Assembly (NCBI GenBank): GCA_003858485.1
Contig: RQYD01000002.1
Coordinates: 1-64,000 of the forward strand
DNA length: 64,000 nt
Direction of reading: 5' to 3'
DNA from: Clostridiales bacterium COT073_COT-073
GTDB taxonomy: Bacteria > Bacillota > Clostridia > Lachnospirales > Vallitaleaceae
Below the pieces are notes generated by a model, which saw nothing but the letters and a program-made list of their open reading frames with translations, did no database searches and had not been told where the DNA came from. Shown here one piece after another: positions 1 to 64,000 of the stretch. Both the position numbers and the translations under genes were made by a program. Numbering within the stretch: position 1 is the first letter of the stretch; every line of letters starts with the position of its first letter.

Positions 1-89
1 TCTTACGAAGTATGTGGCGAAAGCGGGGGAACCCATGTGCCCGCTCCCTGGAGCGGGATAGAGCCAAAAAAGACTGTGGGAAAGTTGAG
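1..89 (+). mobile_element. Modular hairpin element (MITE-like), right part, cut by window start
   Basis: This is the right-hand end of the dispersed element seen intact at 13496-13770. It has the last part of one hairpin module, the arm-loop-arm CCCGCTC/GAGCGGG, and the terminal GTGGGAAAGTTGAG. The left end lies outside the window. The bases after the end are TTATTAA, a TA-rich heptamer like the targets of the other copies. Confidence 0.85.
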
Positions 90-101
90 TTATTAATATA
101 A

Positions 102-149
102 AAAATAAGCTTCCGAAAACTATAAAAATCTTTTTCAGAAGCTTATTTT
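102..149 (-). terminator. Terminator of the deoR-family gene
   Basis: A perfect 12-bp inverted repeat (AAAATAAGCTTC at 102-113, GAAGCTTATTTT at 138-149) lies just after the minus-strand stop at 167. On that strand it is followed by a T run. Confidence 0.75.
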
Positions 150-166
150 CATCTTAATTCATCGGT

Positions 167-922
167 TCATCCAACACACACAAAATCAATCTTATTATCC
201 TGACATACTTTTCTTATTTCTTCATCATCACAGTGGTTTGTCACTAAAACATCAATATCTTTCAATTGATAAAAAGTTAAAAGAGCCGGTTTATTAAACT
301 TTGTCCTATCTGCCAATAATATAATTTGCTCTGCTGTCTGACAAATATAACTTTTTATTTCTGTTTCCGCAAAGTCCTGATTAGCCAATCCCTGATTGAC
401 CGATACCCCGGTAACCGCCATAAAGGCTTTGGTAATATTGATTTGCATTAATCGCTCTCGTGATTCAATTTCAATAAAGGATCGTGTTTTTCTACGAAAA
501 TGGCGTCCGACTGTATATAAGTTAACATTTTCCATTTTAACTGCTGCTTCTATGATATCCAGGCTATTAGTGAAAATAGTTAAGTTAATCTCCGGTTTAA
601 CATGTTCTAATATAGTGGCTGTTGTTGTCCCCGAATCAATATAAATAATGTCCCCTTCGTTAATCAATTCAGCCGCTTTCTTGGCAATTGCTTTCTTAGC
701 AAATAAATTTTCCGTAAATCGATTTTCAAAAGAGTTAAGCGGAACCTCCTTAAAAGTGACGCCTCCATAAAATTTCTTAATCACTCCTTCTTCATCCAGC
801 TTTTTAATATCCCGGCGAATCGTATTAATGGAAACTTGAAATGTTTCTGATAGCTCCTCAATTGATACTTTATCTTTCCCTCTCAAATAAGATTCAATTT
901 CTGTCAATCTTTGCTTTTTCAT
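167..922 (-). CDS. DeoR-family transcriptional repressor, possibly IolR
   Basis: A 251-residue sugar-responsive repressor of the DeoR/GlpR family. The N-terminus holds a winged helix-turn-helix (about residues 18-50, including VSINTIRRDIKKLDEEG) followed by the FYGGV motif. The rest is the DeoRC effector domain, with SGTTT near residue 98 and TNSLDI. I start at the ATG at 922 because AAAGG lies 9 bases upstream; an in-frame TTG at 952 lacks a good ribosome site. It is transcribed divergently from iolB, and Bacillus IolR belongs to the same family, so control of inositol genes is a reasonable inference but not proven. An insertion sequence now separates the two genes, while the repressor's likely promoter (1023-1051) remains intact. 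Confidence 0.88.
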   Translation of the reverse strand: MKKQRLTEIESYLRGKDKVSIEELSETFQVSINTIRRDIKKLDEEGVIKKFYGGVTFKEVPLNSFENRFTENLFAKKAIAKKAAELINEGDIIYIDSGTTTATILEHVKPEINLTIFTNSLDIIEAAVKMENVNLYTVGRHFRRKTRSFIEIESRERLMQINITKAFMAVTGVSVNQGLANQDFAETEIKSYICQTAEQIILLADRTKFNKPALLTFYQLKDIDVLVTNHCDDEEIRKVCQDNKIDFVCVG

Positions 923-1022
923 GTACAAACACCTTTCTTGGATTTTTGACAATCACTTAGCTTTCATTCATCTTTTCTTTCAGCATTTTGATTGAATTTA
1001 CTCTATCATAACCTTTAAAAAG

Positions 1023-1051
1023 ATTATATCAAATTTAATTAATTTAATCAA
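1023..1051 (-). promoter_or_regulatory. Promoter of the deoR-family gene
   Basis: Read on the minus strand: TTGATT (1051-1046), a 17-bp spacer, then TATAAT (1028-1023). The whole promoter lies inside the direct repeat flanking the insertion sequence. Confidence 0.65.
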
Positions 1052-1101
1052 ATATTTTTTATAAAAAGCCACTTTTATATGCAAATATTTGACATTTTTC
1101 C
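1023..1101. repeat. Left copy of 79-bp target-site duplication
   Basis: Bases 1027-1101 are identical to 3105-3179. Extending four bases left (1023 and 3101) adds three matches and one mismatch (A at 1026, T at 3104). The copies lie immediately outside the insertion sequence, as expected for a very long target duplication. Confidence 0.85.
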
Positions 1102-1139
1102 CGGGAGTTTGACACTTGCAAGTTCATAAAATCGATTCA

Positions 1140-1165
1140 AAGCTAATAAAATAGCTTATTTTTTT
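1140..1165 (+). terminator. Hairpin shielding the transposase from read-in
   Basis: AAGCTA (1140-1145) and TAGCTT (1152-1157) can pair across a 6-base loop, followed by ATT and a T run to 1165. It lies inside the left end of the insertion sequence, ahead of the transposase promoter. Confidence 0.5.
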
Positions 1166-1207
1166 GTCAAATTTTATAATTTTTTTGTAGCTATTTTCGG
1201 CTATGTG

Positions 1208-1216
1208 TGATATAAT
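1208..1216 (+). promoter_or_regulatory. Extended -10 promoter of the transposase
   Basis: TGATATAAT fits an extended -10 (TGnTATAAT). No convincing -35 is present. GGAGG at 1223-1227 serves the ATG at 1237. Confidence 0.5.
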
Positions 1217-1236
1217 AAGGATGGAGGTAAAATGAT

Positions 1237-3015
1237 ATGAAATTAACCGTAAGCAAATCCAAAAATACAGCGTCCTTTTATGTACAAAAGTCGATTCGAA
1301 AAGAAAATGGCACTTCTACAACCATCACCATTGAAAAATTAGGCACACTAGATGAAGTAAAAGCAAAAGCAAATGGCAAGGATCCTTATCAATGGGCCCA
1401 AGAGTATGTCAATGAACTGAACCGAATGGAGTATGAACACAAAAAAGAGATTATTATTCCTTATTCTCCTTCCAAACTCATGAAAAAAGGAGTACAAAAA
1501 TCTTTTAACTGCGGTTATCTCTTTTTGCAGGATATCTATTATAGTCTGGGATTAGATAAAATATGCCAAGCAATTGCTGACAAGTATAAGTTTGAATATG
1601 ACCTAAATGATATCTTGTCAAAGCTTATTTATACCCGTATCCTCTATCCATCCTCAAAACTTTCCTCCTACAAACAATCCGCCACTTTTATAGAACAACC
1701 TACTTTCAAACTTCATGATGTTTACCGTTCCCTTTCGCTTCTTTCTAAGGAAAGCGATTTCATTCAGTCAGAACTTTATAAAAACAGTCAGAACGTGCTA
1801 AGCAGACGCAAAGATATTCTCTATTATGACTGTACCAACTTCTATTTTGAAATCGAAGAAGCCGACGAACTAAGAAAATATGGCAAAGCCAAACAAAACA
1901 AACCGCTTCCTATTGTCGGTATGGGATTGTTCATGGATTATGACGGCATTCCTCTGGCCTTTGATATTTATCCGGGGAATCAGAATGAACAGCCTACCCT
2001 AAAGCCGATCGAAAAAAGATTGCTTAACGATTATGGTCTTGAGGATATCATCGTATGTACCGATGCCGGACTTTCCTCAAAGGAAAACAGAAAATTCAAT
2101 GACAAGTCTCTGTTTGGGCATAGAACGAGAAGTTTTATTACAACCCAGTCCATCAAACAGCTTCCCGAGCACCTTAAGGATTATGCCCTTGACAAAGATG
2201 GTTGGCACCTGCCCGGTGACAGCAAAGTATATAACCTGGATGATATCAGCGAAGAAGCGGATTACAACAAGGTTTTCTATAAAGACCGATGGATTGTCGA
2301 AGATATTTCAGGCAAGAAGAAAAAAGAAGGAGACAAACCATTAGAGCAACACCTTATCGTTTCCTTTTCCCCGAAATATAAAAAGTATCAGCAAACAATT
2401 CGGCAGGGACAGATTAATAGAGCCATGAAATTGATTGAAACCGGAAACTATAAACGGAGAGCGAAAAATCAAAACGATCCTCATCGCTTCATTGAGCATA
2501 AGGCTGTTACCGCGGACGGCGAAGTATGTTCTAACGATCATGTATTCTTAAATGAGGAGGCTATCCGCAACGAACAACAGTATGATGGTTTCTATGCGGT
2601 ATGTACGAACCTTGAGAATATAAGGGTAGAACAGATTATAAGGATAAATCGGAAACGCCGGGAGATTGAAGAATGTTTCCGAATTATGAAAACAGAGTTT
2701 AAGGCAAGACCTGTCTATGTGCAAACCCAGGACCATATAAAGTCACATTTTCTTACCTGTTTTCTATCCCTTTTTATTTTCCGAATCCTTGAAAAAAGAC
2801 TTGGGGAAGCGTTCACTTGTGAGGAGATCTCCGATACATTAAGAGATATGATAATGGCCAGACCTGGAGAAAAACTTGGATATATAGCCAGTTATACAAG
2901 AACCGATTTGACTGATAGACTACATGAAACTGCTGGATTTAGAACGGACTATGAGATTATAAACGACATAAACATGAAAAAAATAATACGAAAAACAAAA
3001 AAGAAAAAGAAGTAA
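1237..3015 (+). CDS. IS1634/IS4-type DDE transposase
   Basis: A 592-residue transposase that cuts and joins the element's ends. The DDE triad can be traced to Asp in YYDCTNFYFE (about residue 199), Asp in VCTDAGLSS (about 276) and Glu in RKRREIEECFRIMK (about 478), which matches the Y-R-E-K signature of the IS4 superfamily. The N-terminus (residues 1-110) is a typical accessory region of IS1634-type proteins. The C-terminus is very basic, ending in a lysine-rich tail. GGAGG lies 9 bases before the ATG. The frame is intact, so the element may still be active. A strong hairpin terminator follows at 3041-3084. Confidence 0.92.
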   Translation: MKLTVSKSKNTASFYVQKSIRKENGTSTTITIEKLGTLDEVKAKANGKDPYQWAQEYVNELNRMEYEHKKEIIIPYSPSKLMKKGVQKSFNCGYLFLQDIYYSLGLDKICQAIADKYKFEYDLNDILSKLIYTRILYPSSKLSSYKQSATFIEQPTFKLHDVYRSLSLLSKESDFIQSELYKNSQNVLSRRKDILYYDCTNFYFEIEEADELRKYGKAKQNKPLPIVGMGLFMDYDGIPLAFDIYPGNQNEQPTLKPIEKRLLNDYGLEDIIVCTDAGLSSKENRKFNDKSLFGHRTRSFITTQSIKQLPEHLKDYALDKDGWHLPGDSKVYNLDDISEEADYNKVFYKDRWIVEDISGKKKKEGDKPLEQHLIVSFSPKYKKYQQTIRQGQINRAMKLIETGNYKRRAKNQNDPHRFIEHKAVTADGEVCSNDHVFLNEEAIRNEQQYDGFYAVCTNLENIRVEQIIRINRKRREIEECFRIMKTEFKARPVYVQTQDHIKSHFLTCFLSLFIFRILEKRLGEAFTCEEISDTLRDMIMARPGEKLGYIASYTRTDLTDRLHETAGFRTDYEIINDINMKKIIRKTKKKKK

Positions 3016-3040
3016 TAAATAGCTACATTTTACAAGATTT

Positions 3041-3084
3041 AAAAAGCGTGAAAAACCTTGATATTAAAGACTTTCACGCTTTTT
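3041..3084. terminator. Transposase terminator (bidirectional)
   Basis: AAAAAGCGTGAAA (3041-3053) pairs perfectly with TTTCACGCTTTTT (3072-3084). It is A/T-flanked on both sides, so it can stop transcription in both directions. Confidence 0.8.
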
Positions 3085-3100
3085 AACTGTCAAAGATGGG

Positions 3101-3179
3101 ATTTTATCAAATTTAATTAATTTAATCAAATATTTTTTATAAAAAGCCACTTTTATATGCAAATATTTGACATTTTTCC
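3101..3179. repeat. Right copy of 79-bp target-site duplication
   Basis: Direct repeat of 1023-1101 with a single difference at 3104. It restores the -35 region of the iolB promoter on this side of the insertion. Confidence 0.85.
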
Positions 3180-3195
3180 ATTTTTTCATTATAAT
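3167..3195 (+). promoter_or_regulatory. iolB promoter
   Basis: Perfect consensus TTGACA (3167-3172), 17-bp spacer, TATAAT (3190-3195). The duplicated segment ends at 3179, inside the spacer, so the -35 belongs to the duplication and the -10 does not. Confidence 0.8.
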
Positions 3196-3233
3196 ATACT
3201 CATAATTTACCCATTTTACTTAAGGAGGTGTCT

Positions 3234-4052
3234 ATGAGTCAATTATTAATCCATCCTCAAAAGAATAATTTTCCAGGTCTACAGCTGGTTCAGGATATCA
3301 ATATCCAAAACTCTGTCTTAAGGTATATCGGCTTAAAAGTGCTCTCGTTCGACCCGGGCAGTGAATATTCCGAAAATTTAATTACATACGAAGCATGTAT
3401 TGTTGTGCTGGAAGGTAAAATAAATGTTTCAACTCAAAACAAGACTTACTATAATGTTGGTCAACGGCAACATATTTTTGATAAGCTTCCAACTGATAGT
3501 GTATATATTCCAGTAAATCAAGGCTTTTGTCTCCAAAGCATAACCTCATCAAAAATAGCAATTTGTTATGCCGTGACCGACAACACAACAAAATCCCCAG
3601 TACTCATTCCCGCTGCCAAAAATGATGTGGAACGACGTGGCAATCATCATTGCCGGCGATTGGTTCATACCATGTTAAGTGATAATTCCACAATTTCTGA
3701 CAAACTTCTGGTAACTGAGGTTTATACTGAGGGCGGAAATTGGTCAAGTTATCCTCCTCACAAACATGATACGGATAATCTTCCCCACGAAAGTTTATTG
3801 GAAGAAATCTATTACCACGAAACAGATAAGGACAGTGGATTTGTTATCCAAAAAGTATATACTGACGATTTATCCTTAGATGAAACTTATACAGTCCGAA
3901 ATCATGATATTGTCCTTGTCCCTAAGGGTTATCATCCGGTGGGTGTGCCGGATGGATATTGTAGTTACTATCTTAATGTTATGGCTGGTCCAATCAAAAA
4001 ATGGAAATTTCATAATGACCCCAATCATGAATTTTTATTAAAACGCCGCTAA
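3234..4052 (+). CDS. iolB: 5-deoxy-glucuronate isomerase IolB
   Basis: A 272-residue cupin enzyme of myo-inositol catabolism that converts 5-deoxy-D-glucuronate to 2-deoxy-5-keto-D-gluconate. The metal-binding bicupin signatures are plain: NWSSYPPHKHD (about residue 170), LLEEIYYHE, and GYHPVGVPDGY followed by YYLNVMAGP and WKFHNDPNHE near the end. These are diagnostic of IolB and distinguish it from KduI. I use the ATG at 3234, with AAGGAGG five bases upstream, rather than the GTG at 3228 inside that ribosome site. No other iol gene is in the window, so the pathway genes must be elsewhere. The divergent DeoR-family regulator is the likely controller. Confidence 0.95.
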   Translation: MSQLLIHPQKNNFPGLQLVQDINIQNSVLRYIGLKVLSFDPGSEYSENLITYEACIVVLEGKINVSTQNKTYYNVGQRQHIFDKLPTDSVYIPVNQGFCLQSITSSKIAICYAVTDNTTKSPVLIPAAKNDVERRGNHHCRRLVHTMLSDNSTISDKLLVTEVYTEGGNWSSYPPHKHDTDNLPHESLLEEIYYHETDKDSGFVIQKVYTDDLSLDETYTVRNHDIVLVPKGYHPVGVPDGYCSYYLNVMAGPIKKWKFHNDPNHEFLLKRR

Positions 4053-4118
4053 ATCACTAATATCTCAATGGTATAAACATAAATTATACTCAACAGCTAT
4101 AAGGCATTTTCGCCAGAA

Positions 4119-4214
4119 AGAACGGTTGCACTTTAAAGTTTTCGCCAGGATATTGCCTATCATTTCTACATTTCAAACAATCTCCTGATAAAAATTCTAT
4201 CTTGCAACCGCTCT
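4119..4214. terminator. Two-tier long-loop hairpin between iolB and the VWA gene
   Basis: The outer arm AGAACGGTTGCA (4119-4130) pairs with TGCAACCGCTCT (4203-4214). Inside, CAGGATATTG can pair with CAATCTCCTG. It lies between two convergent genes and runs into T-rich sequence on the plus side. Its layout matches 8109-8198, 13779-13870, 26591-26693 and 57024-57110. Confidence 0.6.
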
Positions 4215-4230
4215 TTTCTCCTGCTTTCCC

Positions 4231-6027
4231 CTACATCATTTTGTGCAATTCTTTTTTCAAATAGCTGCCAACAATTTTGGAAAACTGATTCATTTTTTTG
4301 ATATAGGCAAAATCATGGCCATAGATTTTTTTCTGGGCCGGCAGATCTTCATCCAGGCCATTAAATACCCCCAGGACGGAAATCCCTTGCAATCGAAGTT
4401 TACGTACTTCCATAGCAGTATCTCTGACTGCTACCTCACCGGTATAATCTTTTAATTCCGGCTTTTCGGCATCTTTCTTAAAAACCCGGACATCATTAGG
4501 TTTGCCATCACTAAAGATAATTAAAATTTTATTTTCTTCTGCCCGCTTTTGCATAAAATCAGCCACTGCTCTAAAAGCAAAGCCGTCCCGATTCATGCCG
4601 GTACCAAAGAAATCAAAGATTTTCTTGTTTTGTCCCCTTGGTGAATCATAATCCCGATATACCCGAAAAATGGTATAATCCAGAAATGTTGCATAAGCAC
4701 TAACCCGACAGGGAATATTACATAAACTCAAGGCCTGCGCAATAATGTAGCCCTGCATGGCCACCTGTGCCTGTCTTTCTGTTTGCGAACCACTTCCATC
4801 TAATAGAATTTCAACTGCCAAATTGCCGATCTCATTTTTTTGAATATGCTCAAACACCTTATAATCATGGAGGATTACCGTTCGCCAAACTTCACCGGAG
4901 CGCAGACTCCCGTAATTGGCCCGCCGGCTATCCTCCTTACTATCCGGCAGCAGCGCATGGATTAATAAAGAACGAAGGCTTTCAATCTGCCGCCGGCATT
5001 CCCGGTCATGGACTTCCAAATACTCCAAATTAAAATTACGCTGTTCCTCCAAAAAACGCAGCTGATAATCACTGACCAAACTGCTAAAATCACCATCGGT
5101 TACATATAACTTTTTGTGTTCATGGATACCGGTGCTGATTTTATTTTCTATTCGCTCAATTTCTGATTGTGGCAGAAGCATATCACCAAAGAAAATCCGC
5201 ACCTTATCAAAATCACTTTGCTTTCTTTTTGCTGCCAATTTAGCCAGCTTGGCCGCTTTTTCTTTTTCCTGTTCCAAATATTTGGCCGCTGCCTTGCCCC
5301 GATAACTATTTGGATTAAACTCCGCATCCACTATTTTTTCTACAAAAACTTCGGCTGCTGCCACTCCGCGCTTTACCTGCATAAAGGTTTCATCTGGCTT
5401 ATATGGGGTTACTTTGCGTTTGGCCGCTTCCGTTTTTTCGACCTGCCCTGCTATTTTATTAATCCAATTTTCCGTAGCAAAGTAATTGCCATAAATTTCT
5501 TCCACTCCAGTGATCAGTCCAGCCGTGTCCCCGGCTGTCTCTGCTACCCGGGTAATATCAGCCAGCAGTGCTTTGAGCCAGATATTATCTTTCCCCAATT
5601 TCCCCTGTTTGTCAGCATAATATGCCTTTTCCAGAATTTCGGCACTGGTTTTGGCCAGTCGTTTTTCCCATTGGCGGTCTGCCAAACCATAAAATTCTGC
5701 TGCCAAATCCTTGACTGCCGGGCGCTCTGCTGCTAATTTAGGCAAACAATATTCTTCTAAAGCAATGCGCAGGATCTGGGAAAAAATCGCATAAAAATCC
5801 GGTTTTGTACTGATATGCTGATCAAAAGCCCGAAGTAAAGAGATATCAGCATACAAAAAAACACTGCCCCAAACCAGCGCTAAATGTCTTGCCTTGGCAC
5901 TTTCCTTCATGACAATAAAGTTTGGCATATCTTTGGAATAGTCCTCAAGAATCGTCCAAAAAATATTTTGTGCCCTTTCCCTTATCCAGTCTTCTGTCAT
6001 CTTATCTGATAATTGATTATAAATCAT
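4231..6027 (-). CDS. VWA-domain protein, NorD/CobT-like partner of MoxR ATPase
   Basis: A 598-residue cytosolic protein with a C-terminal von Willebrand A domain. The MIDAS metal site is visible as LLDGSGSQTE (about residue 410), and a later strand carries FSDGKPND (about 507), a signature of the NorD/CobT class. The N-terminal 380 residues are helical and charged, with a Lys/Ala/Glu-rich stretch near 245-280. It lies 219 bp downstream of a MoxR-type AAA ATPase on the same strand. Such pairs act as metal-dependent chaperones that insert cofactors or activate a target protein. No nitric oxide reductase or cobaltochelatase gene is present, so the client is unknown. No signal peptide is seen. 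Confidence 0.8.
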   Translation of the reverse strand: MIYNQLSDKMTEDWIRERAQNIFWTILEDYSKDMPNFIVMKESAKARHLALVWGSVFLYADISLLRAFDQHISTKPDFYAIFSQILRIALEEYCLPKLAAERPAVKDLAAEFYGLADRQWEKRLAKTSAEILEKAYYADKQGKLGKDNIWLKALLADITRVAETAGDTAGLITGVEEIYGNYFATENWINKIAGQVEKTEAAKRKVTPYKPDETFMQVKRGVAAAEVFVEKIVDAEFNPNSYRGKAAAKYLEQEKEKAAKLAKLAAKRKQSDFDKVRIFFGDMLLPQSEIERIENKISTGIHEHKKLYVTDGDFSSLVSDYQLRFLEEQRNFNLEYLEVHDRECRRQIESLRSLLIHALLPDSKEDSRRANYGSLRSGEVWRTVILHDYKVFEHIQKNEIGNLAVEILLDGSGSQTERQAQVAMQGYIIAQALSLCNIPCRVSAYATFLDYTIFRVYRDYDSPRGQNKKIFDFFGTGMNRDGFAFRAVADFMQKRAEENKILIIFSDGKPNDVRVFKKDAEKPELKDYTGEVAVRDTAMEVRKLRLQGISVLGVFNGLDEDLPAQKKIYGHDFAYIKKMNQFSKIVGSYLKKELHKMM

Positions 6028-6168
6028 AGCTTACTCTTTCTGTTTAAACTCACTGTCGCCAAGCCCAGTACAACTTAGCCAGGAATTTGCTGCTGGCAGC
6101 CCCTGATATAGTCCGGATGGCGATTAATTTTGCCAGCATCTATGTGCTTTCATCTATTTTTTTATATA

Positions 6169-6190
6169 CTCAACTTTCCCACAGTCTTTT
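6169..6190 (-). repeat. Remnant end of the modular hairpin element
   Basis: CTCAACTTTCCCACAGTCTTTT matches the right terminal repeat exactly, but the following bases do not continue the element. It is a solo, truncated end between the MoxR and VWA genes. Confidence 0.65.
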
Positions 6191-6246
6191 ACCTGAGCGA
6201 CTGCCATTGACTGTAAAGGTATTGATACTGCCACTGTATTTTTGAT

Positions 6247-7161
6247 TTATTTTTTAAATATACTTTCCGCAGTCGCATTTTTAGGAATACGCAGATCAAT
6301 CACATCCTGAACCAGTTCTTTTTCAAATTCATCAAATACCTTCCCGGCTATCCCCATTTTAACTGCCAAAGCTGGTTTCAAACCGCGCTTTACTGCCCGA
6401 ATCGCTCCTAATAATCCACGAAAATCAATGGCTTTGGTTGAAATTTCTGAATGCAATGATTTCTTTTGTAAATCTAAAAATAATCCGGTAAAAGCCGCCG
6501 CACTTTCATCTGTTAAATTGGGGAACTCTCCCAGCAAAATTTGCATAATTTTATCTTCACTCATGGGCGGAATATCAATCACCATAAAGCGGGACGCAAA
6601 AGCCTCATTTAGTTCCTTAGTGCCAACATAGCCGTAATTCATGGTGCCAATAAAGCGGGTGGCTTCATGCAACTCAATTTGCTGATAACCAGGAACATCA
6701 ATTTTTCGGCGATAATCCAGCGCCGAATACATAACGGCCATTGCTTCATTTTTCGCCATATTGATTTCATCCAGCACACCAAATCCGCCATATTTCGCAC
6801 ATTCATATATACTGCCGGGACGAAAGCGAACTTCTCCACCAGTAAAGGTATCCGTACCAATCAATGCACTTTGGTCAATATTAATATGAAAGGATGTCGT
6901 CCACTGCGGCCTTCCGAAAACTGCTGTCAAATTCTCGGCCAATACATTTTTACCGGTAGCTTTTATTCCTGTTAAAAGCAAATTTTCCCCGCCTAAAAGG
7001 GCGGCAATTGCCATTTCCCAAATTTCCTTACCATAATAGCGATAATATGGTACCGGTACTCTATCTGCTACTTCGCTTTCCACCTTATAAAAGCGCCGAA
7101 AAGCTCTGACTTCTTCAACTAAGCTTTGACTTACTCCTTGCTCTGCTAAAAACTCTAACAT
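6247..7161 (-). CDS. MoxR-type AAA+ ATPase (CobS/NorQ-like)
   Basis: A 304-residue AAA+ ATPase. Walker A is GIKATGKN (residues 65-72), Walker B is FGVLDEINM (about 128-136), and sensor 1 is in RFIGTMNYGY, followed by an ASRF arginine-finger region. The family forms hexamers that use ATP to remodel a client together with a VWA protein, here the next gene downstream. GAGG five bases before the ATG supports the start. A minus-strand promoter is visible at 7432-7459, so the transcript has a 5' leader of about 270 bases that contains a decayed copy of the hairpin element. Length and motifs are normal for the family. Confidence 0.85.
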   Translation of the reverse strand: MLEFLAEQGVSQSLVEEVRAFRRFYKVESEVADRVPVPYYRYYGKEIWEMAIAALLGGENLLLTGIKATGKNVLAENLTAVFGRPQWTTSFHINIDQSALIGTDTFTGGEVRFRPGSIYECAKYGGFGVLDEINMAKNEAMAVMYSALDYRRKIDVPGYQQIELHEATRFIGTMNYGYVGTKELNEAFASRFMVIDIPPMSEDKIMQILLGEFPNLTDESAAAFTGLFLDLQKKSLHSEISTKAIDFRGLLGAIRAVKRGLKPALAVKMGIAGKVFDEFEKELVQDVIDLRIPKNATAESIFKK

Positions 7162-7238
7162 AATTTCCTCTGTTTCTTTATTGTCAGTCTACTGGCAGCA
7201 CATTCCCATTTACTATGGCTGCTCTGTTTTAATTATTA

Positions 7239-7367
7239 CTCAAATTTTCCACATTCCTCGGAACAGTCTTTTTTAGGTGTGTGTCATAAAAACCTGATTA
7301 GGCAGTAAAGCACATCTGTCCGCTCCCTGGAACAGGATAAAGCAAAAAAGACCATAGGAACATTGAA
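7239..7367 (+). mobile_element. Decayed copy of the modular hairpin element
   Basis: Both ends are recognisable: a left end with CTCAAATTTTCCACATTCC and AACAGTCTTTTTT, and a right end with CGCTCCCTGG, AAAAAAGACC and ATTGAA. Both are mutated. No clear hairpin module remains. The flanking heptamers (ATTATTA, TTAACTA) match only in part, consistent with age. Confidence 0.7.
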
Positions 7368-7431
7368 TTAACTATCATTCTGTTTCTTTGCAATTTGGCA
7401 AAGAATTAATGAGAAATGTTCTCAACATCTT

Positions 7432-7459
7432 ATTTTAACATCTTTTTTGTTTTTGTCAA
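7432..7459 (-). promoter_or_regulatory. Promoter of the MoxR-VWA genes
   Basis: On the minus strand: TTGACA (7459-7454), a 16-bp spacer, TAAAAT (7437-7432). Confidence 0.55.
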
Positions 7460-7493
7460 AGTAAATCCTGTGAATGAAATGACAAGGTAAACC

Positions 7494-7522
7494 TTGACTT
7501 TCTTCATCAAAAGTGTTATTTT
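7494..7522 (+). promoter_or_regulatory. Promoter of the EIIA gene
   Basis: TTGACT (7494-7499), a 17-bp spacer, TATTTT (7517-7522). It ends only a few bases before the element copy at 7531, so the transcript would start in or next to the element. Confidence 0.5.
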
Positions 7523-7530
7523 ATTTTTAA

Positions 7531-7626
7531 CTCAACTTTCCCACAGTCTTTTTTGGCTCTATCCCGCTCTGGAGAGCGGGCACATGGGTTCCACTATCGC
7601 AACTTGCTTCGCAAGATTGCTTTCGA
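7531..7626 (-). mobile_element. Truncated hairpin element forming the EIIA leader
   Basis: This is the right end of the element (CTCAACTTTCCCAC, the CCCGCTC hairpin, and one 22-nt module hairpin with arms CTTGC/GCAAG) in reversed orientation. The left end is missing. The copy runs directly into the EIIA start codon at 7631. Confidence 0.85.
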
Positions 7627-7630
7627 ATTT

Positions 7631-8104
7631 ATGTTTGGCTTATTTAAAAAAACAGAAACTTTAAATGCTCCGGTTAGTGGTAAAGTAATTCCGATTACGG
7701 AAGTTCAGGATGAAGTCTTTTCCCAGAAGATGATGGGGGATGGTTTTGCCATTCAGCCAAATGACAATGCTATCTATTCTCCGGCTGATGGTGAAATAGT
7801 GCAGGCTTTTAAAACAAAACATGCCCTCGTGCTTCGGACCAACAATGGAATTGAACTATTGCTTCATGTTGGCCTTGATACAGTTGAACTCAAGGGTGAA
7901 GGATTAACCATTCATGTAACGGATGGTCAAAAAGTAAAGGCCGGAGCTCCACTGATCACCGCTGATTTTGAACATATCAAAAGTCAGGGTAAGGGCACAG
8001 ATGTGATCATTGTCTTAATGAATCCAGATAAAATGAGCAGCTTTGATGTAACCTATGCAGATACTGCTGCTAATGAACCGGTATGCAAGATCAAATTAAA
8101 ATAA
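7631..8104 (+). CDS. PTS glucose-type EIIA protein
   Basis: A 157-residue cytosolic phosphocarrier of the Crr/EIIA-Glc family, which takes phosphate from HPr and passes it to a IIB domain. The active-site pair is visible: His64 in KTKHALV and the phospho-accepting His79 in LLLHVGLDTV. The order FGLFKK, APVSGKV, SPADGEI is typical. I choose the ATG at 7631 because homology begins there. The frame also stays open upstream through the repeat to a TTG at 7553. No Shine-Dalgarno sequence precedes 7631, because the adjoining bases belong to the inserted element, so translation may be weak or unusual. No IIB/IIC gene is near; ptsH and ptsI are at 49-51 kb. Confidence 0.9.
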   Translation: MFGLFKKTETLNAPVSGKVIPITEVQDEVFSQKMMGDGFAIQPNDNAIYSPADGEIVQAFKTKHALVLRTNNGIELLLHVGLDTVELKGEGLTIHVTDGQKVKAGAPLITADFEHIKSQGKGTDVIIVLMNPDKMSSFDVTYADTAANEPVCKIKLK

Positions 8105-8108
8105 ACGA

Positions 8109-8198
8109 GAGCTGCTGCAAAAACAAGCTTAGCTGTTGTCCTGGTTAAAAGTCAAAACCAAAGGACATAAAGCCCTGATGCAGCAGCTCCATTTTTTT
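8109..8198. terminator. Two-tier hairpin terminator after EIIA
   Basis: GAGCTGCTGCA (8109-8119) pairs perfectly with TGCAGCAGCTC (8179-8189), followed by CATTTTTTT. The 59-nt loop folds again (GTCC and TGGTT with AACCA and GGAC). It lies between convergent genes. Confidence 0.75.
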
Positions 8199-8207
8199 AT
8201 ATTTTAT

Positions 8208-9389
8208 TTATCCAACCTGTGCTGCACTGACCAATTGTTTGATTTCAAACATTCTGTCAGCGATTTTAATATTTTGCGGACAAAGCTTTTCACATTTGCG
8301 GCAAGCTGTGCATTGATGCGCCTGGTGCTTGGCTGTTAGAGCCTGGTACTCTGCCAGAAAAGCATCACCTCTGTTTCCACGACTGCCGCTGACCATCATT
8401 GGCAAGTCATTGTTTTGTGCTGCCTTATTATAAATCGCAAATATCGCTGGAATATCCACTCCGAAAGCACAGTCCATACAGTATCGGCAGGCTGTACAGG
8501 GAATGATTCCCTTTTTCAGGTAATTTTCCACCACCTGCTGAATTACTTCATACTCCCTGACTGTCATTGGCTTAAAATTGTGAAAAGTTTTTATATTATC
8601 TTCCACTTGCTCCATATTACTCATGCCACTTAGAACGGTGACCACATTGGGCAGGGAACATACATAGTTAAAGGCCCATGAAGCAATGCTTTGATCCGGT
8701 TTTTCCTCTTTCATCAGCTGAACAGATTCCTCCGGCAAACGTACCAGACTGCCGCCCCGGACCGGCTCCATCACAATACACGATACTTGATGATCTTCCA
8801 GTAATTTATAAAAAGTTTTTGCATTCTGCATATTCCAGTCCAAATAATTGATTTGCAGCTGTGCAAAATCCCAGCAATCATCATCTTCCAAAACTCTTTT
8901 CAATAATTTTTCATCTCCGTGAAAAGAAAATCCCAAATACTTAATTCTGCCCTGGCGCTTTTCTTCAAATAAGTATTCCTTTACGCCTGCCCCTAAATAT
9001 ACCTTTTCATAGTCTTTTTCTTTGTTCAGTGCATGCAACAAATAAAAGTCAAAATATTCAACCCCACAACGACTAAGCTGTTCTTCAAAAATCCGTTTCG
9101 CATCTTCCACTGATTTGATTCCAACCCAGCCTGGCATTTTATCTGCCAGATAAAAACTGGTGCGAGGATATTTTTTTAACACCCGGCCAATAAAGTTCTC
9201 TGATTTTCCTTCATGATAAATATAAGCAGTATCAAAATAATTAACTCCATTTTGATAAGCATAGTCAATCATCGCCTCAGCCTGTTTCTCATCAATCTCC
9301 TGAGTCCCCTCAATCAACGGAAACCTCATACAGCCAAATCCCAATAACGACTGCTTAGTTGGCATGCTCTGTAACGACCGATATTGCAT
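8208..9389 (-). CDS. Aldo/keto reductase with C-terminal [4Fe-4S] domain
   Basis: A 393-residue oxidoreductase. The N-terminal TIM barrel has the aldo/keto reductase tetrad: Asp and Tyr in NYFDTAYIYHEGKSE (about residues 45-59), Lys in ADKMP, His in YLLHAL. The last 110 residues carry ferredoxin-like cysteine motifs, CTACRYCMDC and CTACRKCEKLCP, which can hold two [4Fe-4S] clusters. This fusion is common in anaerobic Clostridia; its substrate is generally unknown. I start at the ATG at 9389, preceded by GGAGG at four bases, rather than an upstream in-frame codon. It is probably monocistronic and converges on the EIIA gene. Confidence 0.88.
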   Translation of the reverse strand: MQYRSLQSMPTKQSLLGFGCMRFPLIEGTQEIDEKQAEAMIDYAYQNGVNYFDTAYIYHEGKSENFIGRVLKKYPRTSFYLADKMPGWVGIKSVEDAKRIFEEQLSRCGVEYFDFYLLHALNKEKDYEKVYLGAGVKEYLFEEKRQGRIKYLGFSFHGDEKLLKRVLEDDDCWDFAQLQINYLDWNMQNAKTFYKLLEDHQVSCIVMEPVRGGSLVRLPEESVQLMKEEKPDQSIASWAFNYVCSLPNVVTVLSGMSNMEQVEDNIKTFHNFKPMTVREYEVIQQVVENYLKKGIIPCTACRYCMDCAFGVDIPAIFAIYNKAAQNNDLPMMVSGSRGNRGDAFLAEYQALTAKHQAHQCTACRKCEKLCPQNIKIADRMFEIKQLVSAAQVG

Positions 9390-9568
9390 ATTGCCTCCTT
9401 TTCCGAAAATCATCTTCAAGAACCACTTGAATAAATAGATTTTCTTTATTTTTACCTTTTTACCTTATGTGCCATCTTTCAAAATATAGGATCTAATCTC
9501 AAATCTCCCGAAAAAGAGGTTGCCCTCCTTCCTCCCTCCAAGATTATAGTCATTTCCAGCCTGCTGAT

Positions 9569-10303
9569 TTACAAGACACTCCCCGATTTCAGCATATCTG
9601 GCGATAACTGATAGATATTATCCTTCCTCTCCACTACAATTTTAGCCTTTTGGCTCATTTCCTGATCCTGCATAATTTTTTGCAGTAATTCTTTGGTCGG
9701 ATTCATGGCTACCGGATTACCTACTGATTTCAGCATTAAAAAATCACCAGCGGTATCACCATAGGCGTATGAAGTAGCCAAATCAATCTCATACTCCTCA
9801 ACTAATTTCATAATTTCCTTTTGTTTACTGGCACTATCCCAAAGCGGAAACAAATTGCCGGTATAGCGATTATCCTGATCCAGTTCATAAATCGTTCCCC
9901 GATATGCATCAAAACCATGTTTAATGCTCATTGCCCGCACCAACTCATAGGGTGATCCGGAAACGGTAATTACCATATGTCCTTGCTGCTTATGCCATAA
10001 AATCTTATCCCGGGTATAAATATAGACTTTATCTCCCTTTTGCTCTACTACCTTATTGGCAATATATTCAACCTGTGATTGATGCAAACCCCGGACTACT
10101 TCAATGTAAATTTCGGCCATTTTCAGTAAATAATCATCATAATTGCCAACCCGCTTATCCCATTGATTATACTTATCCCGAACCTCCTGATACCAAACAC
10201 TTTCATCAATAATATCCGATTTAATAAATTTCTTAAAAATACTGGTAATTAATCCCTCACGGTAAAGAGTTCCATCAATGTCAAAAAAAGCTGCTGTTTT
10301 CAT
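9569..10303 (-). CDS. HAD-IB family phosphatase (SerB-like)
   Basis: A 244-residue hydrolase of the haloacid dehalogenase superfamily, subfamily IB. Motif I is FFDIDGTLY (nucleophile Asp8, Asp10), motif II lies in VITVSGSPYEL, and motif IV in SYAYGDTAGDFLML. Such enzymes remove phosphate from small molecules, for example phosphoserine or lipid precursors; the substrate cannot be read from sequence. GGAGG stands five bases before the ATG at 10303, and an in-frame GTG at 10315 lies upstream of that ribosome site. It has no obvious operon partner. The helical cap between motifs I and II is of normal size. Confidence 0.85.
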   Translation of the reverse strand: MKTAAFFDIDGTLYREGLITSIFKKFIKSDIIDESVWYQEVRDKYNQWDKRVGNYDDYLLKMAEIYIEVVRGLHQSQVEYIANKVVEQKGDKVYIYTRDKILWHKQQGHMVITVSGSPYELVRAMSIKHGFDAYRGTIYELDQDNRYTGNLFPLWDSASKQKEIMKLVEEYEIDLATSYAYGDTAGDFLMLKSVGNPVAMNPTKELLQKIMQDQEMSQKAKIVVERKDNIYQLSPDMLKSGSVL

Positions 10304-10446
10304 ATCTGCCTCCACCGATTTTCTTATGCTCTATATTTAGCTTCTGCTTCTTATTTTAATGTTTTTTTCAACTAAAGTCAAATGCTATTCCAAAAAGTTC
10401 TCCCGACATCAGCAGCTGAAATAAGTCTGCCGGTCATTCAAAATAT

Positions 10447-10474
10447 AAAATCCCGCATCATTTTGATACGGGAT
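10447..10474 (-). terminator. Terminator of the pilus gene cluster
   Basis: ATCCCGCATCA (10450-10460) pairs with TGATACGGGAT (10464-10473) with one mismatch. On the minus strand it follows the last prepilin gene and runs into T-rich sequence. Confidence 0.75.
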
Positions 10475-10483
10475 AATAATCAT

Positions 10484-10993
10484 TTAATTCACTTTTATGT
10501 CGGAAAAATGAGGTTCATCCTCCGGATTAAAAAACTCAGCCTGATATTGCGACCACTTTTTAGTTTTCAACTGAAATGATTGCTCTCTTTTTTCCAGTAC
10601 AAATTCCATATGAATGCTTTTAGGAAATTCTTTTCCCTGCTCATGAACCTGCATTTCAATCAAAAACGGCTGTTGCTCATCATCATTCTTTTGAAACGAA
10701 CAATTTGCATTACTCTTTAAAAAACGAATCAGGGAATTTTCAATACGATCCACATCTACCCCTGCTTCATCCAGATCCAGAGTGTCCTCCAAATAAGCAT
10801 ATGCCTTAATGGCTTCCCCATTTAAAGCATAGTACTCTTTTAACCATGATGCATTTTTCTGGGCCAACTTTTTAGAAGCAACGGAAGTCGTTAAGGCTGC
10901 TAATCCAAATATCATCAAAATGATCATCATAATCATAATCAAAACCGAAGTCGCTCCCCGATTATTCTTTAAATACTTTTCAAATAATCGCAT
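10484..10993 (-). CDS. PilX-like minor pilin / pseudopilus protein
   Basis: A 169-residue protein with a single N-terminal hydrophobic helix (about residues 16-40, rich in Ile/Met) preceded by KNNRGATSVLI. This resembles PilX/GspK-like prepilins, which lack the strict GFTLIE form. The rest is a soluble, charged domain with no recognised fold. It is the last gene of the minus-strand pilus set: its ATG at 10993 begins one base after the stop of the preceding gene and has GGGGGAG just upstream. I favour this ATG over one 21 bases upstream inside that gene. The role in pilus tip assembly is inferred from position. Confidence 0.65.
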   Translation of the reverse strand: MRLFEKYLKNNRGATSVLIMIMMIILMIFGLAALTTSVASKKLAQKNASWLKEYYALNGEAIKAYAYLEDTLDLDEAGVDVDRIENSLIRFLKSNANCSFQKNDDEQQPFLIEMQVHEQGKEFPKSIHMEFVLEKREQSFQLKTKKWSQYQAEFFNPEDEPHFSDIKVN

Positions 10994-10994
10994 C

Positions 10995-11444
10995 TTACTC
11001 CCCCTTTTTCTCATAAAAATATGTGGTCATTTGCAGTGGTACTTCTTCCTGATCAGCAAAAGCTAAAGCTGTTACCAAATAAAGTTTTCCTTTTTTTAAT
11101 TCTTCCTTTTCTTTAAAAATCAGCTGAATATAATAATTTGACTCATCTTTAGCCACAGTTTTTAAGTGTTCATCATAGAAAAAATCAAAATTCACTTGCT
11201 TATTTTCTTGCACCTGCGCAGCCGGTTGACTGTGCTCAGCAAATCCGTCAATCGTATCTTCAGCAATTAAAGTTTCAAATAGATTACTGATTAAAAAGGT
11301 CTTATCATCTGTAATTTTACCCTGCTTTTGAACTGCATCCGATTTAATAAACAGCTCTAAAAAAATGGCCGAAATAATTGACAGGACTGCAATTGAGATA
11401 ATGATTTCAATTAAGGTAAAACCCTTGTTATTATGTTTTATCAT
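10995..11444 (-). CDS. Type IV prepilin-like protein (PilV/GspI type)
   Basis: A 149-residue prepilin. A short basic leader (MIKHNNKG) precedes the class III cleavage and N-methylation motif GFTLIE, with Glu at mature position 5, and a hydrophobic helix of about 20 residues (IIISIAVLSIISAIFLELF). Prepilin peptidase would cut after Gly8. The globular part is short, as in minor pilins. The ATG overlaps the stop of the upstream gene by four bases (ATGA) and has GGAGG seven bases before it, so the two are translationally coupled. Confidence 0.82.
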   Translation of the reverse strand: MIKHNNKGFTLIEIIISIAVLSIISAIFLELFIKSDAVQKQGKITDDKTFLISNLFETLIAEDTIDGFAEHSQPAAQVQENKQVNFDFFYDEHLKTVAKDESNYYIQLIFKEKEELKKGKLYLVTALAFADQEEVPLQMTTYFYEKKGE

Positions 11445-11929
11445 TTCATTCCCTCCAATTGCATGGCCACAAATTGCTTAACTTCTTCCTCTGCAAAAGT
11501 ATACAATATTTCTACACCTTTCGGCACCAGTACAAAACGAATGGTTTCCGCATCCACATCAACCACCGGCTCTCCCAGCTCAGGAGTAAAACTATCTGCC
11601 TCCGCCAGATAAGCCTCACAAATTTTGCCATCATAATAATAAATAATGGTTTTATATTCACTTTCTTCGCCATCATGATAGATTTCCAGCAAATCCATAT
11701 CTGAATTTGTATCATGTGTAATCTGAACAGCATTAACCTGATTATTCTGTTTCAATTTCATACGCAGATACGAGGTGGAAATTCGCATTTTTTCTGTCTG
11801 CTCTTTTTCGTCCAATATTTTACCATAACTGGTTTTTCCGCTGATAATCATGGATACCATTGAAATAGTAAACATCATAAACAATATCATGACAAACAAA
11901 GACTCTGTTGAAATTGCTTTCTTATTCAT
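11441..11929 (-). CDS. Pilus-cluster membrane protein, DUF4860-like
   Basis: A 162-residue protein with one N-terminal transmembrane helix (about residues 9-30, SLFVMILFMMFTISMVSMII) preceded by MNKKAISTE, and an extracytoplasmic domain with a YYYDGKICEAYLAE segment. It resembles the DUF4860 proteins found beside GspF-like genes in Clostridia. It is probably a minor pseudopilin or assembly partner, though no biochemical role is known to me. Its start overlaps the end of the upstream 108-residue gene by eight bases. AAGGAG lies nine bases before the ATG. Confidence 0.6.
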   Translation of the reverse strand: MNKKAISTESLFVMILFMMFTISMVSMIISGKTSYGKILDEKEQTEKMRISTSYLRMKLKQNNQVNAVQITHDTNSDMDLLEIYHDGEESEYKTIIYYYDGKICEAYLAEADSFTPELGEPVVDVDAETIRFVLVPKGVEILYTFAEEEVKQFVAMQLEGMK

Positions 11930-12248
11930 GTCCTGTTTCTCCTTCCACCTTTTTCATTACTTTGATATCCGGCAAAATATTGGAAGCAAAAGCATCATAA
12001 TAATAGACATACTGATTTTCATTAATGATTAAGCCATAGTTTTTCTGCAAATATTCCAAGCTGGATGGATAACTCCCTTCCAGTGCATAACAGGCTGTCG
12101 CATAATGACGAATAATTTCTTCAATTTTATCGGTTCCCATTTCTTTATCCGAAATATCATAATTATTTAAATGATAAACAATCAGCACCAGGCAAATCAA
12201 AATAAAGAATAAAGAAACGAAATTACCATTGATCGGGAAACGCTTCAT
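11922..12248 (-). CDS. Small membrane protein of the pilus cluster
   Basis: A 108-residue protein with one N-terminal transmembrane helix (about residues 10-28, FVSLFFILICLVLIVYHL). The outer domain contains YALEGSYPSSLEYLQKNYG and a tyrosine-rich YVYYYDAF. The YxxxGSYP pattern is reminiscent of the region after the hydrophobic helix in pseudopilins, so this may be a divergent pilin. It lies eight bases after gspF, and GGAGG precedes the ATG by four bases. Function is inferred from position only. Confidence 0.6.
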   Translation of the reverse strand: MKRFPINGNFVSLFFILICLVLIVYHLNNYDISDKEMGTDKIEEIIRHYATACYALEGSYPSSLEYLQKNYGLIINENQYVYYYDAFASNILPDIKVMKKVEGETGHE

Positions 12249-12256
12249 AGTCCCTC

Positions 12257-13309
12257 CTATCCAATGTTATTCATAATGCTGATAACTGGTAATACTACTG
12301 AAATCAAAATAACGCCAACAATTACTGACAAAATAACAATTAACAACGGCTCCAGTACACTGGTCAAACGTGTTAATTTATCATCAACATCCCGATCCAT
12401 TTCATCAGCTGCACGCAGCAGGGCATGATCCATTTGTCCGGTAGCTACACCCACAGAAAATAATTTAATTAACAAATTAGGAAATAAATTTAATGTTTCG
12501 ATTACTTCATCCAATCCTTTCCCCTCTGCTACCTGACTAATTGATGCTTTAATTCTCTCAGCCAAATATTCATTATCAATAATTGGATAAATCATTTCCA
12601 ATGCCCGGTTAGCCGACATACCGCTGGTCAATAAAAGTCCCAGATTTCTGGCAAAACGAGCTGCCAACAAAGAAGCCGTCAAATCTTTTTGGTATGGAAT
12701 AAAAAATTTCATTTTATCAAAAAGCACTTTTCCTTTTTCCGTTTTCTTATAATAAGATATTGCTACACCAATTAATAATAAAACCAAAAGGATAACCCAG
12801 CCATAACTTTTCAGAAATAAACCTGTTTTTAAAATCACTTTGGTTACCGCCGGTATATCACCACCCAGCGACTTTAGCACCCGATCAAACATCGGCATGA
12901 CCTCAGTGATCAATAAAATAATTACCCCAAACATCAAACAAGTTAAAATCAATGGATAAGTTACTGCCTGTTTTACTTTTTTTACAGTTACCACATCCCG
13001 TTCATAAGTTTGGGCAACCTGTTCCAAAATCTCCGCCAGATTACCGCTTTCTTCTCCAATTGTCACCATATTAACATAAAAAGTGGAAAATACTTCTTCT
13101 TGCTCCTTAATCGCATCACCAAAACTATAGCCCATATAAATTTTAGCAACCATTTCCTCCAATGCTTTTACCAAAAGAGCGTCCTCTGACTTGGAACGAA
13201 TAATATCGAGTCCTTCGGTAATGCTGATATCAGAATTAAGGGCAAGCGCCAACTGCCTTGAAAACAGAATCCGCTCAGACTTTCCTAATTTGCCTTTACT
13301 TGCTTTCAT
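12257..13309 (-). CDS. Type II secretion / type IV pilus inner-membrane protein GspF/PilC
   Basis: A 350-residue polytopic platform protein that couples the cytosolic ATPase to pilus growth. It has the two tandem T2SSF domains (about residues 10-135 and 210-335) and hydrophobic segments near 113-139, 168-188 and 317-349. GEESGNLAEILEQ and GVATGQMDHALLRAADEMD are the conserved ends of the two halves. GGAGG lies five bases before the ATG. It begins the downstream part of the pilus set and is separated from pilT by about 580 bp holding two copies of the hairpin element. Confidence 0.87.
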   Translation of the reverse strand: MKASKGKLGKSERILFSRQLALALNSDISITEGLDIIRSKSEDALLVKALEEMVAKIYMGYSFGDAIKEQEEVFSTFYVNMVTIGEESGNLAEILEQVAQTYERDVVTVKKVKQAVTYPLILTCLMFGVIILLITEVMPMFDRVLKSLGGDIPAVTKVILKTGLFLKSYGWVILLVLLLIGVAISYYKKTEKGKVLFDKMKFFIPYQKDLTASLLAARFARNLGLLLTSGMSANRALEMIYPIIDNEYLAERIKASISQVAEGKGLDEVIETLNLFPNLLIKLFSVGVATGQMDHALLRAADEMDRDVDDKLTRLTSVLEPLLIVILSVIVGVILISVVLPVISIMNNIG

Positions 13310-13388
13310 TCTTTCCTCCTAACACATTTTCATCCAATCCTTTGCTACTAGTTCTATCGTCAGTTTCCATCTTTACTTTATATATGAA

Positions 13389-13456
13389 TTTAACTTTCCC
13401 ACTGTCTTTTTGATATCTGTCCGCCTCTTTCACAACTGGCATTGCCGGATTGCTTT
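13389..13456 (-). repeat. Decayed end of the modular hairpin element
   Basis: TTTAACTTTCCCACTGTC followed by TTTTTGA, TCCGCCTC and GGATTGCTTTC lines up with the right end and first module of the element in reversed orientation, with many changes. The opposite end is not recognisable. Confidence 0.55.
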
Positions 13457-13495
13457 CAGGGCAAATTCATCCATACCAAAACCTTAACATAATAA

Positions 13496-13770
13496 CTCAA
13501 CTTTCCCACGTTCCCTGGAACAGTCTTTTTTATGGCGTGTGCCGCGGAAGCATCTTTTCGCAGAAAAGTGCGAAAGCGGTGTGCAACCGCAAGCAACTTT
13601 GCAAAGCAAATTGCGAAAGCGTGTGCTGCGATAGCAATCTTACGAAGTAAGTTGCGAAAGCAGGGTGTGCCGCGAAAGCCATCTTACGAAGTATGTGGCG
13701 AAAGCGGGGGAACCCATGCGCCCGCTCTTCAGAGCGGGATAGGGTCAAAAAAGACTGTGGGAAAGTTGAG
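13496..13770 (+). mobile_element. Intact modular hairpin element, four modules
   Basis: This is the reference copy, 275 bp. It starts CTCAACTTTCCCAC and ends GTGGGAAAGTTGAG. It is flanked by a perfect duplication of ATAATAA (13489-13495 and 13771-13777). After a left hairpin GTTCC/GGAAC (13510-13521) come four modules with 22-nt hairpins at 13550-13571, 13593-13614, 13634-13655 and 13678-13699. Each ends in the box GCGAAAGC. A right hairpin CCCGCTC/GAGCGGG lies at 13721-13738. It has no transposase. Confidence 0.9.
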
Positions 13771-13778
13771 ATAATAAT

Positions 13779-13870
13779 GAGCTCCTGCAAAATGATGATT
13801 TTTACTCAGATACGGTTTTGCCCAAACAAAACCCCATATTGCTTGTAAAAAAGACTACCTGCAGCAGCTC
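13779..13870. terminator. Two-tier long-loop hairpin after pilT
   Basis: GAGCTCCTGCA (13779-13789) pairs with TGCAGCAGCTC (13860-13870) with one mismatch. The loop holds a second hairpin, GGTTTTG/CAAAACC. It lacks a good T run on either side, so a termination role is uncertain. Confidence 0.45.
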
Positions 13871-13886
13871 TAAAAAATCTGATTTT

Positions 13887-14990
13887 TTATAAATTTGGCT
13901 GATTCAAATAATTTTCAAATAATTGAGAATCATTGGCTTTATAAAAACCAACTTCATGGGTAATCACACCTTCTCTGACCAGTTTAGCCAAAGTTCTCTC
14001 TAAAGATACCATTCCTTGTTTGACACCGGTTTGAATTAAATTAGACACCTGAAAATGTTTACCTTCCCGAATCATATTGCGCACCGCCGGTGTCACCACC
14101 AATACTTCTGCCACTGCAATTAAACCTGAACCATCGGCTTTGGGCAATAATTGCTGAGAAACCACTCCCTCTAACACTGTAGCCAATTGGCTTTGAACTT
14201 GGGAGTGCTGCTCTTTACTAAATACATCCAAAATTCTGTCAATTGCCTTAACTGCACTGCTGGTATGTAAGGTGGTCAGCACCAAATGTCCGGTTTCTGC
14301 TGCGGTTAAAGCTGTCGACATGGTTTCCATATCCCGCATTTCTCCAACCATAATGACATCGGGATCTTCTCTTAATGCCGATTTTAAAGCAGAAGCAAAA
14401 TCAAGAGCATCGCCCCCCACTTCTCTTTGAGTGATCATACTGTTTTTATGACTATGTAAATACTCCAAAGGATCCTCAATGGTAATAATATGATATTTGT
14501 AGTTGGTATTGACATAATCAACCAAACTGGCCAAAGTAGTTGATTTTCCACTGCCGGTTGCACCGGTAATCAATACCAGTCCCTTGGGTCTGGCTGTAAA
14601 ATTTTTAATCACTTCCGGCAAACCCAAATTTTCAAATTGAGGAATTTCAATTGGCAATGCCCGAATGGCAATGGCATAGGTACCACGCTGATAATACACA
14701 TTGCAACGAAAACGCCCCAAATTTCTTCGGGAATAAGAAAAATCCAGGGATTTTTCTCTTTGCAGTTCTTGTAACTGAAATTTTGTTAAATAAGCATGAA
14801 CAAATCCGGATATTTGATCCGGCAATATTTTTTCACTATCTTCGACTTCCATTAATTCCGAATTTACCCGCATCAGCGGTTTAGTCCCGGCACAAAGATG
14901 CAAATCTGTGCCTTTTTTTTCCATTGTCTTAGCTAACAACAAATCCATGTAATCCAGCTGCAATGAGTTTTCCATATGTCTGATCTCCAT
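13887..14990 (-). CDS. pilT: PilT-type twitching motility ATPase
   Basis: A 367-residue hexameric secretion ATPase that powers pilus retraction. The N-terminal PAS-like domain has GTDLHLCAG. Walker A is GATGSGKST (about residue 142), the Asp box is in TIEDPLEY, Walker B is in EDPDVIMVGEMRD, and the His box is HLVLTTLHT. The AIRALP motif before Walker A is also PilT-like. It starts 36 bases after sufU on the same strand. No PilB/GspE extension ATPase or prepilin peptidase is in the window. Two ATGs are possible (14990 and 14975); I keep the first, preceded by GGTGGAG. The C-terminus is of normal length. Confidence 0.88.
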   Translation of the reverse strand: MEIRHMENSLQLDYMDLLLAKTMEKKGTDLHLCAGTKPLMRVNSELMEVEDSEKILPDQISGFVHAYLTKFQLQELQREKSLDFSYSRRNLGRFRCNVYYQRGTYAIAIRALPIEIPQFENLGLPEVIKNFTARPKGLVLITGATGSGKSTTLASLVDYVNTNYKYHIITIEDPLEYLHSHKNSMITQREVGGDALDFASALKSALREDPDVIMVGEMRDMETMSTALTAAETGHLVLTTLHTSSAVKAIDRILDVFSKEQHSQVQSQLATVLEGVVSQQLLPKADGSGLIAVAEVLVVTPAVRNMIREGKHFQVSNLIQTGVKQGMVSLERTLAKLVREGVITHEVGFYKANDSQLFENYLNQPNL

Positions 14991-15026
14991 TTCTCCACCT
15001 TGAGCCTATGGGTGCAAATAATATTC

Positions 15027-15464
15027 CTACTGTCCTAACTGTTTTTTCAATACTTCATCTAATGTATGCCAGGCCAAAACTGCACATTTTACCCGCGCCG
15101 GCATATTTTTAATATTCGCTAATATCACTGCATCTTCCAAAACATCTTCCAATTCCGCTTCCGTTTTTTGGCCTTTAATCATCCCTAAAAAGGCCTCTGT
15201 TTTCTCCTTGGCAGCCGTCACCGACAAACCTTTGATCAAATCAATCATCATTGATGTAGACGCCTGACTGATGGCACAGCCCGTTCCCGTAAAAGCAGCA
15301 TCAATAATCTTGTCCTCTTTGATGTCCAGCTCTAAAGTAATGTCATCTCCGCAGCTTGGATTATGTCCATGCTCTTTATGAGTGACTTCCGGCAATGACC
15401 GACGATTATGCGTTGAACGATTATGCTCGGTAATAACCTCTGTATAAATTTGACTAAGATCCAT
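15027..15464 (-). CDS. sufU: SufU, sulfur-transfer protein for SufS
   Basis: A 145-residue zinc-dependent sulfurtransferase that accepts persulfide sulfur from SufS. The ligands are Cys38 and Asp40 in NPSCGDD, Cys63 in GTGCAISQAS and Cys127 in ARVKCAVLAW, as in Gram-positive SufU rather than scaffold IscU. The insertion between residues 75 and 100 that separates SufU from IscU is present. Its start overlaps the end of sufS by 11 bases, so translation is likely coupled. It ends the SUF operon, and pilT follows after 36 bases. Confidence 0.92.
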   Translation of the reverse strand: MDLSQIYTEVITEHNRSTHNRRSLPEVTHKEHGHNPSCGDDITLELDIKEDKIIDAAFTGTGCAISQASTSMMIDLIKGLSVTAAKEKTEAFLGMIKGQKTEAELEDVLEDAVILANIKNMPARVKCAVLAWHTLDEVLKKQLGQ

Positions 15465-16680
15465 ATCCCAGCCACCTCCTTACCTCTTTTAACTTTTCCG
15501 CAAAATAATCTATCTCCGCCTTAGTATTATAGATACTAAAACTGGCCCTGACTGCTGACTGAATAGCCAGCTCCTTCATTAGCGGCTGTGCACAATGATG
15601 ACCTGAGCGAACAGCAATACCGACATTATCTAAAATGCTGGAAACATCATGAGGGTGAACTCCTTCAATATTAAAAGAAATTACCGGGCCTTTTTCATAC
15701 ATGGAAGCCGGATTACCGTATATGATCACATGATCGGTCATTTTCATTTTTTGGATCGCATACCCGGTTAAATCTTGTTCAATTTCCCTGATTTTCCCCC
15801 AGCCAATTTCTTCAATAAAGTCAATAGCCGCTGAAAGAGCAATAACACCATCAATATTGGCTGTACCAGCCTCAAATTTTTCCGGCAATGGTGCAAAGGT
15901 GGTTTTTTCTTTGGTCACATACTCAATCATATCCCCGCCAAATTGATAAGGGGGCATTGATTCTAATAGTTCTTTTTTTCCATAAAGTACTCCGGTTCCT
16001 GTCAAGCCAAAGCATTTATGAGCACTGAAAGCCAAAAAATCTGCATCCAGTGCCCGAACATCTATTTTTTGATGCTGAATTGCCTGAGCAGCATCTACCA
16101 CTACAACTGCCCCAACAGCATGAGCTTTTTCAATAATTTTATCAATCGGTGTCGTAATCCCCAGTACATTTGACATCATGGTAATCGCCACCAGTTTCAC
16201 TCCCGGAGTAATGACCCGATCCCATTCTGATTCAATTAAATTGCCTGCCGGATCAATATTCAAAAAATCCAGGTATGCCTTTTTTTCCAGAGCCAGCTGC
16301 TGCCATGGCACAAAATTACTGTGATGCTCAAGCAAGCTGACAACGATTCTGTCTCCTTCTTTGATTTGGCTGCGTCCATAACTTGAGGCAATTAAATTAA
16401 TGCTTTCGGTTGTTCCTCTGGTAAAAACAATTTGTTCCGGCGATTCCGCATTAATAAATTCTGCCGTTTTCCGGCGTGTCATTTCATAAGTCGCAGTTGC
16501 CTCAACCGACCAGTGATATGCCCCCCGGTGAATATTGGCATGACCGCTCCGGTTATATTCCGCCACTTTTTGCAGGACAATTTCCGGTTTCTGTGTAGAG
16601 GCGGCATTATCAAAATAGATAATGCCGTTATTCTCTGCGATGGCCGGAAATAATTTCCGAATTTCGCTATTCTCACACAT
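15454..16680 (-). CDS. sufS: SufS cysteine desulfurase
   Basis: A 408-residue PLP enzyme (group II NifS) that takes sulfur from cysteine for Fe-S cluster assembly. The PLP lysine is in AFSAHKCFGLTGTGVLYG (about residue 217), the PLP-stacking region is in HHSNFVPWQ, and the catalytic Cys is in RSGHHCAQPLM (about residue 360). The short catalytic-loop form is typical of SufS. Its ATG overlaps the last codons of sufD (eight bases). No strong ribosome site is present, which again suggests coupling. Cytosolic; it works with SufU encoded next. Confidence 0.93.
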   Translation of the reverse strand: MCENSEIRKLFPAIAENNGIIYFDNAASTQKPEIVLQKVAEYNRSGHANIHRGAYHWSVEATATYEMTRRKTAEFINAESPEQIVFTRGTTESINLIASSYGRSQIKEGDRIVVSLLEHHSNFVPWQQLALEKKAYLDFLNIDPAGNLIESEWDRVITPGVKLVAITMMSNVLGITTPIDKIIEKAHAVGAVVVVDAAQAIQHQKIDVRALDADFLAFSAHKCFGLTGTGVLYGKKELLESMPPYQFGGDMIEYVTKEKTTFAPLPEKFEAGTANIDGVIALSAAIDFIEEIGWGKIREIEQDLTGYAIQKMKMTDHVIIYGNPASMYEKGPVISFNIEGVHPHDVSSILDNVGIAVRSGHHCAQPLMKELAIQSAVRASFSIYNTKAEIDYFAEKLKEVRRWLGYGS

Positions 16681-17797
16681 GGATCAATTTCCCTTCTAAC
16701 TCTTTTTCCAAACGTTGCACCAATTCCTCAGATGGCAAATGGTCCAATACCCCCGAAAAAGAAGCCCTGATAATTAATTTTTTGGCTTCTGTTTCTGAGA
16801 ACCCCCGATTCATCAAGTAAAACAGTTTATTTTCATCAACTGTACCGGCATTGGCTGCATGCTCTCCAGACACATCATCTTCATCACAAAATAGCGCCGG
16901 AATCGAATCAGCCTTGACTTCCTGATTCAGTAAAATTACAAACTCCGCTTCCTTGCCGGTAGAGGCTTTTGAACCACGATGAAAATACAAATCTCCACGA
17001 AATACTTTCTTGGCTCTTCCGGATAAAGCACCATTAACCTCAATCATCGAATCCGTCATTTGGCCGTAATGCTGAATATTATAGCTTAAGTCCAATTTAT
17101 TTTCCGCTTCTCCCAGATAGATTCCCTCAATATCAGAAGAAGAATAATCGCCCATTAAAAAGCTGCGGTAATCGGAAGCCACTACCTCCGCCCCAAGATT
17201 CACACTGTAAAAAGACACGCGGGCATCTCTGCCACATTCAGCCACTGCATTCATAATATGAACTTTGCTTTCCGGCAAAGTTTGAGCAACATAAACTTTA
17301 ACCTGAGCATTTTCTTCAGCAATTACTTTAATAAGACCAATATGATATTCACTGGCTTTTTCTCTGACTAAATTATCGGCATGATATTCTAAAATCAAAG
17401 AGACCTCTGCTCCTTTTTCCGCATAAATTAAATGCTCGTCTGCTAAGGTGGAAATTTCTGACAAATCAAACCGAATATGAATCGGTTTTTCTACTACTTG
17501 ATTTCTTTTAACATAATATAATTTGCTAAAATTACTTTGACTTTCACTAAAAGCAACAAACTTTGGGTTTACACCATACGTCCTCTGATTGATTCTGTCA
17601 TAAAAAGCCTGTGCCTGCTCCGGCGTTAAATTTTCTGCACCCACCAGCGGCAGTTCAGAATGGATTTCTACTTTTACTTCTTCCCGGCCAATTACCGGTT
17701 CGGCATAGTCAGAAAATCCAATACGTTTCCATGCCGGATATGGTAATGCCTCAAAATGCTCTTTCGCTCTTGCTCTATATTTCACATAATTTCCCAT
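16673..17797 (-). CDS. sufD: SufD, Fe-S scaffold subunit
   Basis: A 374-residue subunit of the SufBCD scaffold complex. It has the right-handed beta-helix core typical of SufB/SufD (repeated short hydrophobic strands from about residue 120 to 320). Its C-terminus has AANAGTVDENKLFYLMNRG and the SETEAKKLIIRASF motif near residue 345. It starts nine bases after sufB and overlaps sufS. The C-terminal histidine/cysteine region expected for cluster assembly at the SufB-SufD interface is present (FCDEDDVSGEHAANAG). It is shorter than SufB, as usual. Confidence 0.9.
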   Translation of the reverse strand: MGNYVKYRARAKEHFEALPYPAWKRIGFSDYAEPVIGREEVKVEIHSELPLVGAENLTPEQAQAFYDRINQRTYGVNPKFVAFSESQSNFSKLYYVKRNQVVEKPIHIRFDLSEISTLADEHLIYAEKGAEVSLILEYHADNLVREKASEYHIGLIKVIAEENAQVKVYVAQTLPESKVHIMNAVAECGRDARVSFYSVNLGAEVVASDYRSFLMGDYSSSDIEGIYLGEAENKLDLSYNIQHYGQMTDSMIEVNGALSGRAKKVFRGDLYFHRGSKASTGKEAEFVILLNQEVKADSIPALFCDEDDVSGEHAANAGTVDENKLFYLMNRGFSETEAKKLIIRASFSGVLDHLPSEELVQRLEKELEGKLIHV

Positions 17798-17806
17798 ATC
17801 TGTCTC

Positions 17807-19216
17807 CTATCCTATTGAGCCAACAAATTCCAATGTAATCAAATTATTCAGCTCAACTGCATATTCCAGTGGCAGCTCTTTGGTAATCGGCTCTACAAAT
17901 CCGCTGACAATCATGGTCTTGGCTTCAATTTCATCAATTCCCCTGGACATCAGATAAAAAATAGCATCATCACTGATTCTACCGATTTTGGCTTCATGCC
18001 CCATATCAATTTTATCATTGGCCAAGGTAATAATTGGTAAAGTATCTGATTTGGAACGATTATCCAACATTAAAGATTCACAGGAAACCGTTGATTTACA
18101 ATTTTCAGCATTGGGTGTGGTTTTTACCAGGCCACGATAAAATGCATAACCACCATCTTTAGAAATCGATTTGGTATTGACATTGCTGGTAGTATGACTG
18201 GCTGCATGAACTACTTTACAGCCGGTATCCAAATGCTGTCCTTCACCGGCAAAAGTAATGCCGGTAAATTCCATTTGTGAGCGTTCTCCCTTTAAGATCG
18301 TCATTGGATAAAGCATCGATACTCTCGAGCCAAACGAACCGGATACCCACTCCATCCGGCCATTCTTTTCAACCACCGAACGTTTGGTATTTAAGTTATA
18401 CATGTTCTTGGACCAGTTTTCAATGGTCGAATAGCGAAGAGTCGCCCCTTCTCTGACATATAATTCCACGCAACCGGCATGCAAATTGGCAACATCATAC
18501 TTTGGAGCGGAACAGCCCTCAATAAAGTGAAGTTTTGCTCCTTTTTCCACAATAATTAAAGTGTGTTCAAACTGACCTGCTCCTTTGGCATTTAATCGAA
18601 AATAGGACTGCAGTGGAATATCGACCTGCACTCCTTCCGGCACATAGACAAATGAGCCACCTGACCATACTGCTCCATGAAGGGCAGCAAATTTATGATC
18701 CGTTGGCGGCACTAATTTCATAAAATGTTCTTTGACAATATCTTCATATTCACGAACTGCGGTTTCAATATCCAGATAGACTACACCCTGATCCGCTAAT
18801 TCTTTTTGCAGATTATGGTATACTACTTCCGAGTCATACTGGGCACCAACACCGGCCAGGGACTCTCTTTCTGCCTGCGGAATTCCCAGGCGTTCAAAGG
18901 TGTTTTTAATATCCTCCGGCACTTCATCCCAACTATGTCGCATATCGGTATTAGGCCGCACATAGGTAATAATATGGTCCATATCCAGGCCGGAAATATC
19001 TGCTCCCCAAGTTGGAATCGGTTTACTGTTATATATCTCTAATGCTTTCAGCCTGGCTTCCAGCATCCATTTGGGTTCATTTTTTTCCTCCGAAATTTCA
19101 CGTACAATTTGCGCAGTCAATCCCGAGTTGGTTTTAAACCCGAAATTCTCCTCGTCTTTGATATCATAGATCCCTCTTTCCACATCAGGGATATATGTTT
19201 TTCTTTTTTCTTCCAC
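17807..19216 (-). CDS. sufB: SufB, Fe-S scaffold subunit
   Basis: A 469-residue core scaffold of the SUF system, where Fe-S clusters are assembled. Conserved stretches include WSGGSFVYVPEGV, YSTIENWSKNMYNLNTKR and NCKSTVSCESLMLDN, with the assembly cysteine in the last. It begins with a GTG at 19216, with GAGGAG six bases upstream. In most genomes sufB follows sufC or sufD within a few bases. Here 333 bp separate it from sufC and contain an intact one-module hairpin element (19404-19549). No clear promoter is visible in the remaining 187 bp, so read-through from sufC is likely. Confidence 0.93.
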   Translation of the reverse strand: MEEKRKTYIPDVERGIYDIKDEENFGFKTNSGLTAQIVREISEEKNEPKWMLEARLKALEIYNSKPIPTWGADISGLDMDHIITYVRPNTDMRHSWDEVPEDIKNTFERLGIPQAERESLAGVGAQYDSEVVYHNLQKELADQGVVYLDIETAVREYEDIVKEHFMKLVPPTDHKFAALHGAVWSGGSFVYVPEGVQVDIPLQSYFRLNAKGAGQFEHTLIIVEKGAKLHFIEGCSAPKYDVANLHAGCVELYVREGATLRYSTIENWSKNMYNLNTKRSVVEKNGRMEWVSGSFGSRVSMLYPMTILKGERSQMEFTGITFAGEGQHLDTGCKVVHAASHTTSNVNTKSISKDGGYAFYRGLVKTTPNAENCKSTVSCESLMLDNRSKSDTLPIITLANDKIDMGHEAKIGRISDDAIFYLMSRGIDEIEAKTMIVSGFVEPITKELPLEYAVELNNLITLEFVGSIG

Positions 19217-19403
19217 TGTTATCTCCTCTTAACCAATTTCTATTATCTGCTCTCTGCCTATAAGACCTTTATTGAATATATAACCGGCTTCAAATATCAT
19301 GCCATCAATTTAAGACACTCTGTTCAATCCTGCACTGATACGTCTGATCAGCAAAAGCGCTCCATTCTCCCGAAAAGAGAGTTGACTTTTGCCGTATTAT
19401 TTA

Positions 19404-19549
19404 CTCAACTTTCTCACCGTCTTTTTGGTTCTATCCCGCTCCAGGGAGCGGGCACATGGGTTCCACCGCTTTCGCACTTTTCTGCGAAAAGATGCTTCCG
19501 CGGCACACGCCATAAAAAAGACTGTTCCAAAGAACGTGGGAAAGTTGAG
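19404..19549 (-). mobile_element. Intact modular hairpin element with one module, inside the SUF operon
   Basis: A 146-bp minimal copy with both terminal repeats, a single module hairpin (19474-19495, arms CTTTTC/GAAAAG read on the minus strand) and the CCCGCTC hairpin. It is flanked by a perfect 7-bp duplication TTATTTA (19397-19403 and 19550-19556). The right duplication contains the sufC stop codon. Confidence 0.92.
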
Positions 19550-20287
19550 TTATTTAATAAATTCTTCAAAACCCTTTTCATTAATAATTTTTGACAGTTC
19601 AGCTCCACCAGTTTTCACAATTTTACCATCAACTAAAATATGGACATAATTTGGATTTAAATAAGACAATAGTTTATCATAGTGAGTAATCACAATAATT
19701 GCATTATTTTCGCCGGCAAAAGCCTTAACTCCATCTGCCACCACTTTAATAGCATCAACATCAAGTCCAGAATCGGTTTCATCCAAAATCGCCACTTTCG
19801 GCTGCAGGGTCAACATTTGCAAAATTTCATTTTTCTTTTTTTCACCACCAGAAAAACCTTCATTCAGATAACGGCTGGCATATTTCACATCCATATTCAG
19901 CAATTCCATATTTTTCATTAATTCTCTTTTGAACGGAATAACTTTTTGGGCTTCTCCGGTAACAGCCGTTTTGGCTGTGCGCAAAAAATTCTCAACAGTA
20001 ATTCCAGGAATTACTTCCGGTGTTTGAAAACTCATAAACATTCCGGCTTTTGCTCTTTCGTCCACTTTCATATCCAGCAAATCTTTACCTTCCAGGAGCG
20101 CTTCGCCTTCGGTCACTTCATATTTTTCATGGCCCATTAATGTATAAGCTAAGGTTGATTTTCCCGCCCCGTTTGGTCCCATAATAATATGAATTTCTCC
20201 GGGATTTACTGTTAAATCAATACCTTTTAATATTTCCCGCTCATCAATCCGGGAATGTAGATTTTTAACTTCTAATAATGCACTCAT
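19550..20287 (-). CDS. sufC: SufC, ABC-type ATPase of the SUF system
   Basis: A 245-residue soluble ABC ATPase that drives conformational change in SufBCD. Walker A is GPNGAGKST (residues 37-45), the signature is FSGGEKKKNE, and Walker B is VAILDETDSGLD, followed by the family-typical IVITHYDKLL. It is the first gene of the operon. Its TAA stop (minus strand of 19550-19552) lies within the 7-bp duplication made by the element insertion, so the protein was left intact. A likely extended -10 promoter is at 20374-20382, about 90 bases before the ATG. Confidence 0.93.
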   Translation of the reverse strand: MSALLEVKNLHSRIDEREILKGIDLTVNPGEIHIIMGPNGAGKSTLAYTLMGHEKYEVTEGEALLEGKDLLDMKVDERAKAGMFMSFQTPEVIPGITVENFLRTAKTAVTGEAQKVIPFKRELMKNMELLNMDVKYASRYLNEGFSGGEKKKNEILQMLTLQPKVAILDETDSGLDVDAIKVVADGVKAFAGENNAIIVITHYDKLLSYLNPNYVHILVDGKIVKTGGAELSKIINEKGFEEFIK

Positions 20288-20313
20288 AGTATCCTCTTTC
20301 TGTATGTATTTTA

Positions 20314-20336
20314 CTCGACTTTCTCACAGTATTTTG
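20314..20336 (-). repeat. Decayed element end in the suf leader
   Basis: CTCGACTTTCTCACAGTATT is 17 of 20 identical to the element's right terminal repeat; nothing else of the element is recognisable. Confidence 0.45.
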
Positions 20337-20373
20337 ATTGCTGATGCAACAACTAGCAAAGTATATCTGTATG

Positions 20374-20402
20374 ATTATATCACAATCCTTTCATAATTTA
20401 AA
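20374..20402 (-). promoter_or_regulatory. Candidate promoter of the suf operon
   Basis: On the minus strand TGATATAAT is an extended -10 (TATAAT at 20379-20374). TTTAAA at 20402-20397 would be a weak -35 with a 17-bp spacer. Confidence 0.5.
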
Positions 20403-20460
20403 GGGTTTGATTTTTGTTTTTTATTTGACGCTTTATTATCTTTTCTGGCCGATACATGCC

Positions 20461-20494
20461 AAAAAGCTGTTTGGCTTAACCAAAACAGCTTTTT
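20461..20494 (-). terminator. Terminator of the sugar-binding lipoprotein operon
   Basis: AAAAAGCTGTTTTGG and its near-complement AAACAGCTTTTT form a hairpin with a T-rich 3' side, 26 bases downstream of the minus-strand stop at 20520. Confidence 0.75.
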
Positions 20495-20519
20495 CGTGAT
20501 TTTCTTATTGCCAGGTTTC

Positions 20520-22187
20520 TTATTGTCCTAAGTTTTCCTTGACTTGAGTATTCATTTCCTGCTCAATGGCAGTACCACCATTTTTATAGAACAAATCTAC
20601 AAATTCGTCAAAATATTCAACCGGTTTTTCGCCGGTGATAATGCTCATATAAGTATCGACCGTCAAACGCTCTAAAGCACTGATATTTTTTGAATAGCTT
20701 TCGGTTTTTGGATACATTTCATCCGCATATCCCGGTCCATTGTATTTCTCAATGAATTCATAATAATCCGGCAAAGCTTGCTTACGGAATTCCGGCTGCT
20801 GCAATAATTCCAAAAGATAAACACCTTCTTTTCTTAAATCATTATCTTTCGGGAAATCTTTGGCATTACGAACCAATTTTCCTTCTGCATTTTTGGTATA
20901 ATGAATTCCCTCTATTCCTTTAGTTAACAGCAGATAGAAATCATAATCCGTAAAGGTATCTTCAATCAATTGCAGGATTGCATTGGTTTTTCTTTCATCT
21001 TGTACACATTTGGTGGTAAACACGCCAATATTGGAATTGACTGCTCCCCATTTATGTAGGCCAGCCTTACCATGAGGGCCGGTAATAGCTGTACCAATAT
21101 CAAAAGTTTCTCCAAATTTGGCATTTGGATTGGCGGCCAGCATTTCCTGATATACTGCTCCGCCTTGACTATCTTTATCATATGGTGGATTCCAGTGTGT
21201 CGGTAATACTTTTCCAGTCACTCCAATTCGGCCATTAATAAAAGCATGGGAAGTTGCCCAATATCCACCCTTGTTTTCACCGGTCACAAATTCCGGATCA
21301 ATAATGCCGTCTTTATAATATTGCTGTAATTTGGCCAATGCTTCTTTCATTTCCGGACGGGTGCAAGCAAAGGCCAACTCACCTTGTTCATTTTTGGTAA
21401 TAAATAAAACCTGTCTGCCCTTTCCTAATGTTTTTAACGGAATCGCTCCAAACGCACCAAATACCGCATCAAATCCGGTTTCAGACAAGCCATAGGTATT
21501 GGGCTGACCATCTTTATCTGGATCTTTTTCTTTAAAAGCATACATTGCTTTTTCAAAATCTTCCAATGTTTTTGGTATTTCGTTAATTCCTACATTTTTC
21601 AGCCAATCCGTTCGCCAAATCAGGACTGTTGGATATGCCCCCTGGGAGGAAATTGGTTTTAAGCCATACAGCTTCCCTTTTCTTTTGGCATCGACCCACA
21701 TATTTTTATTTTCATCATATTTTTCTACCACTTTAAAATAGGTCGGAATCTTAGCCTGCATCTCCGGAGTAATTTCAGCAGCCAAGCCTTGCTTGATATA
21801 TTTATTAATATCACCGGAATCCGGTAACATTACAAAATCAGGCATTTCCCCAGAAGATAACTTCACCCCCATTACTTCATTAAATTTTTTGCCATCCACT
21901 ACCCAGTCCCAGTTAAATTTAACATTATACTTTTCTTCTACTGCCTTAATAACTTTAGCATCCGGATCGGGTTGAGCTGAGGTTACAATTTGAATCACCA
22001 CCGGATCTTCCTTAGGTGTCGGTTTTTGCTGCTCTGTCTGAACCTGATTGGTTTCTGTCTTAGTTTCGGCTTGTGTTTGTTCGGCTGGATTCTTTTCTGT
22101 AGTTTTTCCGCAAGCGGACAAACTCATCAGTAGCGCGATCACCAGCACAAGTGAAATCCCCTTTTTCATGTTGTTTCTTTGTTTCAT
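20520..22187 (-). CDS. Extracellular solute-binding lipoprotein (LipO/YtcQ-type)
   Basis: A 555-residue surface receptor of an oligosaccharide ABC importer. The signal peptide ends in the lipobox LSAC (Cys26), followed by a Thr/Glu/Gln-rich linker to residue 65 and a large family 1 binding fold. Its size matches the long receptors paired with LplB/LplC-type permeases. It is the last gene of a three-gene minus-strand operon, 112 bases after the second permease. GGAGG five bases before the ATG gives a strong start. The ligand cannot be deduced, though family members bind plant or host oligosaccharides. Confidence 0.88.
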   Translation of the reverse strand: MKQRNNMKKGISLVLVIALLMSLSACGKTTEKNPAEQTQAETKTETNQVQTEQQKPTPKEDPVVIQIVTSAQPDPDAKVIKAVEEKYNVKFNWDWVVDGKKFNEVMGVKLSSGEMPDFVMLPDSGDINKYIKQGLAAEITPEMQAKIPTYFKVVEKYDENKNMWVDAKRKGKLYGLKPISSQGAYPTVLIWRTDWLKNVGINEIPKTLEDFEKAMYAFKEKDPDKDGQPNTYGLSETGFDAVFGAFGAIPLKTLGKGRQVLFITKNEQGELAFACTRPEMKEALAKLQQYYKDGIIDPEFVTGENKGGYWATSHAFINGRIGVTGKVLPTHWNPPYDKDSQGGAVYQEMLAANPNAKFGETFDIGTAITGPHGKAGLHKWGAVNSNIGVFTTKCVQDERKTNAILQLIEDTFTDYDFYLLLTKGIEGIHYTKNAEGKLVRNAKDFPKDNDLRKEGVYLLELLQQPEFRKQALPDYYEFIEKYNGPGYADEMYPKTESYSKNISALERLTVDTYMSIITGEKPVEYFDEFVDLFYKNGGTAIEQEMNTQVKENLGQ

Positions 22188-22299
22188 ATGCTCCTCCTTT
22201 ATTCATTTCAGGGGTTGCCGGTTGGCATGACTTTCCATTTAAAATTAAGGGATGCCATAATTTCCATCCATTCCACCGACAACCTGCCATTGTTACCTT

Positions 22300-23187
22300 T
22301 TATTCTTTTACTCCTCCCAGTTTTAAACCCTGGACAAAATGCTTTTGTAAGAAAGGATAAATCATCAGTACCGGAATCATTGATAAAATCAAAGCCGCCA
22401 TTTTCATAGTGTCGGAATTGACAAAGATTTGCGTGCCAGCTGCCATTTCTTCTTCGACAGATGTTCCTTCCAGAATTAATTTACGTAACACAAATTGCAA
22501 TACCTGTTTATTTTCATCTCTGATATAAAGCATTGAGTCAAACCATTCGTTCCAATGTCCAACCCCCACCCAAAGCGAAACTGTAGCAATAATTGGTTTT
22601 GATAGTGGAAGATATACATGTCTTAATATTTGAAAATGATTTGCTCCATCAATCTTGGCTGCTTCTTCATAAGATAAGGAAATATTGCTGAAGAAGTTGC
22701 GCATAATAATCAAGTTAAAACCACTGGCCAGACCCGGAATAATTAAAGCAAATAAAGTATTGCCCATTTTCAGAACATTATTCACCAAAATATATCTGGG
22801 AATTAAGCCACCACTGAAATACATCGTAAAAACAATAATTAAAGTCCAGAATTTGCGATGCGGGAAGTATGGCTTGGATAAGGCATAGGCTCCTAAAATC
22901 AAAACCATAATACTAAGAGCAGTACCGCTGACTGTTCGAATAATTGTATTTAAATAAGCCCGCCAAATCGGACCATATGACAGTACCCGTTCATAACCTG
23001 CCCAAGTAATTTTTTGGGGCAAAATATGCATTCCATATTTAGCTAATTCTTCCTGTGGACTAAGGGAAATGGTAATTACCTGCAAGAATGGCACTATTGT
23101 CATAATCCCCATTCCCAGTAAGATTCCATAGACAATAATATCAAAAATTATATTTTCACGTGATTTTTTTATTCTCATTTTATCCAT
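22300..23187 (-). CDS. Sugar ABC transporter permease, LplC/YtcP type
   Basis: A 295-residue inner-membrane permease with about six transmembrane helices. The cytoplasmic EAA loop that docks the ATPase is SYEEAAKIDGANHFQILRHVYLPLSKP in the middle of the protein (near residue 190). It begins seven bases after the stop of the other permease, so the two are probably translated together. The start is the ATG at 23187, directly after AAGGAGGGA; an ATG three codons later is an alternative. No ABC ATPase is encoded nearby; such CUT1 systems commonly share a MsmX-like ATPase encoded elsewhere. Confidence 0.88.
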   Translation of the reverse strand: MDKMRIKKSRENIIFDIIVYGILLGMGIMTIVPFLQVITISLSPQEELAKYGMHILPQKITWAGYERVLSYGPIWRAYLNTIIRTVSGTALSIMVLILGAYALSKPYFPHRKFWTLIIVFTMYFSGGLIPRYILVNNVLKMGNTLFALIIPGLASGFNLIIMRNFFSNISLSYEEAAKIDGANHFQILRHVYLPLSKPIIATVSLWVGVGHWNEWFDSMLYIRDENKQVLQFVLRKLILEGTSVEEEMAAGTQIFVNSDTMKMAALILSMIPVLMIYPFLQKHFVQGLKLGGVKE

Positions 23188-23194
23188 TCCCTCC

Positions 23195-24127
23195 TTAAAA
23201 CAGGGTTTCCTGTCCCATTTTTTTAGCCAGCCAATTGGCTCCCATCACCAGTGTAAAGGATATGGTATTTTTAAACAGTCCCACTGCTGTAGCATAACCA
23301 TAATTCATTTCTTTAATACCCTCCCGATAGGTATAGGTACTGATGACATCAGCCACCTCCATGACCCGATTATTCATTAAGTTAAAAATCTGATCAAAAT
23401 TATCATTAATAATTTTTCCAACTGCAAAAATCAACATGATGATCACCACATTGGCAATGCCTGGTAAAGTAATATAAAAGATTCTTTGCAAGCGACTAGC
23501 ACCATCAATTTTGGCAACTTCATATAAAGTCGGATCAATATTGGTAATAGCTGCCAGATAAATAATCGATCCCCAACCAATTTCTTTCCAGATATTCGAA
23601 CCGACTAAAACTGTCCGGAACCATTTGACATCAGCCACAAAAAAAATCGGTTCAAATCCCAGCATGGTCAGCAAAATATTGATCGGTCCCCGGGATGGTG
23701 ATAACATTTCATAGACAATACCGGCTAACACAACCCAAGAAATAAAATGCGGAAAATAGGTCACTGTTTGAATCACTTTTTTAAATCTCCGGTTTGATAC
23801 CTCATTTAACAAAATCGCTAATATGATTGGTGCCGGAAAGCCAAATATCAAATTATACAAACTATTAATCAAAGTGTTTTTCAGAACCGGAATAAAATAA
23901 ATTCCCTGAAACATTGTTTTAAAATGTTCAAATCCAACCCAATCACTGGCCCAAATTCCCTTTAATGGGTAATATTCCTTAAAAGCAATCAGCAAACCAT
24001 AAATCGGTCCATAATGAAAAATGAAAAAATACAAAAAAAGCGGCATGGCCATTATGAAAAGTGTGCTATGCTTTTTATAATCATGCCAGGTCGTTTTTTT
24101 GGCTGAAATTGTCATTGTTTTTTGCAT
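23195..24127 (-). CDS. Sugar ABC transporter permease, LplB/YteP type
   Basis: A 310-residue permease that pairs with the next gene. A cytoplasmic N-terminus (ITMTISAKKTTWHDYKKH-like) leads into six predicted helices. The EAA motif is YEVAKIDGASRLQRIFYITLP (near residue 202). It is the first gene of the importer operon, divergent from the AraC-type regulator at 24353. The 225-bp divergent region is very AT-rich and probably holds both promoters and the regulator's sites; I could not fix them with confidence. Confidence 0.88.
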   Translation of the reverse strand: MQKTMTISAKKTTWHDYKKHSTLFIMAMPLFLYFFIFHYGPIYGLLIAFKEYYPLKGIWASDWVGFEHFKTMFQGIYFIPVLKNTLINSLYNLIFGFPAPIILAILLNEVSNRRFKKVIQTVTYFPHFISWVVLAGIVYEMLSPSRGPINILLTMLGFEPIFFVADVKWFRTVLVGSNIWKEIGWGSIIYLAAITNIDPTLYEVAKIDGASRLQRIFYITLPGIANVVIIMLIFAVGKIINDNFDQIFNLMNNRVMEVADVISTYTYREGIKEMNYGYATAVGLFKNTISFTLVMGANWLAKKMGQETLF

Positions 24128-24352
24128 TTATTTTACTCCTTCCTGATCTGTTAACAATATTTTAGTCTTTTTCATCAAATATCACAACAACAAAAACTTA
24201 TCATCATAGTTAATTATCTATTATTTCGTACTTTTGTATGGTATTATTATCCTTCTATCGTCATATTAGAGTGAAATTTATCTTATCATTGATATTTGAT
24301 TATTTGTTTGGTATGATAAATTATATATAATTTTTATTGACTGAGGTAAATT

Positions 24353-26545
24353 ATGTTTATACGAAAAAGTTATGCTTATTTTTATTCAATCAATTTAGCT
24401 CAAAAAATATTTTGGGTTTGTTTTTTTATAGCCACCTTAAGTTTAACGATTGCACCAAGTTTAATTATTCTACAGTATACCAATGTCCTACAAAGCCAAA
24501 TTGAAAAAAAGAATCTGGCCACTTTAAATCAATTAACTAAATTAACCGATACCACTCTGGTTGAAGAAAATTTTCGGCATATCCAATATCTGGCCGGTAC
24601 CTGGGGTAATTCAAATTTACTATCCTCTAAAACATCGGCTGTTTCTACTTACCGAATTTTTAAAGATTGGGAATATTATACCATGATTCATCCCAATCTC
24701 TATTCCTGTTGCCTTTATTCAGCCACCTCAGATACTTTTCTTTCCAGCTCAGAAGGCATTAACTATCATTTTTTAAGCTCACTTGCCCTACCCTATGCCA
24801 AACATTTGGCTCAAAATTTTGGGAAAACGGCAATTATGCCTGAACAGCCGCTTTGGCTATCAACCTCTCTCCTGCCCAGTACCGATAAACCAAACAGCTC
24901 CGTCAAATTATTGACTTTTGTTCAGCCTTACTCAATGTTATTTCCATTTAATTTACAGGATCATTATCTGCTGATAAACTATAATATGAATCAAATCGAA
25001 CAACAAATTTTGCCGCTCCTTGATTCTAATGGATATTTTGAATTCACTAATGCTCAAAATCAATTATTATATTCCGGCAAACCGGTCACTACCGGCTCTG
25101 TCAATTATACCATGTATTCTGTGGTTTCCTCAACCAGTGGTTGGACTTATCGCTATTTTGTACCTGCCACTTTTTGGGGAGGTCCTTTATTTGTCACTTT
25201 ATTTTTTGGAATTACCATTATTCTGACTGGGCTGTTTCTGGCTTTCTTCTTAAGCAGATTTTTATCTAAAAAACTATATCGGCCTTTGAGTAATCTGCTG
25301 ACTACCATTCATAGTTACTCTGATACAGCCAGCCTTTCCAAAAATGATATTGATTTTATTCAAACTGCTTTTTATGATCTTTATTCATCCAAAGAAATTT
25401 TAGATAATAATTTATCATTACTGGAATATCAAATCGGACAGCTAATTTTTAAAGGCAAAATTTCCAGTCCTCTGGAAATCAGCAACAAGTTAAAATTAAC
25501 TTCTTTTTCTTTAGATTGCGAAAATTACCAATTGCTCCTGTTGGCATTTTCTCCGAAAGTGGTACAGACTGCTCCAATGCTGCCTTATGAAAGCATTGCT
25601 TTTATTAAAGAAACTTTTCTTAGCAAACATTCTGCCCTGTGTGTGCCTTATCCTGAAAATTGTGTCAGTATTTTACTGGCCAACCAAAATATTATTTATA
25701 CCGATACTGATTTTCAGCAGTTGCAGCATGAAATTTCTTCGATTTTTGAATGTCCTTGCAGCTTATTTTTATCAAAATCATTATGTGATTTTTCAGAAAT
25801 TGCTCCGTCTTTTTCGACACTAAAATCCGGCCTGGCCTATCTGCCGCTTTATGGCTATGAGCAAATCATCAGTCAGACAGTAATAGAAAATCACGAAAAT
25901 AGCAGAATGCATTTAGCACCTGTATTCATTCCTTCCATTGAAGAACTGCTGGAACACAACCCGGATAAATTAACGGAAAAATGCAGAGAGATCCTTGATT
26001 TTGCCAAAAGCAAAACTCTTCATTTTGCAGACTGGCTTGATTTTTGTCATATTCTTTTCTATACCTTGGAAAATCACAGCCAGCAGCATAATTTATACTT
26101 ATCATTCAGCAACCTAAAAAAAGCTTGTTTTCCCGTTTCTTCTCCCCAAGATCTGATTGACTTATGTCAATCCTATGCCAAATTATTGGAAAGCATTCAG
26201 CCAGAAGCGAAAAAAATCATCAGCACTGCTGAATATATAGAAGACATCAAACAATATATTACTGAAAATATCAGTGCCGACTTATCTTTGGAAACTGTGG
26301 CTGATAAATTTGGACTGACTCCAAATTATTTAAGCAAGATCTTTCATGAATATTGTCAACTAACTTTCTCCAATTATCTGAAAGAAGCAAAGCTTAAAAA
26401 AGCTGCTGAGTTATTAAAAAACAAAAATCTGCTGGTTCAAAACATTGCTGAAGCTGTCGGATACAGTACGCCGAATTACTTTAACCGTATTTTCAAGGAA
26501 TATTATGGTATCACACCTTTGCAGTATCGACGGAAGTATTTGTAA
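24353..26545 (+). CDS. Membrane-bound AraC-family regulator of the adjacent importer
   Basis: A 730-residue one-component sensor. One transmembrane helix lies near residues 18-40 and another near 275-300, enclosing an extracellular sensing domain of about 230 residues. A cytoplasmic linker follows, and the last 100 residues carry two helix-turn-helix motifs of the AraC/XylS fold (SLETVADKFGLTPNYLSKIF and IAEAVGYSTPNYFNRIFKEY). Proteins of this build regulate divergent CUT1 sugar importers in Bacillota by sensing the sugar outside the cell. GAGG lies seven bases before the ATG. There is no histidine kinase, so it probably senses directly. Confidence 0.88.
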   Translation: MFIRKSYAYFYSINLAQKIFWVCFFIATLSLTIAPSLIILQYTNVLQSQIEKKNLATLNQLTKLTDTTLVEENFRHIQYLAGTWGNSNLLSSKTSAVSTYRIFKDWEYYTMIHPNLYSCCLYSATSDTFLSSSEGINYHFLSSLALPYAKHLAQNFGKTAIMPEQPLWLSTSLLPSTDKPNSSVKLLTFVQPYSMLFPFNLQDHYLLINYNMNQIEQQILPLLDSNGYFEFTNAQNQLLYSGKPVTTGSVNYTMYSVVSSTSGWTYRYFVPATFWGGPLFVTLFFGITIILTGLFLAFFLSRFLSKKLYRPLSNLLTTIHSYSDTASLSKNDIDFIQTAFYDLYSSKEILDNNLSLLEYQIGQLIFKGKISSPLEISNKLKLTSFSLDCENYQLLLLAFSPKVVQTAPMLPYESIAFIKETFLSKHSALCVPYPENCVSILLANQNIIYTDTDFQQLQHEISSIFECPCSLFLSKSLCDFSEIAPSFSTLKSGLAYLPLYGYEQIISQTVIENHENSRMHLAPVFIPSIEELLEHNPDKLTEKCREILDFAKSKTLHFADWLDFCHILFYTLENHSQQHNLYLSFSNLKKACFPVSSPQDLIDLCQSYAKLLESIQPEAKKIISTAEYIEDIKQYITENISADLSLETVADKFGLTPNYLSKIFHEYCQLTFSNYLKEAKLKKAAELLKNKNLLVQNIAEAVGYSTPNYFNRIFKEYYGITPLQYRRKYL

Positions 26546-26590
26546 CTGCAATCGAATGAAGTTTTTTATTTTATTCTCATTTGCATAAAA

Positions 26591-26693
26591 AAGGGGCTGT
26601 TGCATTTTAAGATTTTTACACAAGATATAGGATAAAATTTCTGTGTTTTATCACAATATATTGTGTGAATTCTGTATTTTGCAACAACCCCTT
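26591..26693. terminator. Two-tier hairpin between convergent genes
   Basis: AAGGGGCTGTTGCA (26591-26604) pairs with TGCAACAACCCCTT (26680-26693). The loop contains the perfect palindrome CACAATA/TATTGTG (26652-26665). T runs on the minus side fit termination of the ABC permease gene. The arm GGGGCTGTTGCA is also a common transposon end, but no flanking duplication is seen. Confidence 0.65.
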
Positions 26694-26776
26694 AAAAAAT
26701 CTGACTTTTTGGAATCAGTTCATCCACTAGAATCATGCTACTGCTTTTTTATCAAATATATACTGCTAAAAGTACT

Positions 26777-27772
26777 TCACCCTGCTTTCCGTTTTTTTAA
26801 CTGATCAGCCACTATCGCCACTACAATCACTCCGCCCGTAATTACCTGCATCACAAAGGAATGAATCCCAAATTGAGTGCCAACATTATCAATTAGTATA
26901 ATTAAAACCGTTCCCAGGGCTGTTCCAAAAACAGAGCCCGTTCCTCCGGATAAAGAAGCTCCGCCTAGTACACTGGCAGCAATCGCATTTGTTTCATAGC
27001 CTTCTCCGGCTGTCGGAATCGCCGAGTTGATACGTGCCGCCAACATAACTCCGGCAATGCCATATAGCAAGCCGGCAAACGCAAATGCCATATACATTGT
27101 CTTTCTGATAGAAATACCATTTAACCTTGCAACCTCTTTGCCACTGCCCAAAACAAACAAATTTCGGCCAAATACAAAATATTTTAAAAGAAAGAACACC
27201 AAAACCGCTATAACAAACCAGACAATGGCTAATTTAGGTAAGAAAAGAAGATTGCTACTGGCAAAAGAAGAAAATTCCGTTTTTAGTCCCGATATCGTAC
27301 CTCCGTTAGAAATTACTTTAATCAATCCTCTTAAAATGGTCTGACTTCCCAAAGTTGCTACAAAAGCCGGGACATTAAATTCATGAATCAGCATGGCATT
27401 AAACATTCCGCAAATAACGGCAACTGTAACAGCAATGATCATAGATGGTAAAATTCCCATCCCCCATTTCGCCTGTCCCATTGCCACCATTAATGTACTG
27501 ATTCCCACAATTGCACCGCAACTTATGTCGATTCCTCCGGTAATGATAATACATGTTTGCGCAATTGAAATTACTCCGATAATGGCACATTGTTTCAAAA
27601 TATTTGTTAAATTATATGCTGTAAAAAAATTTTTTGTTCCAAATGTAGCCAGCATAAAAAGAAGAGCAATCACAAGAATCATTGATACTTCTGTTCTCAT
27701 TAATATATTTTTCAATCCATGTACCTGATTTTCTTTTTCAGGTCTTGAAATCGCAACCAATTTTCTCATCAT
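26777..27772 (-). CDS. Sugar ABC transporter permease, RbsC/XylH family
   Basis: A 331-residue integral membrane protein with about ten hydrophobic segments, typical of CUT2 permeases. Conserved text includes GGIDISCGAIVGI, GLPALVATLGS-like FNVPAFVATLGSQTILRG, and ASVLGGASLSGGTGS. It imports a monosaccharide with the preceding ATPase and the binding protein at 29593. The ATG overlaps the ATPase stop (ATGA) and has GGAGG four bases upstream. It is the last gene of the LacI-controlled operon. Confidence 0.9.
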   Translation of the reverse strand: MMRKLVAISRPEKENQVHGLKNILMRTEVSMILVIALLFMLATFGTKNFFTAYNLTNILKQCAIIGVISIAQTCIIITGGIDISCGAIVGISTLMVAMGQAKWGMGILPSMIIAVTVAVICGMFNAMLIHEFNVPAFVATLGSQTILRGLIKVISNGGTISGLKTEFSSFASSNLLFLPKLAIVWFVIAVLVFFLLKYFVFGRNLFVLGSGKEVARLNGISIRKTMYMAFAFAGLLYGIAGVMLAARINSAIPTAGEGYETNAIAASVLGGASLSGGTGSVFGTALGTVLIILIDNVGTQFGIHSFVMQVITGGVIVVAIVADQLKKRKAG

Positions 27773-29292
27773 AGAGCCTCCTGATTATAAATTGTTGACG
27801 CCGCACGTAAGATATCTTCCTCATTCATTTGTTTTAACCGCTTTGAATCAAAATATTCTGCCATATGTCCTTCCGCCATAACTACCATTCGATCCGAAAG
27901 CCCCAACGCTTCCGGTAGATAAGAAGAAATAATAATAACTCCTTTTCCTTGCTGAATAAGACTTTCAATCAATTTAAATATTTCTTCTTTGGCACCGACA
28001 TCAACACCTACCGTAGGCTCGTCAAATATCAAAATGTCCGGATCACGACACAAAAGTTTAGCTATTACCACCTTTTGTTGATTTCCGCCGGATAAATTAT
28101 TGACAATCTGTTTGATACTTGGAGTTTTAATTCCTATTTTTTCCTTATATTCCTCCGCCCTTTTTCTTTCTTTTTTTAAATTGATGATTCCACCTTTGCT
28201 AATCATATCATAGGAATACATATTGGTATTTAATTCCACTGTCTGAATCAGCGCCAAACCATCTGTTCTTCTGTCTTCCGTTAAAAAACCAATCCCCTTT
28301 AGCATCGCTGTTTTGGGATTATTCAACTGCACCGGTTTTCCTTTTATGTATATCCTCCCGGATGTGATTTTATCAACACCAAAAACTGCTCTCATAACTT
28401 CACTGCGGCCGGAACCCACTAATCCAAAAAAGCCCAATATTTCTCCTGCATATAATTGAAAGCTGATATTCTTAAACTTTTTTCCACAAAGGCCTTCCAC
28501 TCTAAGCAATTCTTCTCCGGGTTTTCTGTGCTTAATGCTATAAATATCCGCCATCGGCCGTCCCACCATTTTAGAAATCAAATAATCTTTATCAACCTCT
28601 GATACCTTTTTCGTTTCTACATATGCTCCATCCTTCATTATCGTAACACTATCACATATTTCCATAATCTCTTCCAGCCGATGTGAAATATAGATTACAC
28701 TAATCCCTTGATTCTTCAACTCTTTTATATAGTCAAATAAAATCAACACTTTGTCGTTTTCCAGCAAAGCCGTCGGCTCATCAAAAATAACTAATCGAAT
28801 ATTTTCATTGACCGATATTTTACTGATTGTAATCATTGCCTGTAATGCTACAGGCAATGAATTAATTACCGCTTTGGGATCAACATTCAAATGAAATTTA
28901 TCAATAATTTTTTTACTGTTTTTTACCATTGCATCCCAATCAACCAGTCCCATTTGCGTTTTCGGAATTCTCCCCAAATGGTAATTTTCAGCAATACTCA
29001 AGCCGCCTGCAATATTAACATGCTGATAATTGGCATGCATACCTAATTTTTTAGCTTCTATTGCATTTTTCGCCTGCTTCCATATACCGTCGCAGCAAAT
29101 TTCCACCCTTCCTTCCGTTGGTGTTTCCACACCCATGATACACTTGATCAATGTTGATTTTCCTGCCCCATTTTCTCCGACCAAAGCCCGCACCTCACCC
29201 TTTTTTATAGTCGTGGAAATTCCTTTAAGAGCTTGTACACCGGGATAATTTTTTACAATATTTTCAATTTTTAATAAAATTTCATCTGTCAT
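27769..29292 (-). CDS. Sugar ABC transporter ATPase, RbsA/MglA family
   Basis: A 507-residue protein with two ABC domains. Domain 1 has Walker A GENGAGKST but a degenerate signature (SLPVALQAMITISK, lacking the LSGGQ glycine pair). Domain 2 has the family's altered Walker A (GLVGSGRSE) and a good signature, LSGGNQQKVVIAKLL, with DEPTVGVDVGAK. I start at the ATG at 29292, where AGGAG precedes and homology begins. The frame remains open for 73 more codons upstream, but these are hairpin-element sequence. It supplies ATP hydrolysis for a CUT2 monosaccharide importer. Confidence 0.9.
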   Translation of the reverse strand: MTDEILLKIENIVKNYPGVQALKGISTTIKKGEVRALVGENGAGKSTLIKCIMGVETPTEGRVEICCDGIWKQAKNAIEAKKLGMHANYQHVNIAGGLSIAENYHLGRIPKTQMGLVDWDAMVKNSKKIIDKFHLNVDPKAVINSLPVALQAMITISKISVNENIRLVIFDEPTALLENDKVLILFDYIKELKNQGISVIYISHRLEEIMEICDSVTIMKDGAYVETKKVSEVDKDYLISKMVGRPMADIYSIKHRKPGEELLRVEGLCGKKFKNISFQLYAGEILGFFGLVGSGRSEVMRAVFGVDKITSGRIYIKGKPVQLNNPKTAMLKGIGFLTEDRRTDGLALIQTVELNTNMYSYDMISKGGIINLKKERKRAEEYKEKIGIKTPSIKQIVNNLSGGNQQKVVIAKLLCRDPDILIFDEPTVGVDVGAKEEIFKLIESLIQQGKGVIIISSYLPEALGLSDRMVVMAEGHMAEYFDSKRLKQMNEEDILRAASTIYNQEAL

Positions 29293-29325
29293 AACCAATT
29301 CTCCTCTTTCTCTTAATATTATCCA

Positions 29326-29553
29326 CTCAACTTTCCCACAGTCTTTTTTGGCTCTATCTCGCTCCAAAGAGCGGGCACATGGGTTCCACCGCTTTCGCCA
29401 CATACTTCGTAAGATGGCTTTCGCGGCACACGCCTTTCGCAACTTGCTTCGCAAGATTGCTTGCGGTTGCACACTTTCGCAACTTGCTTTGCAAGATTGC
29501 TTTCGCAGCACATGCCTAAAAAAGACTGTTCCAAGGAACGTGGGAAAGTTGAG
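29326..29553 (-). mobile_element. Intact modular hairpin element, three modules, inside the sugar operon
   Basis: A 228-bp copy with terminal repeats CTCAACTTTCCCAC and GTGGGAAAGTTGAG, and a perfect 7-bp duplication TTATCCA (29319-29325 and 29554-29560). Three module hairpins lie at 29398-29419, 29439-29460 and 29479-29500. It separates the binding-protein gene from its ATPase. Confidence 0.92.
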
Positions 29554-29592
29554 TTATCCATTAATAAAAGGGTAAAGTACGGGAAAGCCTTC

Positions 29593-30735
29593 TTACTTTT
29601 CAAGAAGTTTTGGATTTAGCAATGCTGCGTATTTTTCCTCTTTCATATTTTCGGTTGTAACTGCAACCGGCGGCATTACAACTTTTTGTTCCTTTTCCGG
29701 ATTCTTTCCATCAATTAAGGTCAAGACTGCATTTTCAAGAGCTGCATAGCCCTGACCATATGCATCCTGAACAATGATACAGTCCAGAGTTCCTGCCTCT
29801 AATGCTGCAATTTCAATTGGATCGGAATCAACGCCGATGGTAATCACTTTATCTTTAATTCCGGCATTTTCAACCGCTAATGCAATTCCATCGCCTGAAA
29901 TATTATTGGCACCATAAATACCGATCAGCTTATCGCCATGAGTGGCAATCTGATTTTCAATATCTGCTTGTGCCTGCTCTAAATCATTATTATTGTATAA
30001 GGTATCTAATACTTTAATTTTGGAATTCGCCTCGACATATGCTTTAAAATTATCCATTCTCGGCTGTAGAGACGGATTAACATTGGAAAATTCCATGGCA
30101 ATAATTCCTTCCAGCGGAATTCCTGCTTCATTCAGCTTTTCAATCATAATCTTACCTGCCAGATCTCCAACATCCGCACTTACTGTTGTATAAAACTGAT
30201 TATAACAATCGGAAAATTCATTGGAATCCAAAGTTTCCAACCCACAATTCGTAAAATTAACCACAATTCCTCTGTCCATTGCTTCCTTTGATACACTTCG
30301 GGTGGAATCCGGAACCTGTGTGGCACTGATAATAGCTGATGGCTGGGCAGCAATCGCATTTTCGAATGCACGAATATAGCTTTCCGTTTCTGCCTCCGTA
30401 GCCGGGCCAACTGTTGTGAAATTAATCTTAATTCCATGCTTTTCCTGCATATCCTTTACTGCATTTCTCATGCCGATCTCCTGATATTGCCAAAATTCAG
30501 ATTCTGTAGAACAAGATACCCATATGATGTCAAAATTTTTGGATGTTTCCTCTTTAGCAGTAGTTTCTTCTTTTTTAGAATTGTCTTCTTTGACAGGAGT
30601 TTCTTCTTTTTTCGTCTCGGTTTTATTGTCCGTTGTTGGTGTCGAATCTGTTTTTTGACCCTTATCATTCTTTGCACATGCCACCAAGGTCAAAATCAAA
30701 ATAAGTATCAGCAATACAGATGTTATTTTTTTCAT
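29593..30735 (-). CDS. Sugar-binding lipoprotein of an RbsB-type importer
   Basis: A 380-residue receptor with a lipoprotein signal peptide (lipobox LVAC, Cys20). A Thr/Lys/Glu-rich linker runs to about residue 65, followed by a periplasmic-binding-protein fold of the LacI/RbsB class. Recognisable parts are SESEFWQYQE near 75, GIYGANNISGDGIALAVENAG, TIGVDSDP and IVQDAYGQGYAALENAV. It serves the ATPase and permease downstream. Expression relative to those genes may be changed by the intervening hairpin element. The ligand is probably a pentose, hexose or ketose, as judged from the catabolic genes. Confidence 0.88.
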   Translation of the reverse strand: MKKITSVLLILILILTLVACAKNDKGQKTDSTPTTDNKTETKKEETPVKEDNSKKEETTAKEETSKNFDIIWVSCSTESEFWQYQEIGMRNAVKDMQEKHGIKINFTTVGPATEAETESYIRAFENAIAAQPSAIISATQVPDSTRSVSKEAMDRGIVVNFTNCGLETLDSNEFSDCYNQFYTTVSADVGDLAGKIMIEKLNEAGIPLEGIIAMEFSNVNPSLQPRMDNFKAYVEANSKIKVLDTLYNNNDLEQAQADIENQIATHGDKLIGIYGANNISGDGIALAVENAGIKDKVITIGVDSDPIEIAALEAGTLDCIIVQDAYGQGYAALENAVLTLIDGKNPEKEQKVVMPPVAVTTENMKEEKYAALLNPKLLEK

Positions 30736-30762
30736 AATTGTTTCCTCCTTTTTATTCTAATT

Positions 30763-31158
30763 TTACAGTCGTTCATTTAACTCTAAATGTTCTCCGTCCG
30801 GCCCCCGAAACATAATCCAACGTGATCCTTTCTCAAAAACCTGCAATGCTGTTGTATGCGTATTCTCTTCAAAAACCACCCCATTTTCTTTTAATTTAGT
30901 AATCACCTCATCAATATTTTTTACTTTAAAGGCAATATGATCAATCAGGCCATCCTTTCTCTGTTCATATTTCGGAAATTGAACCAGCTCTATAATCAAA
31001 CCATCGTTTTCTATAAAAATAACATCAATCTCTCCATCTTCTGACCAATTTTTATTTCTCCATATTTCGGTAAATCCCAGTATGTCCTGATAAAACTTTG
31101 CGCTCACTTGATTATCCTTAACAAAAATCCCGATATGTGCCAGCCCTCCTATTTCCAT
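30763..31158 (-). CDS. VOC (glyoxalase-fold) family protein
   Basis: A 131-residue protein of the vicinal oxygen chelate fold. Two repeats carry the usual metal ligands: His in LAHIGIFV, Glu in IIELVQF, His in IDHIAFKV and Glu in HLELNE. Members include lactoylglutathione lyases, epimerases and dioxygenases; the reaction here is unknown. I use the ATG at 31158, with GAGGGG seven bases upstream, one base after the stop of the epimerase gene. Its place in the sugar operon suggests it acts on a sugar-derived dicarbonyl or sugar epimer, which is inference. Confidence 0.78.
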   Translation of the reverse strand: MEIGGLAHIGIFVKDNQVSAKFYQDILGFTEIWRNKNWSEDGEIDVIFIENDGLIIELVQFPKYEQRKDGLIDHIAFKVKNIDEVITKLKENGVVFEENTHTTALQVFEKGSRWIMFRGPDGEHLELNERL

Positions 31159-31159
31159 A

Positions 31160-32035
31160 TCAGTTCCCCTCAAATGTCTGCTTAAGGTATATTAACGATT
31201 TTCGTGCTGCTTCATCCAATGCAAGCTCCGAAGTATCATTTACCATATCACGCCATATTCGGATATCTCTGCCAACTTCTCCGCCACGAATAACAAATGG
31301 TTCCATAACCACATCCCCTTGATAGCCAATCTGTCGCAATGCCGTACCGATCTTTTTCCAGTCGATTATCGTCTCATCCATTGGCAATCTTCTGTTATTT
31401 TCTCCCACATGCAAACGGCCAAGTAGTTTTCCGGCTTTTAAAATCGGCTGGAGCATGTCATCTTCTTCCAAACACATATGATAGGTATCAAGCATAACCT
31501 TAACATTTGGTCTTCCAACTGCTTCGACATATCTCACACATTCTTCTGCTGTATTTAGCATATAGCCTTCATGTCGATTAAGCACTTCCATACATAACTC
31601 AATTTCATATTCATTCGCCATATCTGCCAATTTTCTCATATTATTGATACTTCTTGTTATATCCGCCTCTTTATTGATCGGCTTTGTATAGTCCACCGGC
31701 CAATAGCCGTATAAGCCACCACCCACAGTATTTATTCCCAGTTGTTTCATAACCGGAAAGGTTTCACGCCAAAATTGAAATCCTGTTTCAACAATCCTCA
31801 AATCTTCATCAGCTATATTTTCACTTTTTTTCGGTCCATATCCGGCAGTCAACCGGATTCCATATTCCTGCCGGCATTTATTCAGTTCCTCTATCTCTTC
31901 TGCCAACATTTCTTTTAATCCGGCACATGAAATTTCCAAAATGTCAAATCCAAGTTCCCTGACTTTTTTTACATATTTTCGATAATCACAGCCCCAGCTT
32001 TTTTCCCAATAAGCATAGTAGATTCCATATTTCAT
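31160..32035 (-). CDS. D-psicose (allulose)/D-tagatose 3-epimerase-like protein
   Basis: A 291-residue TIM-barrel enzyme of the sugar phosphate isomerase/epimerase family. It closely follows the ketose 3-epimerase pattern: KYGIYYAYWE at the start, LTAGYGP, GGGLYGYWPVDYTKP, then metal ligands Glu in CMEVLNRHEG, Asp and His in MLDTYHM, and Glu in VVMEPFV. These enzymes invert C3 of free ketohexoses such as fructose/psicose or tagatose/sorbose using Mn2+ or Co2+. I choose the ATG at 32035 because homology begins with MKYGIYY; a GTG at 32047 is an alternative. It lies immediately after deoC. Confidence 0.83.
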   Translation of the reverse strand: MKYGIYYAYWEKSWGCDYRKYVKKVRELGFDILEISCAGLKEMLAEEIEELNKCRQEYGIRLTAGYGPKKSENIADEDLRIVETGFQFWRETFPVMKQLGINTVGGGLYGYWPVDYTKPINKEADITRSINNMRKLADMANEYEIELCMEVLNRHEGYMLNTAEECVRYVEAVGRPNVKVMLDTYHMCLEEDDMLQPILKAGKLLGRLHVGENNRRLPMDETIIDWKKIGTALRQIGYQGDVVMEPFVIRGGEVGRDIRIWRDMVNDTSELALDEAARKSLIYLKQTFEGN

Positions 32036-32043
32036 ATATCCAT

Positions 32044-32736
32044 TCACCCTTCTCTGCTTTTCTTAAAGCCTTCTACAATTTCAATACCGCAACTTGTTCC
32101 AATTCTGGAAGCACCCGCTTCAATCATACGCATGGCATCTTCAAAGGTTCGTATTCCGCCGGCTGCTTTAATTTTCACCTCTTCACCTACCATCGACTTC
32201 ATTAATTTTACGTCCTCCACCGTGGCTCCGCCGGTACCAAAGCCGGTAGATGTCTTAATAAAATCCGGCTTTACTTTCAGCGCAATTACACATAATTTCT
32301 TTTTTTCTTCTTCTGTCAGATAACAATTTTCAAAAATAACCTTACTCACCACTTCATATTGTCTGCATATGGATATAATTGCATTCATTTCTTTTTCGAT
32401 ATAATCATAATTTCCGCTTTTCAGTTCCGTTAAATTAATAACATAATCTACTTCTTTCGCACCTTTTTTAATAACATCTTCCGTTTCAAATACCTTCGTA
32501 TCAAGGGTACATTGTCCCAGCGGAAAACTCACAGCCGCATCACAAACCACCTTGCTGTTTTTTAATATTTTGTTGCAAAACGGAACTGCGGCATTATTAA
32601 TAGCTACTGTTTTAAATCCATATTCCATAGATTTCTCACAGTGTTCCCTTAATTGCGCATAAGTTACAAAAGGTTTCAGCAATGTTTGATCAATCATTTC
32701 CGCTAACTTATCTGCTGTCAACACTCCATTTCCCAT
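32044..32736 (-). CDS. deoC: DeoC-type deoxyribose-phosphate aldolase
   Basis: A 230-residue class I aldolase. The Schiff-base lysine is in DFIKTSTGFGTGG (about residue 152), the second lysine in VKIKAAGGIRT, and the proton-relay Asp in KEVDYVINL. Classical DeoC cleaves 2-deoxyribose-5-phosphate to acetaldehyde and glyceraldehyde-3-phosphate. In this operon it sits with a sugar kinase and a ketose epimerase rather than nucleoside genes, so its true substrate may differ. The ATG at 32736 has GAGGAGG six bases upstream; an ATG at 32751 lies inside that site. Confidence 0.87.
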   Translation of the reverse strand: MGNGVLTADKLAEMIDQTLLKPFVTYAQLREHCEKSMEYGFKTVAINNAAVPFCNKILKNSKVVCDAAVSFPLGQCTLDTKVFETEDVIKKGAKEVDYVINLTELKSGNYDYIEKEMNAIISICRQYEVVSKVIFENCYLTEEEKKKLCVIALKVKPDFIKTSTGFGTGGATVEDVKLMKSMVGEEVKIKAAGGIRTFEDAMRMIEAGASRIGTSCGIEIVEGFKKSREG

Positions 32737-32776
32737 TACACACCTCCTCATATATTTTCCCTGTTAATTTGATCTG

Positions 32777-34297
32777 TTAACAAAAGGAGTCCAGCCTTTC
32801 ATATATCTCCAAAAGAGCCAGATAACTTTCATCAAACAATTGTTTTACATTTTGGTATTTTTTATGATTTTCCCAATCAGGCATTGATATACTCTCAATT
32901 TTGATAAATCGATCAATTGCTTCAAAACTTTCTAATACACCAACGCCAACCCCTGCTGCAACTGCCGCTCCCATTGAGGTTGCTTCATCTACAAAATTCA
33001 ATTTTTTAGCCTCCACTCCATAAATATCCGCCAGCATTTGGCGAATCACCGCTCCCTTCGCCAATCCTCCAATAATATTTAATGATCTGATATTGATATC
33101 TTTTCTGAAAACGTCCAAAATAATACACAAATTCATCAAAATTCCTTCTACAGCGGCTCGGATCATGTCCGCTCTGGTATGCTCCATCTTTAGACCAATG
33201 AAAGCCCCTCTGGCTTTGGCATTCCATCTTGGACTTCTTTCTCCTAAAATATACGGCAGGTATATTAAGCCATTGGCTCCGATTGAGGAACTTTCTACTT
33301 CCTGATTCATTAATTCATAAGGACTGATAGCTTTTTCCTTTGCCATCACTTCCAAATCCTGGCACAAATTTTTTCTGATAAACTGATACGAATTCCCTGC
33401 TGCCTGCATAGTACCATTGGGGGAATACTTGCCTTGTACCAGATGTGCCCAATTATAGGTTCTCATTTGCGGATCAAATATCGGTGCATCACTGGTAAGC
33501 GCTACCCATGAGGAAGAACCTAAATAATTAAAAGCATCCCCATTTCTGACACTTCCTGCTCCAACTGCGGCACACACACCATCTCCACCACCCACTACAA
33601 TCGCTGTCCCGGCTGCTAATCCACATTCCTTTGCCACACTTTGGGTAATTTCACCAGCCACATGAGTAGATGGATAGATAGTTGCCATCTTTTCCAAAGG
33701 AATATCTGTAATTTCCAGTATTTTATCTGACCATTTTCCCTTTTCCAAATCCAAACAATTGGTTCCCGAAGCATCCGAATAATCCGTTAAGAATTCTCCG
33801 GTTAATCGATATATAATATAATCTTTCGGTTGCAGCATTTTATATGTCCTTTGATAAACAGAGTATTCATTGTCTCTGATCCACATCAACTTTTCAATGC
33901 TGTATGCTGAGCTGATCTTATGTCCTGTAATTCTATAAAATTCACTTTCCTCTATTTTATTTCGAATTTCCTGCTCCTGTTTTTGGCTTCTTTGATCTGC
34001 CCAAATAATTGCCGGTCTTAAAGGAATACCATTTTTATTCACAACTACACATCCCATCATTTGTCCACTGAAAGCCATTGCTGCAACTTCTTTTTTGTTA
34101 ATTCCTTCCAGTAAGAAATGATTGTTTTTACAAACCGCTTCCCACCAATTATTGGGATCTTGCTCTGCCCAAACACTGTTAAAAAAATGTGTATCATAAC
34201 CGTAAGTTACACTTTTTATTAAAGTTCCATCTATATCAAACAAAGTTGCTTTATCTCCCGTTGTTCCCAGATCATGGGCTATCAAATATCTCTTCAT
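32777..34297 (-). CDS. FGGY-family carbohydrate kinase (XylB-like)
   Basis: A 506-residue sugar kinase. The FGGY_N domain begins with LIAHDLGTTGDKATLFD (phosphate-1 loop) and contains AMAFSGQMMG and IIWADQRS. The FGGY_C domain has VVGGGDGVCAAVGAG, GLIYLPYILGERSPRW and LNIIGGLAKGAVIRQMLADI. It phosphorylates a ketose or polyol that enters through the adjacent importer. It resembles xylulokinases most, but the substrate cannot be settled by eye. GGGAG lies eight bases before the ATG. It is second in the operon, after the aldo/keto reductase. Confidence 0.85.
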   Translation of the reverse strand: MKRYLIAHDLGTTGDKATLFDIDGTLIKSVTYGYDTHFFNSVWAEQDPNNWWEAVCKNNHFLLEGINKKEVAAMAFSGQMMGCVVVNKNGIPLRPAIIWADQRSQKQEQEIRNKIEESEFYRITGHKISSAYSIEKLMWIRDNEYSVYQRTYKMLQPKDYIIYRLTGEFLTDYSDASGTNCLDLEKGKWSDKILEITDIPLEKMATIYPSTHVAGEITQSVAKECGLAAGTAIVVGGGDGVCAAVGAGSVRNGDAFNYLGSSSWVALTSDAPIFDPQMRTYNWAHLVQGKYSPNGTMQAAGNSYQFIRKNLCQDLEVMAKEKAISPYELMNQEVESSSIGANGLIYLPYILGERSPRWNAKARGAFIGLKMEHTRADMIRAAVEGILMNLCIILDVFRKDINIRSLNIIGGLAKGAVIRQMLADIYGVEAKKLNFVDEATSMGAAVAAGVGVGVLESFEAIDRFIKIESISMPDWENHKKYQNVKQLFDESYLALLEIYERLDSFC

Positions 34298-34333
34298 ATT
34301 CTCATCTCCCTTTTGGACTAATTAGTTTTATTT

Positions 34334-35317
34334 TTATATATTTTCAAAAGGCGAAATTATTTCCTCTATCTCCTTCTCCATCTCTCTGCTGATCTTCCAT
34401 TCCAGGCAATGAGTATTTTCACGTAGCTGTAGCACATCCGAAACTCCCCCAATAACACTGGTAACTTCATCTTTCTGTATCAGCCAGTTTAAAGCCAATT
34501 CACTTAATCTCTTCTGATAGTTTTCAGCCAGTTTCTCAAGCTGCCTTGCTGCATCACGATATAGAAAAAACTTCTCTCCAAAGAATTTTGGATTTGCATT
34601 GCGGATATCTTTCTCTGAAAAATCAATACCATTATTGAATTTTCCAGCTAATAAGCCTTGAAACATTGGACTATAGGGTAAGAAAACCTGTCCCAGCTTT
34701 TTTACATTTGGTAGTACTTCTTTTTCGGTTTTATAATCCAGTTTTATTCCATGATAAGAGGCCGTATTTCTTTCCAGCATATTATAAAGATTTTGCTGGC
34801 AATCTACACTGATATAAGTCATTATTTTCTCCATATCTGCCTGATTAAAATTGCTTAATCCCACATATCTGATCTTACCCGCTTTTTTGATCTCAGATAG
34901 TGTCTCTGCTATTTCTTCTATTTCTGTATGACCATCCGGCCAATGCATTTGATAAATGTCAATATAATCTGTTTGCAGCCGTTTCAGACTTTGATCAACC
35001 TCTTTTAGTAAATTCGATCGGGAAAGATCATTTGTAATATGATGCATATCATCCCATATCAATCCTGCTTTTGTTGCAATGAGCACCTGATGTCTCATTC
35101 CATTCTTTTTTAATGCCCTACCCAAAGTATTTTCTGCATGTCCCCAACCATAAACCGGAGCTACATCAAAAAAGTTAATGCCTAAAGCAATCGCTTCATT
35201 TACTATTTTTTCTGCTTTCTCATCATTTACACTATCCCAATCTCCGCCAAAATTCCAGCAGCCAACCCCCAGTGCCGATATTTCTTCCTCAACTCTTTTT
35301 ACTTTTTTATAAATCAT
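34334..35317 (-). CDS. Aldo/keto reductase, first gene of the sugar operon
   Basis: A 327-residue NADPH-type oxidoreductase with the catalytic Asp/Tyr in NFFDVAPVYGWGHAE, Lys in IATKAGLIW and His in QMHWPDG. It resembles the galactose/fucose-dehydrogenase-like branch of the family. It has no Fe-S domain, unlike the reductase at 8208. I start at the ATG at 35317 with AAGGAG five bases before it. A LacI-type operator (35332-35349) lies immediately upstream, marking this as the first regulated gene. It may reduce an aldehyde formed by the aldolase, or oxidise the incoming sugar; both are inferences. Confidence 0.83.
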   Translation of the reverse strand: MIYKKVKRVEEEISALGVGCWNFGGDWDSVNDEKAEKIVNEAIALGINFFDVAPVYGWGHAENTLGRALKKNGMRHQVLIATKAGLIWDDMHHITNDLSRSNLLKEVDQSLKRLQTDYIDIYQMHWPDGHTEIEEIAETLSEIKKAGKIRYVGLSNFNQADMEKIMTYISVDCQQNLYNMLERNTASYHGIKLDYKTEKEVLPNVKKLGQVFLPYSPMFQGLLAGKFNNGIDFSEKDIRNANPKFFGEKFFLYRDAARQLEKLAENYQKRLSELALNWLIQKDEVTSVIGGVSDVLQLRENTHCLEWKISREMEKEIEEIISPFENI

Positions 35318-35331
35318 TTTGTCTCCTTTAT

Positions 35332-35349
35332 TGTGGGAGCGTTCCCACA
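35332..35349. promoter_or_regulatory. LacI-type operator of the sugar operon
   Basis: An 18-bp palindrome with half-sites TGTGGGA and TCCCACA around a central GCGT. It has the same TGGGA-NCGN-TCCCA plan as the site in front of the lacI-family gene. Confidence 0.72.
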
Positions 35350-35407
35350 TTTTGCAAAAAAATCTATCACTAACTTTTTCACCAATAAAATAGTTTATAA
35401 CATCTTT

Positions 35408-36433
35408 CTATATAAGCTCACAAAATTCAGCACCTTTTAAAACAAGTTGATATGGCATAATGCAAGTTTGCTGTTGTATCTTGGGATCACTGATTCTGTT
35501 AATCAGCAGTCTCATTGTTTTTCTGCCCATTTCAACGGTATCTCTGGTAACATAACTATACTTATAATCAATGATATCCAGTACATCAACATGATCAATT
35601 CCTATCATTGCGATTTCTCTACCTAACTTCATATTTTTTTCACGAACTGCACGCAAAAAACCCAAAGTAGTCATATTATTACATGTTAAAAACGCCCTTG
35701 GTCTGTCTTTTTTCATAAAAATTTTTTTACTTATCTTATATGCAGTTTGAATAGTAAAATCACCATGAAAAATATCTTTTTTTAAAATTGGCATATTATA
35801 TTCTTTCATTGCTTTACAATAACCATCATATCTGTCTCTTGCAATTTTTAGCTCTAAATTACCTGTAATGATTCCGATTCTGTCATTCCCGGCCTCAATT
35901 AATTCCTTCGTTGCCCGATAACCGCTTCCTGAATTATCATACATTACTTTATCTAAACCGCTATTTTCGACATCTCTATCCAGTAGTACAACAGGCGCAT
36001 TTAACTTATCCAATAGTCTTCTCAAATTTTCTGTAACTTCTGATTTTTCTGCATAATCAATCGCCGGTGCTAAAACAATCCCTCTGACTCTTTGCCTTTT
36101 CATCATTTGCAAAGCTTTTTCTTCTTTAACAGCATCGTTATCGGTGTTGCAATAAATAATCGTCAAATCATTCTCATCAATAATCTCCGAAATTCCTTGC
36201 AACACCTCACTATAAAAGCTATTTCCAATTTCCGGTACAATTACTCCAATAGTATTGGTTTCTTTTTTTGATAAATTTCGGGCTGATTCTGAGGGTTGGT
36301 ATCCACTTTCCCTGATCACTGCGTTAATTCTTTTTCTCGTTTCTTCGTTAACGTATCCTCTGTTTGTTAAGACTCTGGAAACTGTCGACTTCGATACGCC
36401 TGCCAGAGTCGCAATATCATTTATTGTAATCAT
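35408..36433 (-). CDS. LacI-family repressor of the sugar operon
   Basis: A 341-residue regulator. Residues 2-22 form the LacI helix-turn-helix (INDIATLAGVSKSTVSRVL) followed by the hinge region, and residues 60-340 form a sugar-binding core like RbsB. GAGG is seven bases before the ATG. Its own promoter (36475-36503) carries a TGGGA/TCCCA palindrome just downstream of the -10, implying self-repression. A matching palindrome precedes the aldo/keto reductase gene 90 bp downstream of its stop. It therefore very likely controls the whole operon to 26777. The inducer is unknown. Confidence 0.88.
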   Translation of the reverse strand: MITINDIATLAGVSKSTVSRVLTNRGYVNEETRKRINAVIRESGYQPSESARNLSKKETNTIGVIVPEIGNSFYSEVLQGISEIIDENDLTIIYCNTDNDAVKEEKALQMMKRQRVRGIVLAPAIDYAEKSEVTENLRRLLDKLNAPVVLLDRDVENSGLDKVMYDNSGSGYRATKELIEAGNDRIGIITGNLELKIARDRYDGYCKAMKEYNMPILKKDIFHGDFTIQTAYKISKKIFMKKDRPRAFLTCNNMTTLGFLRAVREKNMKLGREIAMIGIDHVDVLDIIDYKYSYVTRDTVEMGRKTMRLLINRISDPKIQQQTCIMPYQLVLKGAEFCELI

Positions 36434-36447
36434 AATCCATCCTCATT

Positions 36448-36463
36448 ATGGGACCGTTCCCAT
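36448..36463. promoter_or_regulatory. LacI-type operator in front of the lacI-family gene
   Basis: ATGGGACCGTTCCCAT, a near-perfect palindrome placed a dozen bases after the -10. It shares its half-sites with 35332-35349. Confidence 0.75.
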
Positions 36464-36474
36464 CTTTTGATTTT

Positions 36475-36503
36475 ATATTACTCTTTTTTTACTTTTTTGT
36501 CAA
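36475..36503 (-). promoter_or_regulatory. Promoter of the lacI-family gene
   Basis: On the minus strand: TTGACA (36503-36498), a 17-bp spacer, TAATAT (36480-36475). Confidence 0.75.
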
Positions 36504-36542
36504 GCTATTTCTGATTTTTTTTAAACATACCGATAATAGACT

Positions 36543-36597
36543 GATAATATTTCATCGCACAATTTTACGTATTCGTAACGAAACTTGTGCTATTATC
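36543..36597. repeat. Nested imperfect hairpin upstream of the lacI promoter
   Basis: Three arm pairs nest: GATAATA/TATTATC, GCACAA/TTGTGC and TTACG/CGTAA. No T run follows on either side, so it does not look like a terminator. Confidence 0.5.
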
Positions 36598-36654
36598 ATC
36601 ATCAAAAATATAACCAAAAGCTTAATCTTCTTTACGGTTGTATAATTTTTGGTG

Positions 36655-36681
36655 TTAGTAATGGAATTGTTCCATTACTAA
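36655..36681. repeat. Perfect palindrome with 12-bp arms
   Basis: TTAGTAATGGAA and TTCCATTACTAA flank a central TTG. A T run follows on the plus side about 8 bases on. It could be an operator, a terminator for plus-strand read-through, or a transposon scar. Confidence 0.6.
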
Positions 36682-36751
36682 TGCCATTATTTTTTTCAAA
36701 AAAATAAAGACATAAGCAAGCTTCTTTACCAACACCATTTGACAAAGAACC

Positions 36752-36790
36752 AAAAAAGCCATTGTCAGCAGCTTTACTGCCGACAATGAC
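36752..36790 (-). terminator. rpoBC operon terminator
   Basis: On the minus strand the arm ending TCATTGTCGGCAG pairs with CTGCTGACAATGGC across a short loop, followed by TTTTTT. It lies 45 bases after the rpoC stop. Confidence 0.82.
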
Positions 36791-36834
36791 TTTCATTCTT
36801 ATACTGAAACAAATGTTTCCACTTCACTTAATGT

Positions 36835-39800
36835 TTACTCTGTTACTTCTTCCTCAACTGCCATGGTTTCATCCATATTGCTGATTTCGACATCACGGTA
36901 GATATTCATACCGGTTCCGGCCGGAATCAGTTTACCTAAGATGACATTTTCTTTGAGACCAATTAATGGATCAACTTTTCCGAAAATCGCTGCTTCTGTT
37001 AATACCTTAGTAGTTTCCTGGAAAGAAGCCGCCGATAAGAAAGATTTGGTGGCTAACGAAGCCTTGGTAATACCAAGCAGTACCTGGGTACCTGTGGCTT
37101 CTTCTAAACCTTGCTCCCTCATCTCCCGGTTGACATTCTCAAATTCCAAACGATCTGCCAGTACGCCCGGCAATAAATCGGTATCACCATTATCTTCAAT
37201 CTTAACCTTTTTCAGCATTTGCCGAACAATGACCTCGATATGCTTATCGTTGATTTCTACACCCTGCAAGCGGTAAACTCTTTGTACCTCCTGCAGCATA
37301 TAGTCCTCAACCGCTGCACTGTTTTTAATCTTCAGAATATCATGTGGATTTACGCTACCTTCTGTTAATTCATCACCGGCTTCGATCATTTGGCCATCCT
37401 CCACCTTAATCCGGGAACCGTAAGGGATCAGATATGCCTTGCTGCTGCCAGTTTCATCATTGGTAACAATCACTTCACGCTTTTTCTTGCTGTCACTGAC
37501 TGTAACCCGACCTGCAAATTCCGATAAAATTGCCAGTCCTTTTGGCTTTCGGGCTTCAAAGAGTTCTTCAACACGCGGCAAACCTTGGGTAATATCTTCT
37601 GCCGTTGCGATACCACCACTGTGGAAATTCCGCATGGTCAGCTGAGTACCCGGCTCACCGATAGATTGGGCAGCAATAATTCCAACCGCTTCACCAACCT
37701 GAACCGGACGACCGGTAGCCATATCGGCGCCATAACATTTTGCACAAACACCAACTTTTGAGCGGCAGGTAAGTGCTGTTCTGATTTTAACTTCTTCAAT
37801 GCCAGCCGCAATAATCTTGCGCGCCTGTCTGGGATTGATCATACTGTCAGCCGGTACTAATAACTTACCGGTTTGCGGATGTTTAATATCCTCAACTGCC
37901 CAGCGGCCGGTAATTCTTTCTTCTAAGGATTCAATTACTTCTTTGCTGTCCATAAAGGCTTTTACCTTTAAGCCGACTACTTCACCACTGCCTTCGCAGC
38001 AATCCAGTTCACGAATAATTAAATCCTGGGAAACGTCAACCAAACGTCTGGTCAGATAACCGGAGTCAGCTGTCCGGAGTGCGATATCAGCCAGACCTTT
38101 ACGGGCACCATGGGCTGAAATAAAGTATTCCAAAACATCCAGGCCTTCCCGGAAATTGGATTTGATCGGTAATTCAATGGTTCGTCCCTGGGTATCGGCC
38201 ATCAGTCCACGCATACCAACCAATTGTTTAATTTGGTTATTGGAACCACGGGCACCAGAATCAGCCATCATGAAGATATTATTATAACGGCCCAAATTTT
38301 TCAAAAGAGCTTCTGTAATCTGATCATCAGCATTCTTCCAGGTTTGAATTGTTTTCAGATATCTTTCATCCTCCGTCATCATACCGCGGCGGAACTGCTT
38401 GACAATCGTTTCAACCCGGCCTTCCGCCTGCTCTAAAATCTCTCCTTTATTCTCCGGAACTTCCATATCCGAAAGTGCAACGGTAATCGCTCCCCGAGTA
38501 GAATATTTAAAACCTAAGTGCTTAATGTTATCAAGCACTTCTGAAGTTTTGGTTGAGCCATGAATATCAATACAGCGATGCAAGATCTTCTGCAGCTGCT
38601 TTTTGCCAACCAGGAAATCAATTTCATATAAAAGTTCAGATTCGGGCGTTTCTCTTTCTACAAAACCTAAATCTTGCGGAATAATTTCATTGAAAATAAT
38701 CCTGCCTGGTGTTGTTTCAACAATGGTACTGACTTTTTCACCATCAATTTCCATTGTTCGCTGTACTTTAATCTTGGCATGTAATGAAATTACCTTATTA
38801 TCATAGGCAAGCAATGCTTCATTTTCATCAGAATAAACATTGCCTTCCCCTTTTTCTTCTTCTTTTTGCAGGGTCAAGTAGTAAATACCCAAAACAACGT
38901 CCTGAGAAGGCACACAAACCGGTCCGCCATCGGATGGTTTTAATAAGTTATTTGGCGATAACAAAAGGAAACGACATTCTGCCTGAGCTTCCTCAGATAA
39001 TGGCAAGTGCACCGCCATTTGGTCACCGTCAAAGTCAGCATTAAAAGCAGTACATACCAACGGATGCAGGCGAATCGCCTTACCTTCTACCAGTACCGGT
39101 TCAAATGCCTGAATACCAAGTCTGTGCAAAGTCGGAGCCCGGTTCAGCATGACCGGATGCTCACTGATTACCTCTTCTAACACATCAAATACATATGGAT
39201 CTAAACGATCGACCATTTTCTTGGCTGATTTGATATTATGCGCCATTTCATCTTCAACCAATCGCTTCATGATAAATGGCTTAAACAATTCAATTGCCAT
39301 TTTCTTAGGCAATCCACATTGATAAATTTTCAACTCCGGACCAACAACGATAACCGACCGGCCGGAATAGTCAACCCGCTTACCCAAAAGGTTTTGCCGG
39401 AAACGACCTTGTTTTCCTTTGAGCATATCGGATAAGGACTTTAATGGTCGATTGCCCGGTCCGGTGACCGGACGGCCACGACGACCGTTGTCAATTAAAG
39501 CATCGACTGCCTCCTGCAGCATTCGTTTCTCATTCCGGATAATAATTTCCGGTGCTTTGATTTCCATTAACCGGCTTAAACGATTATTCCGGTTGATTAC
39601 CCGACGATATAAATCATTTAAATCCGAAGTCGCAAAGCGTCCTCCATCCAGTTGAACCATTGGCCGCAAATCCGGCGGGATTACCGGAATATGAGTCAAA
39701 ATCATCCATTCCGGACGATTTTCCGAACTGCGGAAAGCTTCCACCACTTCTAATCTTTTAATAATTCTGGCTTTCTTTTGGCCCTTGGTATCTCTAAGCG

Positions 39801-40389
39801 CCTGCTTTAGTTCCTTGCTCTCTTTTTCCAAATCAATGGCAGCCAGAATTTCTTCAATTGCTTCTGCCCCAAGACCAACCCGGAATACATCACCATACTT
39901 ATCCAGTGCATCATGATAATCCTTATCTGATAAAACCTGCTTATAGCGTAAATCGGTTTCGCCCGGATCAAGCACAATATAAGACGCAAAATACAATACT
40001 TTTTCTAATTTTTTCGGAGATATATCCAAAATCAAGCCCATCCGACTGGGAATCCCTTTAAAATACCAGATATGAGAAACCGGCGCTGCCAGCTTAATAT
40101 GTCCCATTCTTTCCCGACGAACTTTAGCTTTGGTTACCTCCACCCCACATTTATCACAAATTACGCCTTTATGACGATTTTTCTTATACTTTCCACAATG
40201 ACATTCCCAGTCCTTACTTGGGCCAAAAATGCGCTCACAGAATAAACCATCGACTTCAGGCTTCAAGGTACGATAATTAATGGTTTCCGGTTTGGTTACT
40301 TCTCCTCTTGACCACTGGAGAATACGTTCCGGAGATGCCAGTCCAATCTTAATCGCATCAAAATTAACCGTTTGTTGTTCTTTCGGCAT
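36835..40389 (-). CDS. rpoC: RNA polymerase beta' subunit
   Basis: A 1184-residue catalytic subunit of RNA polymerase. The N-terminal zinc site is [20 protein letters not shown]-like (about residues 60-78). The catalytic magnesium loop is [13 protein letters not shown] (about residue 450). The trigger loop/bridge-helix part includes [22 protein letters not shown]-like text around 905. Length is normal for Clostridia. AAGGAG lies nine bases before the ATG and 23 bases separate it from rpoB. The usual downstream neighbours (rpsL, rpsG, fusA) are absent; a terminator and the LacI-type operon follow instead. Confidence 0.97.
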
Positions 40390-40412
40390 AGTATCAGACT
40401 CCTTCCGCCGGC

Positions 40413-43400
40413 TTAATTATCAAAATCATCTTCATCGCCGATAATAAAGCTATCCTCAAGATTAATATCATCATAATCATCATCTAATGCTTCATTCGCA
40501 TCAATTTCGTCAATTTCGCTATAGTCAAAGCTGTCGCCTTCCCCATCAATCGGGTCTAAACGATAATCTCCCAGCTCAAAATCAACGCTGTCATCAAAAT
40601 CATCTTCTTTTAATTCAACTACTGTATCACCGGTCAGTACATTGACGTCCAGCGCCAGTGACTGCAGTTCTTTGAGCAATACCTTAAAGGATTCCGGAAT
40701 TCCCGGTTCAGGAATATTCTCACCCTTAATAATTGCTTCATATGTCTTCACCCGGCCAACCACATCATCTGACTTCATAGTCAAAATTTCCTGCAAGGTA
40801 TAAGCTGCACCATATGCTTCCAATGCCCAAACTTCCATTTCACCGAAACGTTGACCGCCAAACTGTGCTTTACCGCCCAGTGGCTGCTGAGTAACCAAGG
40901 AGTAAGGACCGGTGGAACGGGCATGGATCTTATCATCAACCAAGTGGTGAAGCTTCAGGTAATGCATATATCCAACAGTAACCTCAGCATCAAAGTATTC
41001 ACCAGTTCTGCCGTCTCTAAGCGGCAGTTTGCCTGAGCGCGGAATATGAACGCCTTTCCATTCTTCCCGATGGTCACGATTATCCGATAAATAAGTAAAT
41101 ACTTCTTCGTCCAGTACTTCTTTCCATTTATTTTCAAATTCTTCAAAATCTAAATTAACATAATCATTGGCCATATCCAGGGTATCCATGATATCCTCTT
41201 CATTAGCCCCATCAAAAACCGGAGTGGCAATTTTAAAGCCCAGAGCTTTTGCTGCCAGACCCAAGTGAACCTCAAGTACCTGACCGATATTCATACGTGA
41301 TGGCACACCCATCGGATTTAAAACAATATCCAGCGGACGGCCATTTGGTAAGAACGGCATATCTTCCTGCGGCAATACTCTGGAAACAACGCCTTTATTT
41401 CCGTGACGGCCCGCCATTTTATCACCAACCGAAATCTTACGCTTTTGAGCAATATATACCCGAACTGCCTGATTTACTCCGGGTGACAAATCATCTCCAT
41501 TTTCTCTGGTGAAAATATGAACATCAACAATGGTACCTTCTTGTCCATGCGGTACCTTCAAGGAAGTATCTCTGACTTCTCTGGCTTTTTCTCCAAATAT
41601 GGCACGTAGCAGTCTTTCTTCAGCGGTCAGCTCTGTTTCCCCTTTTGGTGTTACCTTACCGACCAGAATATCACCCGAACGAACTTCCGCACCAATCCGA
41701 ATAATTCCTCTTTCGTCCAAATCCTTGAGCGCTTCTTCACCAACTCCCGGAATATCACGGGTAATTTCTTCCGGCCCTAATTTGGTATCACGTGCTTCTG
41801 ACTCATGTTCTTCAATATGAATTGATGTATAGACATCATCCCGAACCAAATTTTCATTTAATAAAATCGCATCTTCATAGTTGTAGCCTTCCCATGACAT
41901 AAAACCAATCAGCGGATTCTTACCCAGCGCAATTTCTCCACCCTGGGTTGAAGAACCATCGGCAATTACTTCGCCCTTAACAACTGTTTCTCCCTTTTTA
42001 ACAATTGGTCTTTGATTCATACAAGTTCCTTGGTTGGAACGTACAAATTTCTGCAAACGATGAGATATTTTCTTGCCACCGGCAGTTTTAATCACAATTT
42101 CGGTGGCCGAAACTTTTTCAATGATTCCGTTTTCTTTAGCCAGCACCACGATTCCTGAATCAACGGCTGCTTTATGTTCAATTCCGGTTCCAACAATCGG
42201 TGAATCGGTTGACAAAAGCGGCACTGCCTGACGCTGCATGTTTGAACCCATCAGCGCCCGGTTAGCATCATCATTTTCCAGGAAAGGGATCATGGAAGTG
42301 GCCACCGAAAATACCTGCTTCGGCGAAACGTCCATCAAATCCACTTTGGTTGCATCCATCTCCGTGATTTGCTCTCCAAATCTTCCGGTTACAAATTTAT
42401 TTACAAATTCTCCATTTTCTTTTAATGGCTCATTAGCTTGGGCAATCCGGTATTTATCTTCTTCGTCAGCAGTAAAATACTCCACTCGTTCTGTTACCAC
42501 CGGCACGCCACTGCTCTTATCAATAATCCGGTATGGCGACTCAATAAAACCATACTCGTTAATCCGGGCATAAGTTGCCAACGAGTTGATCAAACCAATG
42601 TTTGGTCCTTCCGGTGTTTCAATCGGACACATCCGGCCATAGTGAGAATAGTGAACGTCACGCACTTCAAAGCCTGCTCTGTCCCGTGACAGACCGCCCG
42701 GACCAAGGGCTGACAAACGACGTTTATGAGTCAATTCACCCAAAGGATTGGTTTGATCCATAAATTGCGATAACTGCGAGCTGCCGAAAAATTCTTTAAT
42801 CGCTGCTGATACCGGACGAATATTAATTAACGACTGGGCTGATACCGTTTCCGCATCCTGAACTGTCATCCTTTCCCTGATCACTCTTTCCATCCGCGAC
42901 AAACCAATTCGGAATTGGTTTTGTAGAAGCTCACCCACTGCCCGGATACGACGATTACCAAGGTGGTCAATATCATCTTTATGACCAATATGATATTCTA
43001 AATGCATATTATAGTTGATTGATGCAAAAATATCCTCTTTGGTAATATGCTTAGGAATTAAATGTGCAATATTTTTCTTAATTTGCAGATTTAATTCTTC
43101 GCCTTCATATTCTTCCATTAAATCCATTAATGCCGGATAGTATACTCTTTCATATACCCCCAGTTCTTTGGCATTACAATCAACATATTTCGTAATATCA
43201 ACAAATAAGTTGCTCAAAACTTTAACTTTACGATTATCAGCTGTCACATAAACCGCGTGCACGGCTGCATCCTGTATCTCAATTGCCAGTTCACGGGTAA
43301 TTTCTGTTCCGGCCGCCGCCAGGACTTCACCGGTTTGCATATCAATAACATCTTCCGATAAAACAAAACCAACAATTCTGTTTTCAAACGCCAATTTTTT

Positions 43401-44237
43401 ATTAAATTTATAGCGACCAACTTTAGCCAAATCATAGCGTCTGGCATCAAAAAAGACAGCATTAAGCAGAGATTCCGCACTTTCTACCGTCGGCGGCTCT
43501 CCTGGTCTGATTCTTTTATATACTTCAATTAAGCCCTCTTCATAGGAACGAGAATTATCTTTTTCTAAACTTGCCAAAATTTTCGGTTCTTCTCCGAATA
43601 AATCAATTATTTCTGAGTCTTTGCCAATTCCCAAAGCCCGAATCAAGACAGTAATCGGAATTTTTCTGGTTCTGTCGACCCGAACATAAAATACATCATT
43701 AGAATCGGTTTCATATTCCAGCCAAGCTCCGCGGTTTGGAATAACCGTACAGGAATAAAGCTCCTTACCGATTTTATCATGCTTAATCGCGTAATAAATG
43801 CCAGGAGAGCGGACTAATTGTGAAACCACAACTCTTTCTGCGCCATTGATTACAAATGTACCTGTTTCGGTCATCAGCGGCAGTTCACCCATATAAATTT
43901 CATGCTCATTGATTTCATCTTTTTCTTTATTATGCAGTCTTGCTCTGACCTTTAACGGCGCGGCATAGGTAGCATCTCTTTCCTTGCACTCTTCCACCGT
44001 ATATTTCGGATCATCACTAAAACTGAAATCCAGAAATTCTAAGGATAAACTATTGGTATAATCTTCCACCGGAGAAATATCTTGAAACGCTTCTTTCAGT
44101 CCTTCATTTAAGAACCAGTTATAGGAATCTTTCTGCACTTCGATCAGATTGGGCATATCCAGAACTTCTTTTTGTCTGGAGTATGTCATCCTCAATCCTT
44201 CACCAATGCGCATCGGCTTAATTCTTCTTTTTTCCAT
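40413..44237 (-). CDS. rpoB: RNA polymerase beta subunit
   Basis: A 1274-residue subunit of RNA polymerase. The rifampicin-pocket region (about residues 485-525) reads [18 protein letters not shown] with the usual Asp, His and Ser, so no classical resistance change is visible. [13 protein letters not shown] and [15 protein letters not shown] are also plain. The C-terminus carries an acidic Asp/Glu-rich tail of about 60 residues. AAGGAG lies 12 bases before the ATG. Upstream is a strong promoter (44340-44368) and then an unrelated GGDEF gene; rplJ-rplL, which normally precede rpoB, are missing here. Confidence 0.97.
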
Positions 44238-44300
44238 TTTGTCGCTTCACTCCTTGGCATTTATTGACTTATTGTATTGCTTCTATTATTAATCACAGCA

Positions 44301-44321
44301 GAAAAAAGAGCATAAAGCTCC
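44301..44321 (-). promoter_or_regulatory. Possible attenuator hairpin in the rpoB leader
   Basis: On the minus strand GGAGC and GCTC pair across TTTAT, followed by six Ts, within the leader between the promoter and rpoB. The stem is only 4-5 bp, so this is tentative. Confidence 0.3.
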
Positions 44322-44339
44322 ACACTGTCGTATTTTTCT

Positions 44340-44368
44340 ATGATATCACTTGCATTTTTATTTGTCAA
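44340..44368 (-). promoter_or_regulatory. rpoBC promoter
   Basis: On the minus strand: TTGACA (44368-44363), a 17-bp spacer, TATCAT (44345-44340). The leader is about 100 bases long. Confidence 0.75.
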
Positions 44369-44410
44369 GCATTTTTTTAATTATCTCTAAAAGTGGTAAA
44401 AGCCTTATGT

Positions 44411-46501
44411 TTATTCTATTTTCTCCTCATTGGTTTCCATTTTCATTTCACCTGCAAATTTAGCAAATAAAATCGGATCATATTTTTTGCCGGCTTGTTT
44501 TTGCATTTCTTCCAGAATTTGCTGTTTGCTCAATTGTCCAAAAATTTCCGGATGTTTTTGCATATAATAAGCGTCAAACAAAATTCGAAATCCTCTGACT
44601 GCCAGTGGAATCTCCTCACCGGCAGTTCCTAAAACAAAACCGCTACCATCCCAACTCTCATTTAAACTGATTAAATGCTCGGCAATGGTCATTGACTCGA
44701 TTTCTCCAATATTCCGCAGTACCGAATAGCTGTTTTCAATCAATTTTTGGGAGAAACGTAAGTTTTTCACATTTTCACCCAACATTGGCCAATCATCCTG
44801 ATGAGTGATCAATTTTCCAATATTGACATACTCTATCAACTTCTCCACTTCCTTTTTGCAAGCCGGACTCATATCCGCACAAACATCCTCTTTGGAAAAA
44901 AAGGCCTTTAAATCCTGACATTGCTTTTTATCGGCCGGACTGACTTCATATAATTTCTCCATAATATTTCCCAGGAAGATACGGGCATTTTTTTGACGAT
45001 TATCTAATTTATCAATATACATTCTTTCATCCGCTTGATGTAAAATTCCATCTGTTTCCGACTCCATTTTTTCTTTAATCGCATAGCCCATGGCCAGTGA
45101 TGGCGACACGGTTTCTACTCTTTCCCGGCTCAAATTTTCCCGGATCCTCTCGATCACCGTTTTCATTGTTTTCTCATTTGCTTTTGGAAATATAATAATA
45201 AATTCATCTCCTCCAACCCGGGCAATCAGGTCATGATTACGGCAACTCTTATTCAAGACCTGCGATATTTTAACAATTAATTCATCTCCTTTAGAATGCC
45301 CGAACAAATCATTTGTCAGTTTTAAACCATTAATATCAGCCATAATAAAGGCCACCGGATAGTTATTTTCCTGACTGCAAATTTTCTTCAACATTTCACT
45401 AAAATATTGGCGGTTGGCAACTTGAGTCAAAGCATCATACTGTGCCTTATACATCATCTCTTCTTCCTGCTTTTTTCGCTCCCTGATGTCTCTGGCTGAC
45501 ATATAAACATATTTTTTATCCGTCATTTCAATTTCAATAAATACACCTTCCAGCAATAATTCAACACCATTTTTAGTAAGCAAGGCGATTTCCGTTTGCA
45601 ATGCCTGTCCTTTTTCCAGCTTCCGAAAAGTGTTTTCAATATATTGCTGCGAATTTTGCTCATCTTTTTGCATTTCAGGCATAAATAAATACAGCGATTT
45701 CCCTAATACATCTTCTTTTTTTCCATACCCAAGCAACTGCATGGCAGCCAAATTAAGGTCTGAAATTTCATCCTTTTCCATTAGAAAAACCGCTTCACTG
45801 GAATGATAAAACATGGTCCGAAAATGCAGCTCATTTCTATGCAATTCTTCATTTGCGTGCTGCAGCTGTTGATTTTTTTGAAATAAAATTTTATCACGTT
45901 TGGAAAGTTCGGCCAGAAGCTCTTCGCGATTACGAATATACTTCATAATTCGGAAGGCTTCAACCGTAAAGACAGGATAGGCAAAGAAAACAGTTAGGGC
46001 CGGTACGATCGACTGGCGCCACTGGCTGCCACCGATGATTAACACCGTCAGCCCACTGGTAATATTGGTCAAAGCAGCCATTAAAAATAAATGTTTAGAA
46101 TTAAATTGGATCTTCTTCCTATTAAAAATATATAAAAAGGTTAACTCAATCAAATAAATGACAGTAATATTAATCAGGGCAATCCCAGTTCCCAAAGTTC
46201 CTCTTGCCCAGCGCATAACAAAAGTAGCGGCAGCTGTAATTGTGGCTGTGAGTGGCCCATAAATGGCTGCTGATAAATTAAGCAGCACTTCTCTGGCATC
46301 ATAACTGATTCCATTTCGGCTGATAAATGGATTTTTAATATCAATAAAAATAAATATACTAAAAATAATGCCCTGCGCCACCTGATGATAGCGCAAGCTT
46401 TTTTTATGTTCAACATCCAATTTTTCGCTGATAAATGCCGATATAAACACAAAAGCCAATAAAACACTTGCTTTTGATACCAATGCCATTATTTGTTCCA
46501 T
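44411..46501 (-). CDS. Membrane GGDEF diguanylate cyclase with PAS and degenerate HD-GYP domains
   Basis: A 696-residue membrane sensor. The N-terminal 190 residues have about six hydrophobic segments with the 5TMR-LYT signature (GISYDAREVLLNLSAAIYGP). A PAS domain follows (about 220-345), then a GGDEF domain with an intact active site, RVGGDEFIII (about residue 430), expected to make cyclic di-GMP. The C-terminal 170 residues resemble HD-GYP (WDGSGFVLGTAGEEIP, KYDPILFAKF). However, the HHE triad reads LNE and the usual DVYDAL is altered, so phosphodiesterase activity is doubtful. I start at the ATG at 46501 with AGGAG seven bases upstream; a GTG at 46516 is less likely. Confidence 0.85.
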   Translation of the reverse strand: MEQIMALVSKASVLLAFVFISAFISEKLDVEHKKSLRYHQVAQGIIFSIFIFIDIKNPFISRNGISYDAREVLLNLSAAIYGPLTATITAAATFVMRWARGTLGTGIALINITVIYLIELTFLYIFNRKKIQFNSKHLFLMAALTNITSGLTVLIIGGSQWRQSIVPALTVFFAYPVFTVEAFRIMKYIRNREELLAELSKRDKILFQKNQQLQHANEELHRNELHFRTMFYHSSEAVFLMEKDEISDLNLAAMQLLGYGKKEDVLGKSLYLFMPEMQKDEQNSQQYIENTFRKLEKGQALQTEIALLTKNGVELLLEGVFIEIEMTDKKYVYMSARDIRERKKQEEEMMYKAQYDALTQVANRQYFSEMLKKICSQENNYPVAFIMADINGLKLTNDLFGHSKGDELIVKISQVLNKSCRNHDLIARVGGDEFIIIFPKANEKTMKTVIERIRENLSRERVETVSPSLAMGYAIKEKMESETDGILHQADERMYIDKLDNRQKNARIFLGNIMEKLYEVSPADKKQCQDLKAFFSKEDVCADMSPACKKEVEKLIEYVNIGKLITHQDDWPMLGENVKNLRFSQKLIENSYSVLRNIGEIESMTIAEHLISLNESWDGSGFVLGTAGEEIPLAVRGFRILFDAYYMQKHPEIFGQLSKQQILEEMQKQAGKKYDPILFAKFAGEMKMETNEEKIE

Positions 46502-46599
46502 ACATCTTCTCCTCACCTCAAGTTGATTGCTATCAACAACATCTGAATCTGATGATTAGATTTCTATTTTTCTCGGTTTCAAATCGACTGCCAATCCCT

Positions 46600-47691
46600 T
46601 TACGGTTGCAGCCATATTCTGTTTAATAAGATTGTATGTGCGATTTCTTTTCCGTCAATTTTATTAAAATAGGCCGGAGTATTAACCAGTCCGTTTTTCA
46701 GCCACATCGCCGATGATGCTCCACCATCTAAATAGGCGGCATTCGTCAGTTCAAACTGACTCATTACTTCAGCCAACCATTGACCGCTCAGTCCTTCAGC
46801 TATTTGCTTTTGTCGGCCGTCAGCCACCAAAAAAAACAAATTTCCCTGCTGATCAAGTCCAACTGCTGTTCGTGGCTGAAGCGAAGTTGTATAGCCAATA
46901 AAAGTTTCATATGAACGGGCATTGATTTGCCCGGCTTGAATCAGCCAACCACCGGTTTGATAAACATTTTTCGGATTAATTTTTACCCCTGCTTGATTAG
47001 TCACCTGAAAATCCAGCCAAATTTCCTGACCAATCTCATAAATCGGAATTTCCATTGGCAGTTGCTGCCAATCCAAAACCTCCGGATTTGTATCCTCCGG
47101 CAATAAATAAGTAAATAACAGGTCCTTGCCAATTTCGACCGGTTCCTCAACCAAATAGCGAGCTGTCACCACATTATTCTCAATCCGGTAGGATACCTGC
47201 GGTCGAAACACCCGGTTGGTATTGCCATATTCCCTCGTAAAAACATTGGTCTGTCCGGGAAAAGCTCCAATATTATAGGCAAATATTTCAGCACTACGCT
47301 CCCCGGTTCGCCAAAAGGCCTTGACCTGAACCTCCTGAATGGATGGTTTGTCCTCAATCACCAATGCTGGCGTCCCGATATCGGTAAGTCGAATCCAATG
47401 ACCATTCTCACATAACAATCCAGCCGGACTGCCCAAATCATCAAAAAACATTCCATTTACAGCAGCTGCCGCCTGAGTGCGCCGTCCCATTTGTCCAATG
47501 GTTTCAAAGCCAAAGACTGAATCTTGTGCCAGGGCACTTTTAATTTCCGCTCCGCTCTGAATTCGGGCCTCGAGCAAATATACTTTTTGTCGGTAATTAT
47601 GGATAATGATATCTTCCTGCTGATATCCCAAACTGGTTACGCTTTGCAGCAGCAATGCCAGCATTTGAAAGATAGCAATAAGTTCTTTCAT
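46600..47691 (-). CDS. Secreted phosphodiester glycosidase-family (NAGPA-domain) protein
   Basis: A 363-residue exported protein. A signal peptide (about residues 1-21) is followed by the NAGPA fold, with AAAVNGMFFDD near residue 75, RTAVGLDQQGNLFFLVADGR near 270 and AYLDGGASSAMW near 320, the usual conserved glycine/aspartate signature. Family members hydrolyse N-acetylglucosamine-1-phosphodiester bonds or act on wall polymers. The substrate here is unknown. AGGAG lies five bases before the ATG and a good promoter lies at 47718-47746. It appears monocistronic. Confidence 0.82.
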   Translation of the reverse strand: MKELIAIFQMLALLLQSVTSLGYQQEDIIIHNYRQKVYLLEARIQSGAEIKSALAQDSVFGFETIGQMGRRTQAAAAVNGMFFDDLGSPAGLLCENGHWIRLTDIGTPALVIEDKPSIQEVQVKAFWRTGERSAEIFAYNIGAFPGQTNVFTREYGNTNRVFRPQVSYRIENNVVTARYLVEEPVEIGKDLLFTYLLPEDTNPEVLDWQQLPMEIPIYEIGQEIWLDFQVTNQAGVKINPKNVYQTGGWLIQAGQINARSYETFIGYTTSLQPRTAVGLDQQGNLFFLVADGRQKQIAEGLSGQWLAEVMSQFELTNAAYLDGGASSAMWLKNGLVNTPAYFNKIDGKEIAHTILLNRIWLQP

Positions 47692-47717
47692 ATTTTCTCC
47701 TAATTATTATTACTTTT

Positions 47718-47746
47718 AGTATCATCTTTTTTTTTCTAAATGTCAA
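47718..47746 (-). promoter_or_regulatory. Promoter of the NAGPA-domain gene
   Basis: On the minus strand: TTGACA (47746-47741), a 17-bp spacer, GATACT (47723-47718). Confidence 0.65.
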
Positions 47747-47866
47747 GGCATTTACATTACATTTTGATTACAAAACAACAACAAACTAGCGTAAAGTAGG
47801 GATTTACACTTTTATTTCTACCTAATATGGCCAAACTCAGTTACCTGTCAAAATAATACTGTATAT

Positions 47867-48430
47867 CTAAAGTCGAAAAATGATGCCTACAGTTCCAGCT
47901 ATCAAAATCAACAAAATTGGATGCACTTTCCATTTTCTTAAAACCAAAAACAGTCCTGCTGCCAGCCCCAGGCCAGCCCAGAAAAAAGGCGGATCTGTCA
48001 CTTCCGCTCCCGGCAAAAGCGCCTGTGGATGGTAAGTAATCTGTAAAACCCTCAGCCAGGCTGCTGTAATCAAGGCTAATGATGCCGGTTTTAGCCCATA
48101 AAAAATGGCATTTATGATCGGATTATCTTTAAATTTTGCCAATGCTTTGGCAATCAGGACAATGATCATCAGCGATGGCATAACCAGGCCAATCGGGGCT
48201 ATCACTGCACCGGCAATGCCACCAGTCAAATATCCGGTATATGCTGCCATATTAATCCCCAGCGGTCCTGGAGTTGACTGAGAAATTGCAATCATATTAG
48301 CAATATCGTCCGGCGAAAACCAACCAGTTCGAAGTGACATATCATATAAAAATGGTAATGTTGCCAAACCACCGCCAATTGCAAACAGCCCGGTTTTAAA
48401 AAATTCAAAAAAAAGCTGTAAATAAATCAT
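47867..48430 (-). CDS. Chromate transporter half-protein (second CHR subunit)
   Basis: A 187-residue membrane protein with one CHR domain. The N-terminus is FEFFKTGLFAIGGGLATLPFL, followed by SQSTPGPLGINMAAYTGYL and about six hydrophobic segments. Short CHR proteins come in pairs that together equal one long ChrA; the other half is encoded just upstream. They export chromate or transport related oxyanions, and the true substrate in anaerobes is uncertain. The ATG at 48430 overlaps the stop of the first half (ATGA) and has AGGAGG six bases upstream. Confidence 0.87.
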   Translation of the reverse strand: MIYLQLFFEFFKTGLFAIGGGLATLPFLYDMSLRTGWFSPDDIANMIAISQSTPGPLGINMAAYTGYLTGGIAGAVIAPIGLVMPSLMIIVLIAKALAKFKDNPIINAIFYGLKPASLALITAAWLRVLQITYHPQALLPGAEVTDPPFFWAGLGLAAGLFLVLRKWKVHPILLILIAGTVGIIFRL

Positions 48431-48975
48431 ATGCCACCTCCTTTCCGCCGGTACAGAAAAAAGCCCAATCCCCCGGCCAGTATTACCAATGGAGCCGGAG
48501 ACAACCTTGGAAAAATGATGGTCAGCCATAAAATCAATAAAAAAATCAGTTTGCTCGTGCCGTCAGTCAGCGAATTTTTTTTGAGTTTTAATAATGCTTC
48601 CAAAATCAGAACTGTCACTGCTACTTTAATACCGGTCATTGCCTGTTTGACTGCCGGAATATCCGAAAAACCAATAATTAAATTGCCAATGATCATAATG
48701 ATCACTACTCCCGGTATAATCAAACCCAAAGTGGCAACGATCGCTCCCAGCATGCCAAATTGACGGTAACCAATAAAAGTAGCTGTATTAACTGCAATGA
48801 TACCCGGTGTTGTCTGTCCGATGGCATAATAATTTGTCAAATCTTCTTCCTTTGCCCAACCATGCTTTTCCACGATTTCTCGCTGTAAAATCGGCAGCAT
48901 GGCGTAACCGCCACCAAAAGTAAAGGCTCCGATTTTCAAAAAGGTAAAAAAAAGTTGTGCCAAATCTCTTATCAT
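48427..48975 (-). CDS. Chromate transporter half-protein (first CHR subunit)
   Basis: A 182-residue CHR-domain membrane protein, partner of the next gene. Signature text is FLKIGAFTFGGGYAMLPIL and IGQTTPGIIAVNTATFIGY. I place the start at the ATG at 48975, where family homology begins. An in-frame ATG at 49011 falls inside the arm of a hairpin (49005-49036), and neither has a strong ribosome site. The two halves probably form a heterodimer with opposite topology, as described for paired short CHR proteins. Confidence 0.85.
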   Translation of the reverse strand: MIRDLAQLFFTFLKIGAFTFGGGYAMLPILQREIVEKHGWAKEEDLTNYYAIGQTTPGIIAVNTATFIGYRQFGMLGAIVATLGLIIPGVVIIMIIGNLIIGFSDIPAVKQAMTGIKVAVTVLILEALLKLKKNSLTDGTSKLIFLLILWLTIIFPRLSPAPLVILAGGLGFFLYRRKGGGI

Positions 48976-49004
48976 TCCATTCCACTCTTTCTTATCCAAG
49001 AAGA

Positions 49005-49036
49005 ATGCCATTCCCGTCAAATTACGAAAATGGCAT
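49005..49036 (-). terminator. Terminator after ptsH
   Basis: ATGCCATT (49005-49012) pairs with AATGGCAT (49029-49036). On the minus strand it is followed by TCTTCTT. It separates ptsH from the chromate transporter genes. Confidence 0.6.
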
Positions 49037-49095
49037 CTTGTTTCAGTATTTGGTCAAGACTTCTATAGCTTCAGCTATGGTTAATTTTCAAGAAT

Positions 49096-49356
49096 TTATT
49101 CACTCAGATTTTCCATAAAATCCACTAATTTTCCTAAACATTCTTCCTCATTTTCACCCTCAGTGATGATGGTAATCTCACTGCCCATAACAATGGCCAG
49201 TGACAGCACGCCCAAAATTGACTTGGCATTGATCTTTTTGCCTTCTTTTTCAATTGATACTTCACATGGACAGGTGTTGGCTAATTTTGAAAAAAGAGCC
49301 GCCGGACGTGCATGTAAGCCTGTTTTATTTTTGACTGTAATTGTCTTTGATACCAT
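49096..49356 (-). CDS. ptsH: HPr, phosphocarrier protein of the PTS
   Basis: An 86-residue phosphocarrier. His15 in KTGLHARPAA takes phosphate from enzyme I. Ser46 in NAKSILGVLSLA is the regulatory site of HPr kinase, so catabolite control through CcpA is likely in this organism. The ATG at 49356 has AAGGAG six bases upstream; in-frame codons further upstream are not needed. It lies 174 bp downstream of ptsI, the reverse of the usual ptsH-ptsI order, and a hairpin terminator follows. Cytosolic. Confidence 0.95.
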   Translation of the reverse strand: MVSKTITVKNKTGLHARPAALFSKLANTCPCEVSIEKEGKKINAKSILGVLSLAIVMGSEITIITEGENEEECLGKLVDFMENLSE

Positions 49357-49530
49357 AGTATTCTCCTTTATTATCATCTGAATGGATATCGTTACCTTAT
49401 GTCTTTTCCTCAATTTCCCCGCTTTTGGTAACTTTGTTTTTTGACCTGCCCGCTAAGCAATTCCAGCCAAAAACAGCACGAAAATCAAGTATTATCTATT
49501 GCGAAATCCTGCCAACAGGATTAATCACCA

Positions 49531-51240
49531 TTATTTAGCTAAAAATTCTTCCACCAGTGCAATTACTTCCTGCTCAGTACCGCAAAGCAATGCCTTTTCA
49601 ACTAGTGCCTGACATTCCTCTTTGGTCACACCTGCCATAAAATGACGAATTTTTAAAATCGAAGATGCACTCATACTGAATTCATCCAGACCAAGCCCTA
49701 AAAGAAGAGGAGCCGCCATTAATTCTCCTGCCATTTCACCACACATACCGGTCCATTTCCCCTCTGCATGGGAAGCTTCAATTACTCCTTTAATTAAGTG
49801 CAGCAGTGCCGGATGATAGGGTTGATATAAATAGGAAACTTTTTCATTCATCCGGTCGGCCGCAAAGCTATATTGGATCAAATCATTGGTGCCAATCGAG
49901 AAAAAGTCTACTTCTTTGGCAAACGCCTTGGCCAGTACCGCTGCTGCCGGGATTTCAATCATAATTCCAAGCTCAAATTTACCAATTTCCTGGCCCTCAG
50001 CTTCCAGCTCAGTCTTTACTTCCATTAATACTGCTTTGGCTTTTCTGAATTCATCCAAAGTAGCAATCATTGGGAACATGATCTTTAAATTACCATAAAC
50101 CGATGCCCGGAGCAATGCTCTAAGCTGAGTTTTAAAAATATCAGGCTCATTCAGACACAGTCGCACTGCCCGGTTTCCCAGGAAAGGATTCATTTCTTTG
50201 GGCAGTTCATAATAACTCAATTCTTTATCTCCGCCAATATCCAAAGTTCTGACCACCACTCCTTTTTCACCCATTTTTTCAAGGACTGCCCGATATGCTG
50301 CCAGCTGCTCCTCTTCAGTTGGGAAATGAGTGTTGCCCATATATAAGAATTCCGTCCGATACAAACCAACTGCTTCCGCTCCGTTATTAACCGCACCATC
50401 TGCATCTTCCGGCGAACCAATATTAGCCGCCAGCTCCACATGTTGGTTATCAGCGGTCATAGTCGCCTTATCTTTATAAGCCTTGAGCATTTCTTTCTGA
50501 GCCAGGTATTCCTTTTGCTTGGTCTGATAAGCAGACACTGTTGCCTCATCAGCACCAGTCAGCACCTCGCCCTTGACTCCATCCAAAATCAACAATTCTC
50601 CATCTTCGATCTGGTCAAACGCATTCTTAGCACCAACCACCGCTGGAATTTCCAAAGTTCTGGCCATAATCGCACTATGGCTGGTCCGACCGCCAACATC
50701 AGTGACAAACCCCTTAACAAAGCGCTTATCCAACAAAGCGGTATCACTTGGTGTCAAATCATTGGCCACCACAATGACTTCTTCTTTAATCTGAGTCGGG
50801 TCTTGTATGGCAATCCCCTGAATATTATATAATACCCGCTTTGACACATCTTTCATATCAGCTGCTCTTTCCCTGAAGTAATCATCCTCCATTGCTTCAA
50901 ACATAGCTACAAAAGTATTGGATACCTCAGCAAAAGCAAAATCGGCATTGACACCTTCACTCCGGATTTTATCAATTGCGCCACCTGTCAATTCCGGGTC
51001 AGTTAAAATTAAAATATGCGCTTCAAAAATGGCTGCATGCTCTTCGTCCAAATTAATTCTGGTCTTTTCCATGATTTCTGTCAGCTGAAGTTTGCTGGCT
51101 TCTACCGCATTTTCAAATTTAACAATTTCCGCTTCAACATCCGCAATCATTTGTCTACTGACTGTTACTTCCGCATGTGCAAACTTATATGCCTTGGCGA
51201 TAGAATATCCGTCACTGGCTCCAATTCCTTTAATTATCAT
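49531..51240 (-). CDS. ptsI: PTS enzyme I (phosphoenolpyruvate-protein phosphotransferase)
   Basis: A 569-residue cytosolic enzyme that moves phosphate from phosphoenolpyruvate to HPr. The phosphohistidine is in GGRTSHSAIMAR (about residue 187). The PEP-binding C-terminal barrel has YRTEFLYMG, FSIGTNDLIQYSFAADRMN and GMCGEMAG with the catalytic Cys. Length is typical. GGAGG lies eight bases before the ATG, and an extended -10 element (TGGTATACT on the minus strand near 51346-51354) lies about 105 bases upstream. It precedes ptsH. Confidence 0.95.
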   Translation of the reverse strand: MIIKGIGASDGYSIAKAYKFAHAEVTVSRQMIADVEAEIVKFENAVEASKLQLTEIMEKTRINLDEEHAAIFEAHILILTDPELTGGAIDKIRSEGVNADFAFAEVSNTFVAMFEAMEDDYFRERAADMKDVSKRVLYNIQGIAIQDPTQIKEEVIVVANDLTPSDTALLDKRFVKGFVTDVGGRTSHSAIMARTLEIPAVVGAKNAFDQIEDGELLILDGVKGEVLTGADEATVSAYQTKQKEYLAQKEMLKAYKDKATMTADNQHVELAANIGSPEDADGAVNNGAEAVGLYRTEFLYMGNTHFPTEEEQLAAYRAVLEKMGEKGVVVRTLDIGGDKELSYYELPKEMNPFLGNRAVRLCLNEPDIFKTQLRALLRASVYGNLKIMFPMIATLDEFRKAKAVLMEVKTELEAEGQEIGKFELGIMIEIPAAAVLAKAFAKEVDFFSIGTNDLIQYSFAADRMNEKVSYLYQPYHPALLHLIKGVIEASHAEGKWTGMCGEMAGELMAAPLLLGLGLDEFSMSASSILKIRHFMAGVTKEECQALVEKALLCGTEQEVIALVEEFLAK

Positions 51241-51416
51241 TTCCGGCCCCTCCTTATAAAAATATATGAACGCTTATAACTGCCCCCAACATGCCTTTCT
51301 GATTATTTTTCAAGAAACAAGCAAAAAAGCACTTAATATATTTTTAGTATACCATATTCCCACCAGAATCGAAAGAAAAAAATAAATTATCCTCCTGTTT
51401 TTTCCTTGATTCTATT

Positions 51417-52250
51417 TTAACTTGTTTTCATTTCTTTCTTGGCCGGCAGCAAATAAGCCAGAACTGCGGCTGCAACTCCACTTTCATGATTGGACTCTGC
51501 CATTACATAATCAGCCACCGCTTTAACCTCAAACACCGCATTACTGCAAACTACAGATGTTCCTGCATATTCCAGCATTTCCTTATCATTTAAATGATCA
51601 CCAAAAGCCGTCACCTGCCGGCGCTCTACCTGTAAATATTCAGCCAGCCATTGAACCGCACTGCCTTTATTTACTCCTTTGGCCATGATATCCAGTGCCC
51701 GAAAAGAGGACTGTGTAATTTCTACTTCCGGCACCTGCATACAAATTTCCTGGCGCAACAGCTCCAGCTTAGCCTGATCATCTTCATGCACAAACATTTT
51801 TTCACAGGGATACTGACTCATATTCCGATCTTTTAAAATAATATTCTTAAAATCAAATACAATCTCATCCGTTAATGCTTTATCCAGTTTATCCGTTGGC
51901 AGGTTACTCATGCCGCCATGGGAATACAAGTCACATTCCGCTTCTTTATCATCGCAAATTTTAATAATGGTTTGTACCGCCGCCGGCGAAATCGGACAAT
52001 GATGAATCACCTTGTCAGCCTTAACATCACGAATAATCCCGCCATTAGAAGATATCACATAGCGTATAAACGGCATTCCCAAGTAATATACCCGCATTAG
52101 AATTTCCGGTCGCCCGGAAGCAAGAACCACTTCATAACCGTTTTCATTCAGCGCTGTCAGAGCTTCAAAATTTTTAGCTGAAATTGCTCGATGATTGTTC
52201 AGCAGTGTACCATCCAGGTCAAACACTGCTAATTTTTTCTTTGTACTCAT
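51417..52250 (-). CDS. Cof-type HAD-IIB phosphatase
   Basis: A 277-residue phosphatase of HAD subfamily IIB. Motif I is VFDLDGTLLNN (Asp near residues 10-12), motif II is VLASGRPE, and motif IV is VTAFGDHLNDKEML, with GVNKGSAVQWL before it. Such proteins dephosphorylate sugar phosphates or cofactors such as FMN and pyridoxal phosphate; the exact substrate is unpredictable. AAAGG lies six bases before the ATG. It follows sbcC at a distance and is probably independent of ptsI, which is on the same strand downstream. Confidence 0.87.
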   Translation of the reverse strand: MSTKKKLAVFDLDGTLLNNHRAISAKNFEALTALNENGYEVVLASGRPEILMRVYYLGMPFIRYVISSNGGIIRDVKADKVIHHCPISPAAVQTIIKICDDKEAECDLYSHGGMSNLPTDKLDKALTDEIVFDFKNIILKDRNMSQYPCEKMFVHEDDQAKLELLRQEICMQVPEVEITQSSFRALDIMAKGVNKGSAVQWLAEYLQVERRQVTAFGDHLNDKEMLEYAGTSVVCSNAVFEVKAVADYVMAESNHESGVAAAVLAYLLPAKKEMKTS

Positions 52251-52298
52251 AATTATCCTTTCTGCCTTTCTTATTTTCTTTATTTTCCCACTAACCAG

Positions 52299-52323
52299 CT
52301 AATTTTTCCATAGTCTTTTTGAC
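52299..52323 (-). repeat. Decayed element end
   Basis: CTAATTTTTCCATAGTC then TTTTTGAC resembles the right terminal repeat of the hairpin element (about 19 of 25 bases). No other part is recognisable, so this is a weak call. Confidence 0.35.
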
Positions 52324-52360
52324 CTTTGTTTTTGGAATTTTGACATACTCATTTAACCGA

Positions 52361-55300
52361 TTATTTCTCATCGGCACTTAAACCCGAGCAATATTCAGTG
52401 TAGCTGCCCTTTGGGGTCTGCCGAACTTCAAGCTTGGCCGATATTCGTTCTTTTAATTCAGAGACATGAGAAATAATACCAATAATCTTTCCCCTGGTTT
52501 GCAAATCCAAAATACAGTCTATAGCCGTATCCAGTGACTCCGGATCCAGGGTTCCAAATCCTTCATCAATAAACAGCATATCCAGCTCAATGCCACCGGC
52601 ATAGGCAGAAACCACCTCTGATAAACCTAGCGCCATAGCCAGTGCAGCTTTAAAACTTTCCCCACCGGACAGAGTCTGAATGCTTCTGGTTTTACCGGTA
52701 AACGCATCAAACACCTCAATTTCCAAACCGCTTTGCCGGCCACGATGTGTTACTTCTTCCTTGCGTTTAAGACTGTATCGTCCGGTCATCTTCTGCAAAC
52801 GCTGATTTGCCATTTGCAGAACATCCTCCAAAAATGCTGCTAATACATAGCGCTCAAAGGTTAAACGCTTTGCATTTTCTCCATTAGCAACCTTGGCAAA
52901 AATCGAAATTTCAGAAAATTGAGTGCTTTGATGTTGGCGTTTATCCTCCATTTGCCTTAGTTCCTGTAAAATTCGAATATTTTCTTTGACTCTGGCTAAT
53001 AATTCTACTACTGCCGTACTATTTTGTTGTCTTTGTTCTTCCAGTTCTTCAATTTGCTCAGCCTGACCGACTAAATCATGGGGCTGGCAAATGGTGACCT
53101 CAGCCAACAGCCTTTTTTCCAAATCAGTTGTCTTTACACACTCCTCGTGATAAATCTTGATCTCATCTATCAAGGCTGATAATTGGCCTTCACTCTCTAT
53201 TGCTTTCTGCCAAAATCTGGTTTCAGGAAAGCCTGCCTGCTTTTGTTTTTCGTCAAAGGCTGTTTTTTCCTCTTGCAATTGCTTGTCTAACTCAGCACTT
53301 TGACTGATATAAGTTTCGTATTTAGCCTTGCTTTCTGCCAGCAAGGCTAAAATCCGGCGATAATCTTCTTCCAGCGCTTCCGCTCTTTTTCGCCTTTCTG
53401 CCTTTTCCTGCTCCAGCTGGCTTAGTTGCTCCTCTAAACCCTCAATTCCTTTGCTTTCCAATGCATTTTGATATTCGGCCAGAATTGTTTGTTTTAAAGT
53501 TTTGCCTTCACCAATAACCTGATCCAGCAAGGAACGTTTATCATCATATTGAGTTTTGGCGGCTTCCTCACCGGCAGCCACTGACTCCGCCTCTGTTTCA
53601 TATTGCTTTAGCTTATCAGCCGCCTGTTTGCGCTGCTCAGACAGTTCCCGGTATTCCACCAGTTTACTTTCATCTTCGGCATATTCCTGTTCTTCTTTGA
53701 TCAGGTAAGCCAGCATCTCTTTATAACCGGTAACTTCGGTTTCCTGTAAAAGCTGTTCCAGCAGTGCCTGGCGCTTGGTTTCTATTTCTGTTTTCTTTTG
53801 ATTAAAGCTTTCCCTGGCTTGGCGGCATTTCTCCCGCTGTTCCTCTGCCACCTGTAAATTAGCCTGACCACCATCCTGCTCCGACTGATCCGCCGGCAGG
53901 CAAAAAGTTCCGCCACAAACCGGACAGGTATCACCTGCCCGCAGTTCACTGCGCAGTGCCATCACATGATTGTGTCTGACCCTTTCTACTGCTTTTTGAT
54001 AATTGGCTTCAGCCACCGATAAATTAGTCAATATTTCCTGTCCGGTCAGCCTTAATTGCTCGACCGCCTTATTTTGCAGCTGATATTTTTCAAAAATATC
54101 TTTGACCTTGTGATAATGTGCTTGTTTTTTCTCTAGCAAAACTTTTTTTTCTTCTAAATTTTCAGTTTCTGCCAAAATTTGCTTTTCATTTTTAATCTGT
54201 TCCTGTAGTTTCTTCTTTCTTTCAATCAAGCGGCTCCAATTTTGCTCCTCAAGCTTAACGGTTTTAGCCAGACGGCTGTATTCATTTTTTAATTGGAGAA
54301 ATCTCTCCAACAACGGAATTTGCTGTTGAAGTGTCTGAATTTGTCTGTCTGCCAGTTCTTCTTTTTGCCGAAATTCCAAGGATTTGCTCCGTTGATATTC
54401 CTGCTCAATTCTATTTTTTTCCAGAGTGATCTGCTCTGACTTTTGGCCAATTTCTAATTTTGCCCTTTCCATTTCCCGAAAACGGCTTTCTATTTTCTGA
54501 CAGTTCTCAGCATATGGTTTAAGCTGAATTGCTTTTTGAATTTGCTCTGCTTGTTCCTCTTTATTTTTTATGACTTCTGCTTGTGCTGACAATTCGGTCA
54601 TTTTCAGCTGAATCATCTTAAGTTCCTGTAGCCGTTCATTTTCCTGCTGCCGGTGAAATAAAATTTCCTTTTGCTGATTGATTTGCTTTCCAATTTGTTC
54701 AGCTCTTTGTTTTTTGGCATCAGCACCAGAGAGATCTTGCTTATTTTGCTGTTTTACCGCCGCAAACAGCTCCTGCCTGTCAATTTCTTCTCTTTGTAAA
54801 AGCTCAGCCAAGCTCCCCTTTTCCTGACTGTCTTCTGCCTGTAGCTGCAATATCCATTGGTTTTGGATATTTCTAATCGCTTTGATCTCTTTTTCTAATT
54901 GATCACTTTTTTCCTTTAGCTGAAGCTGAAAACGCAAATAACGCTGAGCATCAAAAATTTCCCGTAAAATCGCTTCCCGCTCTTTGCTGTCAGCTGTCAG
55001 CAATTTGCGAAATTCCCCCTGCGGCAGCATCATAATCTGTTTGAACTGCTCAGAGCCAAGACCAATAATCTCTTTCATTTTTTCGGCAATCTCAGCAGCT
55101 TTGGTAAAGGTAAATATCTCCCCCCGCTCATCAGTATAAATCAACTCTGCTTTAGCTGCCACTTCCGTCAAACCATCTCCTGATTTCTTGAGTCGATATT
55201 GTCTTGGCTGACGCATAATCCGATAGCGACGATTTTTAACTTCAAAAATCAGCTCTACTTCCGTTAAAATATCTCCGGTCGCAAAATCGCTTCGCATTCC

Positions 55301-55492
55301 GTCCGGCTTCCTTTCAGCTCCACTGGCATCCCCAAACAAGGCATAAGAAATGGCATCGAAAATCGTGGTTTTACCGGCGCCTGTCGGCCCGCAAATTAAG
55401 AATACCGGCTGCCTGGCAATTTCTTTAAAGTCAATCACTTCCTGTCCGGCAAATGGCCCAAAGGCAGTCATTGATAATTTAATCGGCTTCAT
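52361..55492 (-). CDS. sbcC: SbcC, SMC-like ATPase of the SbcCD nuclease
   Basis: A 1043-residue Rad50-type protein. Walker A is GPTGAGKTTIFDAI (residues 34-47). Two long coiled-coil arms (about 180-515 and 535-840) flank a zinc hook, CPVCGG (about residue 524). The C-terminal lobe has the signature LSGGESFKAALAMALGLS and Walker B LFIDEGFGTLD. With SbcD it cleaves DNA hairpins and protein-blocked ends. This may matter here given the many hairpin-forming repeats. Its ATG overlaps sbcD by 14 bases and has AAGGAG nine bases upstream. Confidence 0.94.
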   Translation of the reverse strand: MKPIKLSMTAFGPFAGQEVIDFKEIARQPVFLICGPTGAGKTTIFDAISYALFGDASGAERKPDGMRSDFATGDILTEVELIFEVKNRRYRIMRQPRQYRLKKSGDGLTEVAAKAELIYTDERGEIFTFTKAAEIAEKMKEIIGLGSEQFKQIMMLPQGEFRKLLTADSKEREAILREIFDAQRYLRFQLQLKEKSDQLEKEIKAIRNIQNQWILQLQAEDSQEKGSLAELLQREEIDRQELFAAVKQQNKQDLSGADAKKQRAEQIGKQINQQKEILFHRQQENERLQELKMIQLKMTELSAQAEVIKNKEEQAEQIQKAIQLKPYAENCQKIESRFREMERAKLEIGQKSEQITLEKNRIEQEYQRSKSLEFRQKEELADRQIQTLQQQIPLLERFLQLKNEYSRLAKTVKLEEQNWSRLIERKKKLQEQIKNEKQILAETENLEEKKVLLEKKQAHYHKVKDIFEKYQLQNKAVEQLRLTGQEILTNLSVAEANYQKAVERVRHNHVMALRSELRAGDTCPVCGGTFCLPADQSEQDGGQANLQVAEEQREKCRQARESFNQKKTEIETKRQALLEQLLQETEVTGYKEMLAYLIKEEQEYAEDESKLVEYRELSEQRKQAADKLKQYETEAESVAAGEEAAKTQYDDKRSLLDQVIGEGKTLKQTILAEYQNALESKGIEGLEEQLSQLEQEKAERRKRAEALEEDYRRILALLAESKAKYETYISQSAELDKQLQEEKTAFDEKQKQAGFPETRFWQKAIESEGQLSALIDEIKIYHEECVKTTDLEKRLLAEVTICQPHDLVGQAEQIEELEEQRQQNSTAVVELLARVKENIRILQELRQMEDKRQHQSTQFSEISIFAKVANGENAKRLTFERYVLAAFLEDVLQMANQRLQKMTGRYSLKRKEEVTHRGRQSGLEIEVFDAFTGKTRSIQTLSGGESFKAALAMALGLSEVVSAYAGGIELDMLFIDEGFGTLDPESLDTAIDCILDLQTRGKIIGIISHVSELKERISAKLEVRQTPKGSYTEYCSGLSADEK

Positions 55493-56723
55493 GATTTTCT
55501 GCTCCTTCGTTTAAACCACTTTGTTTTAATGTTTCCAAATCCGGCTGCTGACCAGTGGCTGTTTCATAAAATTCAGCAAATAAATCCCAAATATTTTTAC
55601 CGGTAAAATCTTTTCCGACCGGTAAGCCTTTTCCACCAAGCTGTCCTAAATCACGACCATATTCCATGGCCAGAATATTAGGATAAATTCCTTTTAAATC
55701 ACTAATCGGATCAATTAGCACTTCTTCATCGGTTAATTTAGCCATTATATAATCTTCCCGATGCTTATCCTGTCGGCCCCGCTCCATAATCTCTGCCAAT
55801 TTTCCACAGACCACCCGCAAATCTCTCTTTACCGGCAAAGACTCCAGCCGAATATTCAACTCCTCCTGCCAATCCAGAATAACCACTGATTTTTGATGAT
55901 TGGCCTCAGAAAAAGAATACTTCAGCAATGAGCCGGAATAGCGAATGTTTTCTCTTTCTACTTTTTGCGGCTTATGCAAATGCCCAAGCGCTACATAATC
56001 AAATTCGGCAAATAATTCCGTTCTGACATAGTCAACCCCGCCAATAGATAATGGTCTTTCCGAATCGCTTTCCTCCGGCAAGTCGGGATTCAAACCAGAA
56101 GTTTCCGCACTTAAACCGCTTTGCTCATTCAATGGTTTGGACTGTCTGCCAACCAAAAAAGAATGCACCACTGCCAGATAACGCTTGGGCATTTGCCCCT
56201 GGCTTTTAGCCGCCGCTTTTTGCCGGCGAATTCTTTCATTGATCGGTTCTAAAATACAGGCCATTGCGGCTTCGGCACTGCGAATTTCCGGATTTTCATA
56301 AAGACTGCGGACAACTGCCGGCTCACTATATGGAATTGGATAAATTTCCCATTCTCCAAAAGCATCTGTAAAAGAAATCGGTATTATTTCTTTTTCCAAT
56401 TTTGCCCGCAAATACAGACTGGATTTTTCCATCAATTCACTGCCAAAATCCAGTCTGTCTGAATGATCATGATTCCCGGCAATAATTATCATTGGTATAT
56501 TTAAATCCAGTAAAATTTTTTTAAAACAGTCATTTAACAAACGAACCGCTTCCACTGGCGGATAAGAGCGATCATAGATGTCACCGGCCAGCAAAATCAA
56601 ATCCGGTTTTTCCTTTTGTAATAGTTTATAAAATTCCTCCAGAACAAAGGCCTGATCTTCATGCAAATAAACTCCACATAATAGCTTGCCCAAATGCCAA
56701 TCAGCCGTATGAATTATTTTCAT
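55479..56723 (-). CDS. sbcD: SbcD, Mre11-type nuclease of SbcCD
   Basis: A 414-residue metallophosphoesterase nuclease. The motifs run IIHTADWHLGK (residues 3-13), LLAGDIYDRS, IIAGNHDHSDRL, then AVVHSFL and YVALGHLHKPQ, covering all expected metal ligands. The C-terminal domain is the usual capping and SbcC-binding part. I start at the ATG at 56723, where homology begins and GAGG lies eight bases upstream. The frame extends 20 codons further without support. It is the first gene of a two-gene operon. Confidence 0.93.
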   Translation of the reverse strand: MKIIHTADWHLGKLLCGVYLHEDQAFVLEEFYKLLQKEKPDLILLAGDIYDRSYPPVEAVRLLNDCFKKILLDLNIPMIIIAGNHDHSDRLDFGSELMEKSSLYLRAKLEKEIIPISFTDAFGEWEIYPIPYSEPAVVRSLYENPEIRSAEAAMACILEPINERIRRQKAAAKSQGQMPKRYLAVVHSFLVGRQSKPLNEQSGLSAETSGLNPDLPEESDSERPLSIGGVDYVRTELFAEFDYVALGHLHKPQKVERENIRYSGSLLKYSFSEANHQKSVVILDWQEELNIRLESLPVKRDLRVVCGKLAEIMERGRQDKHREDYIMAKLTDEEVLIDPISDLKGIYPNILAMEYGRDLGQLGGKGLPVGKDFTGKNIWDLFAEFYETATGQQPDLETLKQSGLNEGAENHEAD

Positions 56724-56807
56724 TTTTTCATCCTCATCTGTTTTCCATAACAATATCGTCCATGTTTCAACCTTTGATGACACAGTTACTGCTTATATGA
56801 TCTATTG

Positions 56808-56955
56808 CTCAACTTTCCCGCCATCTTTTTTGCTTCTGCCCCGTTCCAAAGAACAGGCATATATTACCCATTTAATGAAGCCTGTCAAAAATTTCGTTTT
56901 TACGCAGATGTCCATCCCGGCTCAAAACCATTCCGGGAAATATAGAAAAGTTCAG
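56808..56955 (-). mobile_element. Decayed copy of the modular hairpin element
   Basis: The right end (CTCAACTTTCCCGCC and CTTTTTTG) and the decayed left end (GAAAAGTTCAG) bracket 148 bp. The inside resembles the variant module seen at 57409-57476, with CCCATTTAA, GCCTGTC and TTCGTTTTT. The flanking heptamers TCTATTG and TCCATCA match at 4 of 7. Confidence 0.65.
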
Positions 56956-57023
56956 TCCATCACTAATCAAACCCGATGCAAACTCTGTCATTTTCATCAT
57001 AAGCTTTTCATTTTCTGACAAAC

Positions 57024-57110
57024 AAAAGGACTATTGCCAAACAAAGATTTTGATCAGGTTTGAAGCCAGAAATATCCCATCCTCATCAAAAAATCTATAT
57101 GCAACAGTCC
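57024..57110 (-). terminator. Two-tier hairpin after the 32-aa gene
   Basis: GGACTATTGC (57028-57037) pairs with GCAACAGTCC (57101-57110) with one mismatch. The loop has a second tier (AGATTTT with AAAATCT-like bases). On the minus strand the stem is followed by TTTTGTTT. Confidence 0.6.
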
Positions 57111-57119
57111 ATTTTCTGC

Positions 57120-57218
57120 TTAAAAGTATGGTGCAAAAATTGACAAAATTAATCCTACGACCATCACAATTGCTACACCAATGGCAATTGCCTTTTGTAC
57201 TTTACGATTATAAAACAA
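57120..57218 (-). CDS. 32-residue single-span membrane protein, TTG start
   Basis: A very short gene encoding a basic N-terminus (FYNRKVQKA) and one hydrophobic helix (IAIGVAIVMVVGLILSIF). The start is a TTG at 57218, with AGGAG six bases upstream. That ribosome site and the terminator-like hairpin after the stop argue that it is real. It resembles small DUF4044-like membrane peptides of Bacillota in size and layout, but I cannot assign it with confidence. An intact hairpin element ends 25 bases before its start, and the reading frame continues upstream into that element. Confidence 0.6.
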   Translation of the reverse strand: MFYNRKVQKAIAIGVAIVMVVGLILSIFAPYF

Positions 57219-57242
57219 GAGTATCTCCTTTCCTGTGATTAG

Positions 57243-57525
57243 CTCAACTTTCCCACGTTCCCTGAAACAATCTTTTTTATGGCATGTGCCGCGGAAGCAT
57301 CTTTTCGCAGAAAAGCGCGAAAGCGGTGTGCAACCGCAAGCCATCTTACGAAGTAAGTAGCGAAAGGTAGGTTGCCCACCCGGGCAGAAAAACGAAGTTT
57401 TTCGACAGGGTAGGTTGCCCACCCGGGCAGAAAAACGAAGTTTTTCGACAGGGCATGTTAAATGGGTGATATGTGCCCGCTCTCCAGAGCGGGATAGAGT
57501 CAAAAAAGACTGCGGGAAAATTGAG
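57243..57525 (+). mobile_element. Modular hairpin element with two standard and two variant modules
   Basis: A 283-bp copy with both terminal repeats (the last reads ATTGAG). Two ordinary module hairpins lie at 57298-57319 and 57340-57361, followed by two identical 43-bp units of a different module (57366-57451). The flanking heptamers TGATTAG and TGGTTAA match at 5 of 7. Confidence 0.88.
57366..57451 (+). repeat. Perfect tandem duplication of a 43-bp variant module
   Basis: Two identical 43-bp units, each with a GCCC/GGGC hairpin and an AAAAAC-GAA-GTTTTT hairpin. The GAA loop is the one used by the ordinary modules. Identity of the two units suggests recent duplication. Confidence 0.88.
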
Positions 57526-57720
57526 TGGTTAATATTTCTTCTCACATTACTTTAAACAGTCCTTTTCCGGTCAAAACCGCCCCCATCAAACCCACACTTT
57601 CCGCTCAATTCCCTGTCCGGCAAAATATTTTTATTTTTTTATTCCCCTATTGAAATTCAATGAAAATGCCGACATCAATCATAGATATTCCTGCCTGACC
57701 GAATAGAAAGGATTTACCTT

Positions 57721-58353
57721 ATGACAGATTTTAAAATTCCTTCTTTTTTTATACTATTTTTAACCTTTTTGTTTCTGTGGACATACAATTCACGGAAGCA
57801 GCAAAAGAAATACCAAGCTGAAAAAGATGCATTTTGGGAAAAAGAAAAGGAATCACTGGTTGTCCGAAAAAAAGAAATACCAGCCAATCTTTATTATCAA
57901 CCCAATATTCATCCTCTGCACTTCCCAAAGCTGGAACTGGACCCGGCAACAGCAGCCAAATACGAAAAGCTGACAAAACAATTGATCAACAGTGCTGATC
58001 TGCCAATGTTAAATTTAAATAATTTGAGCAACACCGAAATTCGTCTTAATTTCGGTACTGCCAATCAACCGGTGATTACCCAGGCTGAAGAAAATTATGA
58101 GGCTTTCCTTGGCTTTCTCTATGAATATGCGCTGTTAATGCAAAGCCAAGATTGTATTGAGGAAGCAATTTCGGCCATGGAAGAAGCCATTCGCCTGAAT
58201 TCCGATATCAGCAAACATTTTTTCTTATTGGGTGACTTATATCAAACAGTCAACCATTCTGTCGGCATTCAAAAATTGATTATTTTAGCAGAAGATTTGC
58301 CAATTGTTTCCAAAGAAAAGACCATCCGCTACCTGCAGCAGTTACTCACTTGA
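57721..58353 (+). CDS. Membrane-anchored TPR-like protein of unknown function
   Basis: A 210-residue protein. One transmembrane helix near the N-terminus (about residues 7-21, IPSFFILFLTFLFLW) is followed by a basic, charged stretch. The C-terminal half has helix pairs that fit tetratricopeptide repeats (YEYALLMQSQDCIEEAISAMEEAIRLN and FFLLGDLYQTV). This suggests a protein-binding role at the inner membrane; I know of no specific function. AAAGG stands nine bases before the ATG. Its end overlaps the end of the convergent gntR-family gene by 12 bases. Confidence 0.68.
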   Translation: MTDFKIPSFFILFLTFLFLWTYNSRKQQKKYQAEKDAFWEKEKESLVVRKKEIPANLYYQPNIHPLHFPKLELDPATAAKYEKLTKQLINSADLPMLNLNNLSNTEIRLNFGTANQPVITQAEENYEAFLGFLYEYALLMQSQDCIEEAISAMEEAIRLNSDISKHFFLLGDLYQTVNHSVGIQKLIILAEDLPIVSKEKTIRYLQQLLT

Positions 58354-59037
58354 TTTCTTCTTGCATCCGGTTTTTTTCTTGGTATGCTCAATCACTGACT
58401 TTTGCTGAGCCTGAACATGTGCAATTGCTAAATCGGTTGCCAGTTCGGGCTTTTTGTTTTTTAGTGCCTCAACAATCTGTAAATGCTCTTTGACCAATTG
58501 ATTATGGTCAGCAATATGATAAATATATTCTGTCCGGTAACGGTAAATTTGCTCACGTAAATTATTTAGTATCTGAATTAATTTTTCATTGCCCGAAGCC
58601 TCAAAAATGACATCATGAAAAGCAATATCCCGCTCAATCACATCATCGGCTTTTTTGGCTTTAACTGCTTTGATAAATTCATCATTTACCTGGATTAAAT
58701 GCCTGATATCATCTGTTTGCATATTCTCACAGGCCAGTTTAATTGCCAATCCTTCTAAGGTCGCCCGTACTTCCAGTACATCCCGGATGTCTTTTTCAGT
58801 AATATTGGCCACTTCTGCCCCTTTACGCGGCACCATAACTACCAGCCCTTCCAGTTCCAATTTACGAATGGCTTCCCGAATCGGGGTACGGCTTACTCCC
58901 ATTTTATCTGCCAGTTGGTTTTCCATCAGTCGTTCTCCAGGCTGAAAATCACCGCGCAATATTGCAGTTCTTAAATTCCGAAACACGATATCTCGTAACG
59001 GTAAATAATGATCTAATCCTACTTGAAAATCTTGCAC
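58342..59037 (-). CDS. GntR-family regulator, FadR/FCD subfamily
   Basis: A 231-residue regulator. Residues about 10-75 form the winged helix (LRDIVFRNLRTAILRG, then LADKMGVSRTPIREAIRKLE). The rest is an all-helical FCD domain with metal/ligand residues in FHDVIFEASGN and the HNQLVKEHLQIVEAL helix. Such regulators respond to organic or sugar acids. I start at the GTG at 59037, six bases after AAGGTGG; a TTG two codons earlier is possible. A perfect 26-bp palindrome in its leader (59089-59114) is a strong candidate for an autoregulatory operator. No target genes are obvious, since its neighbours are convergent or unrelated. Confidence 0.85.
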   Translation of the reverse strand: MQDFQVGLDHYLPLRDIVFRNLRTAILRGDFQPGERLMENQLADKMGVSRTPIREAIRKLELEGLVVMVPRKGAEVANITEKDIRDVLEVRATLEGLAIKLACENMQTDDIRHLIQVNDEFIKAVKAKKADDVIERDIAFHDVIFEASGNEKLIQILNNLREQIYRYRTEYIYHIADHNQLVKEHLQIVEALKNKKPELATDLAIAHVQAQQKSVIEHTKKKTGCKKKSSE

Positions 59038-59088
59038 TGTCAACCACCTTCCTTAACCCTCTGTCCGCTGTTCTTTTTTTTACCCATA

Positions 59089-59114
59089 TTTACATAAAAG
59101 AGCTTTTATGTAAA
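59089..59114. promoter_or_regulatory. Perfect palindrome, candidate GntR operator
   Basis: TTTACATAAAAG and CTTTTATGTAAA flank a central AG. It lies between the likely -10 (59137-59142) and the gntR start, where a bound repressor would block transcription. Confidence 0.55.
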
Positions 59115-59136
59115 CATAATTATTAACCTTTATAAT

Positions 59137-59165
59137 ATTATACCGAATTTCAATCCGCAAGTAAA
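59137..59165 (-). promoter_or_regulatory. Promoter of the gntR-family gene
   Basis: On the minus strand: TTTACT (59165-59160), a 17-bp spacer, TATAAT (59142-59137). Confidence 0.6.
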
Positions 59166-59305
59166 TAGCTTTTTGCTTTTTGTTCCCGGACCAAATTTGA
59201 AATGAATATATCTGCTGTGTATCCGCATTCATTTTTCCTTCTTTTGCCACTCGATTCTTAATATACTTTCGGTTCAGATGCATACTCTCATATTAAAAAT
59301 CAAAA

Positions 59306-59334
59306 CGGCAGGAAACCTTCTATATTTCCTGCCG
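59306..59334 (-). terminator. Terminator of the amylopullulanase gene
   Basis: CGGCAGGAAA (59306-59315) pairs perfectly with TTTCCTGCCG (59325-59334) and is followed on the minus strand by TTTTGATTTTT. Confidence 0.85.
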
Positions 59335-59371
59335 CCTGTTATTAAAATCTTACTTTAAAATTGTTAACTTC

Positions 59372-62300
59372 CTAAAATTGTATTTGCAGCATTTGCAGCT
59401 CAATCAGACGTTTTAACATAATGCTGATTTCTGCTCGGCTGATCTCCGCTTTGGCATCAAAATTAGCTCCCTTGCCTTTGACAATTCCAGCTTCTTGTAA
59501 TGCCTGAACCGAACTTTTGGCATAATCACTGATGGTATCCGCATCAGTAAATGCTGCTGTTTGCTGAACCGGTAACTGATAGCCATATTTTTCAATAAAT
59601 CCGGCCAAAATTACCGCCGTCTGTTCTCTGGTTAAGTTCATGGTCGGTGCATATTGGTTTAAACCAATCCCTTTAACCAAACCTGCCTGATAGGCCCAAG
59701 TTACATATGGCGCATAGTATGCTCCGGCAGGCACATCAGAAAACACCGAAGTTTGATAATCGGCTGGGTCAATTCCGGCCAGTCTGCCCAAAACCGCTAC
59801 CAGCATTGCCCGGTCCATTTGATTTTGTGCCGCAAACCGGCCATTGCCTACTCCCTGCATTAAACCGCGCGCAGAAACAAAATCAATTTCCGCTTTAGCA
59901 TAATGATTTTCGGTATCGGTAAACCGGCTGCCAGATACTGATTTACTAGCTACTCCAATCTTCATCTCCGGGCTGATGGCTACAATCATCCGATTCCTTT
60001 GAGCATCATATATAGATGCTGCAATTTCGGTAATTTGTCCATCTTTTCCCAGTCCAAATGCCAAAAGCTGATTTTTATCCTCTCCGGCTTTCAGTAAATA
60101 GGGAATGGAAACATAAATTTTTTCTTTTTGTGGCCAAACTTTCTGACTGGTTTCATTCTCAATTCTGATCTCCAGCAAATCCGTTTTAACTTGGATCGAC
60201 TTTAATTGACTTACCACATCCGATTTTGCATATTGCTTCAAAGTTATTTGAGTTTGTTCATTTGAAGCAGTCTGAATTTTTTGCAGCAATCCCTTTGTCA
60301 AATGAACCTCTGCCATTGGAGTCTGAATCTTCAAACCTTCCGCTTCTTTGGACAAAATTTCCTGAAGCCCAGTCTTTGACAGCTTTATTTCAGCTTCCTT
60401 ATGCTCTTTCGATTTCAGCGAAATTTCTGCATAAGTTTTTCCATTTTTAATCACCATTTGCGGTTTCTCCGGCAAGTCAGACTGAATTTTATCAGAACCG
60501 GAATTATCGGCTGGTTTAAAACTGCCTGGTGTACTTGGCTGTTGATTATTCCCCGGTTGTTGGGGATTTCCCGGATTCGGATCATTTGGTTGTCCCGGAT
60601 CTTGCGGATTTCCCGGATTCGGATCATTTGGTTGTCCCGGATCTTGCGGATTTCCCGGATTCGGGTCACTTGGTGTATTTTCCGTTTTCAGCGCTACTTC
60701 AACATAACCACTATCCTGATATTTATCACCAACTTGCCCGGATTTTTCATCCCGATCAGCCACTGTTTTGATCACCAATTTAAAGTCGGCCGGCAAGTTA
60801 TCAAACACTACTCTCTTTTCTGTCTTTGGCATTTCTACCTTAGCCAATTCCCGGCTGTCATCCCGACTGACCGCCCGCACCAGCACTCCTTTTACGCCGG
60901 TTTGATCAATCAAATCATAAGTTACCGTCACCTTGCCATCTTCCGTTTTTTGATAAACCGGGGTCAATGGTGCCGTTAATTGATGACGTTGATCCTTTCC
61001 ATCTGCCAAAACAGTATTAACATCAAAGGTAGCATTTAAGTCTTCTACTAAAGTATAATTACTCTCCAGCACCAAACAGCGGGCTGACATATCCTGACTG
61101 TTGATTTTCAAGGCATTGCCTTCAGCCATAAATTGCTCACCGGTAAAAATATCCACCAATTTTGTACCCTCAGCCAAACCAAAACGGTCCATATCCTGCA
61201 AAGTAATAATCCGGCTGCCATTGCTGCCATTGTTATTTAAGATTACAATTGCCTTTTGGTCACCGGCATAACGGGCATAAACCACATATTTTTGATGATG
61301 ATGGCTTTGTACTTCCTCAAAGGCCCCATAGACAAAGGCATCTTTATTTTGCTTGCGGGCCGCAATTAATTTCCGGTAATTATTTAAGATCTGATAATTC
61401 CACTGATCATCATTCCAGTTAAAAGTTTGGCGGTTATACGGATCACTGCCATCCCCTTTGCCAAAGCTACCAATTTCATCGCCATAATAAATCAGCGGAA
61501 TACCCGGCGTGGTCATTTGCAAAGTCTGTGCCAATACCATCATCGCCGTATTATCCTGACCGACATAATCTACATTTAAAAACCTTGGCTTATCATGGGT
61601 TGACAAGGAATTAGTCGAACTTAAGATGGTTGCATACGGAAAATCTTTCATATAATTGCGGGTAAATTTAGCAATATCAGCCACTGACATTTCCCCTTTA
61701 TTATCCAGACTATGCTTGCCTAACCAAGGATTTTTGCTTTGGTTTTCAATAAATGGCAAGTAAAATCCGCCATAATTCATTTTGCCATCCCAGGCCTTGC
61801 CATAATACCAATGATTTTCATTACCCCAGTATTCGCCTAAAATAAAAGCATCCTTATCAGCAGTTCGTACTTGGTGGGCAAAATCCTGCCAAATCTTTAA
61901 ATTAGAGGCCTTTTGCACTGGATCAATGATTTCATTTTCCTTATAATCCCTGGCAATCTCACTGACATCCTCGGCCGCATCCAAACGCCAACCACCGGCA
62001 TAATACGGGGCCTTTAAATAACGCTTGGCAATTGCCTCATCGCCGGCATAGATATAGTCTTTGGTTTTCGCCTGACTATAATCTAATTTGGCAAAATTAA
62101 AGTATTTTTGATGCCATGGATAATGGTCATATTCCACCCCATTTTCATCCTGCCACTTGCCTTTAAAGAAGAAATCCCGATGCTCTTTAAATAGTTGACC
62201 GCTGGATGAACTATGATTAAAAGCTCCATCTAAAATATAATTCAGACCATTGCCTTTTAAGTCAGCACCTAATTCAGCTAAAGCCAAGTTACCGCCAAAA

Positions 62301-64000
62301 TTAGCATCAATATATTCATATGTGTCATTATCATATTTATGGTCACTATCCGATTGGAAAATCGGCATCAAATACAGAGCATCAACTCCCAAGGTATTTT
62401 TTAAATAGGGAATCGCTTCTTTAACACCAATTAAATCGCCACCAAAGAATTGGTTATTCCAAATGCCGTCACTTTCTGTACCTTTATAAATTTCACTGCC
62501 CCAGGCACTCAGCTCCGGCCGATCCCCATTTTTGGCAAAATCATACTTAACTTTATTATTTTGACTGTCTCCATCCCGGAAACGATCAACCATAATTTGA
62601 TAGAAGATACTTTCCTTACTCCACTTCGAAGTTTTATAACCGGGTACAATCGGAAAGCCCTGAGCCAACTGCTGATTGCTGATACCCCGGTGGTCCTCGC
62701 CCTCACCTGCGCCAATCCACGCCACTTTAACATTATCTGCCGCCACTTGATTAATCGCCTTAAAATGATAATATTTATTGGCGGCTCCTGCCGGAATGGT
62801 GGCTTCATAAAAAGTCAGCTTATTTTTATCATAGCCCCGACTGGTATAAAAATCCTCAGCCGCTTCACGCATCGCCACTACTTTTACCTGCGGATCGCCC
62901 TCAACATAATAATGCAGTTCGGCTGCCGTTAATTCTCCGGCTTTAGACCGGAAACGAACAGTTATTTCATCATCAATCCCCGGCTCCAGCGGTGACATAT
63001 AATCCCGACTTTGGTCTGCAAATAAATAATGCCAATGAATATTTGCCGGTGCCACTGCCTCCTCAAAGCTATATAAAATCATTAAGCTATTAGCCGCCAT
63101 TTTAAAGGCAAATTGGCTGCCCTGTTTCTCTACTACTCTTCTATCTGCTTCCGGCAGATCCATATAAACCCCTTGATCATCAGCTGCCACTTTCCAGGCC
63201 GATTGACTGCCCGGCAGCCAGGTAATCGGCTGTTCCTGATTGGAAGCATTATAGAGAATGACCATATTTTTCCATTCTCCGTCTACCGGATTATCATGTA
63301 AATATTGATAAATCATATCATCCCGATCATTTAAGCGGTTTACTTCCTGATGAGCAGTAATTTTCGCCTTGCTGGTCAGTCTGAGTAAACTTTGGGCTTT
63401 TCTGATTTGAATCAAACCTTGATAATACTCAAAAACTTCCTTAAATTCTGCTTTATCCGCCCAGTCATAGTCATTGACTGCATCATTACTCTTGTAGCTG
63501 TTATGATCACCCTGTTTGGTCCGCAAAATTTCGCTACCGCCCTGATAAAAAGGAATTCCCTGTGATAAAAGAACAAAGCCATTGGCTAACACCGCCTTAT
63601 CCACTCGCCAGTCATCAAAGGCATTAGTCGGAATATTTAAACGAAATTGACCGTTAATTGTTCCCAGCTCTGATTTTTCAACCTGGTCCCAAATTGCGTA
63701 ATTATCATGGGCTTCCACATAATTAATGATTTCTTCCGGATCACCTGCATCTTCGGCTTTTAAGCCCCGCAAAACATTGGTCAGATTGGTTGTCATCTCT
63801 CCTGTAACATAGCCTTTAGACGGACTGTTATTTCCTCTTAAAGCATCCCGATAAGTATCATTAAAGAAAGATAGTCCTTTATTTTTCTCAGTGCGTCTAT
63901 CCCATGGCAGGGGCGAACGATCCGCCATCCACGGCTCACCATAGACCAAGATGCTATTATCTTTTTGCCGCACTTGCTGCTTAACCTGATTCATGGTAGT
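59372..64000 (-). CDS. Cell-surface amylopullulanase with two GH13 regions and SLH domains (5' end cut)
   Basis: At least 1540 residues are visible; the beginning lies beyond the window, and the Met at 63994 is internal. Residues 1-310 are the C-terminal part of a type I pullulanase domain (LVYGEPW with the acid Glu, INYVEAHDNYAIWD). A carbohydrate-binding-like region follows, then a second, complete GH13 domain (about 455-910) with nucleophile Asp in GGWRLDAAEDV, acid Glu in LGEYWGNEN and the third Asp in STHDKPR. Next come an Fn3-like part, an Asn-Pro-Gly-rich linker built on a 42-bp repeat, a domain of unknown function, and three S-layer homology repeats (about 1355-1540) that anchor it to the wall. 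It should cut alpha-1,6 and alpha-1,4 bonds of starch or pullulan. A terminator follows. Confidence 0.9.
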   Translation of the reverse strand, partial: TTMNQVKQQVRQKDNSILVYGEPWMADRSPLPWDRRTEKNKGLSFFNDTYRDALRGNNSPSKGYVTGEMTTNLTNVLRGLKAEDAGDPEEIINYVEAHDNYAIWDQVEKSELGTINGQFRLNIPTNAFDDWRVDKAVLANGFVLLSQGIPFYQGGSEILRTKQGDHNSYKSNDAVNDYDWADKAEFKEVFEYYQGLIQIRKAQSLLRLTSKAKITAHQEVNRLNDRDDMIYQYLHDNPVDGEWKNMVILYNASNQEQPITWLPGSQSAWKVAADDQGVYMDLPEADRRVVEKQGSQFAFKMAANSLMILYSFEEAVAPANIHWHYLFADQSRDYMSPLEPGIDDEITVRFRSKAGELTAAELHYYVEGDPQVKVVAMREAAEDFYTSRGYDKNKLTFYEATIPAGAANKYYHFKAINQVAADNVKVAWIGAGEGEDHRGISNQQLAQGFPIVPGYKTSKWSKESIFYQIMVDRFRDGDSQNNKVKYDFAKNGDRPELSAWGSEIYKGTESDGIWNNQFFGGDLIGVKEAIPYLKNTLGVDALYLMPIFQSDSDHKYDNDTYEYIDANFGGNLALAELGADLKGNGLNYILDGAFNHSSSSGQLFKEHRDFFFKGKWQDENGVEYDHYPWHQKYFNFAKLDYSQAKTKDYIYAGDEAIAKRYLKAPYYAGGWRLDAAEDVSEIARDYKENEIIDPVQKASNLKIWQDFAHQVRTADKDAFILGEYWGNENHWYYGKAWDGKMNYGGFYLPFIENQSKNPWLGKHSLDNKGEMSVADIAKFTRNYMKDFPYATILSSTNSLSTHDKPRFLNVDYVGQDNTAMMVLAQTLQMTTPGIPLIYYGDEIGSFGKGDGSDPYNRQTFNWNDDQWNYQILNNYRKLIAARKQNKDAFVYGAFEEVQSHHHQKYVVYARYAGDQKAIVILNNNGSNGSRIITLQDMDRFGLAEGTKLVDIFTGEQFMAEGNALKINSQDMSARCLVLESNYTLVEDLNATFDVNTVLADGKDQRHQLTAPLTPVYQKTEDGKVTVTYDLIDQTGVKGVLVRAVSRDDSRELAKVEMPKTEKRVVFDNLPADFKLVIKTVADRDEKSGQVGDKYQDSGYVEVALKTENTPSDPNPGNPQDPGQPNDPNPGNPQDPGQPNDPNPGNPQQPGNNQQPSTPGSFKPADNSGSDKIQSDLPEKPQMVIKNGKTYAEISLKSKEHKEAEIKLSKTGLQEILSKEAEGLKIQTPMAEVHLTKGLLQKIQTASNEQTQITLKQYAKSDVVSQLKSIQVKTDLLEIRIENETSQKVWPQKEKIYVSIPYLLKAGEDKNQLLAFGLGKDGQITEIAASIYDAQRNRMIVAISPEMKIGVASKSVSGSRFTDTENHYAKAEIDFVSARGLMQGVGNGRFAAQNQMDRAMLVAVLGRLAGIDPADYQTSVFSDVPAGAYYAPYVTWAYQAGLVKGIGLNQYAPTMNLTREQTAVILAGFIEKYGYQLPVQQTAAFTDADTISDYAKSSVQALQEAGIVKGKGANFDAKAEISRAEISIMLKRLIELQMLQIQF
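60564..60665 (-). repeat. 42-bp tandem repeat in the Pro/Gly/Asn linker
   Basis: About 2.4 copies start at 60564, 60606 and 60648 with almost no differences. They encode 14-residue units of the NPGNPQDPGQPNDP type in the amylopullulanase linker. Confidence 0.85.

Follow-up and report, generated by a model that had tools for sequence, protein, structure and literature searches.

Insertion at predicted sigma-A promoters by a clade of IS1634-family elements with long target duplications

In the window, i.e., the whole stretch of 64,000 nucleotides analysed here from Clostridiales bacterium COT-073 (contig RQYD01000002.1), an insertion sequence (IS) lies between a regulator gene and iolB, and the long direct repeat around it overlaps predicted promoters of both neighbours. 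This locus raises the question of what fixed the position of the insertion, and of how an element could settle there with neither gene damaged.

The insertion and its two neighbouring promoters

The element is 1,999 bp long (1102-3100, plus strand), its boundaries being deduced from the direct repeats and from a comparison with the termini of related copies. Its terminal inverted repeats are imperfect (CGGGAGTTTGACAC, 1102-1115; CTGTCAAAGATGGG, 3087-3100). It encodes a 592-aa transposase of the DDE type (1237-3015, plus strand) matching NF033559 (transpos_IS1634) and PF01609. The score against NF033559 (335.7 bits for a cut-off of 100) places it, by profile match, in the IS1634 family. Its profile matches are limited to this and other IS4-related models and do not make it a Mutator-like transposase. 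The catalytic residues D198, D276 and E478 are invariant and R474 and K485 are present, while the YREK motif is kept in part only, the Y being absent at the expected place. According to the 2008 survey, members of this family measure 1,500-2,000 bp and have C-----YT ends (PMC2266710), which fits the length of the element and its ends CGGGAGTT and CCCATCTT. No second full copy was found in its own genome, no useful relative of the transposase among solved structures, and no match for it in PHROGs.

The raw direct repeat (1022-1101 and 3100-3179) is identical at 79 of 80 positions. As the G that opens this repeat could equally belong to the IS end, the duplication proper was counted as 79 bp, with a left copy at 1023-1101, whose boundaries come from related copies, and a right copy at 3101-3179. 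The copies differ only at 1026 (A) and 3104 (T). The next best repeats within positions 1-4800 reach at most 31 nt with 65-89% identity; a 79-bp repeat with a single mismatch is far beyond chance. The duplication of a 79-bp target around the element, claimed in a preliminary description of this DNA, is thus borne out. An empty site of this insertion was not found among 146 related genomes. For another insertion of the same clade, L105 in Lachnoanaerobaculum gingivalis, a continuous sequence of L. orale (92%) spans the left flank, one target copy and the right flank. Since this empty site has only one target copy, the repeat at L105 was single before insertion and is a true duplication, which confirms that such repeats in the clade arise by insertion.

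To the left, a DeoR/GlpR-family regulator gene (167-922, minus strand; PF00455, PF08220), called deoR below, reached no NCBIfam equivalog cut-off in the profile search. To the right, iolB (3234-4052, plus strand) encodes a 5-deoxy-glucuronate isomerase (TIGR04378, 304.3 bits, cut-off 205). These profile matches confirm the identities initially proposed for both genes. Adjoining iolB, a CobT-type VWA-domain protein is encoded beside an AAA_5 ATPase (4231-7161, minus strand), which resembles a MoxR/VWA pair.

The predicted deoR promoter (TTGATT-17-TATAAT, 1023-1051, minus strand; 10/12 in a consensus scan) consists of TTGATT at 1051-1046 and TATAAT at 1028-1023, with a TG preceding the -10 box. 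This -10 box (1023-1028) forms the first six bases of the duplication. The predicted iolB promoter (TTGACA-17-TATAAT, 3167-3195, plus strand) matches the consensus at 12/12, in agreement with the perfect 17-bp distance described previously. Its -35 hexamer (3167-3172) lies in the right copy and its -10 hexamer (3190-3195) in the native right flank, the duplication ending, as already reported, within the spacer, at 3179. A second copy of the deoR promoter (TTGATT-17-TAAAAT, 3101-3129, minus strand; 9/12) points into the IS right end; the difference between 1026 and 3104 turns the -10 box of this redundant promoter from TATAAT into TAAAAT. An ATCAAAT motif lies over each of the two deoR promoter boxes, -10 and -35 (1028-1034 and 1047-1053; 19 bp apart), and the same pair is found in the right target copy (3106-3112 and 3125-3131). 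It is a possible operator of the DeoR-family regulator, which would now be present in two copies.

No gene is damaged in the window because the left copy carries the deoR promoter and the right copy the iolB promoter. The preliminary description rightly held that the left copy keeps the deoR promoter whole, as left flank and left copy together give the native sequence. It also held that the duplication restores the iolB promoter. This promoter is indeed intact across the right copy and right flank; however, nothing was specially rebuilt, because any duplication keeps both outer junctions native, and the intact promoter is a by-product. The informative end of the duplication, which that description overlooked, is the other one, at the predicted deoR -10 box, where, judging from the related sites, the clade inserts as a rule. 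The iolB-side end lies at an essentially unspecific distance from this anchor.

A predicted promoter at one end of the duplication across the clade

Related copies were gathered from named genomes and by whole-genome searches, and their duplications were extracted. The main set comprised 54 distinct, independent insertions across Bacillota. The anchor hypothesis was formed on a first logo of 47 sites, and a set of 26 sites fetched afterwards brought the total to 80. In the 2008 survey, target duplications of the IS1634 family are either typically of 5-6 bp or long and variable, as for IS1634 and IS1549 (PMC2266710). The 79-bp duplication of the window and those of the 80 clade sites (29-352 bp, with 13-14 bp in one case) are of the long-repeat type, not of the 5-6 bp type.

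In the subgroups near the window element, the duplication end touching the IS right end starts with a sequence like ATTATA, the reverse complement of TATAAT. In promoter orientation, the logo of the 54 sites is dominated by T-7 (53 sites), A-11 (49), T-35 (44) and T-12 (43), followed by T-34 (36), T-15 (30), G-14 (22) and G-33 (21). Matches to TTGACA peak at a spacer of 17 bp with a mean of 3.06, against a background over 82 offsets with a mean of 1.68 and a maximum of 2.04; small excesses are also seen at 16 and 18 bp, and the TG extension is weak. A promoter score with fixed weights, taken from general knowledge and untrained on these sites, was applied to about 1,370 nearby positions on both strands. 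The anchor ranked first in 21 of the 54 sites and within the top 1% in 38 (0.5 expected), while the same score on the opposite strand, at the other duplication end and in the sister grade gave counts of 0-1. The later 26-site set behaved in the same way: T-7 in 25 of 26, rank 1 in nine, top 1% in 15, and a mean of 3.04 at spacer 17 versus 1.69 (sd 0.18). When both sets are pooled, the anchor takes first rank among about 1,370 positions in 30 of 80 sites, and T-7 is present in 78. About a quarter to a third of the anchors have poor promoter scores, and most of these belong to the most distant subgroups of the clade. Furthermore, 19 other right ends with no detected duplication are mostly also followed by an ATTATA-like sequence. 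Recognised in all sites by its sequence, the duplication end at the IS right end is, as a rule of the clade, a predicted sigma-A promoter pointing away from the element.

Where the duplication meets the IS left end, its sequence is nearly unspecific, with a preference for C at the last base, and no helical phasing of duplication lengths was seen. A polymerase footprint was considered as a minimum duplication length and is ruled out by a clean case of 13-14 bp (L331), with others of 29 and 33 bp. No duplication could be detected in roughly a dozen copies whose two ends are intact; L074, L127, L132, L157, L159, L166 and L174 are of this kind, with a -10-like sequence at the right end and an unrelated left flank. 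Copies of this kind, in which no clear sign of a deleted downstream gene start was seen, could result from recombination, from a deletion made during insertion or from a very long duplication.

These data bear on the explanation given initially for the window, a chance insertion at the iolB promoter made harmless by a duplication that rebuilt it. As this explanation expects, the right copy leaves the iolB promoter intact. However, the non-random, conserved end lies at deoR and not at iolB, and hardly any sequence preference is seen at the far end, which makes such a chance event very improbable. Preference for easily melted, AT-rich DNA, with -10 boxes being struck since they melt, deserves just as little credence. 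The anchor is AT-rich, and the family was described as making AT-rich target duplications in the 2008 survey (PMC2266710), but such a preference explains neither the exact 17-bp distance of the -35 hexamer nor why the orientation is constant and the anchor ranks at the top as a promoter within intergenic DNA that is itself AT-rich.

The limits of the rule within the family are given by a sister grade, i.e., the other sampled IS1634-family elements of Bacillota, which doubles as a control for the extraction of duplications. In the protein tree, a branch supported at 100/100 has all promoter-anchored elements on the same side. The sister grade shares the family, the long duplications and a similar size with the anchored clade; yet, with identical extraction, it shows no promoter at either duplication end and differs by a preference for T-tracts at the IS left end (loci L237, L240, L241, L253, L259, L263, L270, L273 and L279, among others). 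It may follow a different anchor rule. Its duplications reach more than 1 kb, and in a minority the T-tract end is the tail of a terminator hairpin. Terminator targeting by these elements was rejected, as the hairpin is in the top 5% for only 5 of 29 sites, which points mainly to a T-tract preference.

Gene context and the hairpin at the right end

Anchors are intergenic in 46 of the 54 sites, and in 40 of these 46 the left-hand gene is read from the anchoring promoter, as deoR is in the window. Only four anchors lie within open reading frames (ORFs) of at least 100 aa, for 56.5 expected, whereas far ends do so in 32 of 76 cases. A single insertion of 76 interrupts such an ORF, while random placement nearby, with the lengths kept, would give 47.7. 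This is because the duplication starts in intergenic DNA and runs into the neighbour, so that the outer junctions stay native. The previous suggestion that a long duplication can make an insertion in a promoter region harmless therefore holds well beyond the window. Promoter anchoring explains how these elements can spread through gene-dense genomes and do hardly any damage.

Random insertion followed by selection would also leave intergenic survivors, and a purge of gene-breaking insertions is to be expected. However, selection cannot account for a junction held to a single -10 base (T-7 in 78 of 80) together with a far end that ranges over more than 300 bp, and the sister-grade elements, treated identically, lack the promoter signal. 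The likelihood of this explanation is practically negligible.

Two plasmid insertions serve as examples. In a Ligilactobacillus salivarius plasmid (L331), the element has inserted at the TATAAT that precedes the erm(C) leader, and its duplication measures 13-14 bp (2350-2363 and 4421-4434); because this duplication is so short, the IS left end has taken the place of the native upstream part of the erm(C) promoter. The element on a Carnobacterium maltaromaticum plasmid precedes a PTS IIA gene by about 55 bp, and a perfect TTGACA lies at the 17-bp spacing.

Duplication of the anchor leaves a second promoter copy directed at the element. In the window, a hairpin with T-tracts on both strands, a predicted bidirectional terminator, is found at 3039-3086 (minimum free energy -20.1 kcal/mol on the minus strand and -17.6 kcal/mol on the plus strand, z about -6.8). 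Immediately interior to the inverted repeat, all 31 distinct right ends of the clade carry a strong hairpin with a U-tract, turned towards the duplicated promoter, with a mean z of about -4.9 for -0.4 in controls; in the sister grade, 12 of 25 have z below -2. The predicted hairpin probably stops the second promoter copy from firing into the IS and thus insulates it, or it may simply terminate the transposase transcript.

A possible mechanism and its relatives

Taken together, the sites argue that the clade very probably inserts at sigma-A promoters, with the right end fixed beside the -10 box and a nearly unspecific far end upstream. Comparison of the sites shows that the junction between the IS right end and the target falls immediately next to the -10 box, on its -7 side, in a constant orientation. 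In the window, the deoR-family promoter is the anchor, the far end falling 79 bp away inside the iolB spacer. With the usual DDE chemistry, the right end would be linked to the template strand, between -7 and -6, and the left end would be attached, farther upstream, to the non-template strand. Recruitment could be due to promoter-bound sigma-A or RNA polymerase; one end would attack at the melted -10 while the other is captured upstream, and the long stagger would be filled by strand-displacement repair, leaving the duplicated promoter head-on against the IS right end. An IS1634-family transposase has been linked to the sliding clamp (review PMC5371812), which would fit a synthesis step.

The most specific version of this scheme takes the sigma-A open complex, i.e., the promoter-bound RNA polymerase, as the target itself: the template would be attacked at -7/-6, the second end caught almost randomly upstream, and the promoter duplicated by strand displacement. 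It is advanced tentatively, as a plausible reading that falls somewhat short of probable. If true, it would explain the long variable repeats of the clade and perhaps those of IS1634 and IS1549.

Alternatively, the transposase could itself read promoter-like DNA (TATAAT with TTG 17 bp away), with neither sigma factor nor RNA polymerase; the insertion would have an identical anatomy under another guide. Some DDE elements do show direct sequence preferences, and the spacer peak at 17 bp is sharp. However, the logo resembles that of sigma-A, with A-11 and T-7 strongest, the weak TG and the excesses at 16 and 18 bp, and the transposase would need to mimic sigma-A in many hosts. This objection is not decisive, and direct reading is possible, though somewhat less likely than not.

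Promoter anchoring gives a first clue to a long-standing question about the family. Its long variable repeats were reported in 1998-1999, with lengths of 8-514 bp, and the 2008 survey knew of no model for their variable length (PMC2266710). As one end of the long duplication in this clade is not variable but fixed to the -10 of a host promoter, the mechanism is directly testable; the insertion sites also offer a readout of promoter positions in unstudied bacteria. A search of openly accessible papers found no earlier account that links promoter targeting with the long repeats for IS1634, so that priority is uncertain. IS1634 from Mycoplasma mycoides and IS1549 from Mycobacterium smegmatis belong to the same family (NF033559) and share long variable direct repeats with the clade, but no fixed promoter end is described for either in the published description (PMC2266710).

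Outside bacteria, the yeast retrotransposons Ty1 and Ty3 are also led to transcription start regions by the transcription machinery (review PMC5371812). This is a functional analogy only, as these are eukaryotic retroelements that rely on the RNA polymerase III machinery and on different enzymes.

The closest parallel is found among the Mutator-like DDE elements that target sigma-A promoters, namely the TnGBS conjugative transposons, the ISLre2 family and the ISKra4-group (PMC3942029). Like the clade, they insert at sigma-A promoters in one orientation only and have their right inverted repeat beside the promoter. However, as described in the same source, they insert 15-17 bp upstream of the -35, whereas the right end of the clade lies on the -7 side of the -10; their transposases belong to an unrelated family, and a long duplication carrying the promoter is not described there (PMC3942029). 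The clade works like these elements, yet is not a member of their group: it would be a second, unrelated DDE lineage that has converged on sigma-A promoters.

Follow-up and report, generated by a model that had tools for sequence, protein, structure and literature searches.

A MITE family known from a single genus, with hairpin-cassette interiors and probable ISPepr1-type mobilisation

A short, gene-free stretch of DNA at positions 13496-13770 of the 64,000-nucleotide sequence analysed here (the window) raises the question of what kind of repeat it represents and what moves it. The first-pass annotation had described it as one of three copies of a mobile element, and these copies indeed lie at 13496-13770 (forward strand, 275 bp), 19404-19549 (reverse strand, 146 bp) and 29326-29553 (reverse strand, 228 bp), each between perfect heptamer duplications: ATAATAA (13489-13495 and 13771-13777), TTATTTA (19397-19403 and 19550-19556) and TTATCCA (29319-29325 and 29554-29560). 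The copies were said to begin with CTCAACTTTC and to close with its inverse, which holds in general, but the left end of the 19404 copy reads CTCAACTTTCTCAC, with one change within the 14-mer and agreement over the first ten bases. The two ends of the element are alike without being identical. The A-end has the structure CTCAACTTTCCCAC-GTTCCnnGGAAC-AGTCTTTTTT and the B-end the structure CTCAACTTTCCCAC-AGTCTTTTTT; the terminal inverted repeats (TIRs) measure 14 bp, and the ends form an inverted repeat of about 25 bp, one of them carrying an additional palindrome of 12 bp. A further, C-type end in the congener G002 reads CTCAACTTTCCCCTGATCGAAGTGC. The 13496 copy, which comprises four cassettes, has its A-end on the left, including a GTTCC..GGAAC hairpin, and its B-end on the right, and is flanked on either side by type II/IV secretion genes of the F- and E-type. 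The other two copies have the B-end on the left; that at 19404 is located between suf genes, where it touches the stop codon of the gene for a SufC-like ABC ATPase, and that at 29326 in an ABC-transporter operon, with an ATPase gene on one side and a binding-protein gene on the other.

The window holds more copies and remnants than had been annotated, ranging from full, decayed, truncated and contig-cut elements to solo ends. A full copy of 283 bp at 57243-57525 (forward strand) contains the CCCGGGC..GAAAAACGAAGTTTTTC cassette twice and has an eroded target-site duplication (TSD), TGATTAG/TGGTTAA, with 5 of 7 positions conserved. The right, B-end part of a copy that is cut by the contig start occupies positions 1-89 (forward strand), and a decayed copy with mutations in both ends spans 7239-7367 (forward strand; right end set by inspection). 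On the reverse strand, there are a copy with an intact B-end that is truncated within a cassette (7531-7625), two solo B-end remnants (6169-6190 and 20314-20335) and a truncated B-end remnant (56808-56880; right limit approximate). At 7531-7639, the truncated remnant makes up the leader of a gene and stops a few bases before its start codon.

Beyond the window, the genome-wide search proposed in the annotation gave 242 matches to the 14-mer CTCAACTTTCNCAC in the host genome when up to one mismatch is allowed, compared with 2 for a reversed-pattern control, an excess that chance cannot account for. The family is present about 120 times in this bacterium. The host genome (G000) is a 3.54-Mb draft of 166 contigs, several of which end inside copies. 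By sampling stretches around approximately 100 of its ends and around copies in two congeners, G001 and G002 (the latter complete, 3.2 Mb), we compiled a catalogue of 87 copies in which both ends could be recognised in the three congeneric genomes. Single copies in this catalogue range from 65 to 343 bp, and 78 of the 84 classifiable ones lie outside open reading frames, with 56 between tandem, 14 between divergent and 8 between convergent genes; the remaining 6 fall within an ORF call. Searches of 38 other relatives, of viral contigs and of plasmids returned zero copies. A scan of genome contigs gave matches only in G001 and in two archaeal sequences, the latter judged to be due to chance. 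The family is thus known only from the genus of its host, and our literature searches found no paper on it.

The mobility of the element is well shown. Tabulation of the flanking heptamers revealed an exact 7-bp repeat in 63 of the 87 paired copies; four further copies (L031, L112, L128 and L159) have a 6-bp repeat instead, and exact repeats of 8, 9 or 10 bp are absent from the 87 pairs. When left and right flanks are swapped between copies, perfect matches arise in 67 of 3306, 0 of 90 and 0 of 342 combinations in the three genomes (2%, 0% and 0%). The targets follow the palindromic consensus TTAWTAA, with T1 and A7 each reaching 93% and A3 and T5 81% when both strands are pooled. Wherever an orthologous site could be read in a relative, the element was missing and a single heptamer was in its place. 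At the position of the 19404 copy, G001 has the junction TTATTTTACAAATTC with a single TTATTTT, as opposed to TTATTTA twice in the host genome, and G002 likewise lacks the element; at the L115 site, G002 contains one exact TTATTCA. The relatives also lack the element at the sites of the 13496, L093, L103, L110 and L132 copies, with flanks too diverged for the heptamer to be read, and at 13496 both are devoid of the whole stretch. Furthermore, two copies in G002 (L043 and L045) are identical across 151 bp and lie in different targets (TSDs TCCATAA and TTATTTA), which points to recent movement on the G002 lineage. The flank statistics, the single-heptamer empty sites and the identical copies in different targets thus uphold the earlier proposal that the element truly transposes, inserting into AT-rich targets with a stagger of 7 bp. 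At two further loci (L096, positions 1004-1347, and L050, positions 1429-1653), two adjacent copies have one heptamer in common, as if the border of one copy had served as the insertion site of its neighbour.

The same observations bear on the notion that the family is no transposon but a repeat of host-RNA or terminator-like nature that recombination has spread and that is maintained for its structure. The 275-bp copy in the window folds strongly as RNA (z -6.5), base changes in the cassette stems leave pairing intact, and between tandem genes the coding strand coincides with the A-first strand in 40 cases versus 16 (p 0.002), all of which would suit such a repeat. However, only insertion accounts for the target duplications, the empty sites and the occurrence of identical copies at unrelated loci, and Rfam has no family matching the element, so that we regard this explanation as highly improbable. 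The evidence for an origin by insertion nevertheless leaves room for a secondary role of the element in RNA.

What class of mobile element, then, does the family represent? Prokaryotic miniature inverted-repeat transposable elements (MITEs) are defined as sequences of less than 500 bp with TIRs of about 4-30 bp (PMC10969869), and the lengths of 65-343 bp and the 14-bp TIRs observed here lie within these limits. The exact 7-bp repeats in 63 of the 87 copies, together with the empty sites, and the multicopy, chiefly intergenic occurrence (242 ends; 78 of 84 copies outside ORFs) are likewise those of a MITE. In addition, the element is far too short to encode a transposase, and no ORF of 100 amino acids is confined to any of the three initially annotated copies; hence, it is predicted to be moved in trans, as previously proposed. 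By description, it is similar to the Chunjie MITE of Geobacter uraniireducens, which measures 178-235 bp, has conserved TIRs and repeats and exists in dozens of full and partial copies, most of them intergenic (PMC10969869). The family is new, whereas its kind is already known, since modular MITEs such as BOX and BrickBuilt exist. It adds to this kind a high-copy, genus-restricted representative whose ends, targets and empty sites are unusually clean.

The ends also provide a link to a transposase subgroup. Members of the ISPepr1 subgroup of the IS4 family share the end signature YT-AA-YTT---A, generate 7-8-bp repeats and insert into AT-rich targets (PMC2266710, Table 1). The TIR agrees with this signature, which is found at a frequency of 3.1e-4 of window positions, at 8 of the 8 conserved positions at both ends. 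The 5'-CT ends, the duplication of exactly 7 bp in 63 of the 87 copies (6 bp in four) and the TTAWTAA consensus are equally similar to the subgroup (PMC2266710). While the first-pass annotation did not recognise any named family, these features thus refine its view, and it is likely that we are dealing with a MITE family with ISPepr1-type ends for which a DDE transposase of the ISPepr1 type provides mobility in trans. ISPepr1 members themselves are 1.5-1.6 kb long and encode their transposase (PMC2266710), an enzyme with DDE and YREK motifs, whereas the elements described here are mostly 65-350 bp in length and non-coding. Other groups with matching ends were considered as well. IS701 (6 of 7 signature positions), IS10 and IS1634 were discarded on account of their repeats of 4 bp, 9 bp and typically 5-6 bp, respectively (PMC2266710), and ISPepr1 was chosen because, among the matching groups, it is the only one whose 7-8 bp fits the 7-bp repeat.

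If this assignment is correct, a DDE transposase made elsewhere would bind both CTCAACTTTCCCAC ends and excise the element, whose 3' ends would then be joined to a TTAWTAA-like target, one to each strand, at positions staggered by 7 bp. Repair would finally convert the stagger into the heptamer duplication. The cut-and-paste chemistry, the action in trans and the ISPepr1-type nature of the enzyme are all inferred.

The gene for such an enzyme, bounded by the same ends, was searched for and found neither in the host genome nor at the sampled ends of the two congeners. In the host genome, the 3 kb inside approximately 100 B-type ends, as far as the contigs extended, did not contain any gene enclosed by a long TIR pair, and the unpaired ends sampled in the complete G002 genome did not belong to any gene-bearing element with MITE ends. 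Similarly, searches of the congeners with the profiles PF01609, PF12762, PF13612 and PF00872, rather than with an ISPepr1 transposase as query, did not yield a transposase with these ends. PF01609 has only three matches in G002, namely an IS4-like element whose ends differ, a decayed copy of this element and a longer open frame that lacks the MITE ends. The assignment to ISPepr1 is therefore built on just three features, the ends, the duplication length and the target, and the enzyme is predicted to be ISPepr1-like. It may have been lost, may lie in an assembly gap or in other strains, or may belong to a family other than those covered by the four profiles. With identical copies present in G002 and no enzyme with such ends detected, both trans-mobilisation and transposase loss become testable.

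The IS4-like element of G002 (L078, end core CTTGAGTTTCCGCA) was rejected as the mover, because three intact relatives (L213, L227 and L214) have duplications of 9, 9 and 10 bp, as opposed to 7 bp in the MITE. These relatives are about 1.57 kb long, have CTTGAGTTTCCGCA ends and come from other genera of the order; fragments of elements of this type also exist in the host genome (L222 and L229). L078 at the same time serves as an independent case on which the end-signature method checks out: its ends fit the IS50 signature at 7 of 7 positions, and the repeats of its relatives compare well with the 8-9 bp reported for IS50 (PMC2266710). A decayed IS4-like transposase gene with a YREK motif (L082, positions 1222-2117, contig C89 of the host genome) adjoins 39 bp of B-end-like MITE sequence. 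The left end of this remnant reads TTTGAGTTTCCCCA, and a matching TSD was looked for and is absent. As a weak lead, it is possibly the relic of a related autonomous element.

A variant of the above reading retains the MITE and replaces its mover with another DDE enzyme, be it IS701-like, that of the IS1634-family element at window positions 1237-3015 or that of the IS4-like element in G002. The end core CTnnAnTTTCC is common to the MITE and the latter element, the ends match the IS701 signature at 6 of 7 and the IS1634 signature at 3 of 3 positions, and the IS1634-family transposase gene lies in the window itself, 10 kb away. This gene is intact (NCBIfam NF033559, 336 bits) and lies between two exact direct repeats of 75 bp (1027-1101 and 3105-3179); IS1634 and IS1549 have been described with long repeats that vary from 8 to 514 bp, with a mechanism that is not known (PMC2266710). 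The 75-bp repeat of this element, the 4-bp and typically 5-6-bp duplications of IS701 and IS1634 and the 9-10-bp duplications of the G002 type all deviate from a 7-bp repeat that fits ISPepr1 only, and we consider a mover other than ISPepr1 unlikely.

Between its ordinary-looking ends, the element has an unusual interior of interchangeable hairpin cassettes. One to about five of these units, each about 36-50 bp long, follow one another in varying order, and because their number varies, copy lengths are stepped (about 147, 153, 190, 228, 238, 275 and 283 bp). We infer that cassettes change by duplication and by recombination between copies. There are looser precedents for this architecture. In the BOX elements of Streptococcus pneumoniae, which are likewise interspersed, non-coding and intergenic, conserved end modules flank a variable number of structured modules (PMC3049150), but sequence and genus are different, and the family described here combines distinct cassette types with exact 7-bp duplications. 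BrickBuilt of Porphyromonas gingivalis is a MITE with a variable number of repeated internal units, which are, however, 23-nt tandem repeats (PMC4596501) instead of hairpins of about 36-50 bp.

The cassettes fold strongly in single-stranded DNA as well (z -7.3 for the 275-bp window copy) and mostly carry one class of loop, C(GNA)G, on one fixed strand. On the A-first strand, triloops closed by C-G are GAA in 62 cases, GCA in 18, AAA in 17, ACA and GGA in 4 each and GTA in 3, and C(GNA)G triloops on stems of at least 5 bp account for 75 of 111 inside copies, compared with 8 of 313 in flanking DNA. Stems vary while pairing is kept (second pair A-T 65, G-C 47, T-A 21), with 84% of the cassette stem pairs being Watson-Crick versus 25-30% when one arm is slid, although none of these loop and stem counts are independent, the cassettes being related. 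Stem pairing is also no proof of a selected function, because template switching at replication can keep the arms of a palindrome alike. DNA mini-hairpins with C(GNA)G loops, of which GCGAAGC is an example, are known to be extraordinarily stable. It is therefore tempting to ask whether ssDNA folding shapes the interior of MITEs, and we tentatively raise the possibility, doubtful as it is at present, that the interior is selected as folded ssDNA. Hairpins on an exposed strand would then aid transposition, copy survival or the interaction with the host, with the DDE ends remaining ordinary.

The one-strand hairpins, their common C-G-closed loop class and the strong ssDNA folding could suggest a single-strand mobile element of the IS200/IS605 or REPIN/RAYT type that uses hairpins as its substrate. 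The B-type copies of G002 moreover mostly point the same way with respect to replication (14:2), whereas the A/C-type copies do not (12:13); since the bias is limited to the B-type, we did not use it as an argument. To our knowledge, IS200/IS605 and REPIN/RAYT elements make no target duplications, and exact 7-bp repeats with inverted ends are the rule in the present family, so that a single-strand mechanism has very little to recommend it over DDE transposition of a MITE.

The window also harbours a second, unrelated repeat family. At 26587-26694, between convergent genes, there is a palindrome of about 105 bp (GGGGCTGTTGCA...TGCAACAACCCC) that has many copies in G001 and G002 and resembles either a terminator-like repeat or a further small mobile element.
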